Positions 1 to 64,000 of a stretch of 64,000 bases of DNA are shown here, piece by piece. Every line of letters starts with the position of its first letter. Position 1 is the first letter of the stretch. The notes beneath the pieces were generated by a model that was given only the letters and a program-made list of their open reading frames with translations, did no database searches and was not told where the DNA came from. The position numbers and the translations under genes were made by a program. The stretch lies in assembly GCF_002836595.1 (NCBI RefSeq), contig NZ_PJBB01000003.1, positions 1,177,001 to 1,241,000 of the forward strand, in the 5' to 3' direction. The DNA comes from Tenacibaculum sp. Bg11-29 (GTDB taxonomy: Bacteria > Bacteroidota > Bacteroidia > Flavobacteriales > Flavobacteriaceae).

Positions 1-441
1 TCTACTTCCTTTCAGAATATCACCACTAAATTTAAATACGGTAGGAATTGCGTTTCTATTATTTCCGTACCCTAATAATTGTAATATGGTTCCAGAGTTT
101 TTGCCACGTATTGAATCTGTTTTTACCCAAGCAGACAATTCTATTTTTGATTTTCTTTTAATTTTAATAGGTATGTATATAGATATTTTTGCGTGAGTAG
201 TAGTTTGACTTAAACCTTTTATACAAATACTTCTATTACCGTTCATAAACTCTGATGAATCGAAGTTTATTTGATAGTTTTTATCTTTCCGGAACACTAA
301 ATGAGGGTCTGAATCGTCTAATTCTTCGCCTTCAAAACTAAACAAGTTAGAATTGAACATGGGTTGGCAAACTGGCTGAGTATTTTGACTAAAAATTAAA
401 TTTGAAATTAGTAAAAATGTTATTAGCGAAATGTTTCTCAT
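1..441 (-). CDS. Exported protein, 3' end cut off by the window edge
   Basis: The reading frame is open from an ATG at 441 to the window edge, giving the first 147 residues. It begins with a clear signal peptide (Met-Arg, then a hydrophobic stretch ending near Phe-Ser-Gln at residues 18-20). The following ~120 residues alternate polar and hydrophobic positions in the manner of a beta-sandwich (jelly-roll, carbohydrate-binding-like) domain, with phrases such as IELSAWVKTDS that are common in such modules placed before a catalytic domain. I do not recognise the family, and the part that would define its activity lies outside the window. It is separated by about 240 bp from the arsenosugar cluster and is probably a separate unit. 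Confidence 0.7.
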   Translation of the reverse strand, partial: MRNISLITFLLISNLIFSQNTQPVCQPMFNSNLFSFEGEELDDSDPHLVFRKDKNYQINFDSSEFMNGNRSICIKGLSQTTTHAKISIYIPIKIKRKSKIELSAWVKTDSIRGKNSGTILQLLGYGNNRNAIPTVFKFSGDILKGSR

Positions 442-630
442 GTTTTTTTGCCAACAAGAAAGTCTAATTAATTTTATTTTGCCCAATAATTTTATTTCTT
501 AACAAAAAAATATAATTAACAAAGAATTTTTATGCTGATTTCTTAAATTATTCCCAATTTTATTTATATATAGAATTGCAATTTGTCATATCACCAGTAA
601 ACAAATTAATAATCAAGCTAAATCTACTCA

Positions 631-659
631 ATAAAAAACCCTCACATTTTGTGAGGGTT
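631..659 (-). terminator. Rho-independent terminator after arsM
   Basis: A perfect 10-bp stem (AACCCTCACA / TGTGAGGGTT, loop of 3) is followed on the minus strand by a T-rich run. It lies 25 bp past the arsM stop and closes the arsenosugar cluster. Confidence 0.85.
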
Positions 660-683
660 CATTATTTCTAGCTTTACTTATTC

Positions 684-1652
684 TTAGCAACATCCACCAC
701 CATCATAATGATAGGTAGATTCAGAAAAGAAAATATCATCTCTACCAAGCGCTTTTAAAGCAGCCGCAGTTTTATCACAAATAGCCAAAGGCTGATTTTT
801 TAACAAAGTATGCCCTTCACCATCATCAAAATAATCTTCATCACCATAATAAATAGCAGCTTTACCTGTAAATATACAAGGACCATCTGCCGGCATAGGA
901 TCTTTAATTGCTGCAACTTCAATTGATTCTATGTAAATCAATTCATCAGTAGGGTAATTCTTAGGGTCTAAAATCCTGTAAGGCTTTCTAGCTCTAATTT
1001 CTATAGTTCCGAAACCAGCATCAGTCAAAGCTTTTACATAATCAGCAATCGATAAACTTCCGCTTAAACACAAAGCACGTAAACGTTCGTCGTTACGTAA
1101 TTCATCATTCATTGGTTGTTCACAAGTAGGATCGCTCATTACTAATTTACCGTGAGGTTTTAAGACGCGATACATCTCAGCAATTGCTTTCTTTAAATCA
1201 TCAGATTTAAAAATATTAAATAAACAGTTTTGAGCGGCTACATCAATCGAGTTGTCTTCAACAGGCAACGCCATTGCATCACCTTTACGTAAATCAACAA
1301 AATCGCTTTTAAACCAATCATTTTGTTCTTCAGCAACTTTAAAGTTTTTGCGAGATGCTTCTAGCATTTCATCAACTACATCTAAACCTATTACACCACT
1401 TTTATTTCTGTTGAAATAAGCGAATTGTAATAATTCCATTCCACCACCAACACCTACGTATAACATTTTAGGATTGTTGGTTAAATCACGTGCATGTACT
1501 GTAGAACCACAACCGTAGTTCATTTCTTGCATGATTTTCGGAATTTTTAAACCTGGTAATTCCCAAATAGGATTCGTGGTACAACATAAGCCAACATCTG
1601 GTGTTAAAGCTGCTTCTTTGTATACGTTATGTGTAGTTTCTAAATAACTCAT
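684..1652 (-). CDS. arsM: Arsenosugar-type arsenite S-adenosylmethionine methyltransferase ArsM
   Basis: This enzyme methylates trivalent arsenic stepwise using S-adenosylmethionine, in the cytoplasm. A class I methyltransferase fold is visible: the glycine-rich SAM loop VGVGGGMELL near residues 66-75, an acidic strand end at GLDVVDEML, and motif KLVMSDPTCE near 170. Cysteines fit arsenic binding: Cys23-Cys24, Cys48, the Cys after SDPT, and a C-terminal Gly-Gly-Gly-Cys-Cys. At 322 aa it is shorter than the classical ~350-aa ArsM enzymes and matches the variant found with ArsS radical SAM proteins. It is the last gene of the cluster, 3 bp after the DoxX gene and just before a terminator. In the known pathway its product, dimethylarsenite, is the substrate of ArsS (encoded at 4489-5544). 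Family assignment is strong; substrate use is inferred from family and context. Confidence 0.9.
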   Translation of the reverse strand: MSYLETTHNVYKEAALTPDVGLCCTTNPIWELPGLKIPKIMQEMNYGCGSTVHARDLTNNPKMLYVGVGGGMELLQFAYFNRNKSGVIGLDVVDEMLEASRKNFKVAEEQNDWFKSDFVDLRKGDAMALPVEDNSIDVAAQNCLFNIFKSDDLKKAIAEMYRVLKPHGKLVMSDPTCEQPMNDELRNDERLRALCLSGSLSIADYVKALTDAGFGTIEIRARKPYRILDPKNYPTDELIYIESIEVAAIKDPMPADGPCIFTGKAAIYYGDEDYFDDGEGHTLLKNQPLAICDKTAAALKALGRDDIFFSESTYHYDGGGCC

Positions 1653-1655
1653 GTT

Positions 1656-2078
1656 TTACTTTTTTAATTTTCTACGGATTAGATTATCAATAGAATAAAT
1701 GTCTAAATTTCTTGGTAATAATAGTAATGGTATTAAAAGAGCTGTTCTGTACATTACATGCGATAAATCCCAGATAGGTTCTTTTAGTCCGTGCCCTATA
1801 GTAACAATAACTAAAACGGAAGCTAAAGCATATAATGCGTAATTTGTTTTTAAACCAATAATTAATAATAAACCTGCAATTAGTTCAATTAACGAAGTAT
1901 AATATGCTGTGATTAATAATAGAAAATCGGGTAATAAATCTGAATAACTACTTAGAAAAAAGTTTTTATATACGTTCTCTAACCCGAATTTAAATACTTT
2001 TCCAAATCCTTGAAAAAAGAATACAAACCCTAATAATAATCGCATTATTAATACAGCTACTTGTTGATTTTTTTGCAC
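1656..2078 (-). CDS. DoxX-like small integral membrane protein
   Basis: A 140-aa protein with four predicted transmembrane segments and the DoxX signature near the N-terminus (RLLLGFVFFFQGFGKVFKFG) followed by an ELIAGLLLIIG helix. DoxX-family proteins are inner-membrane proteins, some linked to quinone or thiol redox chemistry; none of that can be read here directly. The GTG start overlaps the stop codon of the purine-nucleoside phosphorylase gene by one base (TAGTG), and the gene ends 3 bp before arsM, so it is translationally coupled within the arsenosugar cluster. A role in redox handling or membrane passage of arsenicals is only a guess. Confidence 0.8.
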   Translation of the reverse strand: MQKNQQVAVLIMRLLLGFVFFFQGFGKVFKFGLENVYKNFFLSSYSDLLPDFLLLITAYYTSLIELIAGLLLIIGLKTNYALYALASVLVIVTIGHGLKEPIWDLSHVMYRTALLIPLLLLPRNLDIYSIDNLIRRKLKK

Positions 2079-2893
2079 TATAATTGTTTTATTAATTCTT
2101 TAAATAATATAATCATCTTGGGCTCTGCTTTTCCGGCGACAGCTATTATTTCGGCAATATCTACAGGATGTAAATTTTTTGGGTCACATTCATCTGTTAA
2201 TACAGAGATTGCAGCACACGATAAATTTAATTGTTTTGCAACGATAACTTCTGGTACCGTACTCATACCAACAGCATCAGCTTCTAATATTTGAAGCATT
2301 CTATATTCTGCTCTAGTTTCTAATTGCGGACCAACAACACTTGCATACATACCTTCATGTAACTGTATGTCGTTTTGTTGTGCTATATCTTTCAAAAAAG
2401 TATTTATTTTTTTAGAATAAGGTTCTAGCATGTCAGCAAATATATTTCCAAAGTCATTTGCTCCTTTAAAAGCTAAAGGCGAACCACCTTGTAAATTCAA
2501 ATGATCTTCAAGTAACATTAAATCTCCTTTTTTATAAGATAAATTAATTGCACCAGCAGCATTAGAAATTAATAGGGTAGAGATACCTAAATTATGCATG
2601 GTTCTAATTCCGTAAGTAACTTCCCAAAGGTTATACCCTTCATAAACATGAAAACGACCAGACATTACAATAACCTTTTTACCTGATAATGTTCCGTAAA
2701 TTAATTTCCCTGAATGAAACTCTACAGTTGCTTGTGGAAAATTAGGGATATCAGCATATGCTATTTCTTTTTCTATTTCAATCTCGTTAACCAATTTACC
2801 TAAGCCAGTTCCTAATACAATTCCTATTTGTGGATTTGTAATTCCGTTTGATTTAAGAAAATCTGTAGTTTCTTGTAATTGTTGTTTTTTCAT
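2078..2893 (-). CDS. Purine-nucleoside phosphorylase (PNP I, trimeric type)
   Basis: A full-length 271-aa member of the inosine/guanosine-type purine-nucleoside phosphorylases, which split a purine nucleoside with phosphate into base and ribose 1-phosphate. Visible motifs are the N-terminal GIVLGTGLGKLV phosphate loop, MSGRFHVYEGY, the LLISNAAGAIN segment, and the C-terminal VGMSTVPEV region, all in family order. It lies between a glycosyltransferase gene and DoxX in the arsenosugar cluster. ArsS makes a 5'-deoxy-5'-dimethylarsinoyl adenosine, so a phosphorylase that removes the adenine is the logical next step. That link is inferred from position; the enzyme could also serve ordinary purine salvage. 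Its upstream gap to the glycosyltransferase gene holds a large inverted repeat. Confidence 0.9.
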   Translation of the reverse strand: MKKQQLQETTDFLKSNGITNPQIGIVLGTGLGKLVNEIEIEKEIAYADIPNFPQATVEFHSGKLIYGTLSGKKVIVMSGRFHVYEGYNLWEVTYGIRTMHNLGISTLLISNAAGAINLSYKKGDLMLLEDHLNLQGGSPLAFKGANDFGNIFADMLEPYSKKINTFLKDIAQQNDIQLHEGMYASVVGPQLETRAEYRMLQILEADAVGMSTVPEVIVAKQLNLSCAAISVLTDECDPKNLHPVDIAEIIAVAGKAEPKMIILFKELIKQL

Positions 2894-2896
2894 TTT

Positions 2897-2956
2897 TGTC
2901 TGGTCGAGCGCAGTCGAGATCTATAGTATAACCTCTCGACTGCGCTCGAGAAGACA
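2897..2956. repeat. Dispersed repeat pair forming a large inverted repeat (copy A)
   Basis: Two 24-nt arms (2897-2920 and 2933-2956) are near-perfect reverse complements around a 12-nt loop and share the core GAGCGCAGTCGA. It fills the gap between the phosphorylase and glycosyltransferase genes. Related copies lie at 5554-5578 and 58237-58264. Confidence 0.85.
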
Positions 2957-2960
2957 TTTA

Positions 2961-3563
2961 TTATTTTAAAAATTGTTGAAATGCTGAATGGTTTTCAATG
3001 TCTTCAAATACGTCAACATCATTCAGTTCTTCTAACAAATGTACGGTTACTTTTTGTAAATTATTTAAGGTGTCTCTTCTTACAGTTGCCGTTCCCCATT
3101 CTTTATTTTTAAAAACAGCAGCGTGCATTTTTTTCATTCCCAGTAAATAATACCCACCATCTTCTGCGGGGCCAATCACAACATCGTTCGTGTTTAACTT
3201 CTCAAAAGCATTTTCAATAATTGCTGGAGTTAAATCATACAAATCACTACCAATAATTAGTACTTTGTCGTAGTTTTCATCAAAAGAATTTTGAAAAGCA
3301 TTTTGCATTCTAATACCTAAATCTTCTCCTTTTTGTTGGTGTTTTTGATAAATTTCTTTATTCCAGATATCATTATCTCGAATTTTCACTGAATAATATA
3401 CGGCTTTGTCACAACTTAAATTAGCAGTAATTTCTTTCGTTTTATCTAATAAAAACTTATAAATAGTTAAAGCAGTTTCATCTCCAACTGTTTTTGCTAA
3501 ACGAGTTTTAGCTTTCCCTAATTCAGGGTTCCTAGTGAAAACTAGTAGTAAGTTTTTACTCAT
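2961..3563 (-). CDS. TIGR04282 / DUF2064 glycosyltransferase of arsenosugar clusters
   Basis: A 200-aa GT-A-like protein. The N-terminus LLLVFTRNPELGKAKTRLA resembles the nucleotide-binding start of nucleotidyltransferases and small glycosyltransferases, the middle carries IIGSDLYDLTP (metal-binding Asp region), and GPAEDGGYYLLGM is the conserved DUF2064 motif. The family is repeatedly found with ArsM and ArsS and is named for arsenosugar biosynthesis. It overlaps the rhodanese gene upstream by 8 bp. In the pathway it would act after removal of adenine, either coupling the arsenoribose to an aglycone or activating it. The fold is as close to sugar-phosphate nucleotidyltransferases as to glycosyltransferases, so the exact reaction is open. 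Confidence 0.85.
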   Translation of the reverse strand: MSKNLLLVFTRNPELGKAKTRLAKTVGDETALTIYKFLLDKTKEITANLSCDKAVYYSVKIRDNDIWNKEIYQKHQQKGEDLGIRMQNAFQNSFDENYDKVLIIGSDLYDLTPAIIENAFEKLNTNDVVIGPAEDGGYYLLGMKKMHAAVFKNKEWGTATVRRDTLNNLQKVTVHLLEELNDVDVFEDIENHSAFQQFLK

Positions 3564-4050
3564 AAATTTTTTCTCCTTTTAAGAGCCATTTGCTCCATTC
3601 TTTATTAAAAGTATGTACTTTGTTAGTTGGGTTATTTTTACTGTTTACTACAGTATTGTTTTTATTCTTCCATTCAAAAATACCACCATATAAATTGTAA
3701 ACATTTGTGTATCCTGCCTTTTTAAGACCTTCAGCAACATCTTCTGAGCGAATACCTAAAGAACAGTATACTACTATTTTGCTGTTTTTATCACTAGGAA
3801 GAATTTTTATAGTTTTAGTAATGCTAAAATTATCGTAACCAACACAAATAGCATTTTGTAAATGACTTACTTTAAACTCCTTTTGCTCACGAGCATCTAA
3901 TAAAATAACATTAGCAGTAATTTTTTGCAAGCTATCAACAAAAATATAAGGAATCGTTTCTGTATTATGTTTCTTTAATAATTGTTTTAAATTCTTTTGT
4001 GAGAAAGAGTTTAAAGAAATCAGTAAAAAAAAGAAAATAAACTTATTCAT
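3556..4050 (-). CDS. Exported rhodanese-like domain protein
   Basis: A 164-aa protein with a signal peptide (residues 1-18, ending SFSQ) and one rhodanese domain. The domain shows the CH2A motif LDAREQKEF at residues 51-59 and the active-site loop starting at Cys96 (CSLGIRS), followed by GYTNVYNLYGGIFEW, a classical C-terminal rhodanese motif. The catalytic cysteine is intact, so sulfur or thiol transfer, or possibly arsenic-species handling, is possible in the periplasm. It lies between the unknown 141-aa gene (4 bp gap) and the glycosyltransferase gene (8-bp overlap), which ties it to the arsenosugar operon. Its natural substrate cannot be read from sequence. Confidence 0.85.
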   Translation of the reverse strand: MNKFIFFFLLISLNSFSQKNLKQLLKKHNTETIPYIFVDSLQKITANVILLDAREQKEFKVSHLQNAICVGYDNFSITKTIKILPSDKNSKIVVYCSLGIRSEDVAEGLKKAGYTNVYNLYGGIFEWKNKNNTVVNSKNNPTNKVHTFNKEWSKWLLKGEKIYE

Positions 4051-4054
4051 TAGG

Positions 4055-4480
4055 TTATATTAAGTTTTTATTAAACTCAATATTATAATCTTCAAAAGCT
4101 ATATTGTTTTTACATCCATCTATTAAGCAAAATGTTATATGTGAAATATGTTCAGTCCAATTTTCAAGTTGTTTAATTTGTTCAGATGTTATTAAACTAT
4201 TAATTTGTAAGATTCCTTCTGAATTAATAGCCCATGTTTTAGTTAAATGGCAAATTCCCCATATAGATGATATAATATCTTTTCTGATATTATTATGAGA
4301 GAATTCATCGGAAAGGACATGCAATGCATTTACTATTTTATGAAAGTTATCTTCAGATAACTTAGTATTAAAAGGACGTAACATACCAATGAATCCATTT
4401 TCCCATTTTGGATTTTCAATATCTAAGTGCGCTCCACTTTGAAATAATAATTCTTCTATTGCTGCTTGTTCGTGATTCAT
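4055..4480 (-). CDS. Unknown 141-aa cytoplasmic protein in the arsenosugar cluster
   Basis: I do not recognise this protein. The ATG at 4480 is preferred because it starts 8 bp after the arsS stop; an in-frame upstream ATG at 4510 would overlap the arsS coding end and adds ten residues unlike the rest. It has no signal peptide or membrane segment and looks mainly alpha-helical. It contains Trp-rich short motifs (NPKWENGF, SSIWGICH, LENWTEH) and three cysteines spread through the chain. It sits between arsS and the exported rhodanese with tiny gaps, so it is very likely co-transcribed. Confidence 0.75.
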   Translation of the reverse strand: MNHEQAAIEELLFQSGAHLDIENPKWENGFIGMLRPFNTKLSEDNFHKIVNALHVLSDEFSHNNIRKDIISSIWGICHLTKTWAINSEGILQINSLITSEQIKQLENWTEHISHITFCLIDGCKNNIAFEDYNIEFNKNLI

Positions 4481-4488
4481 ATGAGAAG

Positions 4489-5544
4489 TTAAGCGACAAC
4501 ACCTTGGCAACTACTACCGGCACCAGCAGTACAACCATAGCAGTGTTGATTTATAATAATATTTCTGTTTTGTAATAACTCTTCATTGTATTCAGAGATA
4601 TGTGTAGCTTTACTAGCAACTTTTAAATTTAACATTTGGTTAAAATCGCAATCGTATAAATTACCATCCCAACTTACTGAAAGGGTATTTGTACACATTA
4701 CACTTGCTACTGCTGTAGGGTTGTAAGCTTCAACTAAAGCATACATATAATCTTCGTAATTTTCTGAAGCAATTAAATAATCTAAAAAACGACTAATTGG
4801 CAAATTTGTTATTGCAAACAAATTATGAAAAGCGATGTTAAAATCATCTTTCAAAGCTTTTTTAAAATCATTTTCTAAAGCCATTTGATCTCCTGGTAAA
4901 AATGCTCCTGAAGGATTGTAAACCAAATCTAATTTTAAGTCAGAACCTTCAACACCATAACCTACTTCGTTTAGCATTTGTAATGCTTTAATAGATTTAT
5001 CAAAAACACCATCACCACGTTGTTTATCAGTCTTCCCTTTAGTCCAATGTGGCATTGAAGAAACTACATGAACATTGTGTTTCTTGAAAAATTCTGGTAA
5101 ATCGTAATACTTTTTATTTGCTCGTATAATTGTTAAGTTAGAACGAACAATAAAATCTTTAACACCAGCTTTAGAAGCTTCTTCAACAAACCATCTAAAA
5201 TTAGGATTCATTTCAGGTGCGCCACCAGTTAAATCTAACGTATGTGCGCCAGTTTTTCCAATAACATCTAAACACTGCTGCATGGTTTCAACTGTCATAA
5301 TCTCTTTACGATCAGGTCCGGCATCAACATGGCAGTGCGCGCAAACTTGGTTACACATATAGCCTAAGTTAATTTGTAAAATTTCTAACTTCTTCGGACG
5401 TAAAGGAAATTGATTTGTTTCCTTTATTTTTTTTGCAAATGTAGGTAGTTCCCCATCAGCAAAAATTCCGTTAGATAAAATTTCTAATTGACGTTGTGTA
5501 TTTGCTAAGTCGTTATTTCTTGCTAAAAGCGATTTTTTCATCAT
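4489..5544 (-). CDS. arsS: Arsenosugar biosynthesis radical SAM protein ArsS
   Basis: A 351-aa radical SAM enzyme. The [4Fe-4S] cluster motif is Cys64-x3-Cys68-x2-Cys71 (CNQVCAHC), followed by DLTGGAPEMNP, the GGE-like SAM-contact motif of the family. The C-terminal half is DUF3641, with further cysteines near residues 283 and 298 and a final CYGCTAGAGSSC motif (Cys335, Cys338, Cys346) characteristic of ArsS. Some relatives carry selenocysteine in this family; here all codons are Cys. The known reaction joins a 5'-deoxyadenosyl group from SAM to dimethylarsenite, giving the arsenic-carbon bond of arsenosugars. It is preceded by a 138-bp gap with a repeat and hairpin, and followed closely by five tightly packed genes ending in arsM. 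Confidence 0.93.
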   Translation of the reverse strand: MMKKSLLARNNDLANTQRQLEILSNGIFADGELPTFAKKIKETNQFPLRPKKLEILQINLGYMCNQVCAHCHVDAGPDRKEIMTVETMQQCLDVIGKTGAHTLDLTGGAPEMNPNFRWFVEEASKAGVKDFIVRSNLTIIRANKKYYDLPEFFKKHNVHVVSSMPHWTKGKTDKQRGDGVFDKSIKALQMLNEVGYGVEGSDLKLDLVYNPSGAFLPGDQMALENDFKKALKDDFNIAFHNLFAITNLPISRFLDYLIASENYEDYMYALVEAYNPTAVASVMCTNTLSVSWDGNLYDCDFNQMLNLKVASKATHISEYNEELLQNRNIIINQHCYGCTAGAGSSCQGVVA

Positions 5545-5553
5545 CTAAACTTC

Positions 5554-5578
5554 TGTCTGGTTGAGCGTAGTCGAAACC
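5554..5578. repeat. Dispersed repeat, single arm (copy B)
   Basis: A 25-bp stretch matches the left arm of copy A with a few changes (core TTGAGCGTAGTCGAA). A decayed second arm may be the GCTGCGCT at about 5599-5606. It lies between the peroxidase-like gene and arsS. Confidence 0.75.
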
Positions 5579-5649
5579 TTATTAATAACCGTTCCTAAGC
5601 TGCGCTTTAATTTTCAATAATATCTCATTAAATATTATTGAAGTTCTAA

Positions 5650-5674
5650 GAGTTTCTAATAAAACTAGAAACTC
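5650..5674 (-). promoter_or_regulatory. Intra-operon hairpin
   Basis: A perfect 9-bp stem (GAGTTTCTA / TAGAAACTC) with a 7-nt loop lies 8 bp past the peroxidase-like gene. It lacks a good T-run, so it may be an mRNA-stabilising or attenuating hairpin rather than a full terminator. Confidence 0.5.
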
Positions 5675-5682
5675 ATTATTTA

Positions 5683-6018
5683 TTACATTTCAAGTTTATT
5701 CACTTTGTTCATCATTTGAACTCCATGAACTAAAGTTGCTCCACTCTTTATAGCGGCACCAACATGAAGCGCTTCCATCATTTCTTCTTTCGTAATTCCA
5801 CGTTCTAAACCATCCTTTGTATAGGCATCTATACAATAAGGGCATTGTTCAGTATGGGCAACGGCTAAGGCAATTAAGCTTTTTTCACGAGCAGTTAATG
5901 CGCCTTCTTCAAATACTTTTCCGTAATAATCAAAGAACTTGTTTCCAAGTTCTTCATTCCATTCTGTTATTTTTCCGAATTTACGTAAGTCGGCAGGGTC
6001 GTAGTATGTTTTTGACAT
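5683..6018 (-). CDS. Arsenosugar-associated peroxidase-like (AhpD/CMD family) protein
   Basis: A 111-aa carboxymuconolactone-decarboxylase/AhpD-fold protein. The redox motif is Cys59-Pro-Tyr-Cys62 inside HTEQCPYCIDAYTKDG, followed by the usual EEMMEALHVGAAIKSGATLVHG helix. AhpD relatives use such a CxxC pair for thiol-dependent peroxide reduction; the histidine normally found four residues after the second Cys is replaced by Tyr66 here. A named subfamily of these proteins co-occurs with ArsM/ArsS, so arsenic redox (for example keeping the arsenical trivalent) is a reasonable inference. It is 63 bp downstream of the DUF547 gene and 138 bp upstream of arsS. Confidence 0.85.
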   Translation of the reverse strand: MSKTYYDPADLRKFGKITEWNEELGNKFFDYYGKVFEEGALTAREKSLIALAVAHTEQCPYCIDAYTKDGLERGITKEEMMEALHVGAAIKSGATLVHGVQMMNKVNKLEM

Positions 6019-6081
6019 GTATTCTTTTTAAGTTAAAAAGTAAAAGTACAAATTGTTTTAAAAATTATTAGAGCAATACGG

Positions 6082-6789
6082 CTATTTACCGTTTAAACTC
6101 CAATCGTATTTTAAAAAACTGATTTTTGCTTTTTCATCTATTTTGGTAGCTGAGTACTTATTAAGAAAGTTTATTAATGAACCTTTTTTAGTAAAATCTC
6201 CTTTAAACCATTTAAAAATCTTTGAAAGTTCTAATTTGTTTTCTGATATTTTATTTCTCTTAGGATCGTTAATAAATTTCTTAATTAGCATATCTGTTTT
6301 GCGTTCGTAATTAGCTTCTGTAAAAGCAAAGTTTCCTAGTTGAGGGCAAGAACCTGAAGCACAGTTTACACCAACATGAATTTTAGGGTCATTAAAATAT
6401 TTACGTAAAATTTTATGCTCTATATGGTTTAGTGTATGTGTTTTACCTCCAATTTTTGCAAATGGAATGTTCCAAGCATCTTTTCCTTTTTGTTTGATTT
6501 TTAAAATGCTTTTAATAGGGTAGTTGTTTAGTATAATTTTTAAGGTATATGCATTATATGCATTCACCCAAAAAGCTTTCTTTTTTGTTGCAGACCAGTT
6601 TTTTTGAGGTTTAGTTTTGTTCAGGTAATCTAAGTAAGTGTTTAATTTACTTTCTTCTTTCTTTAAAGCTTTGTAGTTTACGTTGCCTTTAGCACTAACA
6701 TGAGTTTTTAATAAAGAATTTAAAACACTTGTTTGACCAAATGAGTTTAGAAAGAAGGTTAAACTAAATAATAATAATATGTTACGCAT
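6082..6789 (-). CDS. Exported DUF547 protein
   Basis: A 235-aa protein with an N-terminal signal peptide (ends SFGQ at residues 16-19) and a DUF547 domain, recognised from KKAFWVNAYNAYTLKIIL, the SILKIKQKGKDAWNIPF segment, HTLNHIEHKILR and the NCASGSCPQLG motif with two cysteines. DUF547 proteins are widespread and have no settled biochemical role; the fold has been compared with papain-like/transglutaminase proteins, and the conserved Cys and His here would fit. It is the first gene of the arsenosugar cluster in transcription order. Co-transcription is likely from orientation and the 63-bp gap to the next gene, but there may be an extra promoter between them. Confidence 0.8.
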   Translation of the reverse strand: MRNILLLFSLTFFLNSFGQTSVLNSLLKTHVSAKGNVNYKALKKEESKLNTYLDYLNKTKPQKNWSATKKKAFWVNAYNAYTLKIILNNYPIKSILKIKQKGKDAWNIPFAKIGGKTHTLNHIEHKILRKYFNDPKIHVGVNCASGSCPQLGNFAFTEANYERKTDMLIKKFINDPKRNKISENKLELSKIFKWFKGDFTKKGSLINFLNKYSATKIDEKAKISFLKYDWSLNGK

Positions 6790-7008
6790 AGTCTTTTGTT
6801 TTAATCTGATGGTTTAGACGTTAATTTAAGTAATGGATTACAAATAATGTTCCATTTTTTAAAAAGAAAGGCTATTTAATTTTGTAAAGGCATTAATTTA
6901 TTGCTTTTGTTATAGGTATAACTTGTAGATAGATAAAAATAAACAAGGTTAAGTTTATAGAAAAGGGAGCGTTTTAAAAGGAGGGAGAATAACAAATATT
7001 ATTTAAAA

Positions 7009-7041
7009 TAAAAAAACCTTAACAAATAAATGTTAAGGTTT
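7009..7041 (-). terminator. Terminator after the first tRNA-Leu
   Basis: The stem AACCTTAACA / TGTTAAGGTT (7016-7040) is followed on the minus strand by a T-run. It lies directly past the 3' end of the tRNA gene, closing the tRNA Gly-Leu-Leu transcript. Confidence 0.8.
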
Positions 7042-7043
7042 AG

Positions 7044-7127
7044 TACTGAAGGCGGGACTTGAACCCGCACGACCCAAGGGTCATTGGATTTTAAGTCCAA
7101 CGTGTCTACCAATTCCACCACTTCAGC
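7044..7127 (-). tRNA. tRNA-Leu (anticodon TAA), copy 1
   Basis: An 84-nt class II tRNA. The acceptor arm begins GCTGAAG and pairs with CTTCAGT, the D-arm has GGTAGACAC, the anticodon loop is CTTAAAA with anticodon TAA, a long variable arm follows, and the T-arm has GGTTCAAGTCC. CCA is not encoded. It differs from copy 2 by one compensated pair in the variable arm. Confidence 0.95.
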
Positions 7128-7162
7128 TGGTATATGTATATGTTTTTTGACTGCTTTCTTAA

Positions 7163-7192
7163 AATAAACCTCGCTAATTAAAACGAGGTTTA
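7163..7192 (-). terminator. Weak hairpin between the tRNA-Leu copies
   Basis: AAACCTCG / CGAGGTTT with a 10-nt loop lies just past tRNA-Leu copy 2. The following T-run is short, so it may be a processing or weak termination site. Confidence 0.45.
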
Positions 7193-7193
7193 G

Positions 7194-7277
7194 TACTGAA
7201 GGCGGGACTTGAACCCGCACGGCCCAAGGGCCATTGGATTTTAAGTCCAACGTGTCTACCAATTCCACCACTTCAGC
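7194..7277 (-). tRNA. tRNA-Leu (anticodon TAA), copy 2
   Basis: An 84-nt class II tRNA nearly identical to copy 1, which lies 66 bp downstream. The variable arm has GGCC/GGCC where copy 1 has GACC/GGTC, a base-pair exchange that keeps the helix. Confidence 0.95.
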
Positions 7278-7329
7278 TTATATGATTGCAATGCAATCAA
7301 AAATTGGTGTATTTTTAAGAAAGTCTCAG

Positions 7330-7401
7330 AGCGAAAGACGGGATTTGAACCCGCGACCCCCACCTTGGCAAGGTGATGCTCTACCCCTGAGCTACTTTCG
7401 C
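7330..7401 (-). tRNA. tRNA-Gly (anticodon GCC)
   Basis: A 72-nt tRNA: acceptor GCGAAAG/CTTTCGC, D-loop AGCTCAGGGGTAGAGC, anticodon stem-loop ACCTTGCCAAGGT giving anticodon GCC, T-arm GGGTTCAAATCCC. CCA is not encoded. It is the first of three tandem tRNA genes on this strand. Confidence 0.95.
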
Positions 7402-7524
7402 GTAGTCAAAAATTATTTTAAAGAACGTTGCATTGTCTGCAATGCGGGTGCAAATATAACACCTTTTTTTAAACTACAAAATAGTTTTTGGTTTTTTTTC
7501 TGTTTCAATTACTATTATTTTTTA

Positions 7525-7554
7525 TTGTCATTAGGTAAGAAAGAAATACCTTTG
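7525..7554 (+). promoter_or_regulatory. Bacteroidota-type promoter of the haem O synthase operon
   Basis: TTG at 7525-7527, a 19-bp spacer and TACCTTTG at 7547-7554 match the TTTG / TAnnTTTG consensus of the primary sigma factor of Bacteroidota. The start point would be near 7560. Confidence 0.7.
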
Positions 7555-7620
7555 CAGAAATTTTTAAATTTCGAAGTGGATTCTATTACACCTATACATA
7601 TTAAAACCTCTTTAAAATCA

Positions 7621-8478
7621 ATGTTTAATGATTTTAAACAACTAACAAAGGTAGGCTTATCTATTAGTGTTGTTTTTACATCTATTACAGGGTATTTATT
7701 AGGAGCCGAAACAATTGATTATACAATAGTTTTATTGTTAGCGATTGGAGGTTACTTAATGGTAGGAGCATCAAATGCTTTTAATCAAGTTATAGAAAAG
7801 GATATTGACAGCTTAATGCAACGTACTAAAAACCGTCCTTTACCAGCTGGTAGAATGACAGTAACGACAGCATTAATAATTGCAATTGTTTTTACGATTG
7901 TAGGTATTGGTATTTTATATTCAATAAACCCGAAATGTGCTTTATTTGGTGCAATTTCTATTTTTTTATACACAAGTGCTTATACTCCTTTAAAGGCAGT
8001 AACACCTTTAGCTGTTTTCGTAGGCGCAATTCCTGGTGCAATTCCTTTTATGTTAGGATGGGTTGCTGCAACTGGTGAATTTGGTATTGAAGCAGGTTTT
8101 TTATTCTTAATACAGTTTTTCTGGCAATTCCCACATTTTTGGGCAATTGGTTGGCTACAATTTGAAGAGTATAACAAAGCAGGGTTACATATGCTACCTA
8201 TGGATAAAAAAGATAAAGGAGCTATAGTACAAATAATTTTTTATACCTGTATTATGATTTTAATGTCGGTAGCACCTGTATTAAAAGTAACAGGTAACTT
8301 ATATATATATCCTATAACAGCGGTAATAATTTTATTGTTAGGAATATTAATGTTGTATTACGCTTTTCAATTATATAAATCAGAAGAAAACACTGATGCA
8401 CGTAAATTAATGCTAGCGAGTGTTTTTTATATTACAATCGTACCCATAATTTATGTGGTAGATAAATTTTTACACTAA
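7621..8478 (+). CDS. ctaB: Haem O synthase (protohaem IX farnesyltransferase)
   Basis: This membrane prenyltransferase converts haem B to haem O for cytochrome oxidase. It shows about nine transmembrane helices, the substrate-binding motif NAFNQVIEKDIDSLMQRTKNRP with its Asp pair, and the second conserved loop YTSAYTPLKAVTPLAVFVGAIPGA as YTPLK...GAIPGAIP. The ATG at 7621 gives 285 aa. An in-frame GTG at 7576 would give about 300 aa, closer to the usual length, and is still downstream of the predicted transcription start, so it is a real alternative. The frame stays open far upstream, but that part runs antisense through tRNA genes and is not coding. It is the first gene of the oxidase cluster; its stop overlaps the next start (TAATG). 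Confidence 0.92.
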   Translation: MFNDFKQLTKVGLSISVVFTSITGYLLGAETIDYTIVLLLAIGGYLMVGASNAFNQVIEKDIDSLMQRTKNRPLPAGRMTVTTALIIAIVFTIVGIGILYSINPKCALFGAISIFLYTSAYTPLKAVTPLAVFVGAIPGAIPFMLGWVAATGEFGIEAGFLFLIQFFWQFPHFWAIGWLQFEEYNKAGLHMLPMDKKDKGAIVQIIFYTCIMILMSVAPVLKVTGNLYIYPITAVIILLLGILMLYYAFQLYKSEENTDARKLMLASVFYITIVPIIYVVDKFLH

Positions 8479-9062
8479 TGAGTGAACAAACGTTACAAGA
8501 AGAATTAAAAATAGGTAGAAGAAAGTCAGCGAAACCAATGTTATGGATTTCGATGATTAGTATGGTTATGTTCTTTGCAGGATTAACTAGTGCTTATGTT
8601 GTTAGTATGAGTCGTGAAGATTGGGTAAGTTTTGATCTACCGCAGTCATTTTATATTAGTACTGTTTTAATTGTACTGAGTAGTATTATGATGTTTTTTT
8701 CTCAAAAATTTTTAAAGAAAGATAATTTAAAGGTGTCATTACTATTATTGTTAGTGTCTTTTATGTTAGGTTTAGGGTTTGTATGGTATCAATATGTAGG
8801 TTTTAATGAATTAAAAGCTGTAGGTTTATATTTTACTGGGCCAGAAAGTACTGTATCTACATCTTTTATTATAGGAATAACTTTTATGCATATTTTACAC
8901 TTGTTAGCAGGGGTAATTGTATTGCTAGTAGTAATTTATAATCATTTTAAAAAGAAATATTCATCGGCCGATATGCTTGGTTTTGAGTTAGGCGCAATCT
9001 TCTGGCATTTTGTAGATGTTTTGTGGGTTTATCTATTTTTCTTTTTCTATTTCATAAAATGA
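8478..9062 (+). CDS. Haem-copper oxidase subunit III family protein (short)
   Basis: A 194-aa membrane protein with five predicted helices, matching the short form of cytochrome c oxidase subunit III. The family ending FELGAIFWHFVDVLWVYLFFFFYF is clear, and HILHLLAGVIVLLVV is the helix with the conserved histidines. It overlaps the haem O synthase stop by one base and is followed 56 bp later by a second, longer subunit III. Tandem subunit III genes are known in flavobacteria; which copy enters the enzyme is not visible from sequence. Confidence 0.88.
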   Translation: MSEQTLQEELKIGRRKSAKPMLWISMISMVMFFAGLTSAYVVSMSREDWVSFDLPQSFYISTVLIVLSSIMMFFSQKFLKKDNLKVSLLLLLVSFMLGLGFVWYQYVGFNELKAVGLYFTGPESTVSTSFIIGITFMHILHLLAGVIVLLVVIYNHFKKKYSSADMLGFELGAIFWHFVDVLWVYLFFFFYFIK

Positions 9063-9073
9063 TGAAAAATGTG

Positions 9074-9081
9074 TAATTTTG
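9074..9081 (+). promoter_or_regulatory. Candidate -7 element before the second subunit III gene
   Basis: TAATTTTG matches TAnnTTTG and lies 37 bp before the ATG at 9119. No good TTTG element is found 19 bp upstream, so this would be a weak internal promoter. Confidence 0.35.
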
Positions 9082-9118
9082 ACGCACTGTTTTAACAAAA
9101 ATTAACAAAGAGAGATTT

Positions 9119-10102
9119 ATGGAAGCAAATAATGCTTTGAATTCTGATAGCAAGGAGACTTGGAGCGGAGGTGGTAATAAACCATTTGGAGCTAGTTATG
9201 GTAAAATGATGATGTGGTTTTTCATCGTTTCTGATGCATTAACTTTTTCTGGTTTTTTAGCGGCGTATGGTTTAACACGTTTTAAGTTTATAGATTCATG
9301 GCCTATAGCCGATGAAGTATTTACTCACTTTCCGGGGTTGCATGGTGTACACGCACCGATGTACTATGTCGCATTAATGACATTTATTTTAATTATATCA
9401 TCAGTAACAATGGTTTTGGCAGTTGATGCAGGTCATCAAATGAAACAAAAGAAAGTTGCTTGGTATATGTTTGCAACGATCATTTTCGGAATTATTTTCG
9501 TAGGGTCTCAAGGATGGGAATGGAAAAACTTTATTAACGGTTCTTATGGAGCAGTTAAAACTGAGAACAATCATATTTTACAATTTGTGAAAGATGGTCA
9601 TCAAATAGCTTTAGCCGATTTTGTTCATACCGATAGAAAAGATGATAGAGTTCAACATATTCGTAAAAATGGATTGTGGTTCGAGAATGAAGAAACTATT
9701 TCGCAGTATTCAGTAGCGCAAGTTCAAGAAGCATTTAAAGCAGATCCTTCTTTATTAATAAGAACTGAAAAATTAGATCCTAAAACTAAGCAAAAAATAG
9801 TTTTATCCAGAGCTGAAAGTTTAGCGAAATTACCATTAATTAATAAAGTTGTTGAAGGAGCCAACTTAAAAGAAAACGAATACGGTAATCCAATCTTTGC
9901 AGATTTCTTTTTCTTTATTACAGGTTTTCACGGTTTCCACGTATTATCTGGGATTATAATAAATATTATTATATTTTTTAACGTTGTCTTAGGTACGTAC
10001 GAACGTAGAGGGCATTATGAAATGGTTGAAAAAGTAGGTTTATATTGGCACTTTGTAGATTTAGTTTGGGTATTTGTATTCACTTTTTTCTACTTAGTAT
10101 AA
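9119..10102 (+). CDS. Cytochrome c oxidase subunit III with a large internal insertion
   Basis: A 327-aa subunit III protein. The N-terminal helices (FFIVSDALTFSGFLAAYGL) and the C-terminal pair (FITGFHGFHVLSGII and YWHFVDLVWVFVFTFFYL) are typical. Between them, residues ~140-255 form a hydrophilic, charged stretch of about 115 residues with no membrane segment, which ordinary subunit III lacks at this position. By topology it joins two helices and so would be a soluble domain on one side of the membrane. It follows the short subunit III gene and precedes subunit IV by 19 bp. Confidence 0.88.
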   Translation: MEANNALNSDSKETWSGGGNKPFGASYGKMMMWFFIVSDALTFSGFLAAYGLTRFKFIDSWPIADEVFTHFPGLHGVHAPMYYVALMTFILIISSVTMVLAVDAGHQMKQKKVAWYMFATIIFGIIFVGSQGWEWKNFINGSYGAVKTENNHILQFVKDGHQIALADFVHTDRKDDRVQHIRKNGLWFENEETISQYSVAQVQEAFKADPSLLIRTEKLDPKTKQKIVLSRAESLAKLPLINKVVEGANLKENEYGNPIFADFFFFITGFHGFHVLSGIIINIIIFFNVVLGTYERRGHYEMVEKVGLYWHFVDLVWVFVFTFFYLV

Positions 10103-10121
10103 TTAAAAAACGATATTAAAA

Positions 10122-10463
10122 ATGGGGCACGCAGCACACGAATCAAGCAAAAAAAGAATTTGGATTGTTTTAGCAATCTTAACAATTATAACAACTGTAG
10201 AAGTAGGCTTTGGTATTGTTAAACCAGATGCAATGCATTTATACGGATTCGGAACAAGTTGGTTAAACTGGTTCTTTATTATCTTAACACTTGTAAAAGC
10301 ATATTATATTGCTTGGGCATTTATGCATTTAGAAGGCGAAAAAACATGGTTTAGAAGAGCTATTGTTTGGACCGTAGTTTTTTTAATTTCTTATTTGCTT
10401 ATTCTAATCTTAATAGAAGGAGATTATTTAAATGAAACATTAGGGCCATTGGTAAAGTGGTAA
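10122..10463 (+). CDS. Cytochrome c oxidase subunit IV family protein
   Basis: A 113-aa protein with three predicted helices and the family features IWIVLAILTIITTVEV near the start and YYIAWAFMHLEGEKTWFR in the middle. Bacterial subunit IV (CoxD/CtaF-like) is a small helper subunit of the aa3-type enzyme. It is the last gene before a strong terminator, so haem O synthase to subunit IV form one unit. Confidence 0.85.
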   Translation: MGHAAHESSKKRIWIVLAILTIITTVEVGFGIVKPDAMHLYGFGTSWLNWFFIILTLVKAYYIAWAFMHLEGEKTWFRRAIVWTVVFLISYLLILILIEGDYLNETLGPLVKW

Positions 10464-10478
10464 TTAAATAAAATTTAG

Positions 10479-10506
10479 AAAAGGTGGTTTTAACCACCTT
10501 TTTTTG
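10479..10506 (+). terminator. Terminator after the subunit IV gene
   Basis: AAAGGTGGTT / AACCACCTTT with a short loop followed by a T-run. It separates the oxidase subunit genes from the assembly-factor genes downstream, which may therefore depend on readthrough. Confidence 0.85.
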
Positions 10507-10525
10507 TTTTTAATTAAAAATTGAA

Positions 10526-11206
10526 ATGGGAAAGGTTCAAAAGTTTATCGTTTTATTTGCATTGTTTATAGTGCCTTTATTGTTTTATGTGTTACTGCAA
10601 TTAGGTACACATAATTTTGGGAAATTACCAATAGTATCTAAAAGTGTGATTGATATATCTTTAATAAATAAAGATGTTTCTTTTGGTAAAAGAGTTACCG
10701 TAGTTACGTTTTTAGGAAAAGACATTGACCAAGTAAAGGGAGAGGTTTATAACTTAAAAGAAAAGATCTATAATAAATTTTCTAATTACGTAAGTTTTCA
10801 GATGATTTCTTTGGTTGATGAGAGTCAAAAAGAAGCTGTTGAAGACTTGAAAAAAATGTTAAGTGTTAATACCGATTTAAGTAGATGGAATTTTGTTTTT
10901 GCTTCTGCTGAAGAAATGGAAGCTTTACATGAAAGTTTTAAAACTTCAAGCTCTTTAGATGAAAATTTTCACTCGCCAAAAGCGTATCTTATTGATAAAG
11001 AATTTAATTTAAGAAGAGGAGAGTCTACAATTAGTACATTATCTGATAAAAAATTATTCGGATATACGATGAAATCTGTTGCTGAACTTAAAAACGATAT
11101 GATTGACGATATAAGTGTTGTTTTAGTAGAGTATAAAATGGCATTAAAGAAGAATAATAGGAGTGAAAACAGAAGAACAAAAAGCATATCAAATGAAAAG
11201 AAATAA
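10526..11206 (+). CDS. Membrane-anchored Sco-like protein without cysteines
   Basis: A 226-aa protein with one N-terminal membrane anchor (residues 7-26) and an exported domain that reads like a thioredoxin/Sco fold: RVTVVTFLGKD strand, YVSFQMISLVDES, and HSPKAYLIDKEFNLRRG, which resembles the AFLID-x-G segment of Sco proteins. It has no cysteine, so it cannot bind copper or act as a thiol reductase by the usual CxxxC motif. Its 3' end overlaps the start region of the true Sco gene by 44 bp. It is probably an accessory or degenerate Sco paralogue in oxidase assembly; this is inference from shape and position. Confidence 0.7.
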   Translation: MGKVQKFIVLFALFIVPLLFYVLLQLGTHNFGKLPIVSKSVIDISLINKDVSFGKRVTVVTFLGKDIDQVKGEVYNLKEKIYNKFSNYVSFQMISLVDESQKEAVEDLKKMLSVNTDLSRWNFVFASAEEMEALHESFKTSSSLDENFHSPKAYLIDKEFNLRRGESTISTLSDKKLFGYTMKSVAELKNDMIDDISVVLVEYKMALKKNNRSENRRTKSISNEKK

Positions 11207-11840
11207 GTATTCATATGTTGGAATTTCATTTATAATTTTATTGTTTGGTATTTATTCGGTGCCTAAAATTATAAAACATTTTAAAACATCCGATTTACAT
11301 AAATTCAATAAAGTTCCAGATTTTGAGTTTATAAATCAATATGGTAAGACAATTAATAACGATTATTTTGACAATAAAGTATATGTTGTAGAATTTTTCT
11401 TCGCTACCTGTCCAACCATTTGCCCACTTATGAATGAGAAAATGGTAGATATCCAAAATGAATTTATGGGGAATCTTAATTTCGGAATAGCCTCTATTTC
11501 AATTACTCCTGATATTGACACACCTAAGCAATTAAAAGAATATGCGCAAAGAAATGGGATTAACCATAAAAATTGGCATTTATTAACAGGTAAATCAGAA
11601 GATGTTGTTTATGATTTATCTAATGAAGGGTTTAAACTGTATGCAGGAAAAGGGGAGGCTTCTCACGGTGGTTTTGAGCATTCAGGATTATTTGCTTTGG
11701 TAGATAAAGATGGGTATATACGTTCACGTTATGACGAGCACGGAAATCCTATTATGTTTTATAGAGCATTAAATGAACACGATTTCGGAAATCAAATTCA
11801 GGAATTAAAACAAGATATTAAATTATTATTGAAAGAATAA
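11163..11840 (+). CDS. Sco family copper chaperone for cytochrome oxidase
   Basis: A membrane-anchored Sco1/SenC protein that delivers copper to the CuA site of cytochrome c oxidase, or reduces its cysteines, in the periplasm. The copper motif is Cys83-Pro-Thr-Ile-Cys87 (numbered from the GTG), and the conserved histidine lies in GGFEHSGLFALVDKDG. An N-terminal anchor spans residues ~19-35. The GTG at 11163 follows an AGGAG-like stretch, but the ATG at 11193 is an equally plausible start. It overlaps the Sco-like gene and is followed after 1 bp by the DUF420 gene. Confidence 0.9.
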   Translation: MKTEEQKAYQMKRNKYSYVGISFIILLFGIYSVPKIIKHFKTSDLHKFNKVPDFEFINQYGKTINNDYFDNKVYVVEFFFATCPTICPLMNEKMVDIQNEFMGNLNFGIASISITPDIDTPKQLKEYAQRNGINHKNWHLLTGKSEDVVYDLSNEGFKLYAGKGEASHGGFEHSGLFALVDKDGYIRSRYDEHGNPIMFYRALNEHDFGNQIQELKQDIKLLLKE

Positions 11841-11841
11841 T

Positions 11842-12363
11842 ATGAGTATTGAAGAAAAAAAATATAAGAAACTAATTACTATAGTTTCTGTTATTATTCC
11901 ATTAGCTGTAGCTGCTTTATTTGGGATAAAAATACCAAACGTTGAACCGTTATCATTTTTACCTCCAATATACGCCAGTGTAAATGGATTGACAGCAATA
12001 TTATTAATAGCATCAGTTATTGCTATTAAAAAAGGGAATAAAAAATTGCATGAACAATTAAATACTACTGCAATTATTTGTTCTGCTTTGTTCTTGGTTA
12101 TGTATGTGGCATATCACATGACTTCTGATTCTACGAAGTTTGGTGGAGAAGGAATTGTAAAATATATATACCTTTTCATTTTAGTAACACATATTATATT
12201 ATCTATTGTTGTAATACCCTTTGTATTGATAACTTTTATGAGAGCACGTTTAGGTAACTTTCCAGCGCACAAAAAAATAGCAAAGATTACATTTCCTTTA
12301 TGGTTATATGTTGCTATAACAGGTGTAGTTGTATATTTAATGATATCACCATATTATGTATAA
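11842..12363 (+). CDS. DUF420 membrane protein (oxidase-assembly type)
   Basis: A 173-aa protein with five predicted transmembrane helices. DUF420 features are PIYASVNGLTAILLI, NKKLHEQLNTTAI, YVAYHMTSD and a late histidine in LVTHIILSIVVIP. Related proteins (CtaM type) are needed for assembly or activity of haem-copper oxidases. Its position between Sco and a small CxxC protein in an oxidase cluster agrees with that. It overlaps the next gene by 8 bp. Confidence 0.85.
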   Translation: MSIEEKKYKKLITIVSVIIPLAVAALFGIKIPNVEPLSFLPPIYASVNGLTAILLIASVIAIKKGNKKLHEQLNTTAIICSALFLVMYVAYHMTSDSTKFGGEGIVKYIYLFILVTHIILSIVVIPFVLITFMRARLGNFPAHKKIAKITFPLWLYVAITGVVVYLMISPYYV

Positions 12364-12568
12364 AAAAATAGTGCTATTTATTTTGTTGATTGTTTCTGTA
12401 GAAGCATCGTCACAATGCGCAATGTGTAAAGCAGTTGTTGAAGGAGGTAATGAGTCAGTTGCTGAGGGAGTTAATAATGGAATTACATATTTAATGGTAT
12501 TTCCTTATGTTTTAGTAGGTGTATTGTCTTATTTTATATACAGGCATAAAAAAATTTCAAAAAATTAA
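12356..12568 (+). CDS. Small CxxC membrane protein linked to oxidase assembly
   Basis: A 70-aa protein with an N-terminal signal or anchor (residues 4-17), a CAMC motif at Cys21/Cys24 right after it, and a second membrane helix (residues ~43-62). It starts inside the last codons of the DUF420 gene, so the two are probably translationally coupled. The CxxC placed at the outer face of the membrane next to Sco and DUF420 suggests a thiol or copper role; no family name is recognised with certainty. Confidence 0.75.
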   Translation: MYKKIVLFILLIVSVEASSQCAMCKAVVEGGNESVAEGVNNGITYLMVFPYVLVGVLSYFIYRHKKISKN

Positions 12569-12764
12569 CATTCAAATATGAATGTTTTTTGTAACATATT
12601 ATATCTTTAGTCGTCATATAAAAAAAACTAAAAACAATTGTTCGGTTTTGTGTATCTAAATGTTCAAAATCAAACAGTTATAATATGTTTTAATTAATGT
12701 AACACTTTGTAATATAGCGATTTATTGTTTTATTATTTTTTGGAACATGAATTGACTAACTATA

Positions 12765-14120
12765 ATGAACAAAAAAATATTCGTTTTGAAAACAAAAACT
12801 CTACTATTCGCAGCTTTATTTATTTCGTTAGCTGGTTTTTCTCAAAAAAAATGGACGCTAAAGGAATGCGTTACTCATGCACTAGAAAATAACATTTCAA
12901 TTAAGCAGAATAAGCTTAATATTGATATTGCTGAAAAAGATGTTGAAATTTCAAAAGGAAATTTTTTACCTGATTTAAACGGTTCTTCAAGTGCTGGGTT
13001 CAATTCAGGTCTATCGCCAGATAGAACTGGGATTTTACAAAACACTCAAAATGCTAGAACATCTTTTGATTTATCTAGTAGGGGAAGTATTTTTAATGGA
13101 TTTAGAAATAAAAACACTAAAAAACAAGCTTTATTAGGTGTTGAAGGTAGTAAATTAGATTTAAAAGTAATAGAAAATGATATCTCACTAAACGTAGTTA
13201 ATACCTATTTGAATGTGCTTTTTGCTAAAGAAAACTTGCTAGTTGCAATAACTCAAGCTGAAATAAGTAAAAAACAGATAGATAGGGCCAAAGCTCAGTT
13301 TGATGCAGGTGCAATTCCTAAGGGCGATTTATTAAATGTACAGTCTACAGCTGCTAATGATAGTCAAAATGTAATAACACAAGAGAATACTTTGAATTTA
13401 GCATTGTTACGACTTTCACAGTTTTTACAAGTGTCTTCTAAAGGTTTTGATGTAGAAAAAATTAATATTGATTCTCCATCAGCATCTTTACTTTATGATA
13501 ATGCAAATCAAGTGTACCAAAAAGCGTTATCAAATAGACCAGAGATAAAAAAAGTTAAATTAGATACTGAAAATGCAAAGTTGAGTATTGATATAGAGAA
13601 AGGCGCGTATTTACCTATTTTAAATTATTCTTTAGGTATGGGTAGTTCTTTTGTTCATCAGTTTAATAATTTGGCACCAGGTCAATCAAATACTTATTTT
13701 TTTAAGCAAGTATTAAAAGATAGAATTAATTATAGCGTAGGCTTATCTTTAAATATTCCAATATTTAACCGTTTCCAAACTAAAAATAGAGTAGCAAAAT
13801 CTGTGATAAATAAGGAGCAAACTATGTATGCGTTAGAAAGTAAGAAGTTGCAGCTCCAGCAAGAAATAGAAAAATCGTTTTTAGATGCAAAAGCAGCAGT
13901 AAAAACATTTGAAGCAGCTGAAGTATCTTTGAATGCACAAAAAGAAGCTTTTAAAAATGCACAAGTAAGTTATGACTATGGGTCAATGACGCAGTTTGAT
14001 TTTGACCAAGTTCGTAATCGTTTAGTGAATGCAGAAGGAGCGATGATTAGATCTAAATATGATTATGTTTTTAAAACTAAAGTGTTGAAGTTTTATTTTG
14101 GAGAGTCGATTGTAGATTAA
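12765..14120 (+). CDS. TolC family outer-membrane channel protein
   Basis: A 451-aa outer-membrane efflux protein with a signal peptide (ends AGFSQ) and two OEP repeats. Visible hallmarks are WTLKECVTHALENNISIKQNKLN at the start of the first repeat (as the WTL-EC-HAL-N pattern), repeated coiled-coil stretches, and the RPEIKKVKLDTENAKLSI segment before the second. TolC proteins form trimeric tunnels for efflux or type I export. No inner-membrane pump or adaptor gene is beside it; a strong terminator follows, so it stands alone. The substrate is not readable. Confidence 0.88.
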   Translation: MNKKIFVLKTKTLLFAALFISLAGFSQKKWTLKECVTHALENNISIKQNKLNIDIAEKDVEISKGNFLPDLNGSSSAGFNSGLSPDRTGILQNTQNARTSFDLSSRGSIFNGFRNKNTKKQALLGVEGSKLDLKVIENDISLNVVNTYLNVLFAKENLLVAITQAEISKKQIDRAKAQFDAGAIPKGDLLNVQSTAANDSQNVITQENTLNLALLRLSQFLQVSSKGFDVEKINIDSPSASLLYDNANQVYQKALSNRPEIKKVKLDTENAKLSIDIEKGAYLPILNYSLGMGSSFVHQFNNLAPGQSNTYFFKQVLKDRINYSVGLSLNIPIFNRFQTKNRVAKSVINKEQTMYALESKKLQLQQEIEKSFLDAKAAVKTFEAAEVSLNAQKEAFKNAQVSYDYGSMTQFDFDQVRNRLVNAEGAMIRSKYDYVFKTKVLKFYFGESIVD

Positions 14121-14140
14121 TAAATAAATATATAAAAGAT

Positions 14141-14175
14141 AAAACCTCGTTAATTAAAAATTAACGAGGTTTTTC
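14141..14175 (+). terminator. Terminator after the TolC gene
   Basis: A 15-bp perfect stem (AAAACCTCGTTAATT with its complement, 3-nt loop) followed by a T-run. Confidence 0.9.
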
Positions 14176-14184
14176 TTTATAATG

Positions 14185-14192
14185 TATCTTTG
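14185..14192 (+). promoter_or_regulatory. Candidate -7 element of tsaB
   Basis: TATCTTTG matches TAnnTTTG and lies 18 bp before the TTG start of tsaB, implying a very short leader. No clear -33 element is seen because that position falls in the preceding terminator. Confidence 0.45.
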
Positions 14193-14210
14193 TGAAAAAT
14201 ATATTTTAGT

Positions 14211-14888
14211 TTGGCACTTATACTTAACATAGAAACTGCAACCAAAAATTGTTCTGTTAGTTTGGCAGAAAATGGTGAGATTTTAGTAATTAGAGAATTA
14301 AACGATGGTAATTATTCTCATGCAGAAAAATTACATCCTTTTATTCAAGAAATTTTAGATGAGGCTAAGATTCTGTTAAGTGATATTGATGCTGTAGCTG
14401 TAAGTAAAGGACCTGGTTCTTATACAGGACTTCGTATAGGTGTATCAGCAGCAAAAGGAATTTGTTTTGCTGTAGAGAAGCCCTTAATATCAATAGAGAC
14501 ATTAAAATCTTTAGCTTATAGTACTTCTGTTGATGAAGGAGTTATTGTACCAATGTTAGATGCTAGAAGAATGGAGGTGTATTCGGCAGTTTATGATGCT
14601 AATTATGAAGAATTACGTGAGATAAAAGCAGAAATAATAGATGAAAATTCTTTTGAATCTGAATTATCGAGCGGAAAAGTTTATTTTTTAGGAGATGGAG
14701 CTGCTAAATGTAAAGAGGTAATTATTCATAAAAATGCTGTCTTTATTGATGATGAGTTTCCTTCATCTAAAGAAATGGCAATGTTAAGTTATGCTAAATA
14801 CAAAAAAAACGACATCGAAGATGTCGCTTATTTTGAACCTTTTTATTTAAAAGATTTTATTGCTATTCCTGAAAAAAAGAAAGTTTAA
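14211..14888 (+). CDS. tsaB: tRNA threonylcarbamoyladenosine biosynthesis protein TsaB
   Basis: A 225-aa ASKHA-fold protein that partners TsaD and TsaE in making t6A37 on tRNAs reading ANN codons. The N-terminal LILNIETATKNCSVSL, the HAEKLHPFIQEIL segment and SKGPGSYTGLRIGVSAAKG are diagnostic. The start is a TTG: no ATG or GTG lies near, and the family begins at exactly this point. It ends 4 bp into the convergent mechanosensitive-channel gene on the other strand, with no terminator between them. Confidence 0.93.
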   Translation: MALILNIETATKNCSVSLAENGEILVIRELNDGNYSHAEKLHPFIQEILDEAKILLSDIDAVAVSKGPGSYTGLRIGVSAAKGICFAVEKPLISIETLKSLAYSTSVDEGVIVPMLDARRMEVYSAVYDANYEELREIKAEIIDENSFESELSSGKVYFLGDGAAKCKEVIIHKNAVFIDDEFPSSKEMAMLSYAKYKKNDIEDVAYFEPFYLKDFIAIPEKKKV

Positions 14889-15697
14889 GCTTCTTTTTTA
14901 ATTTCAACAGCATGAGGATATGGTATTTCGATTCCAGCCTTATCTAACGCTAATTTTACATTTTCAGTAGTTTCAAAGTACACATCCCAGTAATCTGCAG
15001 CATTTGCCCACGGTCTAACAGCAAAATTTACTGAACTATCAGCTAATTCAGATACGTTTACAGTAGGAGCTGGTTCTTGTAATATTTTCTTATTGTCAGT
15101 TAAGACTTTTAATAAAACTTCTTTTGTTTTTTTAATGTCAGAGTCATACCCTACACCAAAAGTCAAATCAACTCGTAATTTACCTTCTGCTGTAAAATTG
15201 GTAATATTACCGTTAGATAACGTACCATTAGGTATAATTACTAACTTGTTATCTGGTGTTGTTATCTTTGTAGTGAAAATTTCAATTTCTTTAACTACAC
15301 CTACTTCCCCTTGTGCCTTAATTAAGTCACCAATTTTTATAGGTTTAAATATCATGATTAATACACCTCCAGCAAAGTTAGCTAAAGATCCTTGTAATGC
15401 CATACCAATAGCAAGACCTGCAGCAGCTATAATTGCAGCAAATGAAGTTGTTTCTACCCCTAATTTAGATAAAATAACAATAATTAATAAAATTTTAAAG
15501 ACCCAATAAACAAGATTGAGTAAAAATTTTTGCAAACTTTCATCATATTTTCTCTTCATCATAAGGGTACTTGTAACTTTCATTACTTTCTTTATAATCC
15601 AAGAACCGATAATCCATATAAGAATAGCTGCTAATATTTTTAATCCATATTCTGTAGCATATGTGGTAATGCTGTTCATAATTTGTTTAGAATCCAT
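14885..15697 (-). CDS. Small-conductance mechanosensitive channel (MscS family)
   Basis: A 270-aa channel of minimal MscS type: three N-terminal helices, then the pore helix AAAGLAIGMALQGSLANFAGG with its Gly/Ala pattern, and the beta domain starting FKPIKIGDLIKAQGEVGVV. It releases solutes on hypo-osmotic shock. Length is close to E. coli MscS (286). It lies 2 bp after the DUF1304 gene, so the two are co-transcribed, and converges on tsaB with a 4-bp overlap. Confidence 0.92.
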   Translation of the reverse strand: MDSKQIMNSITTYATEYGLKILAAILIWIIGSWIIKKVMKVTSTLMMKRKYDESLQKFLLNLVYWVFKILLIIVILSKLGVETTSFAAIIAAAGLAIGMALQGSLANFAGGVLIMIFKPIKIGDLIKAQGEVGVVKEIEIFTTKITTPDNKLVIIPNGTLSNGNITNFTAEGKLRVDLTFGVGYDSDIKKTKEVLLKVLTDNKKILQEPAPTVNVSELADSSVNFAVRPWANAADYWDVYFETTENVKLALDKAGIEIPYPHAVEIKKEA

Positions 15698-15699
15698 TT

Positions 15700-16071
15700 T
15701 TAATTGTAAGTTTTTAATAAGGTTAAAATTAATGCTATAATTGCGGGTATAGCCTGAACATAAAGTATACTTATCTTCTTTGTTGAATAAGACCCGTAAA
15801 AACCTGCCAAAGTCACACAGGTTAGAAAAAATAGTGCAATATTATTTCCGTAATTACTATCTAATAAAGACCATATTAATCCTGCAGCTAAAAAACCATT
15901 GTATAAACCTTGATTAGCAGCAAGTACTTTGGTTTCTTCTGCGTGCTCTTTAGATTTTAATCCGAATGTTTTAATTCCTTTTGGTTTTGTCCATAGTACC
16001 ATTTCTAATATTAATATGTAAATGTGAATTAATGCAACTAATCCAATAAAAAAAGGCTGTAGTGTGTTCAT
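15700..16071 (-). CDS. DUF1304 small membrane protein
   Basis: A 123-aa protein with four predicted helices and the DUF1304 patterns ALIHIYILILEMVLW and NQGLYNGFLAAGLIW. The family has no proven function. It is the first gene of a two-gene unit with the MscS channel. Confidence 0.85.
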   Translation of the reverse strand: MNTLQPFFIGLVALIHIYILILEMVLWTKPKGIKTFGLKSKEHAEETKVLAANQGLYNGFLAAGLIWSLLDSNYGNNIALFFLTCVTLAGFYGSYSTKKISILYVQAIPAIIALILTLLKTYN

Positions 16072-16130
16072 AGTGAGTAAAGATTAAAATTGGTTTAATA
16101 TATCGTTTTAGCTATTTTATAATAGAAATT

Positions 16131-16170
16131 TAAAAATAAAAAAGCGGTTTTGCTTTTACAAAACCGCTTT
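16131..16170 (-). terminator. Terminator after the dodecin gene
   Basis: A 12-bp perfect stem (AAAGCGGTTTTG and complement, 6-nt loop) followed by a T-run on the minus strand. Confidence 0.9.
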
Positions 16171-16193
16171 AATAGTAGTTAATTATTATGTAA

Positions 16194-16394
16194 TTACTTT
16201 ACTTCAAAAGTAATCTTTAAGTTTACTCTAAATTCGGTAACTTCATCTTCATTTACAACAGCACTCTGTGATTGTACAAATACAGATTTAATGTTTTTTA
16301 CAGATTTAGAAGCTTGTTTTACTGCTTTTCTTGTAGCATCTTCCCAGCTTTTTTCAGAATTAGACAATACTTCAATAACTTTCATTATAGCCAT
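16194..16394 (-). CDS. Dodecin family flavin-binding protein
   Basis: A 66-aa protein with the dodecin pattern: MKVIEVLSNSEKSWEDATRKAV, then ASKSVKNIKSVFVQSQSAVV and a final EFRVNLKITFEV strand. Dodecins form hollow 12-mers that store riboflavin or FMN in the cytoplasm. The flavin-stacking Trp is present (Trp17, counted from the first Met); the start could also be the Met at codon 4. Single gene with its own terminator. Confidence 0.9.
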   Translation of the reverse strand: MAIMKVIEVLSNSEKSWEDATRKAVKQASKSVKNIKSVFVQSQSAVVNEDEVTEFRVNLKITFEVK

Positions 16395-16493
16395 AATATT
16401 TTTTTAATGATTAATACATCGTAAATATAATGATTTTTGCACTGGGTTTTTCTTCAAAAAAACTTTCAATGTTAATTTAATGTTATGTAAATG

Positions 16494-16524
16494 TTTGTTT
16501 TGTGTAAAATTTTAACTATATTTG
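16494..16524 (+). promoter_or_regulatory. Bacteroidota-type promoter of the MORN-like gene
   Basis: TTTG at 16494-16497, exactly 19 bp, then TATATTTG at 16517-16524: a full match to the primary sigma consensus of the phylum. Confidence 0.75.
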
Positions 16525-16553
16525 AATAGTATTAATCCACAAAAATTTAAAAT

Positions 16554-16901
16554 ATGAAAAAATTAATAATAGCTGTTTGTATTTTATCAGTATCATTATT
16601 GCAAGCTCAAAAAACAGCACCGAAATTTGAAAAGGAAGGAGATTTAGTAAAAGCTACTTATTTCTATGAAGATGGTAAAGTTAAAGAGCAAGGTTTTTTC
16701 AAGGATAAGAAATTAACGGGAACATGGACGTCTTTTGATGTGAATGGTAACAAAAATACCATAGCACATTATAAATCTGGTAAAAAAGTCGGTAAATGGT
16801 TTATCTGGAAGGAAGATGGTTTAAAAGAAATATCATATAAAGATAATTCTATAGCAAGTGTTCAAACTTGGAAAGAAGAAACGCAAATTGCGATTAAATA
16901 G
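16554..16901 (+). CDS. Exported MORN-repeat-variant (YwqK-like) protein
   Basis: A 115-aa protein with a signal peptide (ends LLQAQ) and about three tandem repeats of the MORN-2 type: YFYEDGKVKEQGFFKDKKLTG, WTSFDVNGNKNTIAHYKSGKKVG and WFIWKEDGLKEISYKDN, each about 23 residues. Such proteins are often labelled YwqK-family antitoxins, but this one is exported and alone, so a toxin-antitoxin role is unlikely. Function unknown. Confidence 0.82.
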   Translation: MKKLIIAVCILSVSLLQAQKTAPKFEKEGDLVKATYFYEDGKVKEQGFFKDKKLTGTWTSFDVNGNKNTIAHYKSGKKVGKWFIWKEDGLKEISYKDNSIASVQTWKEETQIAIK

Positions 16902-16920
16902 TTTTTAAATTAAAGTTGTT

Positions 16921-16951
16921 TTAACCGAGTGTTCTTACTCGGTTTTTTTAT
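16921..16951. terminator. Bidirectional terminator between MORN-like and RNase H genes
   Basis: AACCGAGT / ACTCGGTT stem (16923-16944) with T-rich flank on the plus side, serving the convergent genes. Confidence 0.75.
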
Positions 16952-17583
16952 TTTCTACCAAAATCTGCAGGGATTTCTCCCCAAGCCTTTGTTTCCCATT
17001 TTAATATTGGGTTATTAAAAGAGTTTTCTTTTAACCATTTTTCTGCACGTTTTATCAGATCTAAAATATCTTTGTTACTAGCATCAAAAGTTATATTGGT
17101 TCTACACTGTTTCTTTTTAACCCAGCTCATAGCTATTCTAGAATCAGAATATATAGGGTAAGTGTCCATTTTTTTGTTTTTTAGCAATGCTATTCCGTGC
17201 ACAAGAGCTAAAAACTCACCAATATTATTAGTTCCTTTTTTATAAGGCCCCATTCTAAATATTTCTTTTTTGCTTTTAGTTAAAACACCACGGTATTCCA
17301 TTACACCAGGGTTTCCGGCACAAGCAGCATCAACAGAGATTGTTTCTAAAAGTGGAGTTCCATAGGCTGCTTTTTCTTTGGCAGATAGGGTAACTTTTTT
17401 GGTGTCTTTTCCTTTGTAGTCATTATAGCTCTTTGTAAAGGCAAGTTCGGCTTCTTTCTTATCTATAAAAGCTTTGTATTGCGCGCCTTCATATCCTGTT
17501 ATTTGCTTTTTACAAACATTCCAAGAAGTGAATACTCCTGTTTTTTTACCGTTCCAAACAACGTAATATTTTTTTTTAGACAT
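16948..17583 (-). CDS. RNase H family protein with viroplasmin domain
   Basis: A 211-aa protein with an N-terminal caulimovirus viroplasmin/RNase H N-domain (residues 3-47: KYYVVWNGKKTGVFTSWNVC... FIDKKEAELAF) and a C-terminal RNase HI domain (from ~75). The acidic catalytic positions are visible at SVDAACAGNPG, NNIGEFLALVHGIALL and IYSDSRIAMSWV. It removes RNA from RNA-DNA hybrids. It overlaps the purN stop by 8 bp and is co-transcribed with it. Confidence 0.9.
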   Translation of the reverse strand: MSKKKYYVVWNGKKTGVFTSWNVCKKQITGYEGAQYKAFIDKKEAELAFTKSYNDYKGKDTKKVTLSAKEKAAYGTPLLETISVDAACAGNPGVMEYRGVLTKSKKEIFRMGPYKKGTNNIGEFLALVHGIALLKNKKMDTYPIYSDSRIAMSWVKKKQCRTNITFDASNKDILDLIKRAEKWLKENSFNNPILKWETKAWGEIPADFGRK

Positions 17584-18145
17584 TTTTAAGAATTACATCT
17601 TCAATAACTTTTGGAAAGTGTTTTTGCTCTAAAATATGAATTTTTTCGGCAATATCATCAGAAGAATCATTACTTGTAAGTGACGTTTTAGCTTGAAAAA
17701 TAACAGCACCTTCGTCGTAATTTTCGTTAACATAATGAATTGTAATACCAGTTTCTATTTCATTATTTTCTTTTACAGCTCTATGAACATTCATTCCATA
17801 CATACCTTTTCCACCATATTTAGGAAGCAAAGCAGGGTGGATATTTATAATCTTATTAGGAAAGGCTGCAACTATTTTGGCTGGAATACGCCATAGAAAA
17901 CCAGCAAGTACAATTATGTCAGCTTCAACTTGTAGAAAGTTTAAAACAGTGTCATCTTTTGTAAAGCTCTCTTTATCAAATAGAGAAGCCTCTATTTCTA
18001 GGCGTTCACATCTATTAAAAACTTTGGCATGTTCATTGTTAGACAGCACATGAGTAACTGTAGCAGTTTTAGTAGATTGAAAGTGTTTTATGATATTTTC
18101 GGCATTGGTACCAGAACCTGAAGCAAAAATTACGATACGTTTCAT
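17576..18145 (-). CDS. purN: Phosphoribosylglycinamide formyltransferase (GART)
   Basis: A 189-aa folate-dependent GAR transformylase, third step of purine synthesis. Hallmarks: N-terminal IVIFASGSGTNAENII phosphate loop, the catalytic Asn-x-His in NIHPALLPKYGGKGMYG, and the Asp in NYDEGAVIFQ. It is divergent from acpP, an arrangement widespread in flavobacteria. RNase H follows with an 8-bp overlap. Confidence 0.94.
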   Translation of the reverse strand: MKRIVIFASGSGTNAENIIKHFQSTKTATVTHVLSNNEHAKVFNRCERLEIEASLFDKESFTKDDTVLNFLQVEADIIVLAGFLWRIPAKIVAAFPNKIINIHPALLPKYGGKGMYGMNVHRAVKENNEIETGITIHYVNENYDEGAVIFQAKTSLTSNDSSDDIAEKIHILEQKHFPKVIEDVILKNV

Positions 18146-18283
18146 GTTTAATTAGCGTGTTTTGTTACTACAAAAAAAAGAATAATTATTAACAACGGTG
18201 GTGTTTGTAGGAAAAGTTTCATTTTTTTTTTACATTAGACATCACATTTTTGAGCAAAAATTAGAATTTATAAGTAAGATTTG

Positions 18284-18291
18284 TATTTTTG
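18284..18291 (+). promoter_or_regulatory. Candidate -7 element of acpP
   Basis: TATTTTTG matches TAnnTTTG, 31 bp before the acpP ATG. A clear TTTG at the correct distance is missing. Confidence 0.5.
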
Positions 18292-18322
18292 CATCGATTT
18301 TAAATTTTAAAATAAATAAATT

Positions 18323-18559
18323 ATGTCAGACATAGCATCAAGAGTAAAAGCAATTATCGTAGACAAATTAGGAGTAGACGATAACGAAGTAACAACCGAA
18401 GCAAGCTTCACAAATGATTTAGGAGCAGATTCTTTAGATACTGTTGAGTTAATCATGGAATTCGAAAAAGAATTTGATATCCAAATTCCAGACGATCAAG
18501 CAGAAAACATTGGAACTGTTGGACAGGCAGTAAGCTATATTGAAGAAGCAAAAAAATAA
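18323..18559 (+). CDS. acpP: Acyl carrier protein
   Basis: A 78-aa acidic helical protein with the phosphopantetheine site Asp36-Ser37-Leu38 in [10 protein letters not shown]. It carries growing acyl chains in fatty-acid synthesis. It is followed 6 bp later by fabF, its partner enzyme. Confidence 0.97.
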
Positions 18560-18565
18560 ATTTAT

Positions 18566-19816
18566 ATGCAATTAAAGCGAGTTGTAGTAACTGGACTTGG
18601 CGCATTAACGCCAATAGGAAATAATAAAGATGAGTATTGGAATAGCTTAGTTAACGGAGTTAGCGGAGCTGCCCCTATAACGTATTTCGATGCTGCCAAG
18701 TTCAAAACTCGTTTTGCATGTGAGTTAAAAAACTTTAACGTAACAGATTTCATTAATAGGAAAGATGCACGTAAAATGGATAGGTTTACGCAATATGCAG
18801 TGGTTGCTTCAGATGAAGCTATTGTAGATTCGAAATTAGATCTAGACAAAATAAACAAATTAAGAGTAGGTGTAATTTGGGGAGCAGGTATTGGAGGTTT
18901 AGAAACTTTTCAAAACGAAGCTATAAATTTTGGAGCTGGAGACGGTTCGCCAAGATTTAACCCTTTTTTTATACCAAAAATGATTGCTGATATTGCACCA
19001 GGTTGGATTTCTATTAAAAATGGATTCATGGGGCCTAACTATACAACAGTATCTGCATGTGCATCATCTGCAAATGCTATGATTGATGCATTAAATTATA
19101 TTCGATTAGGACACTGTGATGTAATCGTAACAGGTGGTAGTGAAGCTGCAGTTACAATTGCTGGTGTTGGCGGATTTAATGCAATGCATGCACTTTCGAC
19201 AAACAACGAGAATCATAAATCAGCATCAAAACCTTTTGATAGTGAACGTGATGGATTTGTTTTAGGTGAAGGAGCAGGAGCACTTGTATTAGAAGAATAC
19301 GAACACGCAAAGGCAAGAGGAGCAAAAATTTATGCAGAAGTTATTGGTGGAGGTATGTCGTCAGACGCTTACCATATGACAGCACCACATCCAGAAGGTA
19401 TAGGTGTAATTGCTGTAATGAAAAATTGCCTTGAAAATGCAGGTTTAAAACCAGAAGATGTAGATCATATTAATACACATGGTACCTCTACACCATTAGG
19501 AGATGTAGCTGAATTAAAAGCAATTTCTGAAGTTTTTGGAGACTATGCTAAGAGTATTAATATTAATTCAACAAAATCTATGACAGGGCACTTACTTGGT
19601 GCTGCTGGAGCTGTAGAATCTATAGCATCTATTTTAGCGATGGAGCATAGTATTATTCCACCAACAATTAATCATGTTAATGTTGACGAAAATATTAATC
19701 CAGAGTTAAACTTAACGTTAAACAAACCTCAAAAACGAGAGATTAAAGTTGCAATGAGCAATACATTTGGTTTCGGAGGGCATAACGCTTGTGTAGCTTT
19801 TAGAAAACTAGATTAA
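18566..19816 (+). CDS. fabF: Beta-ketoacyl-ACP synthase II
   Basis: A 416-aa condensing enzyme that extends acyl-ACP with malonyl-ACP. The thiolase-fold triad is complete: nucleophile Cys in TVSACASSANAM, His in NTHGTSTPLGD, His in KSMTGHLLGAAG, plus the C-terminal NTFGFGGHNA loop. Full length, between acpP and rnc in a conserved unit. Confidence 0.96.
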   Translation: MQLKRVVVTGLGALTPIGNNKDEYWNSLVNGVSGAAPITYFDAAKFKTRFACELKNFNVTDFINRKDARKMDRFTQYAVVASDEAIVDSKLDLDKINKLRVGVIWGAGIGGLETFQNEAINFGAGDGSPRFNPFFIPKMIADIAPGWISIKNGFMGPNYTTVSACASSANAMIDALNYIRLGHCDVIVTGGSEAAVTIAGVGGFNAMHALSTNNENHKSASKPFDSERDGFVLGEGAGALVLEEYEHAKARGAKIYAEVIGGGMSSDAYHMTAPHPEGIGVIAVMKNCLENAGLKPEDVDHINTHGTSTPLGDVAELKAISEVFGDYAKSININSTKSMTGHLLGAAGAVESIASILAMEHSIIPPTINHVNVDENINPELNLTLNKPQKREIKVAMSNTFGFGGHNACVAFRKLD

Positions 19817-19822
19817 TCCTTT

Positions 19823-20560
19823 ATGAATTTTCTTCGTAGAATAGTTAAACCCCAAAATAAAGAGGACGAGAATTTTTACTACGAATTAAAAGAACTGCTT
19901 AATTTTAAACCTATAAAGCTTTCGCATTACAAGAAAGCTTTTACACATAGGTCTTTGAAATTAGTAGATAAAAAGGGAAATCCTATTAACTATGAACGTC
20001 TAGAGTTCTTAGGAGATGCAATTTTAGGGTCAGTAATGGCTTCATACTTGTATAAGAAAGTTCCAGAAGGTGACGAAGGGTACTTAACTCAAATGCGATC
20101 TAAAGTTGTTAGCAGGGAGCATTTAAATGCTTTAGGTAAGGATTTAGACTTAATTAGATTTGTAAAAAGTAATATAGCTAAAGAGCATATTAGTAATAAT
20201 CTTTACGGAAATATTTTTGAAGCTTTAATTGGAGCCATTTATTTAGATAGGGGGTACAATTATTGTCATCAATTTATTTACGAACAAATTGTATTACCTT
20301 ATGTTGATATTGAGAAGCTAGAAGGTAAAATTTCGAGTTATAAAGGATATATTATAGAATGGTGCCAAAAGAATAAGAAGAAGTATAAGTTCGAATCATA
20401 TGAAGATTCTGGTAACCAAAGTAAACGACACTTTAGCGTAAGGGTTAGCATTGATGGTAACGTTATGGGTAAAGGAAGAGCCACTTCAAAGAAAAAAGCA
20501 GAGGAAATTGCAGCGAAAAGAGTATATTATGCTATGCAAACTCAAATGGAAAACCCTTAA
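19823..20560 (+). CDS. rnc: Ribonuclease III
   Basis: A 245-aa double-strand-specific RNase. The signature NYERLEFLGDAILGSVMA carries the catalytic acidic residues, a second acidic site is in NIFEALIGAIYLDRGY, and a C-terminal dsRNA-binding domain spans about residues 170-240 (ending GRATSKKKAEEIAAKRVYY). The longer N-terminus (about 25 residues before the nuclease domain) is common in this phylum. Starts 6 bp after fabF. Confidence 0.95.
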   Translation: MNFLRRIVKPQNKEDENFYYELKELLNFKPIKLSHYKKAFTHRSLKLVDKKGNPINYERLEFLGDAILGSVMASYLYKKVPEGDEGYLTQMRSKVVSREHLNALGKDLDLIRFVKSNIAKEHISNNLYGNIFEALIGAIYLDRGYNYCHQFIYEQIVLPYVDIEKLEGKISSYKGYIIEWCQKNKKKYKFESYEDSGNQSKRHFSVRVSIDGNVMGKGRATSKKKAEEIAAKRVYYAMQTQMENP

Positions 20561-20644
20561 CATTAGAACGAAAACCTTTTCGTAAATTTTACATTATATT
20601 TTAGATACATTCAGTAATTTAGCAAAAAACAAACAGTTGTTTTT

Positions 20645-21115
20645 ATGGTTACTTATGCATTAAATATTAATGAATTTTCTACTAATGATTTTGCGTTAAT
20701 AGCTATTCATACAGTACTTAGTGAATATCAATTAGCGTATTTGCTAAATAAGCATTTACAGATAAAATTTAGCAAAGCGAGTTATAATTTAGATTTTACT
20801 GAAAAAAAAAATCAAGCTTCTTATACCGTATATGAATATACAAATACAGAATTAGATTATGATTGGTTTTTAATAGCTAATGTGTGTAAATCAACCCTTA
20901 AAACAGCTTCAACAAACCTTTTTATTGAAAGCGATTCAATAAGTCGTCTTATTCCTGAGAAGAAGAAAGTTGATTTTTTTTTAAAAATAGAAGGAGGTTT
21001 CGATTTTGATTATATCGTAAAGACAATTGAAATTATAAATCGAGTTCCACAAATTATAACCTCATACGAAGTAGAGGTAGAATCTTTAAAGTCGAAAGAC
21101 TTTTTAATATTTTAA
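20645..21115 (+). CDS. IPExxxVDY family protein
   Basis: A 156-aa Bacteroidota-specific protein named for its motif; here the motif is IPEKKKVDF (Phe for Tyr) near residue 103. No signal peptide or membrane helix. It lies between rnc and pyk, its usual place, 3 bp before the pyk start. No function is known. Confidence 0.88.
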   Translation: MVTYALNINEFSTNDFALIAIHTVLSEYQLAYLLNKHLQIKFSKASYNLDFTEKKNQASYTVYEYTNTELDYDWFLIANVCKSTLKTASTNLFIESDSISRLIPEKKKVDFFLKIEGGFDFDYIVKTIEIINRVPQIITSYEVEVESLKSKDFLIF

Positions 21116-21118
21116 ATT

Positions 21119-22546
21119 ATGCCACACAACAAAAAAACAAAAATTGTAGCAACGTTAGGACCCGCAACAAACACAAAAGAGATTTTAGCTGATATGGCTG
21201 CTGCTGGAGTAAATGTTTTTAGAGTTAATTTTTCTCATGCCGATTATGATGATGTAAAAGAACGCATTCGACAAATAAGAGAAATTAATGAAGAGAAAGG
21301 TTACAACGTGGCAATTTTAGCTGATCTACAAGGACCAAAATTAAGAGTAGGAGTAATGAAAGAAGGGGTAGAAGTAAAAGCAGGTGATGCTTTTGTTTTT
21401 ACAACAGAGGAATGTGAAGGAACTAAAGAAAAAGCGTTTATGACCTATCAGCGTTTTCCAAAAGATGTTAAAGTAGGAGAACAGATTTTAGTAGATGATG
21501 GTAAATTATTATTTGAAGTAGTTTCTACAGATAAGAATAAAGAAGTAGTAACAAAGGTAATTATTGGTGGAGCTTTAAAATCTAAGAAAGGTGTTAATCT
21601 ACCAAACACAAATATATCGTTACCTGCTTTAACTGATAAAGATAAAAAAGATGCCGCTTTTGCTTTAGAGCAAGAAGTTGATTGGATTGCATTATCGTTT
21701 GTAAGAACACCTGAAGATTTACGTATTTTACGTGATTTAATTAAGCAGAAATCAAGATATAGAGTTCCTGTAATTGCTAAAATTGAAAAACCAGAAGCAG
21801 TAGAAAATATAGATGCACTGATTCCATATTGTGATGGATTAATGGTAGCTCGTGGCGATTTAGGGGTAGAAGTACCAATGCAAGACGTACCGCTAATTCA
21901 AAAGATGTTGGTTAGAAGAGCGAAAGAAGCAAGAATACCTGTTATTATTGCTACTCAAATGATGGAAACGATGATTGAAAACGCTGTTCCAACAAGAGCA
22001 GAAGTAAATGATGTTGCAAATTCAATTATGGATGGTGCGGATGCTGTAATGCTTTCAGGAGAAACATCAGTAGGGAAGCATCCTTTAAGAGTTATTAAAA
22101 AGATGACTGAAATTATTGGTAGCGTTGAGTTTTCTGATTTAATAAAAGTACCACAAGCACCACCACATATTCGTACGAATAGATTTGTTACAAAATCAAT
22201 CTGTCATCATGCAGCTTTAATGGCAGATGATATGAATGCTACAGCTATTACAACATTAACAAATAGTGGATATACTGCATTCCAAGTTTCAGCATGGAGG
22301 CCAAAATCACACGTATTAGCCTTTTCATCTGAAAAAAGGATACTTGGTAAGTTAAATCTTTTATGGGGTGTTAGAGCTTATTATTACGATAGAGACTTAA
22401 GTACTGATGATACGCTTGAAGATATAAATGAAATAGCAAAAGAAAAAGGTTTTGTTAAGGCAGGGAATTTTATGATTAATTTATCATCTATGCCTGTAAA
22501 AGCAAAAGGAATGGTAAATACTTTACGTGTTTCACATATAGAATAA
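21119..22546 (+). CDS. pyk: Pyruvate kinase
   Basis: A 475-aa glycolytic enzyme that makes pyruvate and ATP from phosphoenolpyruvate and ADP. Motifs: N-terminal TKIVATLGPATN, active-site IAKIEKPEAVENIDALI (catalytic Lys and Glu), MVARGDLGVEVP, and ATQMMETMIENAVPTRAEVNDVAN (as split pieces). Full length with a C-terminal regulatory domain. It ends 3 bp after the IPExxxVDY unit and before a strong terminator. Confidence 0.96.
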   Translation: MPHNKKTKIVATLGPATNTKEILADMAAAGVNVFRVNFSHADYDDVKERIRQIREINEEKGYNVAILADLQGPKLRVGVMKEGVEVKAGDAFVFTTEECEGTKEKAFMTYQRFPKDVKVGEQILVDDGKLLFEVVSTDKNKEVVTKVIIGGALKSKKGVNLPNTNISLPALTDKDKKDAAFALEQEVDWIALSFVRTPEDLRILRDLIKQKSRYRVPVIAKIEKPEAVENIDALIPYCDGLMVARGDLGVEVPMQDVPLIQKMLVRRAKEARIPVIIATQMMETMIENAVPTRAEVNDVANSIMDGADAVMLSGETSVGKHPLRVIKKMTEIIGSVEFSDLIKVPQAPPHIRTNRFVTKSICHHAALMADDMNATAITTLTNSGYTAFQVSAWRPKSHVLAFSSEKRILGKLNLLWGVRAYYYDRDLSTDDTLEDINEIAKEKGFVKAGNFMINLSSMPVKAKGMVNTLRVSHIE

Positions 22547-22566
22547 TATCTTTTTTCAAAGATATA

Positions 22567-22605
22567 AAAAGAGCCTTTTTCTTCTATAAGAAAAAGGCTC
22601 TTTTG
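22567..22605. terminator. Bidirectional terminator between pyk and M28 peptidase
   Basis: A 17-bp perfect stem (22567-22583 with 22588-22604) around a 4-nt loop, A-rich and T-rich at the two ends, for two convergent genes. Confidence 0.92.
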
Positions 22606-24906
22606 CTATAATTTAATCTTTCTAGAGCAAATAATTGCGTCGTTTACAACAAAAGGCATTGGCATCATAATTTCACTTCGCGGTTTTAAATTAAATTTAT
22701 TATTAGATAACAGGTCGTATGATATTTCATTTAATGTAATATCTGGTTTTATGTTTTTATCAATTGTAAAAGAGATAGTTACGTTTTTATCCGAATTAGC
22801 CATTTGATAAATTAGAAGAGTTCCTTTATTGGCTGTAAATTCTTTACCATCATCATAAAAAACACCATTTATTGTTAAATTTTTTAATTTAAGAATTGAA
22901 TTGTTATTAAATTCATATCTATTTATTTTGCGAGTAGGAGTTATTGTGAAATTTAATTCTCTTTCATTATTAATAATAGTATCCTTATTAATAGTTATGT
23001 TAGAAATAGGGAAGTTTTTATTTTCTGCTTTTTTATGATAACTAAAGCCAGTATTGTATTTACTTTTTCCTTCAATAAAAGGGATGGTTCCTTCTAAATA
23101 ATCATTCTTAAAAACTTGTTTAGTAAAACCATCTAGCTTTTTGTTATAAGTTGCCCAATAAGAAGTATTAGTATCTGAGTTTTGTATAAAAACAATACTG
23201 TTAGGTTTTCTTTTGTCAATAGAATACCCACTATTAAAAGTTGCAAGTCCGAAAAATAGAATTGAAATGAACCCAGCAACTACTTGCCAACTATTTTTCT
23301 TTTTGTACTGATGAAAAACAGGTAAGGTAAAGCTAAATATTAGTGTTAGTAAAAAAGCTGAAATGAATAATGTTTTTAAACCTAAAGCTACTGGGAATAA
23401 TTGTAACATAGGCGCAATCATATATATAGTTGGTATAGAAATTATGGCAAATAATGTAGCTCTAGACCGATCTCTAATGTCCATATAAATTAAAATTGCT
23501 AAAATTATTAAGCAAGCGTAGATAGGAATTATAAAGAATCCTGCACCAGGCATATACTGCATAATAAAATAGTTTAAAATAAGTCCTGTAAAAATTGGTG
23601 CGATATAAAGATCAGCAGTTTTTTTAGTATTAAATTTATTATAAATTTTAAATAAAATCCAACTATTTAAGGATATAAATGCAATGATGTATTGATATCC
23701 ATTGTAAGTAAAGCCATGTAGAATGTCGGTATATTCAGGATGAATTAATAAAATTAATTTCCATAATCCGTATGAAATACCTACACAAAGAATAATACAT
23801 ATAAAGTAAGGAATAAACCCCTTTAGTAATCCATTGATTGTTAATTTTTCGTTTTTAATACCTAGATATAGTAATGCTAAGAAAATTACTAATGCTAGAA
23901 TAAACATAGGTAAAACCCATGAAAATGGATAAATTAAAAGTTTAGTAAAGGGAAAATTAACGTAGATATAATCTTCATTACTATTGGTATCGTTTAAATT
24001 TGAATTCGAAAAATAGTTAAGCGAAGTAGTAAAGTATTCAGCTTGATGTTGTAATGTTTCTCTATTTAGTCTCTCGTAAGAATCTTGAACGGTATGGTAA
24101 TCGAAATGATCATCAATAAAAGCGAAATTAAAGCCATTTATATTTCCATTTTCTCTAAAGATTGTTAAATCAGTATCATTAGGTAGTTTTTTGTAGATAC
24201 TATACATTAGAGAGTTGGCAGCAGGGTAATTTGGATTTGAATTTAAAAATTCTGTTAGTATTTTTTTGTTCTTTCCATTTGTTTCCATCAACATATAACT
24301 AGCACCACCACTTCCTCTAGCTTCAAAATTTAATACCAATCCAATGTTTTTTGCAAAAGGGTGATTTTCAACAAAAGCCTGAGCGCCCAACAATCCTAAT
24401 TCTTCTGCGTCAGAAAAAAGAATAATAATATCGTTTTTTGGTTGGTTCTTTTTTGCTAAAAAAGCGCGAAGCCCTTCAAGAATTGTTACAACGCCTGAGC
24501 CAGCATCACTTGCTCCTAGTGATGAATGTGGGTTTGAATCGTAATGTGTTAAAAGTAACAGCGATTTTCCTTTTTCTGTCCCTTTAATTTTTGCAACAAT
24601 ATTTTCGGTTGTTGTACTTGCTCTCCACTTTTTATTTATTGCTGTTTTTTGTTGAATTTCAGCAGTTAATCCTAATTTTTTTAATTCATTAATAATATAG
24701 TATTGAACTAGTTTGTGCTCTGGAGAACCTGTATGATGTGGCTTTTTTGATATTTTTTTTAAATGATAGAGTGCATTATTTATAGAGAAATCAGTAGCTT
24801 TTAATTCTTTCTCATCGGGTATAAGTGTTGGTGTTATATCACTAAAACTCCAATAAACAGTAAATAAAATAATTATAACAGCAATAAAATTATTAGATGA
24901 TTTCAT
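22606..24906 (-). CDS. M28 family membrane metallopeptidase
   Basis: A 766-aa protein with one N-terminal helix, an M28 zinc peptidase domain (residues ~40-290) and about eight membrane helices followed by a C-terminal soluble domain (~560-766). Zinc-ligand motifs are LLTHYDSNPHSS (His), GASDAGSGVVTILEGL (Asp), FSDAEELGLLGAQAF (Glu-Glu) and the later FIDDHFDYHTVQD (His). The layout resembles eukaryotic ER aminopeptidases (ERMP1/Fxna type) and is common in flavobacteria. The peptidase domain would face the periplasm. Substrate unknown. Confidence 0.88.
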   Translation of the reverse strand: MKSSNNFIAVIIILFTVYWSFSDITPTLIPDEKELKATDFSINNALYHLKKISKKPHHTGSPEHKLVQYYIINELKKLGLTAEIQQKTAINKKWRASTTTENIVAKIKGTEKGKSLLLLTHYDSNPHSSLGASDAGSGVVTILEGLRAFLAKKNQPKNDIIILFSDAEELGLLGAQAFVENHPFAKNIGLVLNFEARGSGGASYMLMETNGKNKKILTEFLNSNPNYPAANSLMYSIYKKLPNDTDLTIFRENGNINGFNFAFIDDHFDYHTVQDSYERLNRETLQHQAEYFTTSLNYFSNSNLNDTNSNEDYIYVNFPFTKLLIYPFSWVLPMFILALVIFLALLYLGIKNEKLTINGLLKGFIPYFICIILCVGISYGLWKLILLIHPEYTDILHGFTYNGYQYIIAFISLNSWILFKIYNKFNTKKTADLYIAPIFTGLILNYFIMQYMPGAGFFIIPIYACLIILAILIYMDIRDRSRATLFAIISIPTIYMIAPMLQLFPVALGLKTLFISAFLLTLIFSFTLPVFHQYKKKNSWQVVAGFISILFFGLATFNSGYSIDKRKPNSIVFIQNSDTNTSYWATYNKKLDGFTKQVFKNDYLEGTIPFIEGKSKYNTGFSYHKKAENKNFPISNITINKDTIINNERELNFTITPTRKINRYEFNNNSILKLKNLTINGVFYDDGKEFTANKGTLLIYQMANSDKNVTISFTIDKNIKPDITLNEISYDLLSNNKFNLKPRSEIMMPMPFVVNDAIICSRKIKL

Positions 24907-24963
24907 AGTAATACTTTATATGTTATAAAAATAAGAAAATTAATTAGTTAATTAAAGCAATCA

Positions 24964-25314
24964 TTAATCTTGCTTAACTAATAAATAGCGTTCATTTTCT
25001 AATTCTAAATATCCTTGGTCGTACACATAAAAATAAGTGTTATTTGTTTTAGTAATATATAATGATGTAATAAATTTAAAATCAAAACCTTTATCAAATA
25101 GCATACGTCTACTAACTTTTGTTTTACCAGAAATGTTAAGTTCTGTAAGAGTTTTATAATTTTTACGTAAGCGATTATTAGTATTTCTTATTAGATTTTT
25201 ACTTTCTTTATTAATTTTGTTATTATAAGAGTTTCTACAATAATCTGAACAGAATTTTTTATCAATTCTACCGATTACTTTATCGTTGCATTCTAAACAT
25301 TTTTTACTTTCCAT
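24964..25314 (-). CDS. Small zinc-ribbon protein
   Basis: A 116-aa basic protein with an N-terminal zinc ribbon (C-x2-C ... C-x3-C: CLECNDKV and KKFCSDYCRNSYNNK) and a C-terminal part without a recognised fold. Homologous small proteins occur in flavobacteria; function unknown, nucleic-acid contact is plausible. Its ATG overlaps the end of the broken GNAT gene by 11 bp. Confidence 0.75.
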   Translation of the reverse strand: MESKKCLECNDKVIGRIDKKFCSDYCRNSYNNKINKESKNLIRNTNNRLRKNYKTLTELNISGKTKVSRRMLFDKGFDFKFITSLYITKTNNTYFYVYDQGYLELENERYLLVKQD

Positions 25315-25846
25315 AATCAGCGCTTTTTAGCTCATACCAATTTACTGGTATTTCTTTAAAATTAAATTGATTTACTAATCGTAAGCCTACCTTTTTTAAA
25401 ATTTTATTAGAGCCTATATTTTGTGTATCAGCAGCTCTATAAATTATATCATAGTTCATTTTTTTAAAGCCAAAATCTAAACAAGCAAAAGCTGTTTCAG
25501 AAGCATAACCTTTACCTCAAAATTTAGGGATAAATCGGTAGCCTATATCAACAAAGTTTTGATATCCATTTAGCTCTTCTTTCTCTCCAGTGTTTAATTT
25601 TAATCCAGACCATGCAATAAATTCACCAGAAGACTTTTCTATACAGGCAAACCGACCAATACCCAATTCTTTGTATTGATTAAGAATAAACTGAATGTTT
25701 TTTTCAGCTTCTAGTATTGTTTTTATAGGGTTGTTGCCTAAATATTGATGAACTTTTTTATCAGAATCTAATGCAAATATTCCTTCAATGTCTGTTTCTT
25801 TTAATTCCCTTAAAATTAATCTGTCTGTTTCTAAATAGAATTTCAT
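25304..25846 (-). pseudogene. GNAT acetyltransferase (RimJ/RimL type) with an in-frame TGA
   Basis: The N-terminal 109 codons read as a normal GNAT protein (LETDRLILRELKETDIEGIF, WSGLKLNTGEKEELN, VDIGYRFIPKF). Codon 110 is TGA at 25517-25519, where the family has Trp in the F-W-G-K-G-Y-A motif. The frame then continues without shift (GKGYASETAFACLDFGFKKM, NIGSNKILKKVGL) to TAA at 25304-25306. A single G-to-A change of TGG explains it. The acetyl-CoA-binding loop lies after the stop, so the truncated product would be inactive. It could also be a sequencing error; no selenocysteine element is evident. Confidence 0.9.
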
Positions 25847-25864
25847 GCTTTAATTGTTTGATAA

Positions 25865-25872
25865 CAAATGTA
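25865..25872 (-). promoter_or_regulatory. Candidate -7 element of the GNAT gene
   Basis: TACATTTG on the minus strand matches TAnnTTTG, 18 bp before the GNAT ATG. The region upstream of it carries direct repeats (25881-25924). Confidence 0.45.
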
Positions 25873-25880
25873 TTAAAAAT

Positions 25881-25924
25881 AAACAAACGATTACATTCAT
25901 TTACAAACGAAAACAAACGATTAC
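25881..25924. repeat. Tandem-spaced direct repeats in the GNAT-ssb intergenic region
   Basis: AAACAAACGATTAC occurs at 25881-25894 and again at 25911-25924, exactly 30 bp apart, with a partial ACAAACGA at 25903-25910. The periodic spacing suggests a protein-binding array between two divergent genes. Confidence 0.7.
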
Positions 25925-26005
25925 TAACCGATTTTAATTTGTGTAGTGTTTCATCTTTGCAGTGTCAAAACGAATTGGCAAATCATAATCATTAAAACTT
26001 ATCTT

Positions 26006-26341
26006 ATGAGTACGTTAAGAAACAAAGTACAGTTAATTGGAAATTTAGGAAATAACCCAGAAATTATTACTTTAGATAGTGGTAAAAAACTAGCAAAATT
26101 TTCTATAGCAACGAATGAAAGTTATAAAAATTCAGAAGGAGAGAAGATAACGGATACACAATGGCACAATGTTGTTGCGTGGAATAAAACTGCTGAGATC
26201 ATAGAAAAATACCTTCAAAAAGGAAACGAAGTTGCTATTGAGGGTAAATTAACTTCTCGTTCATATGAAACTTCAGAGGGAGAAAAGAGATATGTAACTG
26301 AGGTCGTTTGTAATGAGTTGTTAATGTTAGGTAACAAGTAG
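26006..26341 (+). CDS. ssb: Short single-stranded DNA-binding protein
   Basis: A 111-aa OB-fold SSB: LRNKVQLIGNLGNNPEI, KFSIATNESYKNSEGEK, TQWHNVVAWNKTAEIIEKYLQKG and VAIEGKLTSRSYE are all diagnostic. The ATG at 26006 is chosen because the family starts there; upstream codons are unlike SSB. It ends directly after the OB fold and lacks the disordered tail and acidic tip used to recruit partner proteins, so it is likely a second, specialised SSB rather than the replicative one. Confidence 0.9.
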   Translation: MSTLRNKVQLIGNLGNNPEIITLDSGKKLAKFSIATNESYKNSEGEKITDTQWHNVVAWNKTAEIIEKYLQKGNEVAIEGKLTSRSYETSEGEKRYVTEVVCNELLMLGNK

Positions 26342-26379
26342 GTAAATAAGATAAAATCATAATCATTTTTATGTTTTAG

Positions 26380-26413
26380 AACTCAGAATTATATTTAATT
26401 TTGAGTTTTTTTG
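26380..26413 (+). terminator. Terminator after ssb
   Basis: AACTCAGAATT / AATTTTGAGTT (one G-T pair, 6-nt loop) followed by a T-run. Confidence 0.8.
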
Positions 26414-26459
26414 TTTTAAACTTAAAGCCAAGAACAAGAACATGTTTTGTTTTTAAGAG

Positions 26460-26467
26460 TACTTTTG
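26460..26467 (+). promoter_or_regulatory. Candidate -7 element of the YitT gene
   Basis: TACTTTTG matches TAnnTTTG and lies 20 bp before the ATG at 26488, giving a short leader. No -33 element at the usual spacing. Confidence 0.45.
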
Positions 26468-26487
26468 CACTAGTAAAAATTAAGAAA

Positions 26488-27345
26488 ATGATTAAGGAGA
26501 AACTAAAGAGAGAATTAAAAAATTATTTATTTATACTTAGTGGTAGTTTAATTTTAGCTATTGGTGTTGTTGGTTTTTTAGCACCAAATAAAATAGCGAC
26601 AGGAGGTACTGCTGGTTTATCAATTGTATTAAACTATGTGTCTAATATTCCTATAGGATTGTTACTGCTGTTTTTAAATGCTCCATTACTTTTAATAAGT
26701 GTAAAATATATTGGGAAACGATTTGCGTTTAGAACAATGATTTCTATTATTTCTTTGGCTTTTTTTATAGATTTTTTTAGGGAAATTATACATTTTCCAA
26801 CATTAAGTACTAATACACTACTTTCTACTATTTATGGAGGATTATGTGTAGGAGTAGGTATTGGAATTATATTTAAAGGAGATGCTTCTGCAGGAGGAGG
26901 AGCAATTATAGCACGTATCTTAAAAGATAAATACGATATTAAACCAGGTACAGTAATTTTAACATTAGATATATTAATAGTCCTTTTATCTGCAATTGTT
27001 TTTAAAAATTTAGAACTTGCGTTATGGGCTATGCTTAGTATTTTTGTAGCAAGTAAATTTATAGATTTAGTGCTTACAGGGCGTAAACAAAATAAAATTG
27101 TACATATAGCTTCAGAAGATTTAAATGCACTTAAAAGCATAATAGCATCTAAAATGGGTATTTCAGGTACTTTAATACAAGGAAATGATTTGTCTCAAAC
27201 CAATCAAAGAAACATCATATTCTTGTCTATAAATAAAAATAGGATTATGACACTTAAAAATCTTGTTGAAAGACATGACCCGAAAGCATATATGATTGTT
27301 TTAGAAGCAACAGAGTTATTAGGTTCTTCTAGAGAAATTAAATAG
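26488..27345 (+). CDS. YitT family membrane protein (DUF161-DUF2179)
   Basis: A 285-aa protein with five or six N-terminal helices (starting NYLFILSGSLILAIGVVGFLAP, as pieces) and a C-terminal soluble DUF2179 domain from ~residue 205. Family marks are PNKIATGGTAGLSIVLNY and DASAGGGAIIARILK. YitT proteins are of unknown function, probably transporters with a regulatory domain. The ATG at 26488 is preferred over an upstream in-frame start because it follows a -7 promoter element. Confidence 0.87.
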   Translation: MIKEKLKRELKNYLFILSGSLILAIGVVGFLAPNKIATGGTAGLSIVLNYVSNIPIGLLLLFLNAPLLLISVKYIGKRFAFRTMISIISLAFFIDFFREIIHFPTLSTNTLLSTIYGGLCVGVGIGIIFKGDASAGGGAIIARILKDKYDIKPGTVILTLDILIVLLSAIVFKNLELALWAMLSIFVASKFIDLVLTGRKQNKIVHIASEDLNALKSIIASKMGISGTLIQGNDLSQTNQRNIIFLSINKNRIMTLKNLVERHDPKAYMIVLEATELLGSSREIK

Positions 27346-27368
27346 TAGTATTCAATGTATTTAACTTT

Positions 27369-29495
27369 CTACGAATTATTATAATTCATAGAAAGTTGAA
27401 TGCGTTTTCTTTTAACATCTACCTCTAATACCTTTACCTGTACGTGTTGATTTAAACTTACATGTTCATTTACATCTTTAACAAACGTATTTGATAGATT
27501 AGAAACATGTACTAAACCACTTTCTTTAACACCAATATCGACAAAACAACCAAAATTGGTAATGTTATTTATAATTCCAGGGAGTATCATACCAGTTCTT
27601 ATATCTTCAATTGTTTTAATATGTTCGTTAAAACTAAAAGATTTTGCTTTTTCACGAGGGTCTAGTCCAGGTTTTTCTAGTTCCTTTACAATATCTTGTA
27701 ACGTAGGTAACCCGAAAGAATCAGTAACATACTGTTGTAATTTCAATTGTTTTAAAGCAGCAGTGTTTCCTATTAAATCAATTATTTTACTACCTGAATC
27801 TTTAGCCATTTGCTTAATTAAAGCGTAACGTTCTGGGTGAACGGCAGAATCATCAAGTGGATTATCACCATTTTTAATGCGTAAAAAACCAGCAGACTGT
27901 TCAAAAGCTTTTCCGCCTAATCGAGGTACTTTTTTTATAGCAGTTCTATTAATAAATGCACCGTTTTCATTTCGGTAATTCACAATTTTTTCAGCTAATT
28001 TTGGTCCAATACCAGAAACATAACTTAGTAAAGAAGTACTTGCCGTATTAATATTAACACCTACCTTATTAACACAATGTTCAACGACGGTATCTAATGA
28101 TTTATTTAATTTAGATTGTTCTACATCATGTTGATATTGTCCTACACCAATTGATTTAGCATCAATTTTAACCAATTCGGCTAGTGGATCAGCCAATCTA
28201 CGTCCAATAGAGATGGCACCACGTACGGTAACATCGTATGTAGGAAACTCATCACGTGCAATTTTTGAAGCTGAATAAATAGAAGCGCCAGCCTCACTTA
28301 TTACAAATATTTCAACATTGTTTTTAAACGGAATACGTTTTATTAATTGTTCAGTTTCTCTAGAAGCTGTTCCGTTACCAATAGCAATGGCTTCAATTTT
28401 ATGTAGTTCAACTAACGAACTAATTTTTTCTATAGCTTTGGTAGATTGATGTTGAGGTGCATGCGGATATATGTTTTCGTTATGCAATAAATCACCTTGT
28501 TCATTTAAACAAACGACTTTACAACCTGATCTAAAACCAGGGTCAATAGCTAAAATTCGTTTTTCTCCTAATGGCGCTCCTAATAAAAGCTGTTGTAAAT
28601 TTTTAGCAAATACAGTTATGGCACTTTCATCAGCTTTGTCTTTAGCAATTGATACAGCTTCGTTTGTTAATGAAGGAAGCAATAATCGTTTATAAGAATC
28701 AGCAATTGCTAGTTCAATTTGATAAGCACACTCATTTTGAGAACTAATAATTCTGGTTTCTATTTTTTGAAGCGTACGTTCATCATCTATCTCAATTTTT
28801 ACACGAATAAAACCTTCTTTTTCGGCACGTAAAATAGCTAGTAACCTATGTGAAGGAATACGATTTAAATTTTCCTCCCAATCAAAATAATCTTTAAATT
28901 TCTGAGCGGCTTCATCGTCTTTTTTAGTTTTGACAACTTTGGTTAAAATTGCAGCATATCGTTCTAGTTGATGACGAATGTTATTACGAACATCAGTACG
29001 TTCATTTACCCATTCAGCAATAATATGTCGTGCACCTTCTAAAACTTTCTCATCAGTATCAACGGAATCATTTATGTATTTAGAGGCTGTAAACTCTAAA
29101 TCATTTACTCGCTGACCCATAATCATTTTAGCTAAGGGCTCCAGTCCGTTTTTACGAGCAGTTTCAGCTTTTGTTTTTCGCTTCTTCTTATATGGAAGAT
29201 AAATATCTTCTAGAACGGTAAGGTCGTAGGTTTTGTTAATTTTATTCTTTAATTCACTTGTTAAACAAGCTTGTTCTTCTAATGCTTTAAGAATGGTTGT
29301 TTTTCTCTTTTCAATAATCTCAAACTGTTCTTTTAACTGCACTATTTTACCGACTTCGACTTCATCTAAGTTCCCTGTTTTTTCTTTTCGGTAACGAGAA
29401 ATAAAAGGAATGGTACAATCTTCATTTAATAATTCAACAGTGTTTTGAATTGATTTTAGAGAAATATCTGTGCGAGATGAAATGTAGTTTATCAA
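27369..29495 (-). CDS. Tex-like RNA-binding transcription accessory protein
   Basis: A 708-aa Tex protein. Order of domains: helical N-terminal region (TIPFISRYRKEKTGNLDEVEV), YqgF-like RNase H fold (RILAIDPGFRSGCKVVCL), helix-hairpin-helix pair (LLSYVSGIGPKLAEKIVNYR) and C-terminal S1 RNA-binding domain (IINNITNFGCFVDIGVKESGLVHVS, as parts). Bacterial Tex, like eukaryotic Spt6, binds RNA and the transcription machinery. Length is near 710-780 aa of relatives, with a short C-terminus. Confidence 0.94.
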   Translation of the reverse strand: MINYISSRTDISLKSIQNTVELLNEDCTIPFISRYRKEKTGNLDEVEVGKIVQLKEQFEIIEKRKTTILKALEEQACLTSELKNKINKTYDLTVLEDIYLPYKKKRKTKAETARKNGLEPLAKMIMGQRVNDLEFTASKYINDSVDTDEKVLEGARHIIAEWVNERTDVRNNIRHQLERYAAILTKVVKTKKDDEAAQKFKDYFDWEENLNRIPSHRLLAILRAEKEGFIRVKIEIDDERTLQKIETRIISSQNECAYQIELAIADSYKRLLLPSLTNEAVSIAKDKADESAITVFAKNLQQLLLGAPLGEKRILAIDPGFRSGCKVVCLNEQGDLLHNENIYPHAPQHQSTKAIEKISSLVELHKIEAIAIGNGTASRETEQLIKRIPFKNNVEIFVISEAGASIYSASKIARDEFPTYDVTVRGAISIGRRLADPLAELVKIDAKSIGVGQYQHDVEQSKLNKSLDTVVEHCVNKVGVNINTASTSLLSYVSGIGPKLAEKIVNYRNENGAFINRTAIKKVPRLGGKAFEQSAGFLRIKNGDNPLDDSAVHPERYALIKQMAKDSGSKIIDLIGNTAALKQLKLQQYVTDSFGLPTLQDIVKELEKPGLDPREKAKSFSFNEHIKTIEDIRTGMILPGIINNITNFGCFVDIGVKESGLVHVSNLSNTFVKDVNEHVSLNQHVQVKVLEVDVKRKRIQLSMNYNNS

Positions 29496-29579
29496 AGGAA
29501 TAGGCGTTAATTACTGTATTAATAACAAAAATAGATAAAAATGAGTTGAATGTAGTCTTAGATAAACAATCTAATTTGT

Positions 29580-29587
29580 TAGATTTG
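29580..29587 (+). promoter_or_regulatory. Candidate -7 element of the LytTR gene
   Basis: TAGATTTG matches TAnnTTTG, 17 bp before the GTG start; a matching -33 element is not seen. Confidence 0.35.
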
Positions 29588-29604
29588 AATTTAAAAATAA
29601 AATT

Positions 29605-30396
29605 GTGAATAAAGAATATCCTTTAAATAAAAATATAAAAAATCACTTATGGATTTCTTTGGCATTAGGTATTTGGGTTTTTATGTTTTTATATTTTGCA
29701 GAACCCTTTGATATTAATCGATTTACCAAAATTGAGAAAATTACACTATTACCTATCTATGGCATTATTCAAAGTATTTGTTATTGTATTCCTTTATGGT
29801 ATCAACATAAATTCAACCAGAATAAATGGTCGTTTAAAAAAGAATTTATTTTTATTGGATTAATGATTTTTATTGGTTTTTGTATTAATTTTTTGTTTTA
29901 CAAAAATTTTGTTGCTTACAATGAGGCAGAAACCTATAATTATTATCATTATTTTAAATGGATTTATTTACCTGCATTGGCTATCATACTTCCATTCATT
30001 TTAATAGGAAGATATATCACAGGAAAATTCTCTCAGAATAATATTGTTGAAGATAAGATGGTAATAAAAGGAAAAGGTAAACTTGATTTTATTGCATTAA
30101 AACCAAATGAATTAGTTTTTGTTCAAGCTTCAGATAATTATATAGAGGTTAATCTTATTGAAAAAAATACTATTAAAAAAATAATAATAAGAGAAACCAT
30201 TTCAGAAATAGAAAGATCATTTCCTTTTTTATTAAAAACCCATCGCTCTTTTTTAATAAATCCATCACACTTTAAACAGTTTAAAACTGAAAACAAAAAG
30301 CTTTTGATAGATGTAGGATTTGGTAATCACATACCTGTTTCTAGAAATTTACAAACGCAAGTAAAAAAGCAATTACTAGTTACCACAAATAAGTAG
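29605..30396 (+). CDS. Membrane-bound LytTR transcription regulator
   Basis: A 263-aa protein with four N-terminal transmembrane helices (residues ~15-145) and a C-terminal LytTR DNA-binding domain (~155-260). LytTR marks are ELVFVQASDNYIEVNLI, IIRETISEIERSFPFLLKTHRSFLINPSH (as parts) and NHIPVSRNL. It starts with GTG. Such proteins are one-component regulators whose membrane part probably senses the signal. The next gene, a lipoprotein serine hydrolase 87 bp downstream, is a candidate target or operon partner. Confidence 0.85.
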   Translation: MNKEYPLNKNIKNHLWISLALGIWVFMFLYFAEPFDINRFTKIEKITLLPIYGIIQSICYCIPLWYQHKFNQNKWSFKKEFIFIGLMIFIGFCINFLFYKNFVAYNEAETYNYYHYFKWIYLPALAIILPFILIGRYITGKFSQNNIVEDKMVIKGKGKLDFIALKPNELVFVQASDNYIEVNLIEKNTIKKIIIRETISEIERSFPFLLKTHRSFLINPSHFKQFKTENKKLLIDVGFGNHIPVSRNLQTQVKKQLLVTTNK

Positions 30397-30446
30397 CGTT
30401 TCACCACAACCTTTATTTTTAAAGGGGCTTTAAGTAATATCTAAGA

Positions 30447-30454
30447 TATTTTTG
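30447..30454 (+). promoter_or_regulatory. Candidate -7 element of the serine hydrolase gene
   Basis: TATTTTTG, 29 bp before the ATG, matches TAnnTTTG; no clear -33 element. Confidence 0.4.
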
Positions 30455-30483
30455 TCATATCAAATTAATTAAAAAATAAGATA

Positions 30484-31584
30484 ATGATAAAAAAAATCAC
30501 ACTCTTTTTAATAATAGTATGTTTACAATCTTGCCATATTGGAAGGATGATTAGATATTATAAGGCAGATATAGATGATCATAAAATTTTTCCTTACACA
30601 GAGGTTAACAAAGGAGAAGAAACCTTTTATTTTAAAGATGGTACAAATTCAGAATTAGCGAATAGGATAAACAATATCAGTATTTCAAAAGGTGATAAAA
30701 ATTATTTTATAAATGATTTTTTAACCAATCAAACTGAAACAACTTCCTTTTTAGTTATAAAAAATGATACGATCCTTTTTGAAAAATATTATGAAGGCTA
30801 TAAGCGTGATTCTATTTCAAATATATTTTCGGTATCAAAATCAGTAACCTCTTTATTAATGGGAATAGCTATAGACGAAGGTGTTATAAAAGGTGTAAAC
30901 GATCCAATTACTAAATATATACCAGAACTTTCTAAGTCAAATAAAACATTTGATAAATTAACTATAAAGCATTTATTAAATATGCGTTCTGGATTAAAAT
31001 TCAGTGAAAGTTACCGTAGCCCATTTGATGAGGTGAGTAAACTGTATTATGGAACAAATCAGATTAAACAAATTTCTAAATTGGAATTTATTCATGTGCC
31101 AGGAACGTACCATGATTACCAAAGTGTTTGTACAACACTTTTAGGAATTGCAATTGAAAGAGCTACAAAAAAAGAACTAGGAAAATATTTAGAAGAAAAA
31201 ATATGGAAACCATTGCAAATGGAAAACAATGCAACCTGGAGTGTTGATGATAAAATACGTAGAAATACAAAAGCATTTTGTTGTTTAAATACGACAGCTA
31301 TTGATTTAGCTAAATTGGCGCGATTGGTATTAAATAAAGGTAAGTTTAATGGGAAACAGATTGTTTCAGAAAAATGGATTAACAAATTAACAAAAGGAAA
31401 TAAGGACAATGATTGTTACCAATACCAATGGTATAGTTACGAATGTTCAGAAGATTATTATGCACTGGGTATTTTAGGGCAAATAGTATATATAGTCCCT
31501 AGTGAGGATTTAATTATTATCCGCTTAGGAAAATCTGATGGAGAAAATTTTTTATCAAAAATTAAAGAAGTTGTAAAGGAATAA
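30484..31584 (+). CDS. Beta-lactamase-like serine hydrolase, lipoprotein
   Basis: A 366-aa class C beta-lactamase-fold protein. A lipobox (LQSC, Cys17) marks it as a lipoprotein. The Ser-x-x-Lys motif is Ser116-Val-Ser-Lys119 in IFSVSKSVTS; GTYHDYQSVCTTLLG occupies the second motif position, with Tyr present but Gln-Ser in place of the classical x-Asn. Related enzymes include esterases, peptidases and amide hydrolases, so a true beta-lactamase role is unlikely. It follows the LytTR regulator gene. Confidence 0.85.
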   Translation: MIKKITLFLIIVCLQSCHIGRMIRYYKADIDDHKIFPYTEVNKGEETFYFKDGTNSELANRINNISISKGDKNYFINDFLTNQTETTSFLVIKNDTILFEKYYEGYKRDSISNIFSVSKSVTSLLMGIAIDEGVIKGVNDPITKYIPELSKSNKTFDKLTIKHLLNMRSGLKFSESYRSPFDEVSKLYYGTNQIKQISKLEFIHVPGTYHDYQSVCTTLLGIAIERATKKELGKYLEEKIWKPLQMENNATWSVDDKIRRNTKAFCCLNTTAIDLAKLARLVLNKGKFNGKQIVSEKWINKLTKGNKDNDCYQYQWYSYECSEDYYALGILGQIVYIVPSEDLIIIRLGKSDGENFLSKIKEVVKE

Positions 31585-31595
31585 TTAAAATTAAA

Positions 31596-31628
31596 AACCT
31601 CACAGTTTTTTTAAAACTTGTGAGGTTT
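31596..31628 (+). terminator. Terminator after the serine hydrolase gene
   Basis: AACCTCACA / TGTGAGGTT with additional pairing of AGTTTT and AAAACT in the loop. Confidence 0.75.
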
Positions 31629-31655
31629 GTTAGATGTATTTAAAGAAGTACTATT

Positions 31656-32429
31656 TTATCCTAAGTTTTTAATATATTTATCTACGTTAATTTCTACATC
31701 ATCTTCTCCTTGTTGATCGAAAGGGTTTTCTAAATGTGCTTGAATATTATCTAAAGCTACTAAAATTACACTAAATAAAACTGGAACAGCGAATTGTAAT
31801 CCGTAATTAAAATTGGTAGCATTTTCTGCAAAATGAGGACCGTAAACTATTGGAAGAAGTACAATGAAAATATCACTGTATGTTCGTAGTGTTCTCGGAG
31901 TTCTATATTGATAAATATGTTTAATGCGTTCGAAAGAAATCATCATTTTACTTAAAAATTGATTCGAACGAGAAGCTTCACCAGATGGCAATCCGTGGCT
32001 TCTTAATTTTTTTATAAATAGTGATAAGCTTTCAAAGCTATTGTAAATATCTTTTTCTCTTTTCTCTAATTCAGGTATAGGGTGTGTAAACATTTCCTTA
32101 CAAGATTGCAGCAATTCTCTTAAATGGTTTTTTAATTCTGTAGTTAATTCTTTAGGAGGGTTTTCTAACCAATGGTTTACTGCAAAATATAAGGCTCTAC
32201 CATGTGCTTTTATTGAACCGTATTCATCTAAAGCAACTTCTCTACGTTTGTAAGCACCACCAATAGAAAACACAATAGGAAATACAATAGCGGTACTTAT
32301 TAAAGTTAAAGGGAAATTAGCTTTAATGTGAAAATGTAAACAAACAATAGTTGATAAGACAGATAACCCAGCAATAATAACTGTTTTTAAATTGATGATT
32401 AAAAATATGCGTTTAAATAGTTTTTTCAT
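31656..32429 (-). CDS. Bestrophin-like membrane protein
   Basis: A 257-aa protein with two N-terminal helices (~15-55), a soluble middle, and two late helices (~190-230) ending in VALDNIQAHLENPFDQQGEDDVEIN. The E-NPF...DD ending is the bestrophin calcium-clasp-like signature, and the helix placement fits bacterial bestrophins, which form anion or cation channels. The N-terminal part deviates from standard members, so the family call is likely but not firm. Confidence 0.7.
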   Translation of the reverse strand: MKKLFKRIFLIINLKTVIIAGLSVLSTIVCLHFHIKANFPLTLISTAIVFPIVFSIGGAYKRREVALDEYGSIKAHGRALYFAVNHWLENPPKELTTELKNHLRELLQSCKEMFTHPIPELEKREKDIYNSFESLSLFIKKLRSHGLPSGEASRSNQFLSKMMISFERIKHIYQYRTPRTLRTYSDIFIVLLPIVYGPHFAENATNFNYGLQFAVPVLFSVILVALDNIQAHLENPFDQQGEDDVEINVDKYIKNLG

Positions 32430-32477
32430 AAGTGAAATATTAAATAAAAGGTTATAGTTATAGCTAGCGAATATCTT

Positions 32478-33926
32478 TTAATCAGTATACTTTTTTAAAG
32501 TATACATTTTCATTTTTTTATTATACGAGCCTTTAATAAAATAGTTTTTATATTTTATAACTGTCATGTCATTGGTGAAATTTGCATTATCTTTTTGCAT
32601 TTTGTCAAAAACATTTTTGTCAATTTCTCCATTAATATGATTAAAATTTTGATCAAACAGACATTCTATTCTAGTAGATTTTGAGTTAAGGGTAGCGTTA
32701 AAGGTAAATTGTGTTGGGTTGAAAAAAACAGTAGTATTTCCTAAGGAAGCGATAGCTATTCCAGTTGATATTCCTCCAATCATACTCCCTATCATCATTC
32801 CAGAATTGTGTTGTATTGTATAACCACCAATAGTTAGCTGAAATTTTTCGTTATATTTTCTTGCTGAAACTCCTATTTTCCCAGCGTTTATCTTTCGGAG
32901 AAATTTTTTTGTTTTATTCAGCTCTCTATAGTTAGCGTAGTAACCACCTTCTTGAATTATTGGAGTATTTTTAAAAAGAATAGGTTCTTCTTTAAGAATG
33001 GTAAGTTCCTTTTTCGATTTACCAGAATCATAATCAATAATATCTAAAATCAATTCGTTTTTTGTAGAAGCTAAAACAAAAATATTATTATGAAGAATGA
33101 AAGAATTCGTCTTCTTTTTAATTGACTTTATTTCAGAAAGTGGTTTGTTGAATATTTTTGAAGTTGCTTTAAAGGTGTTTAAGTCAATAATAAGAATTTG
33201 TGTAAATGATTTGTTGCTATCAAAGGTGAAAATAATTTTGTCTTTTCTAACGTACATTTTTTCCTTATCAGCTACAATTTCTATTGGATTAGGTGAGTTT
33301 TCATCTATTTTATTAATGTCTTTTTTAGAGTAGGAAAGTAAATTTACTATTTTAGTTTTTCGTCCTAATCTTGAGGTAAATTTTAAGTGAGATAAATCAA
33401 TCTTATTTCTTTTAATAGTACCTTTTTCATTGAATTCATAAATAAAAAGGCCATCAACACCTGTTTTGGTCGAAATTAAATAAAAATTGTTTTTAACTGA
33501 AGCAGTTTGAATAAATTTCTCACCATTAGATTCAAGTTTGAATTCTTTTGACGTAGTTTTTTTATTTAAAAAAGAAAAATTAACGATTAAGAATTTCTTT
33601 TTATTCTTGTTGGTAAGAAAAGCACTATAATTACCATTTTTAGAAATACTATAACCAATTAATGTTTTAAACTTCCTTCTTTTTTCTTCTGAAGATAGTT
33701 TATCCTGTAAAACAAAATTTTCATTGAATTTATAAGCATATACATTTTTTGCATCTGCTATAAAATAAGCAAGGTTTCCATTTTCTTTATTTACAATAGG
33801 AATAACATTTTTAATATCAGTAGAATTTTCTTTTAGAGAGTTTTTAAAGCTGAAAATTTCATTTTGAGCAGATAAAGAACCAAAGATAAACACTAGTATA
33901 AGAATAAATAAGTATTTTTTTTTCAT
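32478..33926 (-). CDS. Exported protein of unknown function
   Basis: A 482-aa protein with a signal peptide (KKKYLFILILVFIFGSLSAQ). I do not recognise it. It consists of beta-rich, lysine-rich repeated stretches that could form a propeller, and one Gly-rich hydrophobic segment (GMMIGSMIGGISTGIAIASLG) around residue 390 that may insert in a membrane. The ATG at 33926 is preferred: an in-frame ATG at 33956 lies inside the metG terminator hairpin and adds ten residues before the signal peptide. Confidence 0.7.
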   Translation of the reverse strand: MKKKYLFILILVFIFGSLSAQNEIFSFKNSLKENSTDIKNVIPIVNKENGNLAYFIADAKNVYAYKFNENFVLQDKLSSEEKRRKFKTLIGYSISKNGNYSAFLTNKNKKKFLIVNFSFLNKKTTSKEFKLESNGEKFIQTASVKNNFYLISTKTGVDGLFIYEFNEKGTIKRNKIDLSHLKFTSRLGRKTKIVNLLSYSKKDINKIDENSPNPIEIVADKEKMYVRKDKIIFTFDSNKSFTQILIIDLNTFKATSKIFNKPLSEIKSIKKKTNSFILHNNIFVLASTKNELILDIIDYDSGKSKKELTILKEEPILFKNTPIIQEGGYYANYRELNKTKKFLRKINAGKIGVSARKYNEKFQLTIGGYTIQHNSGMMIGSMIGGISTGIAIASLGNTTVFFNPTQFTFNATLNSKSTRIECLFDQNFNHINGEIDKNVFDKMQKDNANFTNDMTVIKYKNYFIKGSYNKKMKMYTLKKYTD

Positions 33927-33940
33927 AGTTTTTAATTGTA

Positions 33941-33970
33941 ATAAAAAGCCTCGCAAATTATTGCGAGGCT
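33941..33970 (-). terminator. Terminator after metG
   Basis: AGCCTCGCAA / TTGCGAGGCT stem with 4-nt loop, followed on the minus strand by a T-run. It ends 15 bp before the next gene's start. Confidence 0.85.
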
Positions 33971-33997
33971 ACGAATATACTAAAATGTTGTTTTTAT

Positions 33998-36064
33998 TTA
34001 AGAAACAAACTCTCCGTTAGTTACTTTTTCAGAAGGCTGAACAAAGGCTAGTTTACCATCAGGAGTATCGGTCATTAAGATCATACCTTGACTTTCTATT
34101 CCTTTTAATTTACGTGGTGCTAAATTACAAACAACACTTACTTGTTGTCCAATAATAGCTTCTGGTTTAAAGCTTTCAGCAATACCCGAAACAATGGTGC
34201 GAGTATCTAAACCAACATTAACGGTAAGTTTTAAAAGCTTTTTAGTTTTAGCTACTTTTTCAGCTTCTATAATTGTACCTATACGAATATCTATTTTTGT
34301 AAAGTCGTCAAATTCAATAGTTTCTTTTTGAGGTTCTAAAACTCTGTTTTCAGCTTCGTTTGCCTTTTTAGTCGCTTCTAATTTTGCTAGTTGTTTTTCA
34401 ATTTCAACATCTTCAATTTTAGAAAACAATAATTCAGCTTCGTTAATTTTATGATCAGCTGCAATTAAAACTTCTTTTTCAGAAACATCTTCCCAAGTTA
34501 GATTCTCGTCTGCATTAGAACTGATATTTAAGATGTTTTTTAATTTAGTAGAAGTAAAAGGTAAAAAAGGTTCTGATAAGACAGCTAATCCTGTGGCAAT
34601 TTGTAGGGCAACATTCATAATTGTTTTAGTACGCTCTTCATCAACCTTAATCATTTTCCAAGGCTCTTCATCAGCTAAATACTTATTACCTAAACGGGCT
34701 AAATTCATTAACTCTTGAGAAGCTTCTCTAAAACGGTAACGCTCTATAGATTTTGCAATTACATTAGGAAATTCCTTTAATGTAGCTAAAGTGTCTTCAT
34801 CTACTTCAGAAAAATCTCCTGCAGTTGGTACCTTACCTCCATAATATTTGTTAGTTAAAACAACTACACGATTTATAAAGTTACCAAAAATAGCAACTAA
34901 CTCATTATTGTTTTTTGCCTGAAAATCTTTCCAAGTAAAATCATTGTCTTTACTTTCTGGTGCGTTTGCCGTTAAGGTATAACGTAACACATCTTGTTGG
35001 TTAGGGAAATCTTCTAAATATTCATGTAACCAAACTGCCCAGTTTTTAGAAGTAGATAATTTATTACCTTCTAAATTTAAAAATTCGTTTGCAGGTACAT
35101 TCTCTGGTAAAATAAAATCACCATGTGCCTTTAACATACTAGGGAAAATAAGACAGTGAAATACGATATTATCTTTACCAATAAAGTGCACTAACTTAGT
35201 GTCGTCTTTTTTCCAATAATCTTCCCAGTTTTTACCTTCGCGAGCAGCCCATTCTTTGGTTGAAGAAATATAACCGATAGGCGCATCAAACCAAACATAC
35301 AATACTTTTCCGTCAGCTCCTTCAATAGGTACAGGAATTCCCCAATCTAAATCACGAGTTACGGCTCTAGGTCGTAAACCATCATCAATCCAAGATTTAC
35401 ATTGACCTAAAACATTAGGTTTCCAATCATGTTTATGTCCTTCAACAATCCATTTACGTAAAAAATCTTCATGTTTATCTAAAGGTAAAAACCAGTGTTT
35501 AGTTTCTTTTAAAGAAGGAACATTACCAGTAATTGCCGATTTAGGGTTGATTAAATCAGTAGCATTATGACTTGTACCACATTTTTCACATTGATCTCCA
35601 TAGCTTTCTTCGTTTCCACATTTTGGACATGTACCCACAACAAAACGATCAGCTAAATATTGATTTGCCTCTGCATCATATAATTGTTCGGTAACTTCTT
35701 CAATAAATTCACCATCATTATATAATTTTATAAAGAACTCTGAAGCTGTTTTATGATGGATTTCAGAAGAAGTACGTGAATAGTTATCAAATGAAATTCC
35801 AAAATCAACAAAAGATTTTTTAATGATCCCGTGATATTTATCAATAATATCTTGTGGAGTAACACCTTCTTTTTTAGCACGCATTGGTATTGCAACACCG
35901 TGTTCATCAGAACCACAAATGTAAACTACGTCTCTTCCTTTTTGACGAAGAAAGCGTGCATAAATATCTCCAGGAACATATACGCCTGCTAAATGACCAA
36001 TATGAATTGGTCCGTTTGTATAAGGTAATGCTGCTGTAATTGTATATCTTTTTGGTGTACTCAT
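33998..36064 (-). CDS. metG: Methionyl-tRNA synthetase
   Basis: A 688-aa class I synthetase. HIGH-like PIHIGHLAG near residue 20, a zinc knuckle with two Cys pairs (CPKCGNE and CEKCGTS) around 145-165, KMSKS-type loop NKLSTSKNW near 335, an anticodon-binding helical domain, and a C-terminal EMAP-II/Arc1-like tRNA-binding domain (from ~585: [18 protein letters not shown]). It charges tRNA-Met. Full length, single gene with its own terminator. Confidence 0.97.
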
Positions 36065-36088
36065 TTTTTTAGCCTAAAAATTAAAGCG

Positions 36089-36096
36089 CAAAAATA
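36089..36096 (-). promoter_or_regulatory. Candidate -7 element of metG
   Basis: TATTTTTG on the minus strand, 24 bp before the metG ATG; no clear -33 element. Confidence 0.45.
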
Positions 36097-36156
36097 CTTA
36101 AAATTAAGCACTTCACTTAAAGTTATAGCGTAACACTTAAAAAATCTTATTTATAT

Positions 36157-36188
36157 TTTGTCTAAATAAAAATAAGAACCTATTTTTG
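36157..36188 (+). promoter_or_regulatory. Bacteroidota-type promoter of the DUF4198-like gene
   Basis: TTTG (36157-36160), a 20-bp spacer and TATTTTTG (36181-36188) fit the consensus. It implies an untranslated leader of about 290 nt. Confidence 0.55.
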
Positions 36189-36484
36189 TCTTGTTTAAAA
36201 TAATTATAAATAAATAATGTGATAATATTATTAATTACATGAGTAACATTTATAAAAATTTAAAAGATATACATATTGTTAAGTACTGGTGTTACTTTAG
36301 AGTATAATAAGGTTGATATTAATTTGAAAATAATAAATATTTAGATGGATCCACTTTTTTACTTAAAGGTTAGCTAACCCAATATAATCGAAGCAATTTA
36401 GTACAATATATAAGTTTTTAATTCCCCCTGTACCCTAAGAACCGATGCGATTATTATAATCGTGTCGGTTTTAAAAACAAAAAA

Positions 36485-37264
36485 ATGAAAAGAAGTAAGT
36501 TATTAATATTGTTAATTGTAATTCCAATACTAATGTCTCATAGTGTTTGGATATATGTAAACAATACGGGTAAAGTTGGAAGCAAGGCTACCGTAAACAT
36601 GTATTTTGGAGAAATAAGAAAACAGGTTATAGAAAAAGGTTTAAAATGGTATGAAGGTGAAATTTTTAAAGAATTTAAGGCCTATGTAAAACCTCATAAT
36701 TCTTTTAATAAAGAAGTTTTATTATTAACTCCCTCAAAAGAATCGGTATCAGCAGTTTTCATCCCTAAAACAGCAGGTATTTATCAAATCATTGCATTTA
36801 ATGAAACAGGTGCTGTAAAAGATTATACAAAGCATGGTTTAGGTTTGTTAAAAGATTCTACTTATTTGCGTACTACCTTCGAAGCAACTTCGTGGAGAGA
36901 AAAGCAAAAAGGGAAGGTTAATTTATTACCAATGATGAAGTATGATATTGTTCCTTTTCCCGCTAAAAACGGTTACGGAAACTATAATAGTCATAAGGCT
37001 ACTTGGAGAGTAAAAGAAAAAGTATTTGCTGTATTTTATATTGATGGAAAAGCAGCTATTAAAAAAGAAATAAAAGTTTATAGTCCTGATGGATGGATTT
37101 CAATAGCTAAAACGGACAAAAAGGGTATGTTTAATTTTACACCTTATGTAAAAGGAACCTATCAAGCTATTTATCAAACAAAAAAGAAAATAAGTGGTGT
37201 TTATAAAGGAAAAAAATATAACACTACTAGAGTAAAAGTTATAACTAATTTAAATATTGAATAA
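36485..37264 (+). CDS. Exported DUF4198-like protein
   Basis: A 259-aa protein with an N-terminal signal anchor (residues 5-19), then His-Ser-Val-Trp-Ile directly after it. The first domain (KVGSKATVNMYFGE ... KEVLLLTPSKESVSAVFIPKTAGIYQIIAF, in pieces) and the second, with VFYIDGKAAIKKEIKVYSPDGW and the closing KGTYQAIYQ, are beta-sandwich repeats of the DUF4198/Ni-Co-transport-associated type. Such proteins sit in the periplasm with a His near the mature N-terminus and are linked to metal uptake. Neighbours do not confirm a metal role here. It is preceded by a long structured leader. Confidence 0.65.
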   Translation: MKRSKLLILLIVIPILMSHSVWIYVNNTGKVGSKATVNMYFGEIRKQVIEKGLKWYEGEIFKEFKAYVKPHNSFNKEVLLLTPSKESVSAVFIPKTAGIYQIIAFNETGAVKDYTKHGLGLLKDSTYLRTTFEATSWREKQKGKVNLLPMMKYDIVPFPAKNGYGNYNSHKATWRVKEKVFAVFYIDGKAAIKKEIKVYSPDGWISIAKTDKKGMFNFTPYVKGTYQAIYQTKKKISGVYKGKKYNTTRVKVITNLNIE

Positions 37265-37526
37265 TAATAGATAGTCCCCTGTAGTGTATTTTATTAGATG
37301 CAGTCAATTAGAGTGGGTTTTGCGATATAAGTAAATGAAAATTATATATAGAAATAAGAGCTTTAGTTGTTCGTTTAGTTCTCTGTATTATTACTTCGTG
37401 AAATTCACTCGAATTGATGTTTATAAAACCATATAACTTATAATAGTACAATTCTTTTTAATTATTAGTCTGTTATTGTTAGTTTTATTACTTTGAGCGG
37501 AATTAATTTAAATAATCGATTTTTCT

Positions 37527-38507
37527 ATGAAGCAATTTTTTTTATGTCTCTCGTTACTTTTTCTAACGCTAATAAATGCTCAAAATAAAGCTATGAAATT
37601 AATAACACCACCTTCTTTGCAAAAGGGTGATACAATTGCAATTGTTGCTCCTGCAGGAATTTTAAAAAATAGAAAATATGTTATTGATAATGCGAAAAAG
37701 CTTGCCGAAAGTTGGGGTTTGAAAGTTATTTATGGTAAACACATGTTTAATCAAGCACATCATTTTGCAGGAACAGACGATGAACGATGTCAAGATTTTC
37801 AAGATGCTTTAGATAATCCGAATATAAAAGCAATTTGGTCAGCTCGTGGAGGTTATGGTTCTGTTCGAATATTAGATAAATTAGATTTTTCAAAATTTAA
37901 GCAAAACCCTAAATGGATTATTGGTTATTCTGATATAACTGCATTTCATAACCATATTCATACTATAGGAGTAGAGACGATTCATGGAATAATGGGTGCA
38001 AGTATGCAAGATAAACCAGAGGTAATTGAAAAGAGCGTTATATCGCTTAGAAAAGCATTATTTGGAGAACGTTTACGTTATGAAACATCTTTTTCTAAAT
38101 ATAACAGGCAAGGTGAATTTAAAGGAGAATTAGTAGGAGGTAACATTGCTATTTTAACATCAATGTTAGGATCTAATAGCCAGATATCAACAGATAATAA
38201 AATTTTGTTTATTGAAGAAATTGGAGAATATAAATATTCGATAGATCGTATGTTGCAGAGTTTAAAACGCGCTGGGTATTTTACGAAAGTTAAAGGGATT
38301 ATAGTTGGTGATATGACGAAGATTAAGAAAAATTCAACACCTTGGGGAAGCTCGATAGAGCAACTAATTTTAGAAGTTATTCCTAAAAACGTTCCGATTG
38401 TATTTAATTTCCCTGCTGGTCATGAGCCTGATAATAGGGCTTTAATAATGGGTAGAACTGTTAATGTTAGTGTTCTAGAAAAAAAAGCAATTATAAAATT
38501 TAACTAA
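37527..38507 (+). CDS. LD-carboxypeptidase (peptidase S66 family)
   Basis: A 326-aa exported murein peptide hydrolase that trims the terminal D-Ala of tetrapeptides. Signal peptide (ends LINAQ). S66 marks: GDTIAIVAPAG, SARGGYGSVRILDKLD, catalytic Ser in IGYSDITAFHN, Glu in FIEEIGEYKYSIDRML, and His in FPAGHEPDNRAL. Full length; ends right before the YraN gene (start at the next base). Confidence 0.9.
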   Translation: MKQFFLCLSLLFLTLINAQNKAMKLITPPSLQKGDTIAIVAPAGILKNRKYVIDNAKKLAESWGLKVIYGKHMFNQAHHFAGTDDERCQDFQDALDNPNIKAIWSARGGYGSVRILDKLDFSKFKQNPKWIIGYSDITAFHNHIHTIGVETIHGIMGASMQDKPEVIEKSVISLRKALFGERLRYETSFSKYNRQGEFKGELVGGNIAILTSMLGSNSQISTDNKILFIEEIGEYKYSIDRMLQSLKRAGYFTKVKGIIVGDMTKIKKNSTPWGSSIEQLILEVIPKNVPIVFNFPAGHEPDNRALIMGRTVNVSVLEKKAIIKFN

Positions 38508-38867
38508 GTGGCACAACACAACGATCTTGGTTTAAAGGGAGAAAAACTAGCGATTGAGTATCTAGAAAAAAATGAGTATTTAATTGTAGAGAAGAATTAT
38601 CGATATAGAAAAGCTGAGGTAGATATAATAGCAAGAAAAGAGGCAATGCTAGTAGTTGTTGAGGTTAAAACACGATCTTCTAACTATTTTGGAAATCCGC
38701 AAGATTTCGTAAATCCTAAAAAAATAAAATTACTGGTTTCTGCAATAGATAATTATGTAGTAAAAAGAGATTTAGATGTAGAAATACGCTTTGATATAAT
38801 TGCAATTTTAAGAAATAAAGAGACTTATAATATACATCATATAAAAGATGCTTTTTTATATTTTTAA
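38508..38867 (+). CDS. YraN family (UPF0102) nuclease-fold protein
   Basis: A 119-aa protein with the restriction-endonuclease-like core: GLKGEKLAIEYLEKNEYLIVEKNYR (as pieces), AEVDIIARKEAMLVVVEVKTRSS with the D-x(n)-E-x-K pattern. GTG start directly after the LD-carboxypeptidase stop. The biological role is unknown. Confidence 0.9.
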   Translation: MAQHNDLGLKGEKLAIEYLEKNEYLIVEKNYRYRKAEVDIIARKEAMLVVVEVKTRSSNYFGNPQDFVNPKKIKLLVSAIDNYVVKRDLDVEIRFDIIAILRNKETYNIHHIKDAFLYF

Positions 38868-38907
38868 AACAAAAAACCAACAATTAAATTGTTGGTTTTT
38901 TGTTTTA
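38868..38907. terminator. Bidirectional terminator
   Basis: AAAACAAAAAACCAACAATT with its complement around a short loop forms a long stem between convergent genes. Confidence 0.85.
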
Positions 38908-38923
38908 AAATTGTAATTAATAA

Positions 38924-40300
38924 TTATTTCGCGAAATAATTATTAACGTCTTCTAATTGATCTGGTGCAGCAATTATTTTCTTATTTTGATCTAACACAA
39001 AGAAAGAAGGTGTACCTAATAGATTATATGATCTAACAGTTTCGTTATCCCATTTATGGTCAGGGTGTGTTCCCATAACATTATGCCAATTTGGTAATTT
39101 TTTAATAAACTCATTCCAATTGTTAATACCATTAGCATCTTCAACAGAAAAAGAAATTACAGAAACATTTTTATGTGCTTGCATAAACTCATATAGTTTA
39201 GGAACATCTTTAACACAGTGAGGACAAGCTGTACTCCAAAAAACTAATAAATATCTTTCACCATCATCTAAAGTAGATAGCATAACTTCTTTACCTTCTT
39301 CTTTCCAAGAAAAATCAGGGGCTATTCTACCAACAGAAGCTAGTAATAATTGTATTTTTTCCTTTTTAAATTCAGCATCTTTTTGATCTTCTGGTAATAC
39401 ATCATAGTAGGTAGAAAACATCCAATCTACAGCTTCTCCATTACGTTTATCAGCTAAAGAAGTAATTAAAAATTCTGTTACCCCTTTTCTTAATTTACCT
39501 TTAGGTAGAATTTCCATTACTTTTACAATAGATGTTCTATACAATTTTTGCTGTAATTGTTTATTCTCTGAAGAGTTTAAGTAAAAAACATAGTCAGTAA
39601 TTTTATCAATTATAAAAGACGAATTATAAAGCGCATCATTATTAAAATTAACATTTTTAAAGAAATTACCTACAGTTGATGATAAATACTCCTCCATATT
39701 GTCAAAAGGGTTTGACGGATTATATCTTTGTGAAGCTACAATAAAATTATTTACTAACATACCTTCAGACTTATTTTCATAAGTTTCTTGAACGTCTTCA
39801 AGTTCTTTTATTGCTTTCTTGTAAGCTTTTTTAGCGTCTTTATCTTCACTTTTAATATAAGCAATTTGGTTCTTGTCAATTTTGTTTTGTACTAAGGTAT
39901 AAGCTTCTAAATATTCATTAAATAATTTATTTTCTCTAGAAGATGTAAATACAACTGATTCATCAGGGTATTTAGGATTGAATATAAATTCAACGTTTTC
40001 TTTATTGAAATAGAAATCTACAAAACCAGCACCTTTATTTCTATAAGTAGCTCTATAAACACCAGGTTTAGTGTTTTTTGGTAAATCAAGTTGAAATCTT
40101 CCTAATACTTGTTTTTCTCCACCAACAGCTATTGTATCAAATTTTATGGTTGTATTGGTAATAAACTTTTGTTTAGCACCTTCAATTTTATAAAGAGCTA
40201 ACCAATCACTTTTTTCAGGAGGAGTCATCGTTCCTTTAATGGTGTATTGAGCGTTAACTATTGAGGTGGCGAACATTAAAAGAGCCAGTAATTTTTTCAT
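38924..40300 (-). CDS. TlpA-like exported thioredoxin protein
   Basis: A 458-aa protein with a signal peptide (ends IVNAQ), an N-terminal DUF4369-like beta domain, a helical middle (~120-310) and a C-terminal TlpA/thioredoxin domain (~320-458) with the redox motif Cys-Pro-His-Cys in STACPHCVKDVPKLYEF and cis-Pro in LLGTPSFFVLD. It likely reduces or isomerises disulfides in the periplasm. This fused layout is common in Bacteroidota. Confidence 0.88.
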   Translation of the reverse strand: MKKLLALLMFATSIVNAQYTIKGTMTPPEKSDWLALYKIEGAKQKFITNTTIKFDTIAVGGEKQVLGRFQLDLPKNTKPGVYRATYRNKGAGFVDFYFNKENVEFIFNPKYPDESVVFTSSRENKLFNEYLEAYTLVQNKIDKNQIAYIKSEDKDAKKAYKKAIKELEDVQETYENKSEGMLVNNFIVASQRYNPSNPFDNMEEYLSSTVGNFFKNVNFNNDALYNSSFIIDKITDYVFYLNSSENKQLQQKLYRTSIVKVMEILPKGKLRKGVTEFLITSLADKRNGEAVDWMFSTYYDVLPEDQKDAEFKKEKIQLLLASVGRIAPDFSWKEEGKEVMLSTLDDGERYLLVFWSTACPHCVKDVPKLYEFMQAHKNVSVISFSVEDANGINNWNEFIKKLPNWHNVMGTHPDHKWDNETVRSYNLLGTPSFFVLDQNKKIIAAPDQLEDVNNYFAK

Positions 40301-40418
40301 TATTATAATTTAAAGGATTATTAATAAGGTTTTAAAACTAATCATTTGCTAACTTCTTTCCAAGAAGTGTACCATTTTTATTTTTTCTTGTTTATTTTAG
40401 GGGAGTCTTACAAACAAA

Positions 40419-41222
40419 ATGAAAAATATGGAGTTCAAAAATAAAGTATTTTGGGTTACCGGAGCCTCTTCTGGCATAGGTAAATCATTAGCGATTGAAT
40501 TATCAAACTATGGTGTGAGTTTAATTTTATCTTCAAGGGATAAGAATAAGTTAAATGAGGTTAAAAGTAAATGTAAAAACCCATCTAATGTAAAAATAGT
40601 AGTATTAGATTTAGAAAAATATGAAAGCATGAATTCTAAAGTATTAGCAGCAATTTCATGTTATGGAAGAGTAGATGTTCTAGTTAATAATGGAGGAATT
40701 AGTCAACGTTCATTGGTAAAGAATACTGATATTTCTGTAGACAAGCGCTTAATGGATGTTAATTATTTAGGAACAATAGCTTTAACAAAAGCATTGTTAC
40801 CTCATTTTATTAAAAGAAAAGAAGGTTATTTTGTTGTTACAACGAGTATTGTAGGTAAAATAGGTACGCCATTACGATCTACATATGCAGCAACAAAACA
40901 TGCTTTACACGGTTTTTTTGATAGTTTACGAGCAGAACATTATAAAGATAATATAGCTGTTACATTGATTTGTCCGGGGTTTGTAAAAACAAATGTGTCT
41001 AAAAATGCTTTAACTGGAGATGGAGCTCCTCAAAATAAAATGGATACAGCAACAGCTAATGGAATTCATCCAGATATATTTGCTAAATTAATGGTGAAAG
41101 CAATAAAGAATAAAAAAGAAGAGGTTTACATAGCTGGAGCTAAAGAAAAGTTAGCAGTATATGCAAAGCGTTTTTTTCCTAAGTTTTTATCAAAAATGAT
41201 TCGAAAAATAAAAGTTACTTAA
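40419..41222 (+). CDS. Short-chain dehydrogenase/reductase
   Basis: A 267-aa classical SDR. NAD(P)-binding TGASSGIGKS near residue 14-23, NNGG at ~93, catalytic Ser in VTTSIVGKIG, Tyr and Lys in TYAATKHALHG. Substrate unknown; the type is close to DHRS7-like membrane-associated reductases with a C-terminal basic helix. An alternative start is the Met at codon 4. Confidence 0.88.
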   Translation: MKNMEFKNKVFWVTGASSGIGKSLAIELSNYGVSLILSSRDKNKLNEVKSKCKNPSNVKIVVLDLEKYESMNSKVLAAISCYGRVDVLVNNGGISQRSLVKNTDISVDKRLMDVNYLGTIALTKALLPHFIKRKEGYFVVTTSIVGKIGTPLRSTYAATKHALHGFFDSLRAEHYKDNIAVTLICPGFVKTNVSKNALTGDGAPQNKMDTATANGIHPDIFAKLMVKAIKNKKEEVYIAGAKEKLAVYAKRFFPKFLSKMIRKIKVT

Positions 41223-41262
41223 TTCTCAATTATATTTATTTAATTAGAGATGAAAATAACTA

Positions 41263-41619
41263 CTATTTAAAAAATTCAATTATTTCAAAATAATTAATAA
41301 TAGCTTCTTTTATTAGTACTGATTGTTCTCCAGGTTTTAAATTAGGTAGTTCAGTTAAAGTATTATAATGTGGCCATCCTTCTTCGTCAAAAAAGTCAAA
41401 TTCATAATATCCATAAGGTTCTAAAAGCTTACATATAGCAATATGCATTAGATTTACCTTTTCATCTTTTTTAAATTTTCGTTGCCCTTGCCCTAATTCT
41501 TGTACACCGATTAGGTAAATAATAGCATCTACATTTAACTCATCTCCATCAGCAAATTGATCTGATAAATTTTTTATTAGAAAATTCCATTTCTCTTTTA
41601 AGTTAACTTCTTTAGTCAT
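41263..41619 (-). CDS. Conserved flavobacterial protein of unknown function
   Basis: A 118-aa acidic protein without signal peptide or membrane helix. Distinct stretches are DAIIYLIGVQELGQG and EPYGYYEFDFFDEEGWPHY. The ATG at 41619 is chosen over 41685 because a minus-strand promoter element (41639-41646) lies just upstream and the added residues run through the divergent promoter. No function is recognised. Confidence 0.75.
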   Translation of the reverse strand: MTKEVNLKEKWNFLIKNLSDQFADGDELNVDAIIYLIGVQELGQGQRKFKKDEKVNLMHIAICKLLEPYGYYEFDFFDEEGWPHYNTLTELPNLKPGEQSVLIKEAIINYFEIIEFFK

Positions 41620-41638
41620 CTGTATTTTTTTGAATAAA

Positions 41639-41682
41639 CAAAGATACAACTGAGTTATGTATATTTGTGTCGAATTGACACA
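41639..41682. promoter_or_regulatory. Overlapping divergent promoters with an inverted repeat
   Basis: Minus-strand TATCTTTG (41639-41646) and plus-strand TATATTTG (41660-41667) are only 13 bp apart. Overlapping the plus start region is TGTGTC-N5-GACACA (41666-41682), an operator-like inverted repeat. Confidence 0.55.
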
Positions 41683-41718
41683 CATAATTGTTTTGAGTGT
41701 TTTTATTTTAAATATAGC

Positions 41719-42234
41719 ATGAATACATTTGATATTATTATAGCAGCATTGTTACTTTTCGGCTTTGTACGCGGATTAATGAAAGGTTTATTTGTTGAGG
41801 TAGCTTCATTGGTAGCATTAATTGCAGGAGTTTATGGAGCAATACATTTTTCTTATTTTATTGGAGATTGGTTAAAGGATAGTGTTACTTGGGATGAGAA
41901 ATATATTTCATTAGCAGCCTTTGCTGCAACATTTGTGGTAATTATAATTACGATAGCTTTGTTAGGAAAAGTATTAACAAAAATTGCAGATTTTGCTTCT
42001 CTAGGAGTTTTAAATAAAATATTAGGTGGTGTCTTTGGTGCTTTAAAAATCGGATTAATTTTAAGTGTAATTTTTATTTTTTTCGGAAAAATGAATGATA
42101 CTATTCCGTTTGTAAAAAAAGAGAATTTAGATGAGTCAATATTGTATAAGCCTGTTAAAAATATAGCTCCGATGATTTTTCCATCTATCATTAAAGGAGA
42201 TGGAGAAATAGAAATTGAAGTGCCAGAGATATAA
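41719..42234 (+). CDS. CvpA family membrane protein
   Basis: A 171-aa protein with four predicted helices. Family marks are FDIIIAALLLFGFVRGLMKGLFVEV at the N-terminus (as split) and FASLGVLNKILGGVFGALKIGLILS. CvpA proteins were first tied to colicin V production and later to envelope resistance; the molecular role is not settled. The ATG at 41719 fits the family start. Confidence 0.88.
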   Translation: MNTFDIIIAALLLFGFVRGLMKGLFVEVASLVALIAGVYGAIHFSYFIGDWLKDSVTWDEKYISLAAFAATFVVIIITIALLGKVLTKIADFASLGVLNKILGGVFGALKIGLILSVIFIFFGKMNDTIPFVKKENLDESILYKPVKNIAPMIFPSIIKGDGEIEIEVPEI

Positions 42235-42266
42235 AAAAAAGCCGAAGTTATTAACTTCGGCTTTTT
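42234..42266. terminator. Bidirectional terminator
   Basis: AAAAGCCGAAGTTA / TAACTTCGGCTTTTT stem between convergent cvpA-type and carbonic anhydrase genes. Confidence 0.88.
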
Positions 42267-42287
42267 AGTTTTATAAATAGTACTGAA

Positions 42288-42917
42288 TTACAACATGTTT
42301 ACTTTACCAGTATGTAGTGAATAAACTCCGCCTACAATTTTGATTTCACCATTGTCTTCCATTTCTTGTAAAATTTTACTCTTTTCACGAATACGTTCAA
42401 TGGTAAGTTTTACGTTATTTTCAACGGTTTTAGCAACAAATGCTTTGTTTGTTGAATTTGCTTCTCCTTCTACTTGGTCAGATGCCATTTTTGCAGCAGG
42501 AATTATGTTATCTAGCATTGCAGTAATGTTTCCTAGTTCCACACCGTCACAAGCAGCTTTTACAGCACCACAACTTTCGTGACCTAAAACAAAAACCAAT
42601 TTACTTCCTGCAACAGCACAAGAGTATTCCAAGCTCCCTAGAATATCAACATTTTCAAAATTTCCAGCTACACGAGCAACGAAAACATCACCAATAGTTT
42701 GATCAAAAACTAATTCTACAGGCACACGAGAGTCAATACATGATAAAATTACTGCTTTCGGAAACTGTCCGTCAATAGTCAGTTGTACTAACTTGTTAAC
42801 GTTAGAAGGGGTTAAGTTATTAGCAACATAACGTTCGTTACCTTCTAATAAACTTGTTAAAACTCCTTTCGGTGTTAATGCATTTTGTATGTTTTTAGTT
42901 AAAGCTGTATCTCTCAT
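42288..42917 (-). CDS. Beta-class carbonic anhydrase
   Basis: A 209-aa enzyme that interconverts carbon dioxide and bicarbonate. Zinc ligands and partners are visible: Cys60-x-Asp62-x-Arg64 in SCIDSRVP and His113-x2-Cys116 in GHESCGAVKAA. No signal peptide, so it acts in the cytoplasm. It begins 11 bp after the SulP transporter gene, which suggests joint bicarbonate supply. Confidence 0.94.
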   Translation of the reverse strand: MRDTALTKNIQNALTPKGVLTSLLEGNERYVANNLTPSNVNKLVQLTIDGQFPKAVILSCIDSRVPVELVFDQTIGDVFVARVAGNFENVDILGSLEYSCAVAGSKLVFVLGHESCGAVKAACDGVELGNITAMLDNIIPAAKMASDQVEGEANSTNKAFVAKTVENNVKLTIERIREKSKILQEMEDNGEIKIVGGVYSLHTGKVNML

Positions 42918-42928
42918 TTTATATTTTT

Positions 42929-44791
42929 TTAGTTATTATCTTTTATGTTTGACTTTATCCAAGCCAGACATTCATTAAAATTAGTAAAAATATGTTCTTC
43001 AGAAATTAAATCAGGAATGATATCAATACGTTCCATCATATAACGTGGTTGTTTTAAAAGATCTACTAATAAAACTGTAATTCCGTTTTTTTCTAAATCG
43101 ATTAACATATCTTCTAGTGCATATAAACCAGACTGATCTATATATTGCATTCTTCCCATACGAACAATCACAGTAGATGCTGTAGTAGGAATTTGTTTTG
43201 TTAGTGCTTGAAAGTCACTAGTAGAACCGAAGAACAAAGGTCCTTTAATGTGTTTAATAAATACTTCCTCAGCTAAATTTTTAGGAAAATCTTTTTCATC
43301 ACCCCAAGCTTCTTCATCTAATGATTTTACATCAGAACGCTCAGCACTTAAATCTCCAATTTTCTTCATAAACATTAAAGAAGCAATTACTAAACCAATA
43401 CCAACAGCATATACTAAATTCCAAAAAGTTGATAATAGTAATACGACTAGCATAATAATAACTTCAGAACTTACCTTAAAAGGTCCAATTTTAGCATCAC
43501 GAGGTAAATTAGGAATAGCCTTTAAACCTTTATAGTCCATAACACCAATACCTACCGTAATTAAAATACCAGCTAACACAGCAGCAGGAATTAAAGAAGC
43601 AATAGGCCCTAAACCTAATAATATTATAAGAAGCATAACACCAGCAACCATACCTGATAATTTAGTTTTACCTCCAGAATTAATGTTTACAACAGTACGA
43701 ATTGTTGCACCTGCACCAGGTATTCCGTTAAATACGGCAGCAATCATGTTTCCGAGACCTTGACCAATTAATTCTTTATTTGGTTTATGTTTTGTCTTCG
43801 TCATATTATCTGCAACTACCGAAGTTAGCAATGAGTCAATTGCTCCTAATAACGATAAGGTTAAGGCAGTAAAAATATATGGAGTGATACTAGATAGGCT
43901 AAAGGTTGTAAATATTTTTAGATTTGGCATTGGAAATCCTCCTGGAATTTCTTCGATAGGACGATAAGGTAATGCAAAACCAATGGCAATAAGAGTCATC
44001 ACTACTAGAGCAACTAGAGTACTTGGTACGGCAGTTGTAATACGTTTAAAACCATATATAATAAATATAGTACCTAAAGCTAAAGCCAGCTCTAACCAAT
44101 TAATGTTTTGTAAAGCTCTTGGTAATACTTTAAAAGTTCCTAATACACCTGAAGCTTCTTTACCTGCTAAAGTTTTACTTTCTTTTAAAATATCATCTTG
44201 CGTTGTTGCTTCAGATCTTTTAATCGTTTCTTTAAAATTTTCAAGAACTAAAATACCTTCACCAGCTTCATCTTTTAAAATGTTTTCTAAAATTAACTCT
44301 TCTGCTAGCGGTTTAAATTGTTCAACAAATTTAGTATCTTCTTTAGCATAATAACCAACGGAAGGTAATATCTGTGTTACTAAGATAATTACACCAATTG
44401 CAGTCATAAAGCCAGAAACTACAGGGTAGGGTATGTATCGTATATATTTACCTAACCCTAATATTCCTAATAATATTTGAAATACACCAGCTAATAAGAA
44501 AACCATTAAAATGGTTGGTAAAGCTTTATCAATATCTCCTTCGTTAGTAGCAAGGATACTTGCTATTACAACCATACTTACAGCAGTCATTGGTGCGGTA
44601 GGACCAGATATCTGAGTATCAGTACCTCCAAACAAAGCAGCAAAAAATGCAATAAAAATGGCACCATATAATCCTGCACTCGGCCCTAAACCAGAACTTA
44701 CCCCGAAGGCTAGAGCTAATGGTAGTGCTACAATACCTGCGGTTATACCACCAAATAAATCTCCTTTAAAATTGCTAAATAAATTTTTCAT
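42929..44791 (-). CDS. SulP family anion transporter with STAS domain
   Basis: A 620-aa transporter with about 12-14 helices and a C-terminal STAS domain (~505-615). Marks: GITAGIVALPLALAFGVSSG, SGPTAPMTAVSMVV and RMGRMQYIDQSGLYALEDML. Between two helices at ~150-235 there is a hydrophilic, charged insertion of roughly 70-80 residues. Some SulP proteins (BicA type) take up bicarbonate with sodium; the downstream carbonic anhydrase makes that substrate likely here, though sulfate cannot be excluded from sequence. Confidence 0.9.
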   Translation of the reverse strand: MKNLFSNFKGDLFGGITAGIVALPLALAFGVSSGLGPSAGLYGAIFIAFFAALFGGTDTQISGPTAPMTAVSMVVIASILATNEGDIDKALPTILMVFLLAGVFQILLGILGLGKYIRYIPYPVVSGFMTAIGVIILVTQILPSVGYYAKEDTKFVEQFKPLAEELILENILKDEAGEGILVLENFKETIKRSEATTQDDILKESKTLAGKEASGVLGTFKVLPRALQNINWLELALALGTIFIIYGFKRITTAVPSTLVALVVMTLIAIGFALPYRPIEEIPGGFPMPNLKIFTTFSLSSITPYIFTALTLSLLGAIDSLLTSVVADNMTKTKHKPNKELIGQGLGNMIAAVFNGIPGAGATIRTVVNINSGGKTKLSGMVAGVMLLIILLGLGPIASLIPAAVLAGILITVGIGVMDYKGLKAIPNLPRDAKIGPFKVSSEVIIMLVVLLLSTFWNLVYAVGIGLVIASLMFMKKIGDLSAERSDVKSLDEEAWGDEKDFPKNLAEEVFIKHIKGPLFFGSTSDFQALTKQIPTTASTVIVRMGRMQYIDQSGLYALEDMLIDLEKNGITVLLVDLLKQPRYMMERIDIIPDLISEEHIFTNFNECLAWIKSNIKDNN

Positions 44792-44890
44792 GTGTTTAAA
44801 TATGCGAGAATTCTTTTCTTTTTTAGATAAGAAATTTCATTAAATATGTGTGAATGTATTTAAAGTAAGTTACTTTTAAATGCAATAAAA

Positions 44891-45193
44891 TTATGTGAAT
44901 TGGGGAGGAGGTGTAGTGAATTCTACATATTCAATTTTGTATTTAAGAATTACAATATGGTCATTTATGACATTGTTCCTGTTAAAATCATAGAAAGTGT
45001 GTGAAACTTGATTTATTTTTTCAAGTTCATTCAGTTCTTCAGTTTCCTTTTCTAAACCATCAGCATCTAGTTGGTAACAAATTTCAGTATCACTTATATA
45101 TCCTATGTTTTCAACAACAAAATATACTCCTTTTAGTGCAAGAATTACTAAAATAAAATATTTTAAATAGATGTTTTTGAATAATTGAGCCAT
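44891..45193 (-). CDS. Small single-helix protein of unknown function
   Basis: A 100-aa protein with one N-terminal membrane helix (residues ~9-27) and a polar C-terminal part ending in a Pro-rich tail. No family recognised. It lies 51 bp after batE on the same strand and might be a last member of the Bat operon, or independent. Confidence 0.55.
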   Translation of the reverse strand: MAQLFKNIYLKYFILVILALKGVYFVVENIGYISDTEICYQLDADGLEKETEELNELEKINQVSHTFYDFNRNNVINDHIVILKYKIEYVEFTTPPPQFT

Positions 45194-45243
45194 ATATACA
45201 TATATATGCTAACGAAAGTAGTTAATTTTTTATAGTTTAAATG

Positions 45244-45996
45244 TTATAATTCTTTTAAATTTTTAGTTAACACCCATCCTGTTTTTCCGTCTGTTAGTTT
45301 AATTTTTTTCCATTCATCTACGGTATCGAGTACGTTAACCTTTGTTCCTTCGTGTAAAGTAAATAATTTGTCAGCATCTTTTGTAGGTGCATTTTTTACT
45401 TTAATTTTTTCTAAAAAAACAATAGCTTCAATAGCGTTTTTCGATAGATTATATTGTGTATAGGTAATGGTTAAAGTAATTATCAGCATTAAAAAAGCTA
45501 AAATACTAGCGGTGAAAAAAAGTCTTTTTTTACTAGGGGTGAAGTAAAAATAATAACATAAAAACAAAAGAGATGCCAAGAAAGATAGTATTATGGCAAA
45601 GACAGCCCAAGTGTTATATGAGAATTTTTGAAAGAAATTTTTATTTATTTTTTGAAGAATAGAGGTCGGTAATTCATCAATTCTATCTAAAGTTAAACGT
45701 TTTACTATAATTAAATTATTCTGAGCATCTTCATTTAAAGGGTTTAATTGAAGTGCTTTTTCATAATTATAAATAGCAGGAGCAATTTGGTTTAATTTAG
45801 AAAATGAGTTACCTAAATTAAAATATAATTCAGATGAAACACTCTTAGTGCTTTCTATCTTCTGGTATAATTTTATAGCTTCCTGATATTTACCATCTTT
45901 ATATAAATTATTAGCACTAGCAAACAGTTCATCAGCTGTTTGTGCTGATATAATGTTTGAAATTAAAAACAATAATAGTATAATAACCTGTTTCAT
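45244..45996 (-). CDS. batE: BatE: TPR and SH3-domain protein
   Basis: A 250-aa exported/membrane protein: signal peptide (ends IISAQ), three TPR-like repeats (residues ~22-105), two helices (~130-185) and a C-terminal bacterial SH3 domain (VKNAPTKDADKLFTLHEGTKVNVL ... KTGWVLTKNLKEL, as pieces). It overlaps the batD stop by one base and is the last of the Bat set. Confidence 0.85.
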   Translation of the reverse strand: MKQVIILLLFLISNIISAQTADELFASANNLYKDGKYQEAIKLYQKIESTKSVSSELYFNLGNSFSKLNQIAPAIYNYEKALQLNPLNEDAQNNLIIVKRLTLDRIDELPTSILQKINKNFFQKFSYNTWAVFAIILSFLASLLFLCYYFYFTPSKKRLFFTASILAFLMLIITLTITYTQYNLSKNAIEAIVFLEKIKVKNAPTKDADKLFTLHEGTKVNVLDTVDEWKKIKLTDGKTGWVLTKNLKEL

Positions 45997-47765
45997 TATA
46001 ATTGCTTATCTAATTCTGTTATTACTTGTTTTGCCTTTTCATATTCCTCTTTCATTTGCACTTTTGTAATAGGAGTATACCTAGCAAAATCACAATCGTT
46101 AAAAACGGCAATAAAGTTTTTTATGGTTTCTATATTAACACGCTTTTCTTCTAATAATTGAGTGATTTTATCACGACTAATATCTAGGGTTTCTATACCT
46201 AATTTAGCTTTTAAATAATTATGCAATGCCCTTTCTAAGGCTTCATAAAAAGGTTCTTTGTTTCCTAGTTTTTTTTGTGCTTCAGATAAATATTTTTTAG
46301 CTAATCTATTAGCTTTTCTTTGCTTATTACCAATTATATCACCGTCGCGCTCTTCTTTTTTTCTATTAATATAAATAGCTAAAGGGATGATTATGATAGG
46401 TAAGAGTAACAAAATATAAAAAAATATAGATTTAAAGAAATCATTTGTAGTTATTGGTTGAAAATCACTTGATGTTTGGATATATTTAAAGTCATCTCCA
46501 GTAATTTTTACCTCTTGTTTGTTTGTTATTTTGTTATCTGTACTTATAGGTAATTCTTTTCCTTCTAAAACATCAACGTATAAGTCATTTGTCGTTATCG
46601 TTTGATATACTTCTTCTTTAGGATTAAAGTAAGAAAAACTAGTTTTAGGAATTTTATATTTTCCTTTAAATTCAGGAACCACAGTATAGGTGTCAGCAAT
46701 TGATCCTCTTAATCCATTAGATGTAACACTAACTCTTTCTTGTCTTTCTGGTTGATATACTTCTAATTCTTTAGGTGTTGTTATTTTTGGAAGTTCAAAT
46801 AATTTTAAATTCCCTTTTCCTCTAACAGCTACTTTTATTTGTGAAGATTCATTCGCTTTTAAGGTGTGTTTATTTAAAGAAACATTAAAAGAATATTCAC
46901 CAACTGCACCTGTAAAATTTAAAGGTTTATTATTAAGTGGCAATGCTTTTGCATAAATAGTCTTTTTAGGAGAAAAGAATTCTTTACGAATTTGTTTTGT
47001 AGATAAATTTCCAAAAAAATCGGCACCACCAGTAGGAACAGCAACAATAATCTCCATTTTCATAGGATCTATTGTTAATTTACCTTCTTTTGTTGGGATT
47101 AACAGCGCTTTGTGTAGTACTGCGTAACGATAATTTTCTCCGTTATACTTTCCTTTTTTTACAGAAGTTCCGTTTCTTTTAATTTCTTGATTCCAGAAGC
47201 CATTATATTGTGGGTTTTGAGTAATTGCATTATCGTAAATACCTACATTATTACTAAAGTATAAACGATATTCAACATAAATACTCTCGCCTACATAAGG
47301 TTTTGATTTAGAAAGTTCAGCAACTAAATGTATATTTTGATCAGCAATATAATTGGGGTCATTAGGATTTTTCGGAATATCAACAGCGCTTAGAACAAAT
47401 ATCTTTATGGTATTAGATAAAACTTTTTTTCCATCAATATCAATTGTAGCAGCTGGTATATTGAATTCCCCCTTACGTTTTGGCTGGATTATATAGGTAT
47501 ATGATTTAGAAAAAGTAAATTTTCCATTTATCCAAGTTTGACTTACAGATTGACTAGGGCCACTTACAATTCTAAAATTAGTAAAATTAGGAACCTTAAA
47601 ATTATCTGCAGCTTGATTGTTTGTAGAAAATTCAATACGTAAACGTTGGTTTACACCCAATTTATTTTTACTAACGCTAGCTTTTAATGCAGATTTTTGT
47701 GCATTAATACCAAGTGTAGTAAAACAAATTAATAACAATATGTATAATTTCAACTTCATATTCAT
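45996..47765 (-). CDS. batD: BatD family protein
   Basis: A 589-aa protein with a signal peptide, several Ig-like beta-domains (residues ~25-410) typical of BatD (IEFSTNNQAADNF, YVGESIYVEYRLYFSN, AVRGKGNLKLFELP), one helix (~445-465) and a cytoplasmic helical tail. BatD is part of the Bat complex, named for aerotolerance in Bacteroides. Start is at 47765 or the Met two codons later. A 45-bp gap separates it from batC. Confidence 0.88.
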   Translation of the reverse strand: MNMKLKLYILLLICFTTLGINAQKSALKASVSKNKLGVNQRLRIEFSTNNQAADNFKVPNFTNFRIVSGPSQSVSQTWINGKFTFSKSYTYIIQPKRKGEFNIPAATIDIDGKKVLSNTIKIFVLSAVDIPKNPNDPNYIADQNIHLVAELSKSKPYVGESIYVEYRLYFSNNVGIYDNAITQNPQYNGFWNQEIKRNGTSVKKGKYNGENYRYAVLHKALLIPTKEGKLTIDPMKMEIIVAVPTGGADFFGNLSTKQIRKEFFSPKKTIYAKALPLNNKPLNFTGAVGEYSFNVSLNKHTLKANESSQIKVAVRGKGNLKLFELPKITTPKELEVYQPERQERVSVTSNGLRGSIADTYTVVPEFKGKYKIPKTSFSYFNPKEEVYQTITTNDLYVDVLEGKELPISTDNKITNKQEVKITGDDFKYIQTSSDFQPITTNDFFKSIFFYILLLLPIIIIPLAIYINRKKEERDGDIIGNKQRKANRLAKKYLSEAQKKLGNKEPFYEALERALHNYLKAKLGIETLDISRDKITQLLEEKRVNIETIKNFIAVFNDCDFARYTPITKVQMKEEYEKAKQVITELDKQL

Positions 47766-47810
47766 TTTAAAAAAACGTAAAAATAATTTAAGATGTTAAC
47801 AATTGGAAAT

Positions 47811-48614
47811 TTACCAATCTTTTTCTTGTTTTACTTTCCTTCCTTTCGATTTTTTAACATTCATTTTCTTTTGAGTCTTCTTCTCTTCATTGTTTAGACT
47901 TTCTAACAATTGTTTCATTTGTTCTGGAGACATTTTTCCTGGTTGAGGCTTTTGTTTTTGATCTTTTTTATCTTTCTCATTAGGCTTTTTTTGATCTTCA
48001 GGATTCTTTTTTTCATCCTTTTTGTCTTTGTCGTCGCCTTTTTTATCTTTGTTCTTGTCCTTATTTTTGTCTTTGTCGTTCTTGTCCTTTTTATCTTTCT
48101 TATCCTTGTTGTCCTTCTTATCTTTATTTTTGTCTTTGTTTTTATCCTTTTGCTGTTGTTTTTTTAAGTTCTTTTGGGCGACAGCTAAATTATAACGAGT
48201 TTCATCGTCATTAGGATTTTTTCTCAATGCATTCTTATAAGCATCTACGGCTTGTTGATATTGTTTTTGCTCCATTTGGGCATTTCCAATATTATGATAT
48301 GCTTCTGCTTTTGCAAACTTATCTTTTGATGTTTTTGCTGTTATTTCAAATTGAGCAACAGCTTCTTTGTATTTTTTTTCTTGGTATAATGTATTTCCAA
48401 AATTGTAACTAGCCTTATCGTATTGACTATCTTTTCCTAATGCCTTGCGGTAAGAAATTGCAGCGTCACCAAATTTTTGTTTATTATATAGTTTATTTCC
48501 TTCACGCAGTAAATTACGTGCTTCACGTTGTAACTTTAAAGTGTCTTGTTGCGCATAATTATTTACAGAGAACATAATTAGCATTAAGAACATAACGTAT
48601 GGTAAAATCTTCAT
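47811..48614 (-). CDS. batC: BatC: TPR protein with a long Lys/Asp tract
   Basis: A 267-aa exported protein: signal peptide (ends NNYAQ), three TPR units (~residues 25-150), then residues 151-220 made almost only of Lys and Asp with Asn (repeats of KDK and NKDK), and a short MSPEQMKQLLESLNNEE segment. The TPR part and the position between batB and batD identify it. The charged tract is extreme in length for the family. Confidence 0.85.
   Translation of the reverse strand: MKILPYVMFLMLIMFSVNNYAQQDTLKLQREARNLLREGNKLYNKQKFGDAAISYRKALGKDSQYDKASYNFGNTLYQEKKYKEAVAQFEITAKTSKDKFAKAEAYHNIGNAQMEQKQYQQAVDAYKNALRKNPNDDETRYNLAVAQKNLKKQQQKDKNKDKNKDKKDNKDKKDKKDKNDKDKNKDKNKDKKGDDKDKKDEKKNPEDQKKPNEKDKKDQKQKPQPGKMSPEQMKQLLESLNNEEKKTQKKMNVKKSKGRKVKQEKDW
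47955..48164 (-). repeat. Low-complexity Lys-Asp coding repeat inside batC
   Basis: About 210 bp of imperfect short repeats (AAAGATAAA/AAGGACAAG/AATAAAGAC variants) encode residues 151-220. The mixed synonymous codons suggest the repeat is old and kept for its protein sequence. Confidence 0.75.
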
Positions 48615-48623
48615 CTTATTTAG

Positions 48624-49670
48624 TTACTTTTTTGAATGTTCGTTAAATAAATCTGCTTTTTTAACCCATTTAGTTTTTCTTTCGAAGAAAAATAAATCAA
48701 TTATTAAGAATAGTAACCCTATTCCTAAAAACCATTGAAATTGATCTTTATAATCAGAAAATTGTTTCGTTTCGAATTCACTTTTTTGTGCATTGGTAAT
48801 AATTTTTTCAATGATTTCAACCGGGTTGTCCGTTTTGTTACCATCAATATATTTTCCGTCAGAAGCATGAGCTATATCTTGTAAAACAACGGCTTTTCTT
48901 TTGGTAATTACAGTTTCACCTCTTCTATCTTTCTTATAGCCAATAAGTGCACTATTTAATTTTATAGGAATAGGCCCTCCTTTTTCTGTACCTACACCAA
49001 TAGTATATACTTTTACACCTTCGTTAGATATGTTTTGCGCTAACTGTTTTGTTTCTTCTTGATGATCTTCACCATCAGAAATTATGATTAAAAAGCGATT
49101 AGTTTGCTCATCGTTATTATAATAAGTTTTAGCTAAGTTTAATGCTTCGTTAATTGCTGTTCCTTGGCTCGAAACCATATCTGGATTTGCATTTTGTAAA
49201 AACATTTTTGCTGCCGCATGATCAGTTGTAATTGGTAGTAAAGGATATGCATTTCCTGCATAAATAATAATTCCAACCCTGTCACTTCCTAATCTATCTA
49301 TAATTTTAGAAATTATTTGTTTTGATTTTTCTAATCTATTTGGAGCAATATCCTCTGCTAACATACTTTTTGAAACATCTAAAGCAAAAACAACATCAAC
49401 ACCTTCTCTTTTTACAGTTTTTAATTTAGTTCCCATTTTTGGGTTTACCAAAGAAATGATTAAAAATGAAATTCCGATTAAAAAGAAAATCAATTTTAAA
49501 ACCGCTTTAAAGGTTGATGAATTCGGAGCTATTTTAGCTAAAAGTTTTGCGCTTGCAAATTTTCTCTGCGTTCTCTTTTTCCACCATAAAACCAACAAGA
49601 AAACTACAATTATTATTGGAATAATTATAAAAAGATAAAAATATACTGGTTCTTCGAATCTATATAACAT
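48624..49670 (-). CDS. batB: BatB: membrane von Willebrand A protein
   Basis: A 348-aa protein with two N-terminal helices, a VWA domain (~85-290) with metal site DVSKS (MIDAS, in FALDVSKSMLAEDIAPNR) and DGEDHQEE, and a C-terminal helix. It begins 2 bp after batA. Confidence 0.9.
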   Translation of the reverse strand: MLYRFEEPVYFYLFIIIPIIIVVFLLVLWWKKRTQRKFASAKLLAKIAPNSSTFKAVLKLIFFLIGISFLIISLVNPKMGTKLKTVKREGVDVVFALDVSKSMLAEDIAPNRLEKSKQIISKIIDRLGSDRVGIIIYAGNAYPLLPITTDHAAAKMFLQNANPDMVSSQGTAINEALNLAKTYYNNDEQTNRFLIIISDGEDHQEETKQLAQNISNEGVKVYTIGVGTEKGGPIPIKLNSALIGYKKDRRGETVITKRKAVVLQDIAHASDGKYIDGNKTDNPVEIIEKIITNAQKSEFETKQFSDYKDQFQWFLGIGLLFLIIDLFFFERKTKWVKKADLFNEHSKK

Positions 49671-49672
49671 GT

Positions 49673-50680
49673 TTATATAAAACTTTTAAAAAGTGTGTTT
49701 TTTAATAAGAATTCTAGTAACAAAAAGATACCTGCTATTAATACCAGTAATCGGTATTCTTCAGTGTAATTATAGTATTTAAATTCCTCTATTTTTGTTT
49801 TTTCTAGTTTATCAATTTCATCATAAATAGCTTTCAGTTTAGAATTGTCTGTAGCTCTAAAATATTTACCATCTGTTTCTTTAGCAATATGTTTTAATAA
49901 ATTCTCATCTATTTCTACTTGTTGATTTCTAAAAGAAATCCTCCCAGTTCTTGGATCTTTTGCCCAAGGAAAAAGAGCCATTCCATTCGTTCCAATTCCA
50001 ATAGTATAAACTTTAATATCGTTTCCTTTTGCTAGTTCTGTTGCTGTTTTTGGGTCTACAAATCCAGCGTTATTTACACCGTCAGTTAAAAGGATAATAA
50101 TTTTACTTTTTGCTTTACTTTCTTTTAATCTATTTACAGCAGAACCTAGCCCCATTCCAATAGCGGTACCACTTTCTAATTGTCCCCATTTAATTTCAGA
50201 AATGGTTCTTTTTATGATAGATTTATCACTTGTAATAGGTGTTTTGGTAAAACTTTCTCCGGCATAAGCTACGATACCTATTCTGTCATTAGGTCGACGA
50301 TTTACAAAATCGATAGCCACCTTCTTTAAAGCTTCTAATCGATTTGGTTTTAAATCTTTTGCCAACATACTTGCAGATACGTCAATTGCCATAACAATAT
50401 CAATACCTCGGTTTGTTTTAGTTTTTTTGCTTACCGCTACATTTCTAGGTCTTGCCAAAGCAACAACTAAACAAGTTAATGCTAATAACCGTAATAAGTA
50501 AAGTAAAGGTTTTAGTTTACTTATTATAGAACCTTGTACTTTAAAGCCCTTAACACTTGATATTGTTAATTGAGCGCTGTCTTTTTTTCTAGAATAAAAA
50601 TTCCAGAAAGCTAATAACGGAATTAATAGGAGTAACCATAAAAATTCAGGACTATGAAATTCAAAATTATTCCAATTCAT
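49673..50680 (-). CDS. batA: BatA: membrane von Willebrand A protein
   Basis: A 335-aa protein laid out like BatB: two N-terminal helices, VWA domain with MIDAS DVSAS (MAIDVSASMLAKDLKPNR), TDGVNNAGF, and a C-terminal helix. It overlaps the upstream Bat-associated gene by 14 bp. Confidence 0.92.
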   Translation of the reverse strand: MNWNNFEFHSPEFLWLLLLIPLLAFWNFYSRKKDSAQLTISSVKGFKVQGSIISKLKPLLYLLRLLALTCLVVALARPRNVAVSKKTKTNRGIDIVMAIDVSASMLAKDLKPNRLEALKKVAIDFVNRRPNDRIGIVAYAGESFTKTPITSDKSIIKRTISEIKWGQLESGTAIGMGLGSAVNRLKESKAKSKIIILLTDGVNNAGFVDPKTATELAKGNDIKVYTIGIGTNGMALFPWAKDPRTGRISFRNQQVEIDENLLKHIAKETDGKYFRATDNSKLKAIYDEIDKLEKTKIEEFKYYNYTEEYRLLVLIAGIFLLLEFLLKNTLFKSFI

Positions 50681-51608
50681 CTGCTACTTCTTCTTTAGGT
50701 TTTAAATTATCTATTACAATTTTAGCATCTTTACGATCTTGCTCAATTTGATGCGCCATCGGTTTAGATTTTGCAAATTTCACTAAATCGGATTCTTGTA
50801 ATAATTTTTTTAATTTATAAATAGTTTCTTTATCCGTCTCAATAGATTTTACGTCATTAAAATCAGTTAAAAGATCAATTAACTCATCTGTTGTTATTTC
50901 TAAAGCTGGTACGTTTAACTCTCTTTCTATGTAACCTCTAACAATTTCTGTTAGCTCACTATAATATTTTTTAACTTTATTATTTTGCCAAAGTAATTTG
51001 TCATCTAATTGCTGCAATTTTTCGATAGCTTCTTCATAAGGAGGTAATAAAGGAATAATGACTTTTTCTATTTCTTCTTTTTTGTTTTTGAAAACAAAGA
51101 AATAAAGTAATACTATAATTATAGCGAGTACTGCAAATATCCACCAAATATAGTTTTTGAAATCATCAAACTGATATGCCTCTCCTTTAATGCCTTTTAT
51201 AGGGAATTTTTTTATTTTTGTAGTATCAATAGCTATAGTCGTAACATTAATAAGTAAGCTATCAGTTAAATATGCTTGGTTTTTAATGAAAATTTGTTGT
51301 TGAGGAATGTAAAAAGCACCACTATCAAAACCAGTTAAAATGTATTTTTGAACTAATTTGTTTTTAATCGTATCAATTTTTAGAGTATCAAGAATCTCTA
51401 AGCCTTTTAAATTTTTTAATTTAGGAATGATAACATTTTCAGTTTCATTCACAGAAATTTTATACTGAAATTGCTCCCCGATACGAATATTAGTAGTGTC
51501 AATTTCAACTTTTACTTTGCTAGATTGTGAAAATCCAACACTATAAATAAGTAAGAGTATATAGAGTAATTTAGTTCTCATTTTTATTCTGTCAATTAAA
51601 GTAAACAA
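50667..51608 (-). CDS. Bat-operon exported protein (BatD-like/DUF4381-like)
   Basis: A 313-aa protein: signal peptide (ends VGFSQ), a beta-domain (~20-145) like a shortened BatD Ig-domain (DTTNIRIGEQFQYKISVNE), one helix (~155-172) and a helical cytoplasmic tail with YYSELTEIVRGYIERELNVPALEITTDELI (in pieces), the pattern of DUF4381/BatD tails. Start at 51608 or the ATG of codon 9. Located between DUF58 and batA, its standard place. Confidence 0.8.
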   Translation of the reverse strand: MFTLIDRIKMRTKLLYILLLIYSVGFSQSSKVKVEIDTTNIRIGEQFQYKISVNETENVIIPKLKNLKGLEILDTLKIDTIKNKLVQKYILTGFDSGAFYIPQQQIFIKNQAYLTDSLLINVTTIAIDTTKIKKFPIKGIKGEAYQFDDFKNYIWWIFAVLAIIIVLLYFFVFKNKKEEIEKVIIPLLPPYEEAIEKLQQLDDKLLWQNNKVKKYYSELTEIVRGYIERELNVPALEITTDELIDLLTDFNDVKSIETDKETIYKLKKLLQESDLVKFAKSKPMAHQIEQDRKDAKIVIDNLKPKEEVADELE

Positions 51609-51611
51609 TTT

Positions 51612-52475
51612 TTATTTTCGTTTAAAATAGCCTAATAATTTTTTTACGTAACCTTCATCTACACGAGTATTAATTGTTCCAGAACCACTTTTCTTAAAAG
51701 TAGTCTCAAAATAATCAGCTAATCGTAAAGCATTGGCTTTGTATTGATTTCTTACAGAAGCTGAGCTTGTGTTTACCAAATGTGTGTTTCCTGTTTCAGC
51801 ATCAACCATCGGTACCATTCCTAAATTAGGAATTTCTTCATCATGTTTGTCATATACACGAACACCTGTTACATCGTGTTTGTTTCCAACAATTTTTAAG
51901 GTACGTTCGTAATTATCATCCATAAAATCAGAAAGCACAAATACAATAGCTCTCTTTTTCATAATATTTGATAAAAACTTTAAAGCTTCACTAATATTTG
52001 TTTGCCTGCTTTTTGGTTTAAATTCTATTAATTCTCGAATGATTCTTAAAACATGACTTTTCCCTTTCTTAGGAGGAATAAATAGCTCCATCTGATCAGA
52101 AAATAAGATCAATCCAACTTTGTCATTATTTTGAGTAGCAGAAAAAGCAAGTGTTGCTGCAATTTCGGTAACGGTATCTTTTTTAAATTGTTCAGAAGTA
52201 CCAAAAGACTCCGAACCAGAAACATCAACAACCAACATCATGGTTAGTTCTCTCTCTTCTTCAAAAACTTTTATATAAGGTTCGTTATAACGTGCAGTTA
52301 CATTCCAATCAATAGCTCGAACATCATCTCCGTATTGGTATTGGCGTACTTCAGAAAAAGTCATACCACGACCTTTAAAGGTTGAGTGGTATTCTCCTCC
52401 AAAAATATGATTAGACAAACGACGGGTCTTAATTTCTATTTTACGAACTTTTTTTAGTAATTCTTTCGTGTCCAT
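51612..52475 (-). CDS. DUF58 protein of the Bat operon
   Basis: A 287-aa protein with the DUF58 signature GMTFSEVRQYQYGDDVRAIDW and a degenerate VWA-like fold (VDVSGSESFG with a DxSxS site). No helices, so it is cytoplasmic. It follows moxR by 8 bp; MoxR ATPases and DUF58/VWA proteins act together in many bacteria. Confidence 0.92.
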   Translation of the reverse strand: MDTKELLKKVRKIEIKTRRLSNHIFGGEYHSTFKGRGMTFSEVRQYQYGDDVRAIDWNVTARYNEPYIKVFEEERELTMMLVVDVSGSESFGTSEQFKKDTVTEIAATLAFSATQNNDKVGLILFSDQMELFIPPKKGKSHVLRIIRELIEFKPKSRQTNISEALKFLSNIMKKRAIVFVLSDFMDDNYERTLKIVGNKHDVTGVRVYDKHDEEIPNLGMVPMVDAETGNTHLVNTSSASVRNQYKANALRLADYFETTFKKSGSGTINTRVDEGYVKKLLGYFKRK

Positions 52476-52483
52476 ATAATAAT

Positions 52484-53473
52484 TTAAGGCACTTGTACTT
52501 CGTTTATAATTGAGTTAATAATATCAAGTGAAGTGATGTTTTCAGCTTCAGCTTCATATGTAATTCCAATTCTATGACGCAAAACATCATTTACAATTGC
52601 GCGAACATCTTCTGGTATTACATAACCTCTTCGTTTAATAAAAGCATAACATTTTGCTGCTTTTGCTAAATTAATACTTCCACGAGGAGAGGCACCAAAA
52701 CTAATTAATGGTTGTAATTTTTCTAAATTATATCTTTCTGGATAACGAGTAGCGAATATGATATCAAGAATATATTTCTCAATTTTCTCATCCATGTATA
52801 CTTCGTTAACAAACTTACGAGCGTTTATAATTTGTTCTATTGAAACTACAGGATTTATTTTTTCATAACTTCCACTTAAATTCTGACGCATAATTAACTG
52901 CTCATCTTCAAGCTTTGGATAATCAATAACTGTTTTTAACATAAAACGGTCAACCTGAGCTTCAGGAAGAGGATATGTTCCTTCTTGTTCAACAGGATTT
53001 TGAGTTGCCATTACCAAAAAAGGTTCTTGTAACTTAAAAGTTTCATCACCAATTGTAATTTGACGCTCTTGCATTGCTTCTAATAAAGCAGATTGCACTT
53101 TAGCAGGAGCACGGTTAATTTCATCAGCCAATACAAAATTGGCAAAAATTGGGCCTTTTTTAATAACGAAGTCACTTTCTTTTACATTATAAATCATGGT
53201 ACCTACAATATCCGCAGGTAATAAATCGGGAGTAAACTGAACACGACTAAAGCTACCTTGTACAGCTTTAGATAAAGTGTTTATCGCTAGGGTTTTTGCC
53301 AGTCCAGGAACACCTTCTAGTAATATGTGTCCATTACCAAGAAGTCCAATAAGTAATCGTTCAATCATGTATTTTTGACCAACGATGACTTTACTCATTT
53401 CATTTGTTAGTAAATCAACAAAAGCGCTTTCTCTTTCGATTTTCTCATTAATAGCTCTTACATCTACATCCAT
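52484..53473 (-). CDS. MoxR family AAA+ ATPase
   Basis: A 329-aa AAA+ ATPase: Walker A in LEGVPGLAKT, Walker B in VLADEINRAPAKVQSALLEAM, sensor 1 in MATQNPVEQEGTYPLPEAQVDRF (as pieces). MoxR proteins act as chaperones for metal or cofactor insertion or VWA proteins. First gene of the Bat operon, with a candidate minus-strand -7 element TAGTTTTG at 53505-53512. Confidence 0.94.
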   Translation of the reverse strand: MDVDVRAINEKIERESAFVDLLTNEMSKVIVGQKYMIERLLIGLLGNGHILLEGVPGLAKTLAINTLSKAVQGSFSRVQFTPDLLPADIVGTMIYNVKESDFVIKKGPIFANFVLADEINRAPAKVQSALLEAMQERQITIGDETFKLQEPFLVMATQNPVEQEGTYPLPEAQVDRFMLKTVIDYPKLEDEQLIMRQNLSGSYEKINPVVSIEQIINARKFVNEVYMDEKIEKYILDIIFATRYPERYNLEKLQPLISFGASPRGSINLAKAAKCYAFIKRRGYVIPEDVRAIVNDVLRHRIGITYEAEAENITSLDIINSIINEVQVP

Positions 53474-53504
53474 AGTAATTAAAATATATTATAATTTCGT
53501 GAAA

Positions 53505-53512
53505 CAAAACTA
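53505..53512 (-). promoter_or_regulatory. Candidate -7 element of the Bat operon
   Basis: TAGTTTTG on the minus strand matches TAnnTTTG, 31 bp before the moxR ATG; no -33 match at 19 bp. Confidence 0.4.
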
Positions 53513-53682
53513 CAATAATAAGAAAATAAGCGCTGTTAAAGTATGGTTAAAGATAAAAAGGATTTTTTTAAAAGGTAAAAAATGTGATTTTTAAAGATTT
53601 AGTTGTTTTAATGTGTTATTAGTATGTTTTTATGTTAAAAAATTGTTATTATTGTTATATCTAATCTGTAAAACTATAAATT

Positions 53683-56334
53683 ATGAATTTAAAATTAAAG
53701 TTGTTTTTTTTGAGTTTTTTCTTAACCACGGTTGTAATTTTCTCTCAGCAAATTAAAGGTAAGGTTGTTGATGAAAGCGGTGCTCCGCTACCTTTTGTTA
53801 ATGTTTTAGAAAAAAACACGATTAAAGGTGTTAGTACAGATGGACAAGGAGAATTTGTTTTAAATGTAAAAAAGATACCACTCACTTTAGTGTTTTCTTC
53901 AGTCGGTTTTGCTACAGTAGAGCAAATAATTTCTGATAATTCCTATATAACTATAACTCTAATAGCAGGTAACGTATTAAATGAAATAGTATTAACAGGT
54001 AACCGTTCAAAGCCTAGAACTATTTTAGATTCAGCAGTGCCTATTGATAATGTAAGTGTAAGAGAACTACAAGCTACAGGTCAAACTAGTATTGACCAAA
54101 TGTTAACATACGCAATACCTTCTTACAATGCTAGTAGTCAGACAGTTTCTGATGGTACTGCTCATTTTGATCCAGCGGATTTAAGAGGGTTGGGGCCAAG
54201 TAGAACTTTAGTATTGGTAAACGGTAAACGTAAGAATCAGAGTGCTTTGGTATATGTAAATGACACACCTGGTAAAGGAGAAGTAGGGGTTGATATGAAA
54301 AGTATACCTACAGCGGCAATTGAAAGAGTTGAAGTTTTACGTGATGGAGCATCTGCTCAATATGGTTCTGATGCAGTTGCAGGTGTTATAAACATTATTT
54401 TAAAGAAAGGTGTTGATTTTACGCAAGTAAATGTAAGCTCTGGGGTAACAAAAGAAGGAGATGGTTTTAATGCAGCAGCTGATGTAAATCATACTTTTAC
54501 ATTTGGAGATGGAGGTTTTTTAAATTCAACATTAGGTGTAAGTTATCAAGAAAAAACAAATAGAGCAGGAGAGCCTGGTAGAGATAATTTATTTGGAATT
54601 GATAATCAATGGACAAAAGATAACCCATCTTTAGGTATGATCATTGGTCAGCCTGAAATGAAAAAAGGAGATTTGTTTATTAATGGAGAGTACCCTTTAA
54701 GCGAGAATACAATATTATATGCTTTTGGTGGTTTTAATATTAGACAAGGTAAAAGTTTTGCACTTTATAGATTACCTGGTTTCCCTGGGATACCTACAGG
54801 TTCAGCAGAGAACCCATTTAACACGGCAGGGGTTTATGAAGGTTTTCAACCAACTTTTGAAACAGATATTAAAGATGTTTTGCTTACTGCGGGAAGTAAA
54901 TTCAAGTTAGGAGGATTTAACGCAGATGCGAGTGTTTCTTATGGAGGTAATTCAGTGGGGTATACAATAGGAAACTCTTTTAATGTGAGCTTAGGGACAA
55001 ATAGTCCAAAGTCTTTCGATGCTGGAGCATATGCTTTTAGTAATATTATAGGGAATTTTGATGTGAGTCGTTCTTTTGGAGATGTAAGTATTGCTTTGGG
55101 GGTTGAAGGACGTCAAGAACGTTTTGAAGTTACAGCAGGAGAAGAAGCGTCGTATGTTCAAGGACCAGAAAGAGATATAAATGGAGATCTTTATGGAGCA
55201 GGAGTTCAATCATTTCCAGGATTACAGCCAAGCAATGCTTTAGATGAAACAAGAACTAATATAGGTGGGTATGCGACTTTAGATTGGGATATTTCTGATG
55301 ATTTCTTAATAGGAGGAGCTGCTCGTTATGAGAATTATTCTGATTTTGGAGGTAATACTTCTTGGAAAGTAAATTCAAGATATAAGTTAGGAGAAGCAGG
55401 GGTATTACGTGCTTCATATGGTACAGGGTTTAGAGCGCCGTCATTACATCAAGTATATTTAAGTAATGTACAAACATTGGTTTCTGGAAGTACAATTTCT
55501 AATCAAGGAACATTCAATAATGTAAATCCAATAGTAACTGGAATAGGTGGTTTAGGAGTTGCTTCATTATTTGCTGAAACATCTAGAAGTTTCTCTGCCG
55601 GTTTAACAGTTAAAGCATCTAGAGACTTTACAATTTCGTTAGATTATTATAATATTACAGTCGAAGATAGAGTTGTGTTTTCTGGTGAAATAGGTGGAGT
55701 TGATGATAATGGTAATGCAAACGCGGCAGTACAACAAGTGTTAGATGATAACAGTGTAACTAGTATTAAATTTTTTATAAATGCTGCCGATACTAAAACA
55801 CAAGGTTTTGACTATTCAATGCGTTATAAAAATATTGATTTTGCTTCAGGGAAATTAGGACTTAATTTAGCTTTAAATATAAATAGTACAAAATTAGAGG
55901 GAGAAGTAAAAACACCAACTAAATTATCAGGATATAAAAATGCTATTTTTAATAGAAAAGAGCAGTCAAGAATTATTAGTGCTAGACCAAGTACTAAAGT
56001 TTTATTCGGGACAAACTATAAGCTTAATAAGTTTACTGCAAATTTAAATAATACGTATTTTGGTGAAGTAACATGGCAACATGCTGTTGATGCTAGTAAA
56101 GATCAAACATTTGGAGGTAAAATAGTAACTGATTTATCTTTTGGATATGAATTTTCAGAAGTTATTTCTTTCACTGCACAAGTAAATAACTTATTTGACG
56201 TATATCCAGATCAGATAGATACTAAAGGTGATGTTGTAACTGATTTAGGAGGGCGTTTTAAATACCCTTGGGAAGTAAACCAATTTGGGTTTAGCGGAAC
56301 AATTTTTAAAGCTGGTTTAACATTTAAATTTTAG
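53683..56334 (+). CDS. TonB-dependent outer-membrane receptor
   Basis: An 883-aa receptor: signal peptide (ends VVIFSQ), CarboxypepD_reg-like domain (~22-98), plug domain (~118-235 with VLVNGKRKN and VEVLRDGASAQYGSDAVAGVINI as pieces) and a 22-strand barrel ending in Phe (GLTFKF). It imports a siderophore, vitamin, metal or glycan fragment; the substrate is not readable. There is no adjacent SusD gene, so a SusC/D polysaccharide role is unlikely. Confidence 0.93.
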   Translation: MNLKLKLFFLSFFLTTVVIFSQQIKGKVVDESGAPLPFVNVLEKNTIKGVSTDGQGEFVLNVKKIPLTLVFSSVGFATVEQIISDNSYITITLIAGNVLNEIVLTGNRSKPRTILDSAVPIDNVSVRELQATGQTSIDQMLTYAIPSYNASSQTVSDGTAHFDPADLRGLGPSRTLVLVNGKRKNQSALVYVNDTPGKGEVGVDMKSIPTAAIERVEVLRDGASAQYGSDAVAGVINIILKKGVDFTQVNVSSGVTKEGDGFNAAADVNHTFTFGDGGFLNSTLGVSYQEKTNRAGEPGRDNLFGIDNQWTKDNPSLGMIIGQPEMKKGDLFINGEYPLSENTILYAFGGFNIRQGKSFALYRLPGFPGIPTGSAENPFNTAGVYEGFQPTFETDIKDVLLTAGSKFKLGGFNADASVSYGGNSVGYTIGNSFNVSLGTNSPKSFDAGAYAFSNIIGNFDVSRSFGDVSIALGVEGRQERFEVTAGEEASYVQGPERDINGDLYGAGVQSFPGLQPSNALDETRTNIGGYATLDWDISDDFLIGGAARYENYSDFGGNTSWKVNSRYKLGEAGVLRASYGTGFRAPSLHQVYLSNVQTLVSGSTISNQGTFNNVNPIVTGIGGLGVASLFAETSRSFSAGLTVKASRDFTISLDYYNITVEDRVVFSGEIGGVDDNGNANAAVQQVLDDNSVTSIKFFINAADTKTQGFDYSMRYKNIDFASGKLGLNLALNINSTKLEGEVKTPTKLSGYKNAIFNRKEQSRIISARPSTKVLFGTNYKLNKFTANLNNTYFGEVTWQHAVDASKDQTFGGKIVTDLSFGYEFSEVISFTAQVNNLFDVYPDQIDTKGDVVTDLGGRFKYPWEVNQFGFSGTIFKAGLTFKF

Positions 56335-56370
56335 TGTAATACTATTCAAAATGAAATATATAACTCATAA

Positions 56371-56400
56371 AAAAAGCACCTTTTTAAAGGTGCTTTTTTT
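56371..56400. terminator. Bidirectional terminator after the TonB receptor
   Basis: AAAAAGCACCTTT with its complement, 2-nt loop, then a T-run; serves the convergent hydrolase gene too. Confidence 0.9.
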
Positions 56401-57166
56401 ATGAGTTATATTCTTTTAAAGACAATTTTTTATTTTCAAAAACACCATAAGTAAAATAGTTTACCCAATCACCAGTGTTTATATACATACTGTTTTCTTG
56501 TAATTTAATTTCTAAAGGAAGGTGGCGATGTCCAAAAACAAAATAATCATAATTTTCTGTTTCTAGTTTGCGTTTACAATACTGTACTAGCCATTCTTTG
56601 TCTTCGCCTAAAAACTTAAAGTCTTCATCACCAGAAATCATTTTGTTTTTAACCGACATGTATTGTCCTAAACGCACTCCTAAATCTGGGTGTAACCAAC
56701 GAAATAACCATTTAAAAGGTTTAAAAATAAAAACTTTTTTCATTCTTTTATAGCCTTTGTCATGTGGACCTAAACCGTCACCATGCCCTATTAAAAGCGT
56801 TTTACCGTCAATATTAAATTTTTGAGGGGTGTGAAATATAGGAATGTTTAATTCTTTTTCAAAATAATCATTCATCCATAAATCGTGATTTCCAACAAAA
56901 AAATAAATAGGAATTCCACTATCTTTAATTTCAGCAAGTTTTCCTAAAACTCGAACAAAGCCTTTTGGAACAACGGTTTTATATTCAAACCAAAAATCAA
57001 ATAAGTCACCTAATAAAAAAATAGCTTCTGCATCTTCTTTAACTTCATTTAGCCAACGAACAAATTTCTGTTCTCTAGGAAAACTAGTTTCAGTGGTAGG
57101 TGCTCCTAAATGTTGATCTGAAGCGAAATATACTTTTTTATTGTTGGTTGTTTTAATTGAAATCAA
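56399..57166 (-). CDS. lpxH: UDP-2,3-diacylglucosamine diphosphatase-like hydrolase
   Basis: A 255-aa calcineurin-like phosphoesterase. Metal motifs: ASDQHLGAP (Asp, His), LLGDLFDFWFEY, VGNHDLWM, LIGHGDGLGPHD and FGHRHLPLE. The DLFDFWFEY and late GHRH fit LpxH, which makes lipid X in lipid A synthesis at the inner membrane. Length is slightly above E. coli LpxH (240). Confidence 0.87.
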   Translation of the reverse strand: MISIKTTNNKKVYFASDQHLGAPTTETSFPREQKFVRWLNEVKEDAEAIFLLGDLFDFWFEYKTVVPKGFVRVLGKLAEIKDSGIPIYFFVGNHDLWMNDYFEKELNIPIFHTPQKFNIDGKTLLIGHGDGLGPHDKGYKRMKKVFIFKPFKWLFRWLHPDLGVRLGQYMSVKNKMISGDEDFKFLGEDKEWLVQYCKRKLETENYDYFVFGHRHLPLEIKLQENSMYINTGDWVNYFTYGVFENKKLSLKEYNS

Positions 57167-57200
57167 ATTGTATTTTTTGGTAAAAATAACTAATTTGAGC

Positions 57201-57208
57201 TACTTTTG
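57201..57208 (+). promoter_or_regulatory. Candidate -7 element of the deaminase gene
   Basis: TACTTTTG matches TAnnTTTG, 20 bp before the ATG at 57229. Confidence 0.45.
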
Positions 57209-57228
57209 TAATAAACGCTTAGAATACC

Positions 57229-57681
57229 ATGGAAATAAATCCGTTTGACGATACTTATTTTATGAAAAAAGCTTTGAAAGAAGCTAATATTGCTTTTGAT
57301 AAAGGGGAAGTGCCTGTAGGGGCAGTTATTGTTTTTAAAGATAAAATTATTGCAAGGGCTCATAATTTAATAGAGCTTTTAAATGATGTTACCGCACATG
57401 CCGAAATGCAAGCTTTTACTGCTGCTGCAGATTTTTTAGGTGGTAAATATTTAAAAGACTGTACGCTTTATGTTACTTTAGAGCCTTGCCAAATGTGTGC
57501 AGGAGCTAGTTATTGGACGCAAATTGGTAAAATTGTTTATGGAGCAAGTGAACCAAGATTAGGGTTTAGTATTTTGGGAACGAAATTACATCCAAAAACC
57601 AAAATTGTATCAGGAGTGCTAGAAGAAGAATGTAGCTTTTTGATAAAACGATTTTTTATAGAAAAACGTAATTTGAATTAA
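57229..57681 (+). CDS. tadA: tRNA-adenosine deaminase-like nucleoside deaminase
   Basis: A 150-aa cytidine/deoxycytidylate-deaminase-fold enzyme. Zinc site: HAEMQAF with the proton-shuttle Glu, and LEPCQMCAGA. N-terminal FMKKALKEANIAFDKGEVPVGAVIV matches TadA, which edits A34 of tRNA-Arg to inosine. A guanine deaminase-like role cannot be fully excluded. Confidence 0.87.
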   Translation: MEINPFDDTYFMKKALKEANIAFDKGEVPVGAVIVFKDKIIARAHNLIELLNDVTAHAEMQAFTAAADFLGGKYLKDCTLYVTLEPCQMCAGASYWTQIGKIVYGASEPRLGFSILGTKLHPKTKIVSGVLEEECSFLIKRFFIEKRNLN

Positions 57682-57861
57682 CTCAATTATTGCTACTAAG
57701 AGTAAGAAATCTATTAATTAGAATGAATAGATTACTTCACTACATTAGTAATAACAAAATGAATGATTTAGATAGGAGTATGCGAGTTATCTATAAAAAT
57801 AGTTTTTTTTCATTTTTTAGACAAGCTTAGTTAAATTAAATTTTTGGCTATCGCTCTGCGA

Positions 57862-58362
57862 TTAAAACAATGTTTGTTGTTTACAGCCACTTTCATGTTC
57901 TAATAACCATTTTTTTCGCCATATTCCACCAGCATAACCTGTTAAAGAGCCATTTGAGCCTATAACTCGATGACATGGAATAATAATCCAAATTGGGTTT
58001 TTACCATTTGCAGAAGCAACAGCTCTAATTGCTTTCGGGTCGCCAATTTGTTTTGTTTGTTCTAAATAAGTGTTGCTTTTTCCGAAAGATATATTTAATA
58101 ATTCGTTCCAAACAGTTTGTTGAAAAACTGTTCCTTTCGGATTTAATTTTAAATCAAAAACAGTTCTTGTTCCTGCAAAATATTCTTCTAATTGAGTTAC
58201 ACAGTTTTGTAAACAAATTGGAATATTTTTAGTTTTTGTCATTTCGAGCGGAGTCGAGAAGTCATCATCTAAAACAGATACTGATTGAATTCCATTTTCA
58301 TTACCAACAATTTTGGCGGTTCCTATTGGAGTTTTATAATATGTGGTTTGTGTGTTAGACAC
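57862..58362 (-). CDS. Methylated-DNA-protein cysteine methyltransferase with a repeat-derived insert
   Basis: A 166-aa MGMT/Ogt repair protein that removes alkyl groups from O6-guanine. Active site Pro-Cys-His-Arg-Val in IIPCHRVIGSNGSLTGYAGG is intact. The GTG at 58362 is chosen: it overlaps tatD by 8 bp, while the ATG at 58401 would overlap by 47 bp. Residues ~34-42 (DFSTPLEMT) are encoded by a dispersed repeat (58237-58264), a segment between the N-terminal domain strands and IPICLQNCVTQLEEYFAG. The insertion preserves the frame and the catalytic domain, so activity is likely kept. Confidence 0.88.
   Translation of the reverse strand: MSNTQTTYYKTPIGTAKIVGNENGIQSVSVLDDDFSTPLEMTKTKNIPICLQNCVTQLEEYFAGTRTVFDLKLNPKGTVFQQTVWNELLNISFGKSNTYLEQTKQIGDPKAIRAVASANGKNPIWIIIPCHRVIGSNGSLTGYAGGIWRKKWLLEHESGCKQQTLF
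58237..58264. repeat. Dispersed repeat inside the MGMT gene (copy C)
   Basis: A 28-bp stretch with the core TTTCGAGCGGAGTCGAGAA shares TGTC-n(3-5)-TCGAGCG-n-AGTCGAGA with copy A. It is translated in frame on the minus strand. Confidence 0.8.
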
Positions 58363-59119
58363 CAAATATATCTTTAGAGTTTTGTGTTGTAATTTCGGCA
58401 ATTTCTTCGAAAGTTAAACCGTAAATGTCAACTAATTTATCTACAACATTACTAACATAAGCACTTTCATTTCTTTTACCACGGTAAGGAGTCGGTGCTA
58501 AATAGGGTGCGTCAGTTTCTAAAACGATGTGTTTAATATTTATTTCGTTTAAAAATTTATCAATTTTTCCATTTTTAAAAGTAGCAACACCACCAATTCC
58601 TAATTTCATATTATATGACAGGGCTTTTTTAGCTTGCTCTAAAGTACCTGTAAAACAATGAAAAATACCGAATAAGTCATCTCCTTTTTCACTTTCTAAT
58701 ACTTCGAAAATTTCATCAAAAGCTTCACGACAATGAATTACAATAGGTAATTTCTTTTCTTTAGCCCATTGAATTTGAGTTCTAAAAGCTTCTTGTTGTT
58801 GTGTTAGAAATGTTTTATCCCAATATAAATCAATTCCTATTTCTCCAATAGCATAAAAATTACGTTTATCAATCCATTCTCTTACATGAGCAAGTTCTTC
58901 CTTATAATTCTCTTTAACATAGGTTGGGTGCAGTCCCATCATTAAAAATACGTCGTTAGGGTAGTTTTTTTCTAAGTCAAGCATTCGTTCTGTAGATCCA
59001 CTGTCTATTGCTGGTATAAAAAAACGGGATACTCCAGCGCTTTTAGCGCGTTGCATCATTTCGTCTCTATCTTGGTCAAATTCTTCTGAATATAAATGTG
59101 TATGTGTATCGGTAATCAT
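58355..59119 (-). CDS. TatD family metal-dependent hydrolase
   Basis: A 254-aa TIM-barrel deoxyribonuclease-like hydrolase: DTHTHLY at the start, GEIGIDLYWD, IHCREAFDE, FHCFTG and ETDAPYLAP give the metal ligands. It overlaps the MGMT start and is preceded by the -7 element TACTTTTG (minus, 59140-59147). Confidence 0.94.
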   Translation of the reverse strand: MITDTHTHLYSEEFDQDRDEMMQRAKSAGVSRFFIPAIDSGSTERMLDLEKNYPNDVFLMMGLHPTYVKENYKEELAHVREWIDKRNFYAIGEIGIDLYWDKTFLTQQQEAFRTQIQWAKEKKLPIVIHCREAFDEIFEVLESEKGDDLFGIFHCFTGTLEQAKKALSYNMKLGIGGVATFKNGKIDKFLNEINIKHIVLETDAPYLAPTPYRGKRNESAYVSNVVDKLVDIYGLTFEEIAEITTQNSKDIFGV

Positions 59120-59139
59120 TTATGTATATTTACAATAAG

Positions 59140-59147
59140 CAAAAGTA
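59140..59147 (-). promoter_or_regulatory. Candidate -7 element of tatD
   Basis: TACTTTTG on the minus strand, 20 bp before the ATG of the TatD gene, matches TAnnTTTG. Confidence 0.45.
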
Positions 59148-59153
59148 CGAGAA

Positions 59154-59636
59154 ATGGCAAGTTTGAAAAAAATATTAAAGAAAAAGAAATACCTTAAAAT
59201 AAAGCTCAAAAAGATAGTAACAAATCATTTAGAGTTAAAAGCAGAGATAAATGGGGTTAAAGGTAGATTTATTTTAGATACAGGTGCATCAAATTCTTGC
59301 GTTGGATTAGATTTAATTGAACATTTTAAATTGATATCTGAAGAAAGCGAAATAAAAGCTGCTGGCGCAGGAGCTACAGATATGGAGACTCGAAAATCAG
59401 AAAGTAATAGTTTAAAAATAGGTAAATGGAAAACGGCTCAATGCAATTTGGTATTATTTGATTTAAGTCATGTTAATACCGCATTAACGCAACATGATGC
59501 TGAAAAAGTTGATGGAATTATCGGTGCTGATATCTTAGAGAGTGGAAAAGCTTTTATTGATTATGACAAGAAAGTACTTTATCTTAAAAAATTAAATAAA
59601 AAGAAGCGAAAAAAAATGATGAAAGTTCCGTTTTAG
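59154..59636 (+). CDS. Retropepsin-like aspartic protease family protein
   Basis: A 160-aa protein with a very basic N-terminus and C-terminus and one aspartic protease domain: FILDTGASNSCVGLDL carries the catalytic Asp-Thr-Gly, and VDGIIGADILESGKAFIDY is the conserved second half. A single domain would work as a dimer, as in retropepsins. No signal peptide. Its role in bacteria is unknown. Divergent from tatD. Confidence 0.85.
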   Translation: MASLKKILKKKKYLKIKLKKIVTNHLELKAEINGVKGRFILDTGASNSCVGLDLIEHFKLISEESEIKAAGAGATDMETRKSESNSLKIGKWKTAQCNLVLFDLSHVNTALTQHDAEKVDGIIGADILESGKAFIDYDKKVLYLKKLNKKKRKKMMKVPF

Positions 59637-59689
59637 GTTTTTTCTAGTTTTAGGATATCGAAATACTCTTTGTAAATTATTATTTTTTA

Positions 59690-60541
59690 TTAAAAAGCAG
59701 CACTTATTAAGTTTAGGTAATTTATAAGTTCTAAAATGATAAGACCAAAGTTAATAAAGGTTACATAATAGGATATGGTTTCTAATTTGTATCGTTTACT
59801 TTTCTCAACAGGTACTATTTTAGATAAAAAGAATAGCACGAAAAGCAAAAAACCACCAATCATTGGCATATAGTAAACAATAGTTTGTCCTTCCCCAAAA
59901 AATAGCGAAAAGCTAAGCGAATTACCAAATAAATAAGTAACAATCCAATTAATACTAAAAAACATAAGCTGTAGGATTAGACTGCTTAAAAGTGGTGTAA
60001 TAAAATCATCTTTTTCTCTTTTCTCATGTTCTTTAGAATTAAGAAAAATTATAATGTAAAAAGGGCAAAAGGAATGTATGAGTAACCTAAGCCATAAGTC
60101 TATTTTTAGTATAGGTAGGTTTGATGTTAAGAATTTTGGATAAGATAATATATCAAAAAAATTAAATACAGTTAAGGTAAGTATCGATAGTACAAGTAAA
60201 GGGAAAAATATAAAGCCCATAATATTACCTTCCATTCCTTTTAAATAAGTACGTAAAGTAAAAGCTGTTATTAGCCAAGTAATAGATGAAACAAATAAAT
60301 TTTTAGGTACAAAAGCTTCCCAGAAATTAAAATCTACATAAAGATTACAAAGATAAGTTAAACCGAGTATAGCGGTTAGATAAATTGAGTAGAAGAGTAA
60401 ATACGGGACTAATTTAAGTCTCGTAACATTTGTTCCTTCTTTAGTAAAGAAATGTGAATCTTTTTTAAATGAAAAAGTTATAAAAATTAAAAAAGAAAAA
60501 GGGTTAAAAAGTATATTAGTAATAGCAAGTAATATATTCAT
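59690..60541 (-). CDS. Multi-pass membrane protein of unknown function
   Basis: A 283-aa protein with about seven or eight predicted helices and few charged loops; a short charged loop SKEHEKREKDD near residue 170 divides it. No family is recognised (it has the look of Yip1/DUF-type flavobacterial proteins). Single gene. Confidence 0.65.
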   Translation of the reverse strand: MNILLAITNILFNPFSFLIFITFSFKKDSHFFTKEGTNVTRLKLVPYLLFYSIYLTAILGLTYLCNLYVDFNFWEAFVPKNLFVSSITWLITAFTLRTYLKGMEGNIMGFIFFPLLVLSILTLTVFNFFDILSYPKFLTSNLPILKIDLWLRLLIHSFCPFYIIIFLNSKEHEKREKDDFITPLLSSLILQLMFFSINWIVTYLFGNSLSFSLFFGEGQTIVYYMPMIGGFLLFVLFFLSKIVPVEKSKRYKLETISYYVTFINFGLIILELINYLNLISAAF

Positions 60542-60617
60542 TTTAGGTTCAATAAAAACTTTTGAATGTTTGGTTTTCTCTAAGCTCTGGTTTTGTAAAA
60601 ATATCTTAAAAGAAATA

Positions 60618-60653
60618 AAAAAGGGTAGTAATTTTAAAATTACTACCCTTTTT
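60618..60653. terminator. Perfect palindromic terminator after the aminotransferase gene
   Basis: A 36-bp perfect palindrome centred at 60635/60636 with A-run and T-run at its ends. It closes the minus-strand aminotransferase gene. Confidence 0.85.
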
Positions 60654-60677
60654 ATCTAAAAATATTTTGAATAAAGA

Positions 60678-61865
60678 TTAACTTAAGATCTCTTTAATTC
60701 TTTTAATAGCTTCGCGTAATTGTAATTCTGATGCTGCGTAAGACATACGAACACATGCAGGTGCTCCAAAAGCTTCACCAGTAACGGTAGCTACATTTGC
60801 TTCTTCTAATAATAACATAGAAAAATCACTAGCATTCTTAATTTCTTTTCCTTTAATCGTTTTACCAAAGAAAGCAGATATATCTGGAAAAACATAAAAA
60901 GCACCTTCAGGTACGTTCAATTTAAAACCATCAATTTTACCTAATAAATCTAAAACTAAATCTCTACGAGTTTTAAATTCGTCTACCATGTATTGAACTT
61001 TACTTGGCTCAGCTAAAACAGCTGTAATTGCAGCACGTTGTGCAATACAATTTGTTCCAGAGGTAATTTGTCCTTGCATTTTTGTACATGCCTTTGCAAT
61101 CCATTGTGGAGCGCCAATAAAGCCAATTCTCCAACCAGTCATAGCAAATGCTTTTGCTAAACCATTTACGGTAATTGTGCGATCATACATGCTTTCGATA
61201 GCACCAAAACTAAAAGGCTTGGTACCATAATTAATATGTTCATATATTTCATCAGATAAAATATAGATATTCGGATAATTTTCTAAAACTTTAGCTAATG
61301 CTCTATATTCAGCCTCACTATAAATAGTACCACTTGGGTTGTTAGGTGAATTAAAGAAAATCATTTTTGTTTTAGGCGTAATTGCTGCTTCTAATTGTGC
61401 TGGAGTAATTTTAAAATCATCTTCAATAGAAGAAGGGATTTCAACAAATTTTGCTTCACATAAAGTAGCAATTGCTGAATAACTTACCCAATAAGGAGCT
61501 GGTAATAAAACTTCATCTCCGGGGTTTAATAAAACCTGTGCGATGTTAGCGATAGATTGTTTAGCACCAGTTGAAACTACAATCTGATTAGGAGCATAGG
61601 TTAAGTTATTATCACGTTTAAACTTTACGCAAATTGCTTCTTTTAATTCTACATATCCATCAACAGGAGTATATGAATTATAATCTTGGTTAATTGCTTC
61701 AATAGCGGCATCTTTAATAAAGTCAGGTGTGTTAAAATCTGGTTCACCTAAACTTAAACTAATGATATCTCTTCCGGCTGCTTTTAACTCTCTTGCTTTA
61801 GCTGCCATTGCTAAAGTTTGCGAAACAGGTAAACTGTTAATTCTGTTTGATAATGCGTTTGACAT
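60678..61865 (-). CDS. Aspartate-type aminotransferase (PLP fold type I)
   Basis: A 395-aa pyridoxal-phosphate enzyme of the AspC-like I-gamma subgroup. Marks: SLSLGEPDFNTPDFI, FNSPNNPSGTIYS, ILSDEIYEHI, PLP-lysine in VNGLAKAFAMTGWRIG, and the late VRMSYAAS with the substrate-carboxylate Arg. It probably makes aspartate or handles prephenate/other keto acids. Confidence 0.92.
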   Translation of the reverse strand: MSNALSNRINSLPVSQTLAMAAKARELKAAGRDIISLSLGEPDFNTPDFIKDAAIEAINQDYNSYTPVDGYVELKEAICVKFKRDNNLTYAPNQIVVSTGAKQSIANIAQVLLNPGDEVLLPAPYWVSYSAIATLCEAKFVEIPSSIEDDFKITPAQLEAAITPKTKMIFFNSPNNPSGTIYSEAEYRALAKVLENYPNIYILSDEIYEHINYGTKPFSFGAIESMYDRTITVNGLAKAFAMTGWRIGFIGAPQWIAKACTKMQGQITSGTNCIAQRAAITAVLAEPSKVQYMVDEFKTRRDLVLDLLGKIDGFKLNVPEGAFYVFPDISAFFGKTIKGKEIKNASDFSMLLLEEANVATVTGEAFGAPACVRMSYAASELQLREAIKRIKEILS

Positions 61866-61888
61866 TGTGTTGTTAAGTTGTGTGTTGT

Positions 61889-62980
61889 TTATGCTAATTT
61901 TGGTTCTTTACCTAAAGAACCTAATTGTTTAAAGTGCTCGATAAAAGCTCTTGTCATTGTTTTATATTCGTTGTATGGCAAATTAAATTCTTCTGCCGTT
62001 TCCTTTACTATTTTCGCTAATTTATTATAATGAACATGCGAGATATGAGGAAAAATATGGTGTTCAACTTGGTGATTTAATCCACCAGTATAAAAGTTAA
62101 CTAACCAGTTTTTAGGCGCAAAATTAGAAGTAGTATATAATTGATGAACTGCCCAAGTGTGTTCTAAATTACCGTCTTTATCTGGTAAAGGCATTTCTGT
62201 ATTAGGTACTACGTGTGCTAATTGAAAAACAACACTTAAAATCATCCCTGCTGTATAGTGCATAATAAAGAAACCTATTAGAATTTTCCACCAAGCAATA
62301 TCCATAACAAGTAATGGTAATACAAGCCATAAAGTATAATAAGCAATTTTAGAAACAACTAATTTTGTCCATTCTACCTTCGGGTTTGGGAACTTACCGT
62401 ACGATAATTTACGTTTTAAATAACTACTCATTTGTTTGAAATCAGTAGTAATAGCCCAATTAATAGTTAATAATCCGTATAAGAAAATTGAATAAAATTT
62501 TTGAAATTGGTGTATAGGTAACCATTTTGAATGTTTAGAAAAGCGAATAATTCTACCAGCATCAATATCTTCATCATGCCCTTTAATATTGGTAAAGGTA
62601 TGGTGTAATACGTTGTGTTGTACTTTCCAATTATATACATTTCCTGCTAAAATGTAAATACTACTACCCATTAATTTATTTAGCCAGTTTCTACTTGAAA
62701 AAGAATCGTGGTTAGCGTCGTGCATTACATTCATACCAACTCCAGCCATACCTATACCCGTAATCGTAATAAGTAAAGCCATTGCCCATTGTGGCATACT
62801 TACGGTTAAAATTAATATAAAAGGAACTAAGAAAGCAGCAAACATAATAATGGCTTTTGAATATAGCTTCCAATTACCTGTACGTTTAATATTGTTTTCT
62901 TTAAAATATGTGTTAACTCGTTTGTTAAGAGTTCGAAAGAACTTTACGTTGTTTGTTCTAGAGAAGTTTATTGTCTTCAT
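61889..62980 (-). CDS. Acyl-lipid/acyl-CoA fatty acid desaturase
   Basis: A 363-aa membrane di-iron desaturase with four or five helices. The three histidine boxes are HDANHDS, HNVLHHTF and NHQVEHHIFPH. The Gln-x2-His-His form of the third box is typical of front-end-like desaturases, though there is no cytochrome b5 domain. It adds double bonds in membrane lipids. A minus-strand -7 element TACTTTTG lies at 63001-63008. Confidence 0.9.
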   Translation of the reverse strand: MKTINFSRTNNVKFFRTLNKRVNTYFKENNIKRTGNWKLYSKAIIMFAAFLVPFILILTVSMPQWAMALLITITGIGMAGVGMNVMHDANHDSFSSRNWLNKLMGSSIYILAGNVYNWKVQHNVLHHTFTNIKGHDEDIDAGRIIRFSKHSKWLPIHQFQKFYSIFLYGLLTINWAITTDFKQMSSYLKRKLSYGKFPNPKVEWTKLVVSKIAYYTLWLVLPLLVMDIAWWKILIGFFIMHYTAGMILSVVFQLAHVVPNTEMPLPDKDGNLEHTWAVHQLYTTSNFAPKNWLVNFYTGGLNHQVEHHIFPHISHVHYNKLAKIVKETAEEFNLPYNEYKTMTRAFIEHFKQLGSLGKEPKLA

Positions 62981-63100
62981 TTATTGTGTATTATAAATTG
63001 CAAAAGTAAACGTTTTTACTAGATGGTTATGGCTCTTAGGTAATTTTTTAACAAGAAACATATCTTTTGTTATATAAATGACAATTACCAATTAGTTTTT

Positions 63101-63108
63101 TATTTTTG
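63101..63108 (+). promoter_or_regulatory. Candidate -7 element of rsmG
   Basis: TATTTTTG, 18 bp before the rsmG ATG, matches TAnnTTTG. Confidence 0.45.
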
Positions 63109-63126
63109 CAGTGAAAAAAATAATCA

Positions 63127-63756
63127 ATGGAACTTATAAAAAAATACTTTAACGATTTAACTGAAACACAGTTAGAACAGTTCTCTAAATTACAAGGTTT
63201 GTATGAAGATTGGAACTTGAAAATTAATGTTGTTTCTCGTAAAGACATTGATGAATTATATTTGCGACATGTTTTACATTCATTAGGTATTGCTAAGGTT
63301 GTGTCTTTTAAACCAGGTTCTAAAGTGATGGATGTTGGTACAGGTGGAGGTTTCCCTGGAATTCCGTTAGCTATTTTATTTCCTGAAACACAATTTCATT
63401 TAGTTGATTCTATAGGTAAAAAGATAAAAGTAGTAAACGAAGTAGTTGAAGGTTTGGGTTTGTTAAACGTAAAAACAACGAACGGACGTGTAGAGGAGGT
63501 TAAAGATACGTATGATTTTATTGTAAGCAGAGCCGTTGCACAAATGGAGACTTTTGTTGGTTGGACAAAAGGAAGGATTGCTAAAAAGCAAAACCACGAT
63601 TTAAAAAACGGAATTTTGTATTTAAAAGGTGGCGATTTAACCGAAGAGTTAGAGAAATATACATCAGCAACAATTTATAATTTGCCAGATTTTTTTGAAG
63701 AAGAATTTTTTGAAACTAAAAAAGTGGTGCATTTAGGAATGAAATTTAAGAGCTAA
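63127..63756 (+). CDS. rsmG: 16S rRNA (guanine527-N7)-methyltransferase
   Basis: A 209-aa SAM enzyme. SAM loop VMDVGTGGGFPGIPLAILFP and IVSRAVAQMETFVGW are diagnostic for RsmG (GidB). Full length, single gene, before a strong terminator. Confidence 0.95.
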   Translation: MELIKKYFNDLTETQLEQFSKLQGLYEDWNLKINVVSRKDIDELYLRHVLHSLGIAKVVSFKPGSKVMDVGTGGGFPGIPLAILFPETQFHLVDSIGKKIKVVNEVVEGLGLLNVKTTNGRVEEVKDTYDFIVSRAVAQMETFVGWTKGRIAKKQNHDLKNGILYLKGGDLTEELEKYTSATIYNLPDFFEEEFFETKKVVHLGMKFKS

Positions 63757-63777
63757 ATAAGTTCACTAAAAAGTAAT

Positions 63778-63815
63778 AAAAAAAGGCATTTGATTAAAAA
63801 TCGAATGCCTTTTTT
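63778..63815. terminator. Bidirectional terminator after rsmG
   Basis: AAAAGGCATTTGAT / ATCGAATGCCTTTT stem (one mismatch) with T-run, between convergent genes. Confidence 0.88.
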
Positions 63816-63831
63816 ATATTAATCAAAGTTT

Positions 63832-64000
63832 TTATTTTTTAATAACCGAAAATACGTAGTCCATTTCCGAAGCAATTAATAAGCAACATGCAGCATATTT
63901 TTCTTTTTCTAAAGGTGTGTTATCATATGCCTTCGGGTCTTCAAAAGTTATAGGAAAACGACCTTCAGCTCCTGTTATAAAAGGGCACCCATCATCTGCT
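63832..64000 (-). CDS. C-terminal part of a protein, cut off at the window edge
   Basis: Only the last 55 codons are present, ending at TAA 63832-63834. The visible sequence begins ADDGCPFITGAEGRFPITFE and has a Cys-Cys pair in KYAACCLLIASEMDYVF near the end. I do not know the family; the conserved-looking Gly/Asp-rich stretch suggests a soluble enzyme or binding protein. Confidence 0.75.
   Translation of the reverse strand, partial: ADDGCPFITGAEGRFPITFEDPKAYDNTPLEKEKYAACCLLIASEMDYVFSVIKK

Follow-up and report, generated by a model that had tools for sequence, protein, structure and literature searches.

A proposed dedicated nucleoside phosphorylase in a putative Flavobacteriaceae-type arsenosugar operon of Tenacibaculum sp. 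Bg11-29

The stretch of 64,000 nucleotides of Tenacibaculum sp. Bg11-29 analysed here (the window) carries what we consider, with slightly better than even confidence and from sequence comparison, to be an arsenosugar operon of a Flavobacteriaceae type, in which a nucleoside phosphorylase (PNP) would act by phosphorolysis after the radical SAM enzyme ArsS. A reading-frame check of the window confirmed nine genes, all on the minus strand (Table 1), in the order DUF547, AhpD-like (CPYC), arsS, 141-aa gene, rhodanese, TIGR04282, PNP, DoxX and arsM. Four of the proteins (ArsM, ArsS, the TIGR04282 protein and the AhpD-like TIGR04169 protein) exceed the NCBI cut-offs for arsenosugar families, and the original prediction that arsM and arsS mark an arsenosugar-type locus is upheld, both scoring above the cut-offs of their curated models. 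These curated family matches, together with the recurrence of AhpD-ArsS, with or without TIGR04282, in many other genomes, place the locus beyond chance. ArsS has the motif CNQVCAHC (CX3CX2C) and a DUF3641 domain recognised by PF12345; the TIGR04169 family bears the name 'arsenosugar biosynthesis-associated peroxidase-like'. A plasmid collection gave no near match that would point to a plasmid origin.

Table 1. Genes and structural features of the locus, in operon order (positions in the window).
Feature	Position	Strand	Evidence or remark
DUF547 protein, 235 aa	6082..6789	-	Pfam PF04784, 75 bits
AhpD-like CPYC protein, CMD family	5683..6018	-	TIGR04169 194 bits, cut-off 120; CMD by Pfam
138-bp gap with two hairpins, AhpD-like gene to arsS	5545..5682	-	fold z -3.5
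arsS, radical SAM	4489..5544	-	TIGR04167 439 bits, cut-off 300; PF04055 and PF12345
141-aa protein, no family	4055..4480	-	probable ATG start at 4480
Rhodanese-domain protein	3556..4050	-	NF045521 'rhoda_near_glyco' 210 bits, cut-off 145
TIGR04282 protein (DUF2064, CofC-like)	2961..3563	-	TIGR04282 219 bits, cut-off 134
Perfect 16-bp inverted repeat TCGAGCGCAGTCGAGA, hairpin	2904..2949	.	between PNP and TIGR04282 genes
Type-A PNP	2078..2893	-	NF006054 326 bits, cut-off 218; Pfam PNP_UDP_1
DoxX-family membrane protein	1656..2078	-	GTG start; Pfam PF07681 42 bits
arsM, arsenosugar-type arsenite methyltransferase	684..1652	-	NF038099 576 bits, cut-off 400
Intrinsic-terminator-like hairpin and U run, after arsM	636..660	-	z -5.3

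The locus is compact and lies on a single strand, as had been predicted, but it has three larger gaps where two had been noted: 63 bp (6019-6081), 138 bp (5545-5682) and 67 bp (2894-2960). At the remaining junctions the genes are 3-8 bp apart or overlap by 1 or 8 bp. Two of the larger gaps contain hairpins; the hairpin found by fold calculation within 2890-2965 reaches -37.6 kcal/mol (z -7.8). Outside the operon genes, a terminator-like site on the minus strand occurs only after arsM, and two others fall inside the TIGR04282 and PNP genes. A scan with the Bacteroidota promoter motif gave 7 matches in the 64 kb against 5.5 expected, and the nearest match on the operon strand is at 7451-7480, upstream of tRNA genes.

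ArsS over the cut-off was found in 121 of 296 Bacteroidota genomes of a phylum sample and, in a family sample, in 121 of 149 Flavobacteriaceae genomes, so that the core of the locus is of an already known kind and such a locus is not unusual for a marine flavobacterium. Arsenosugars are a main arsenic form in marine food webs, and the breadth of ArsS in the family suggests that heterotrophic bacteria, besides algae and cyanobacteria, may contribute them. We compared 81 ArsS loci, namely the window plus one region (4.9-19.9 kb) from each of 80 further genomes, which were picked for spread and not at random out of the 120 others with ArsS over the cut-off in the phylum sample (few of the many Chlorobi-like f17 were taken). 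The proposed search for the gene order elsewhere succeeded, since the order AhpD-ArsS-(rhodanese)-TIGR04282-PNP-ArsM was found again in other Flavobacteriaceae. The AhpD-like gene is present in 70 of the 81 loci, mostly directly upstream of arsS. A PNP is linked to arsS in 11 of the 14 Flavobacteriaceae loci of this sample and in none of the 67 others, which rules out such linkage as a Bacteroidota-wide rule; 32 of these 67 have a GT2 gene taken as TIGR04283 (assigned from sequence, without profile scan).

A profile search of genome contigs, from which the best 80 matches of a longer list were taken, gave a PNP-family gene in 26 of the 80 named loci among the matches listed, five of them titled outside Flavobacteriales: Fulvivirga (L225), Cyclobacteriaceae (L240), Chitinophagaceae (L279), Chitinophagales (L283) and Planctomycetota (L290). 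L223, titled only as Bacteroidia, clusters with two Flavobacteriales records in the PNP tree. The PNP of L290 is not of type A, as it groups in the tree with other Bacteroidota PNPs, and between it and arsS lie about 1 kb and a small gene, so that its linkage may be due to chance.

Within one Flavobacterium-like genus (150 genomes), ArsS, ArsM and the type-A PNP, the type found in the window, are all present in the identical 11 genomes and in none of the other 139, and the ordinary PNP of the genus is not distributed in this way. Across the family, 79 of the 121 ArsS-bearing genomes have a type-A PNP no more than 5 kb from arsS, and 95 have one within 15 kb (80 and 96 if any PNP is counted, one being a diverged partial copy in G344, 43%, 172 aa). 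These co-occurrence counts, like the values of a Mantel test whose rows include L279, L283 and L290, are raw, that is, uncorrected for species ancestry. The type-A PNP is also kept in 13 of the 28 ArsS-lacking Flavobacteriaceae genomes, and in six of these the rhodanese-TIGR04282-PNP block stands intact with no nearby arsS or arsM (in four together with DUF547), which means that the block either does something else or persists after the pathway is lost. In the PNP tree (75 rows, with every third of 30 phylum-wide PNPs; omitted are the 30 family rows L153-L182, the truncated L278, and L068, L075 and L089, whose genes re-entered via the genus set), the type-A genes of ArsS-lacking genomes nest among the arsS-linked ones, which fits a loss of arsS. 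The best type-A-like PNPs outside Flavobacteriaceae (G146, G186 and G049) are in genomes that have no ArsS over the cut-off.

The window PNP scores above the cut-off of the curated model NF006054 (trimeric PNP class) and below that of the MTAP model TIGR01694 (97 bits, cut-off 275). Aligned by eye, it shares with MTAP an Asp at the base-binding position and a hydrophobic side chain at the 5' position, but it differs in falling within the PNP model and below the MTAP cut-off. Asp at the human Asn243 position was considered as an adenine-specific, ars-linked mark and rejected, being present in all 91 PNP rows; the hydrophobic residue at the 257-position also occurs in 28 of 30 other Bacteroidota PNPs. 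Among type-A PNPs, whose 54 rows contain repeats (L153 is the window, L154 equals L077 and L169 equals L063), only two positions (164 and 248) separate arsS-linked from unlinked proteins, and weakly.

The ArsM and ArsS steps are known from cyanobacterial enzymes. Judging from family membership, ArsM of the window would convert arsenite to dimethylarsenite, to the arsenic of which ArsS would add a 5'-deoxyadenosyl group. The type-A PNP, with phosphate, would then split this arsenic-nucleoside into adenine and 5-deoxy-5-dimethylarsinoyl-ribose-1-phosphate. With less assurance, we suggest that the TIGR04282 protein probably makes a nucleotide-activated form from the PNP product or from a C3 phosphate, and that this form may then serve for attachment of a glycerol-type aglycone; the AhpD-like CPYC protein probably takes part in arsenic or thiol redox around ArsS. 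Extended to Flavobacteriaceae as a phosphorolytic, nucleotide-sugar-like route, in which PNP would split the ArsS product and TIGR04282 would activate the arsenoribose for transfer to glycerol or lipid, the scheme is tentative, and we hold it to be less likely than not.

The TIGR04282 protein, called a glycosyltransferase in the original prediction and by its family name, is a candidate nucleotidyltransferase, as judged from its structure model (pLDDT 94.3). The nearest solved folds are 3cgx, then 7p97, 2i5e and 6bwh; the model fits solved nucleotidyltransferases better than glycosyltransferases, and the nearest characterised folds are nucleotidyltransferases, although the protein is only 14-16% identical to the CofC/FbiD enzymes (7p97, Rv2983). 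None of 13 TIGR04283 matches in the window's genome reaches the cut-off of 182 bits (best 60.5), which leaves the last transfer without a candidate in this genome.

That the nine genes form one unit, as first proposed, is not supported. The DoxX gene was found in 2 of the 81 ArsS loci (the window and one congeneric genome) and in none of the 80 named loci listed, the 141-aa gene in one of the 81 and the DUF547 gene in 16, and the rhodanese-TIGR04282-PNP block can stand alone, as described above; on the basis of this distribution, we regard DoxX and the 141-aa gene as lineage-specific local additions. For the 141-aa gene, the ATG at 4480 is the most likely start, since its three homologues measure 138-141 aa, and with this start it does not overlap arsS. 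These homologues, the ones found in the protein collection, all come from source 'lgn', where their contigs do not exceed 3.5 kb; the protein has no NCBIfam, Pfam or PADLOC match and its structure model (pLDDT 51.5) is too poor for fold comparison. PADLOC gave no match for the DoxX or DUF547 proteins either. The rhodanese and DUF547 proteins look exported, their N-termini resembling signal peptides by eye.

The PNP might instead be a by-product or salvage enzyme, clearing 5'-deoxyadenosine from uncoupled ArsS or adenosine derived from the S-adenosylhomocysteine of ArsM, an explanation that we hold to be unlikely but still of some weight. The hydrophobic 5' position fits 5'-deoxyadenosine or methylthioadenosine, radical SAM enzymes are inhibited by 5'-deoxyadenosine (PMC8102628, in its available part), and the type-A PNP persists in the 13 genomes lacking ArsS. 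A general salvage enzyme would not be expected to track ArsS, so the exact pairing of ArsS, ArsM and PNP within one genus counts against it, although, of the 14 genomes that represent this genus without ArsS in the phylum sample, 11 show weaker ArsS-model matches, which are other radical SAM proteins. We give a little less credence to the idea that rhodanese, TIGR04282, PNP and DUF547 form an independent pathway (for example to activated ribose or 5-deoxyribose from nucleosides) which the ars genes merely adjoin. The free-standing blocks speak for it, as does TIGR04282 in six ArsS-lacking genomes of the genus; against it, none of the 139 ArsS-lacking genomes of the genus has the PNP, that of G453, G458 and Fulvivirga lies between arsS and arsM with TIGR04282 not adjoining, and the nesting of the type-A genes of ArsS-lacking genomes fits arsS loss.

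A role of the PNP in arsenate reduction, by nucleoside arsenolysis to ribose-1-arsenate that thiols would reduce to arsenite for ArsM, seems very improbable. Mammalian PNP reduces arsenate in vitro and the operon encodes an AhpD-like dithiol protein, but the in vivo occurrence of the reaction is described as not established (PMC12608789, available part), and other PNPs, such as the DeoD-type enzyme of this genome, might do likewise, which would leave unexplained why only type A tracks ArsS. That DeoD-type PNP also bears on the suggestion, to which we attach hardly any probability, of an ordinary housekeeping enzyme placed in the operon by accident: the window PNP passes the general model NF006054 and is its sole match in the genome, but the DeoD-type PNP is present besides, and in the Flavobacterium-like genus both types occur in 9 of the 11 ArsS-bearing genomes, type A solely with ArsS.

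Phosphorolysis by the PNP after ArsS would give the adenine-removing step a named, expressible candidate that co-occurs with ArsS and ArsM, and, if the TIGR04282 protein is a nucleotidyltransferase, the annotation of a widespread family would change. Enzymes are assigned to the steps up to ArsS (PMC12159101 and PMC8552651, in their available parts). Titles and abstract openings of the literature yielded no paper tying a nucleoside phosphorylase to arsenosugar synthesis, a weak absence as subscription papers were mostly outside the search.

For removal of adenine, the available part of PMC10456119 names only a proposed 'adenosyl nucleosidase' of algal arsenolipid synthesis, from which the phosphorolytic route would differ. 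With the common Bacteroidota cluster AhpD-ArsS-TIGR04282-TIGR04283 the window shares the AhpD-like, ArsS and TIGR04282 genes, whereas its genome has no TIGR04283 above the cut-off and the window adds PNP and ArsM. As far as the available texts go, adenosylation in the arsenosugar pathway is performed by a radical SAM enzyme (PMC12159101), and in Synechocystis PCC 6803 ArsS with ArsM catalyses the first steps of arsenosugar biosynthesis (PMC8552651). The window has the same two defining enzymes as Synechocystis, compared here by enzymes only, and places arsM and arsS in one putative operon together with AhpD-like and TIGR04282 genes and the putatively dedicated PNP of Flavobacteriaceae.

All nine minus-strand genes that the original prediction had read as an arsenosugar locus were found in the window where it had placed them, in the order DUF547, AhpD-like, arsS, 141-aa gene, rhodanese, TIGR04282, purine nucleoside phosphorylase (PNP), DoxX and arsM. 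The reading of the locus was right. ArsM (NF038099) and ArsS (TIGR04167) are above their NCBIfam cut-offs, together with TIGR04282, the AhpD-like protein (TIGR04169) and the rhodanese (NF045521). The PNP is above the cut-off of a general NCBIfam PNP model, DoxX and DUF547 are recognised by Pfam, and the 141-aa protein matches no family in NCBIfam or Pfam; its homologues in the protein collection number just three and come from a single source. Judged by its ArsS, the genome belongs to Tenacibaculum, the closest other ArsS being that of T. ovolyticum (98%). We counted three intergenic gaps of at least 60 bp, and not two larger ones as predicted; two internal gaps hold strong hairpins, neither of which the terminator scan lists on the operon strand, and a terminator-like hairpin lies 3' of arsM. 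The repeat TCGAGCGCAGTCGAGA, with 4 matches in the window against 0.05 expected, is possibly a dispersed hairpin repeat. The first two tRNA genes have the same length and the same score, as for tandem copies.

Features in and around the operon
Feature	Position	Strand	Remark
TCGAGCGCAGTCGAGA, perfect inverted pair	2904-2949		between PNP and TIGR04282 genes
141-aa gene	4055-4480	minus	inside operon
TCGAGCGCAGTCGAGA, weaker single copy	5561-5576		upstream of arsS
called ORF	6999-7271		overlaps tRNA genes; looks spurious
tRNA gene	7044-7127	minus	upstream of operon
tRNA gene	7194-7277	minus	upstream of operon
called ORF	7234-8478		early part overlaps tRNA genes; looks spurious
tRNA gene	7330-7401	minus	upstream of operon
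TCGAGCGCAGTCGAGA, weaker single copy	58244-58259

ArsS is above cut-off in 121 of 296 Bacteroidota genomes and present in 121 of 149 Flavobacteriaceae genomes. Among 81 ArsS loci (80 fetched and the window), where the counts include a few matches on the opposite strand or several kb off, we found the AhpD-like gene in 70, TIGR04282 in 45, ArsM in 17, DUF547 in 16, PNP and rhodanese in 11 each, DoxX in two and the 141-aa gene in one. The predicted nine-gene unit was too inclusive, DoxX and the 141-aa gene being lineage-specific. Another common neighbour (37/81 loci), an apparent GT2 glycosyltransferase, looks from its sequence like TIGR04283, of which the window's whole genome has no match above cut-off. 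Five Flavobacteriaceae loci (L063, L066, L068, L073 and L075) carry, less than 6 kb from arsS, an additional TIGR04282-like gene (224-255 aa).

The prediction was right to list the phosphorylase. Type A PNP, the kind in the operon, defined by an identity of 53% or more with the window protein, occurs in 120 of the 121 ArsS-bearing Flavobacteriaceae genomes and in 13 of the 28 without ArsS. The one ArsS-bearing genome that lacks it (G344) carries a partial, diverged version (43%) adjoining arsS, and another (G424) has a PNP of 53% plus a second copy of 51%, the latter likewise adjoining arsS. In 79 of the 121 genomes type A is no more than 5 kb away from arsS, and in 95 no more than 15 kb. Protein distances correlate with those of ArsS at r 0.83 for PNP (45 linked loci), 0.67 for TIGR04282 (40 loci) and 0.47 for ArsM (32 loci), statistics that ignore species phylogeny.

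For the sharpest test we took the 150 genomes of a single Flavobacterium-like genus centred on G084, with F. kayseriense (L288) as named relative. ArsS is present in 11, and the identical 11 encode arsenosugar-type ArsM and type A PNP (58-68% identity), the latter absent from the other 139; in 95 of these no PNP exceeds 48% identity, and 44 have no match. Both PNP types occur together in nine of the 11. Tested against ArsS over the 150 genomes, with shared ancestry ignored, type A has a Fisher p of 7e-17 and the other PNP type one of 0.50. TIGR04282 is found in all 11 and in six others; second copies in this set match the model only partially, below cut-off. Relative to the window, the ArsS proteins split into a 79-85% and a 63-64% group, with matching groups of type A PNPs at 64-68% and 58-60%. 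Two loci (G453, G458) read AhpD-ArsS-PNP-ArsM, with TIGR04282 about 19 kb off or far away; Fulvivirga imtechensis (record family Fulvivirgaceae) has these four genes too, and its PNP is separated from one neighbour by 21 bp and overlaps the other by 4 bp.

Reference motifs of human PNP and MTAP were checked in the PDB and aligned by eye. The human His257 position holds Ile or Val in 54/54 type A rows, His in 7/7 rows of the other Flavobacteriaceae type, and Ile, Val or Leu in 28/30 other Bacteroidota PNPs; the Asn243 position is Asp in all 91. From the role of His257 in human PNP, a hydrophobic residue there is expected with a non-hydroxyl 5' substituent, which type A would fit. The argument is suggestive only, because 28 of the 30 other Bacteroidota PNPs are hydrophobic there too and Asp is found throughout. 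The genome also encodes a DeoD-type PNP; the operon PNP is therefore not its sole one.

Six of the 13 ArsS-lacking genomes with type A (L183, L184, L189, L192, L193 and L194) keep a rhodanese-TIGR04282-PNP block, with DUF547 beside it in four and a weak AhpD-family match in one, and with neither arsS nor arsM in the 6-14 kb fetched, so that the block is possibly a pathway with its own, ArsS-independent role. In the PNP tree, however, eight of the 13 ArsS-lacking type A genes cluster with a single linked gene (Robertkochia), the pattern expected if arsS had been lost, and five are dispersed over the linked ones. Linkage outside Flavobacteriaceae is rare (0/67 loci in the first sample; five of 26 PNP-linked records in the named set of 80 ArsS loci titled as other groups, one of these doubtful), and the three PNPs of the phylum sample that come closest to type A without belonging to Flavobacteriaceae are in genomes without ArsS above cut-off. 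Tandem type-A-like pairs were seen at G186:C1:654543-656164 and G049:C11:532387-534025, of the same class and without ArsS above cut-off. A role of the operon PNP in arsenate reduction is a further rival, as PNP is reported to reduce arsenate in vitro (PMC12608789). Strong comparative evidence ties the type A phosphorylase to ArsS and ArsM in Flavobacteriaceae.

ArsM and ArsS are described as carrying out the initial steps of arsenosugar synthesis (PMC8552651, PMC12159101). PNP would strip adenine by phosphorolysis, TIGR04282 would then activate the product, and the AhpD-like protein would manage thiol or arsenic redox; gene content, families, conservation and co-occurrence are the observed part of this model. 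For an arsenolipid of algae, an 'adenosyl nucleosidase' has been put forward in a review (PMC10456119), and ArsM group I is reported to unite cyanobacteria and Bacteroidetes (PMC5552862). Titles and the start of abstracts, key subscription literature being outside this scope, yielded no nucleoside phosphorylase tied to arsenosugar synthesis.

Beyond the original prediction, the analysis adds the comparative case for PNP with ArsS and ArsM, and structural grounds for questioning whether TIGR04282 is rightly called a glycosyltransferase, as its predicted structure would suit a nucleotidyltransferase. By the neighbour counts over the 81 loci, the combination of arsS, AhpD and TIGR04282 is a locus type that is well established and has been named before, and PNP is the hallmark of its Flavobacteriaceae variant.
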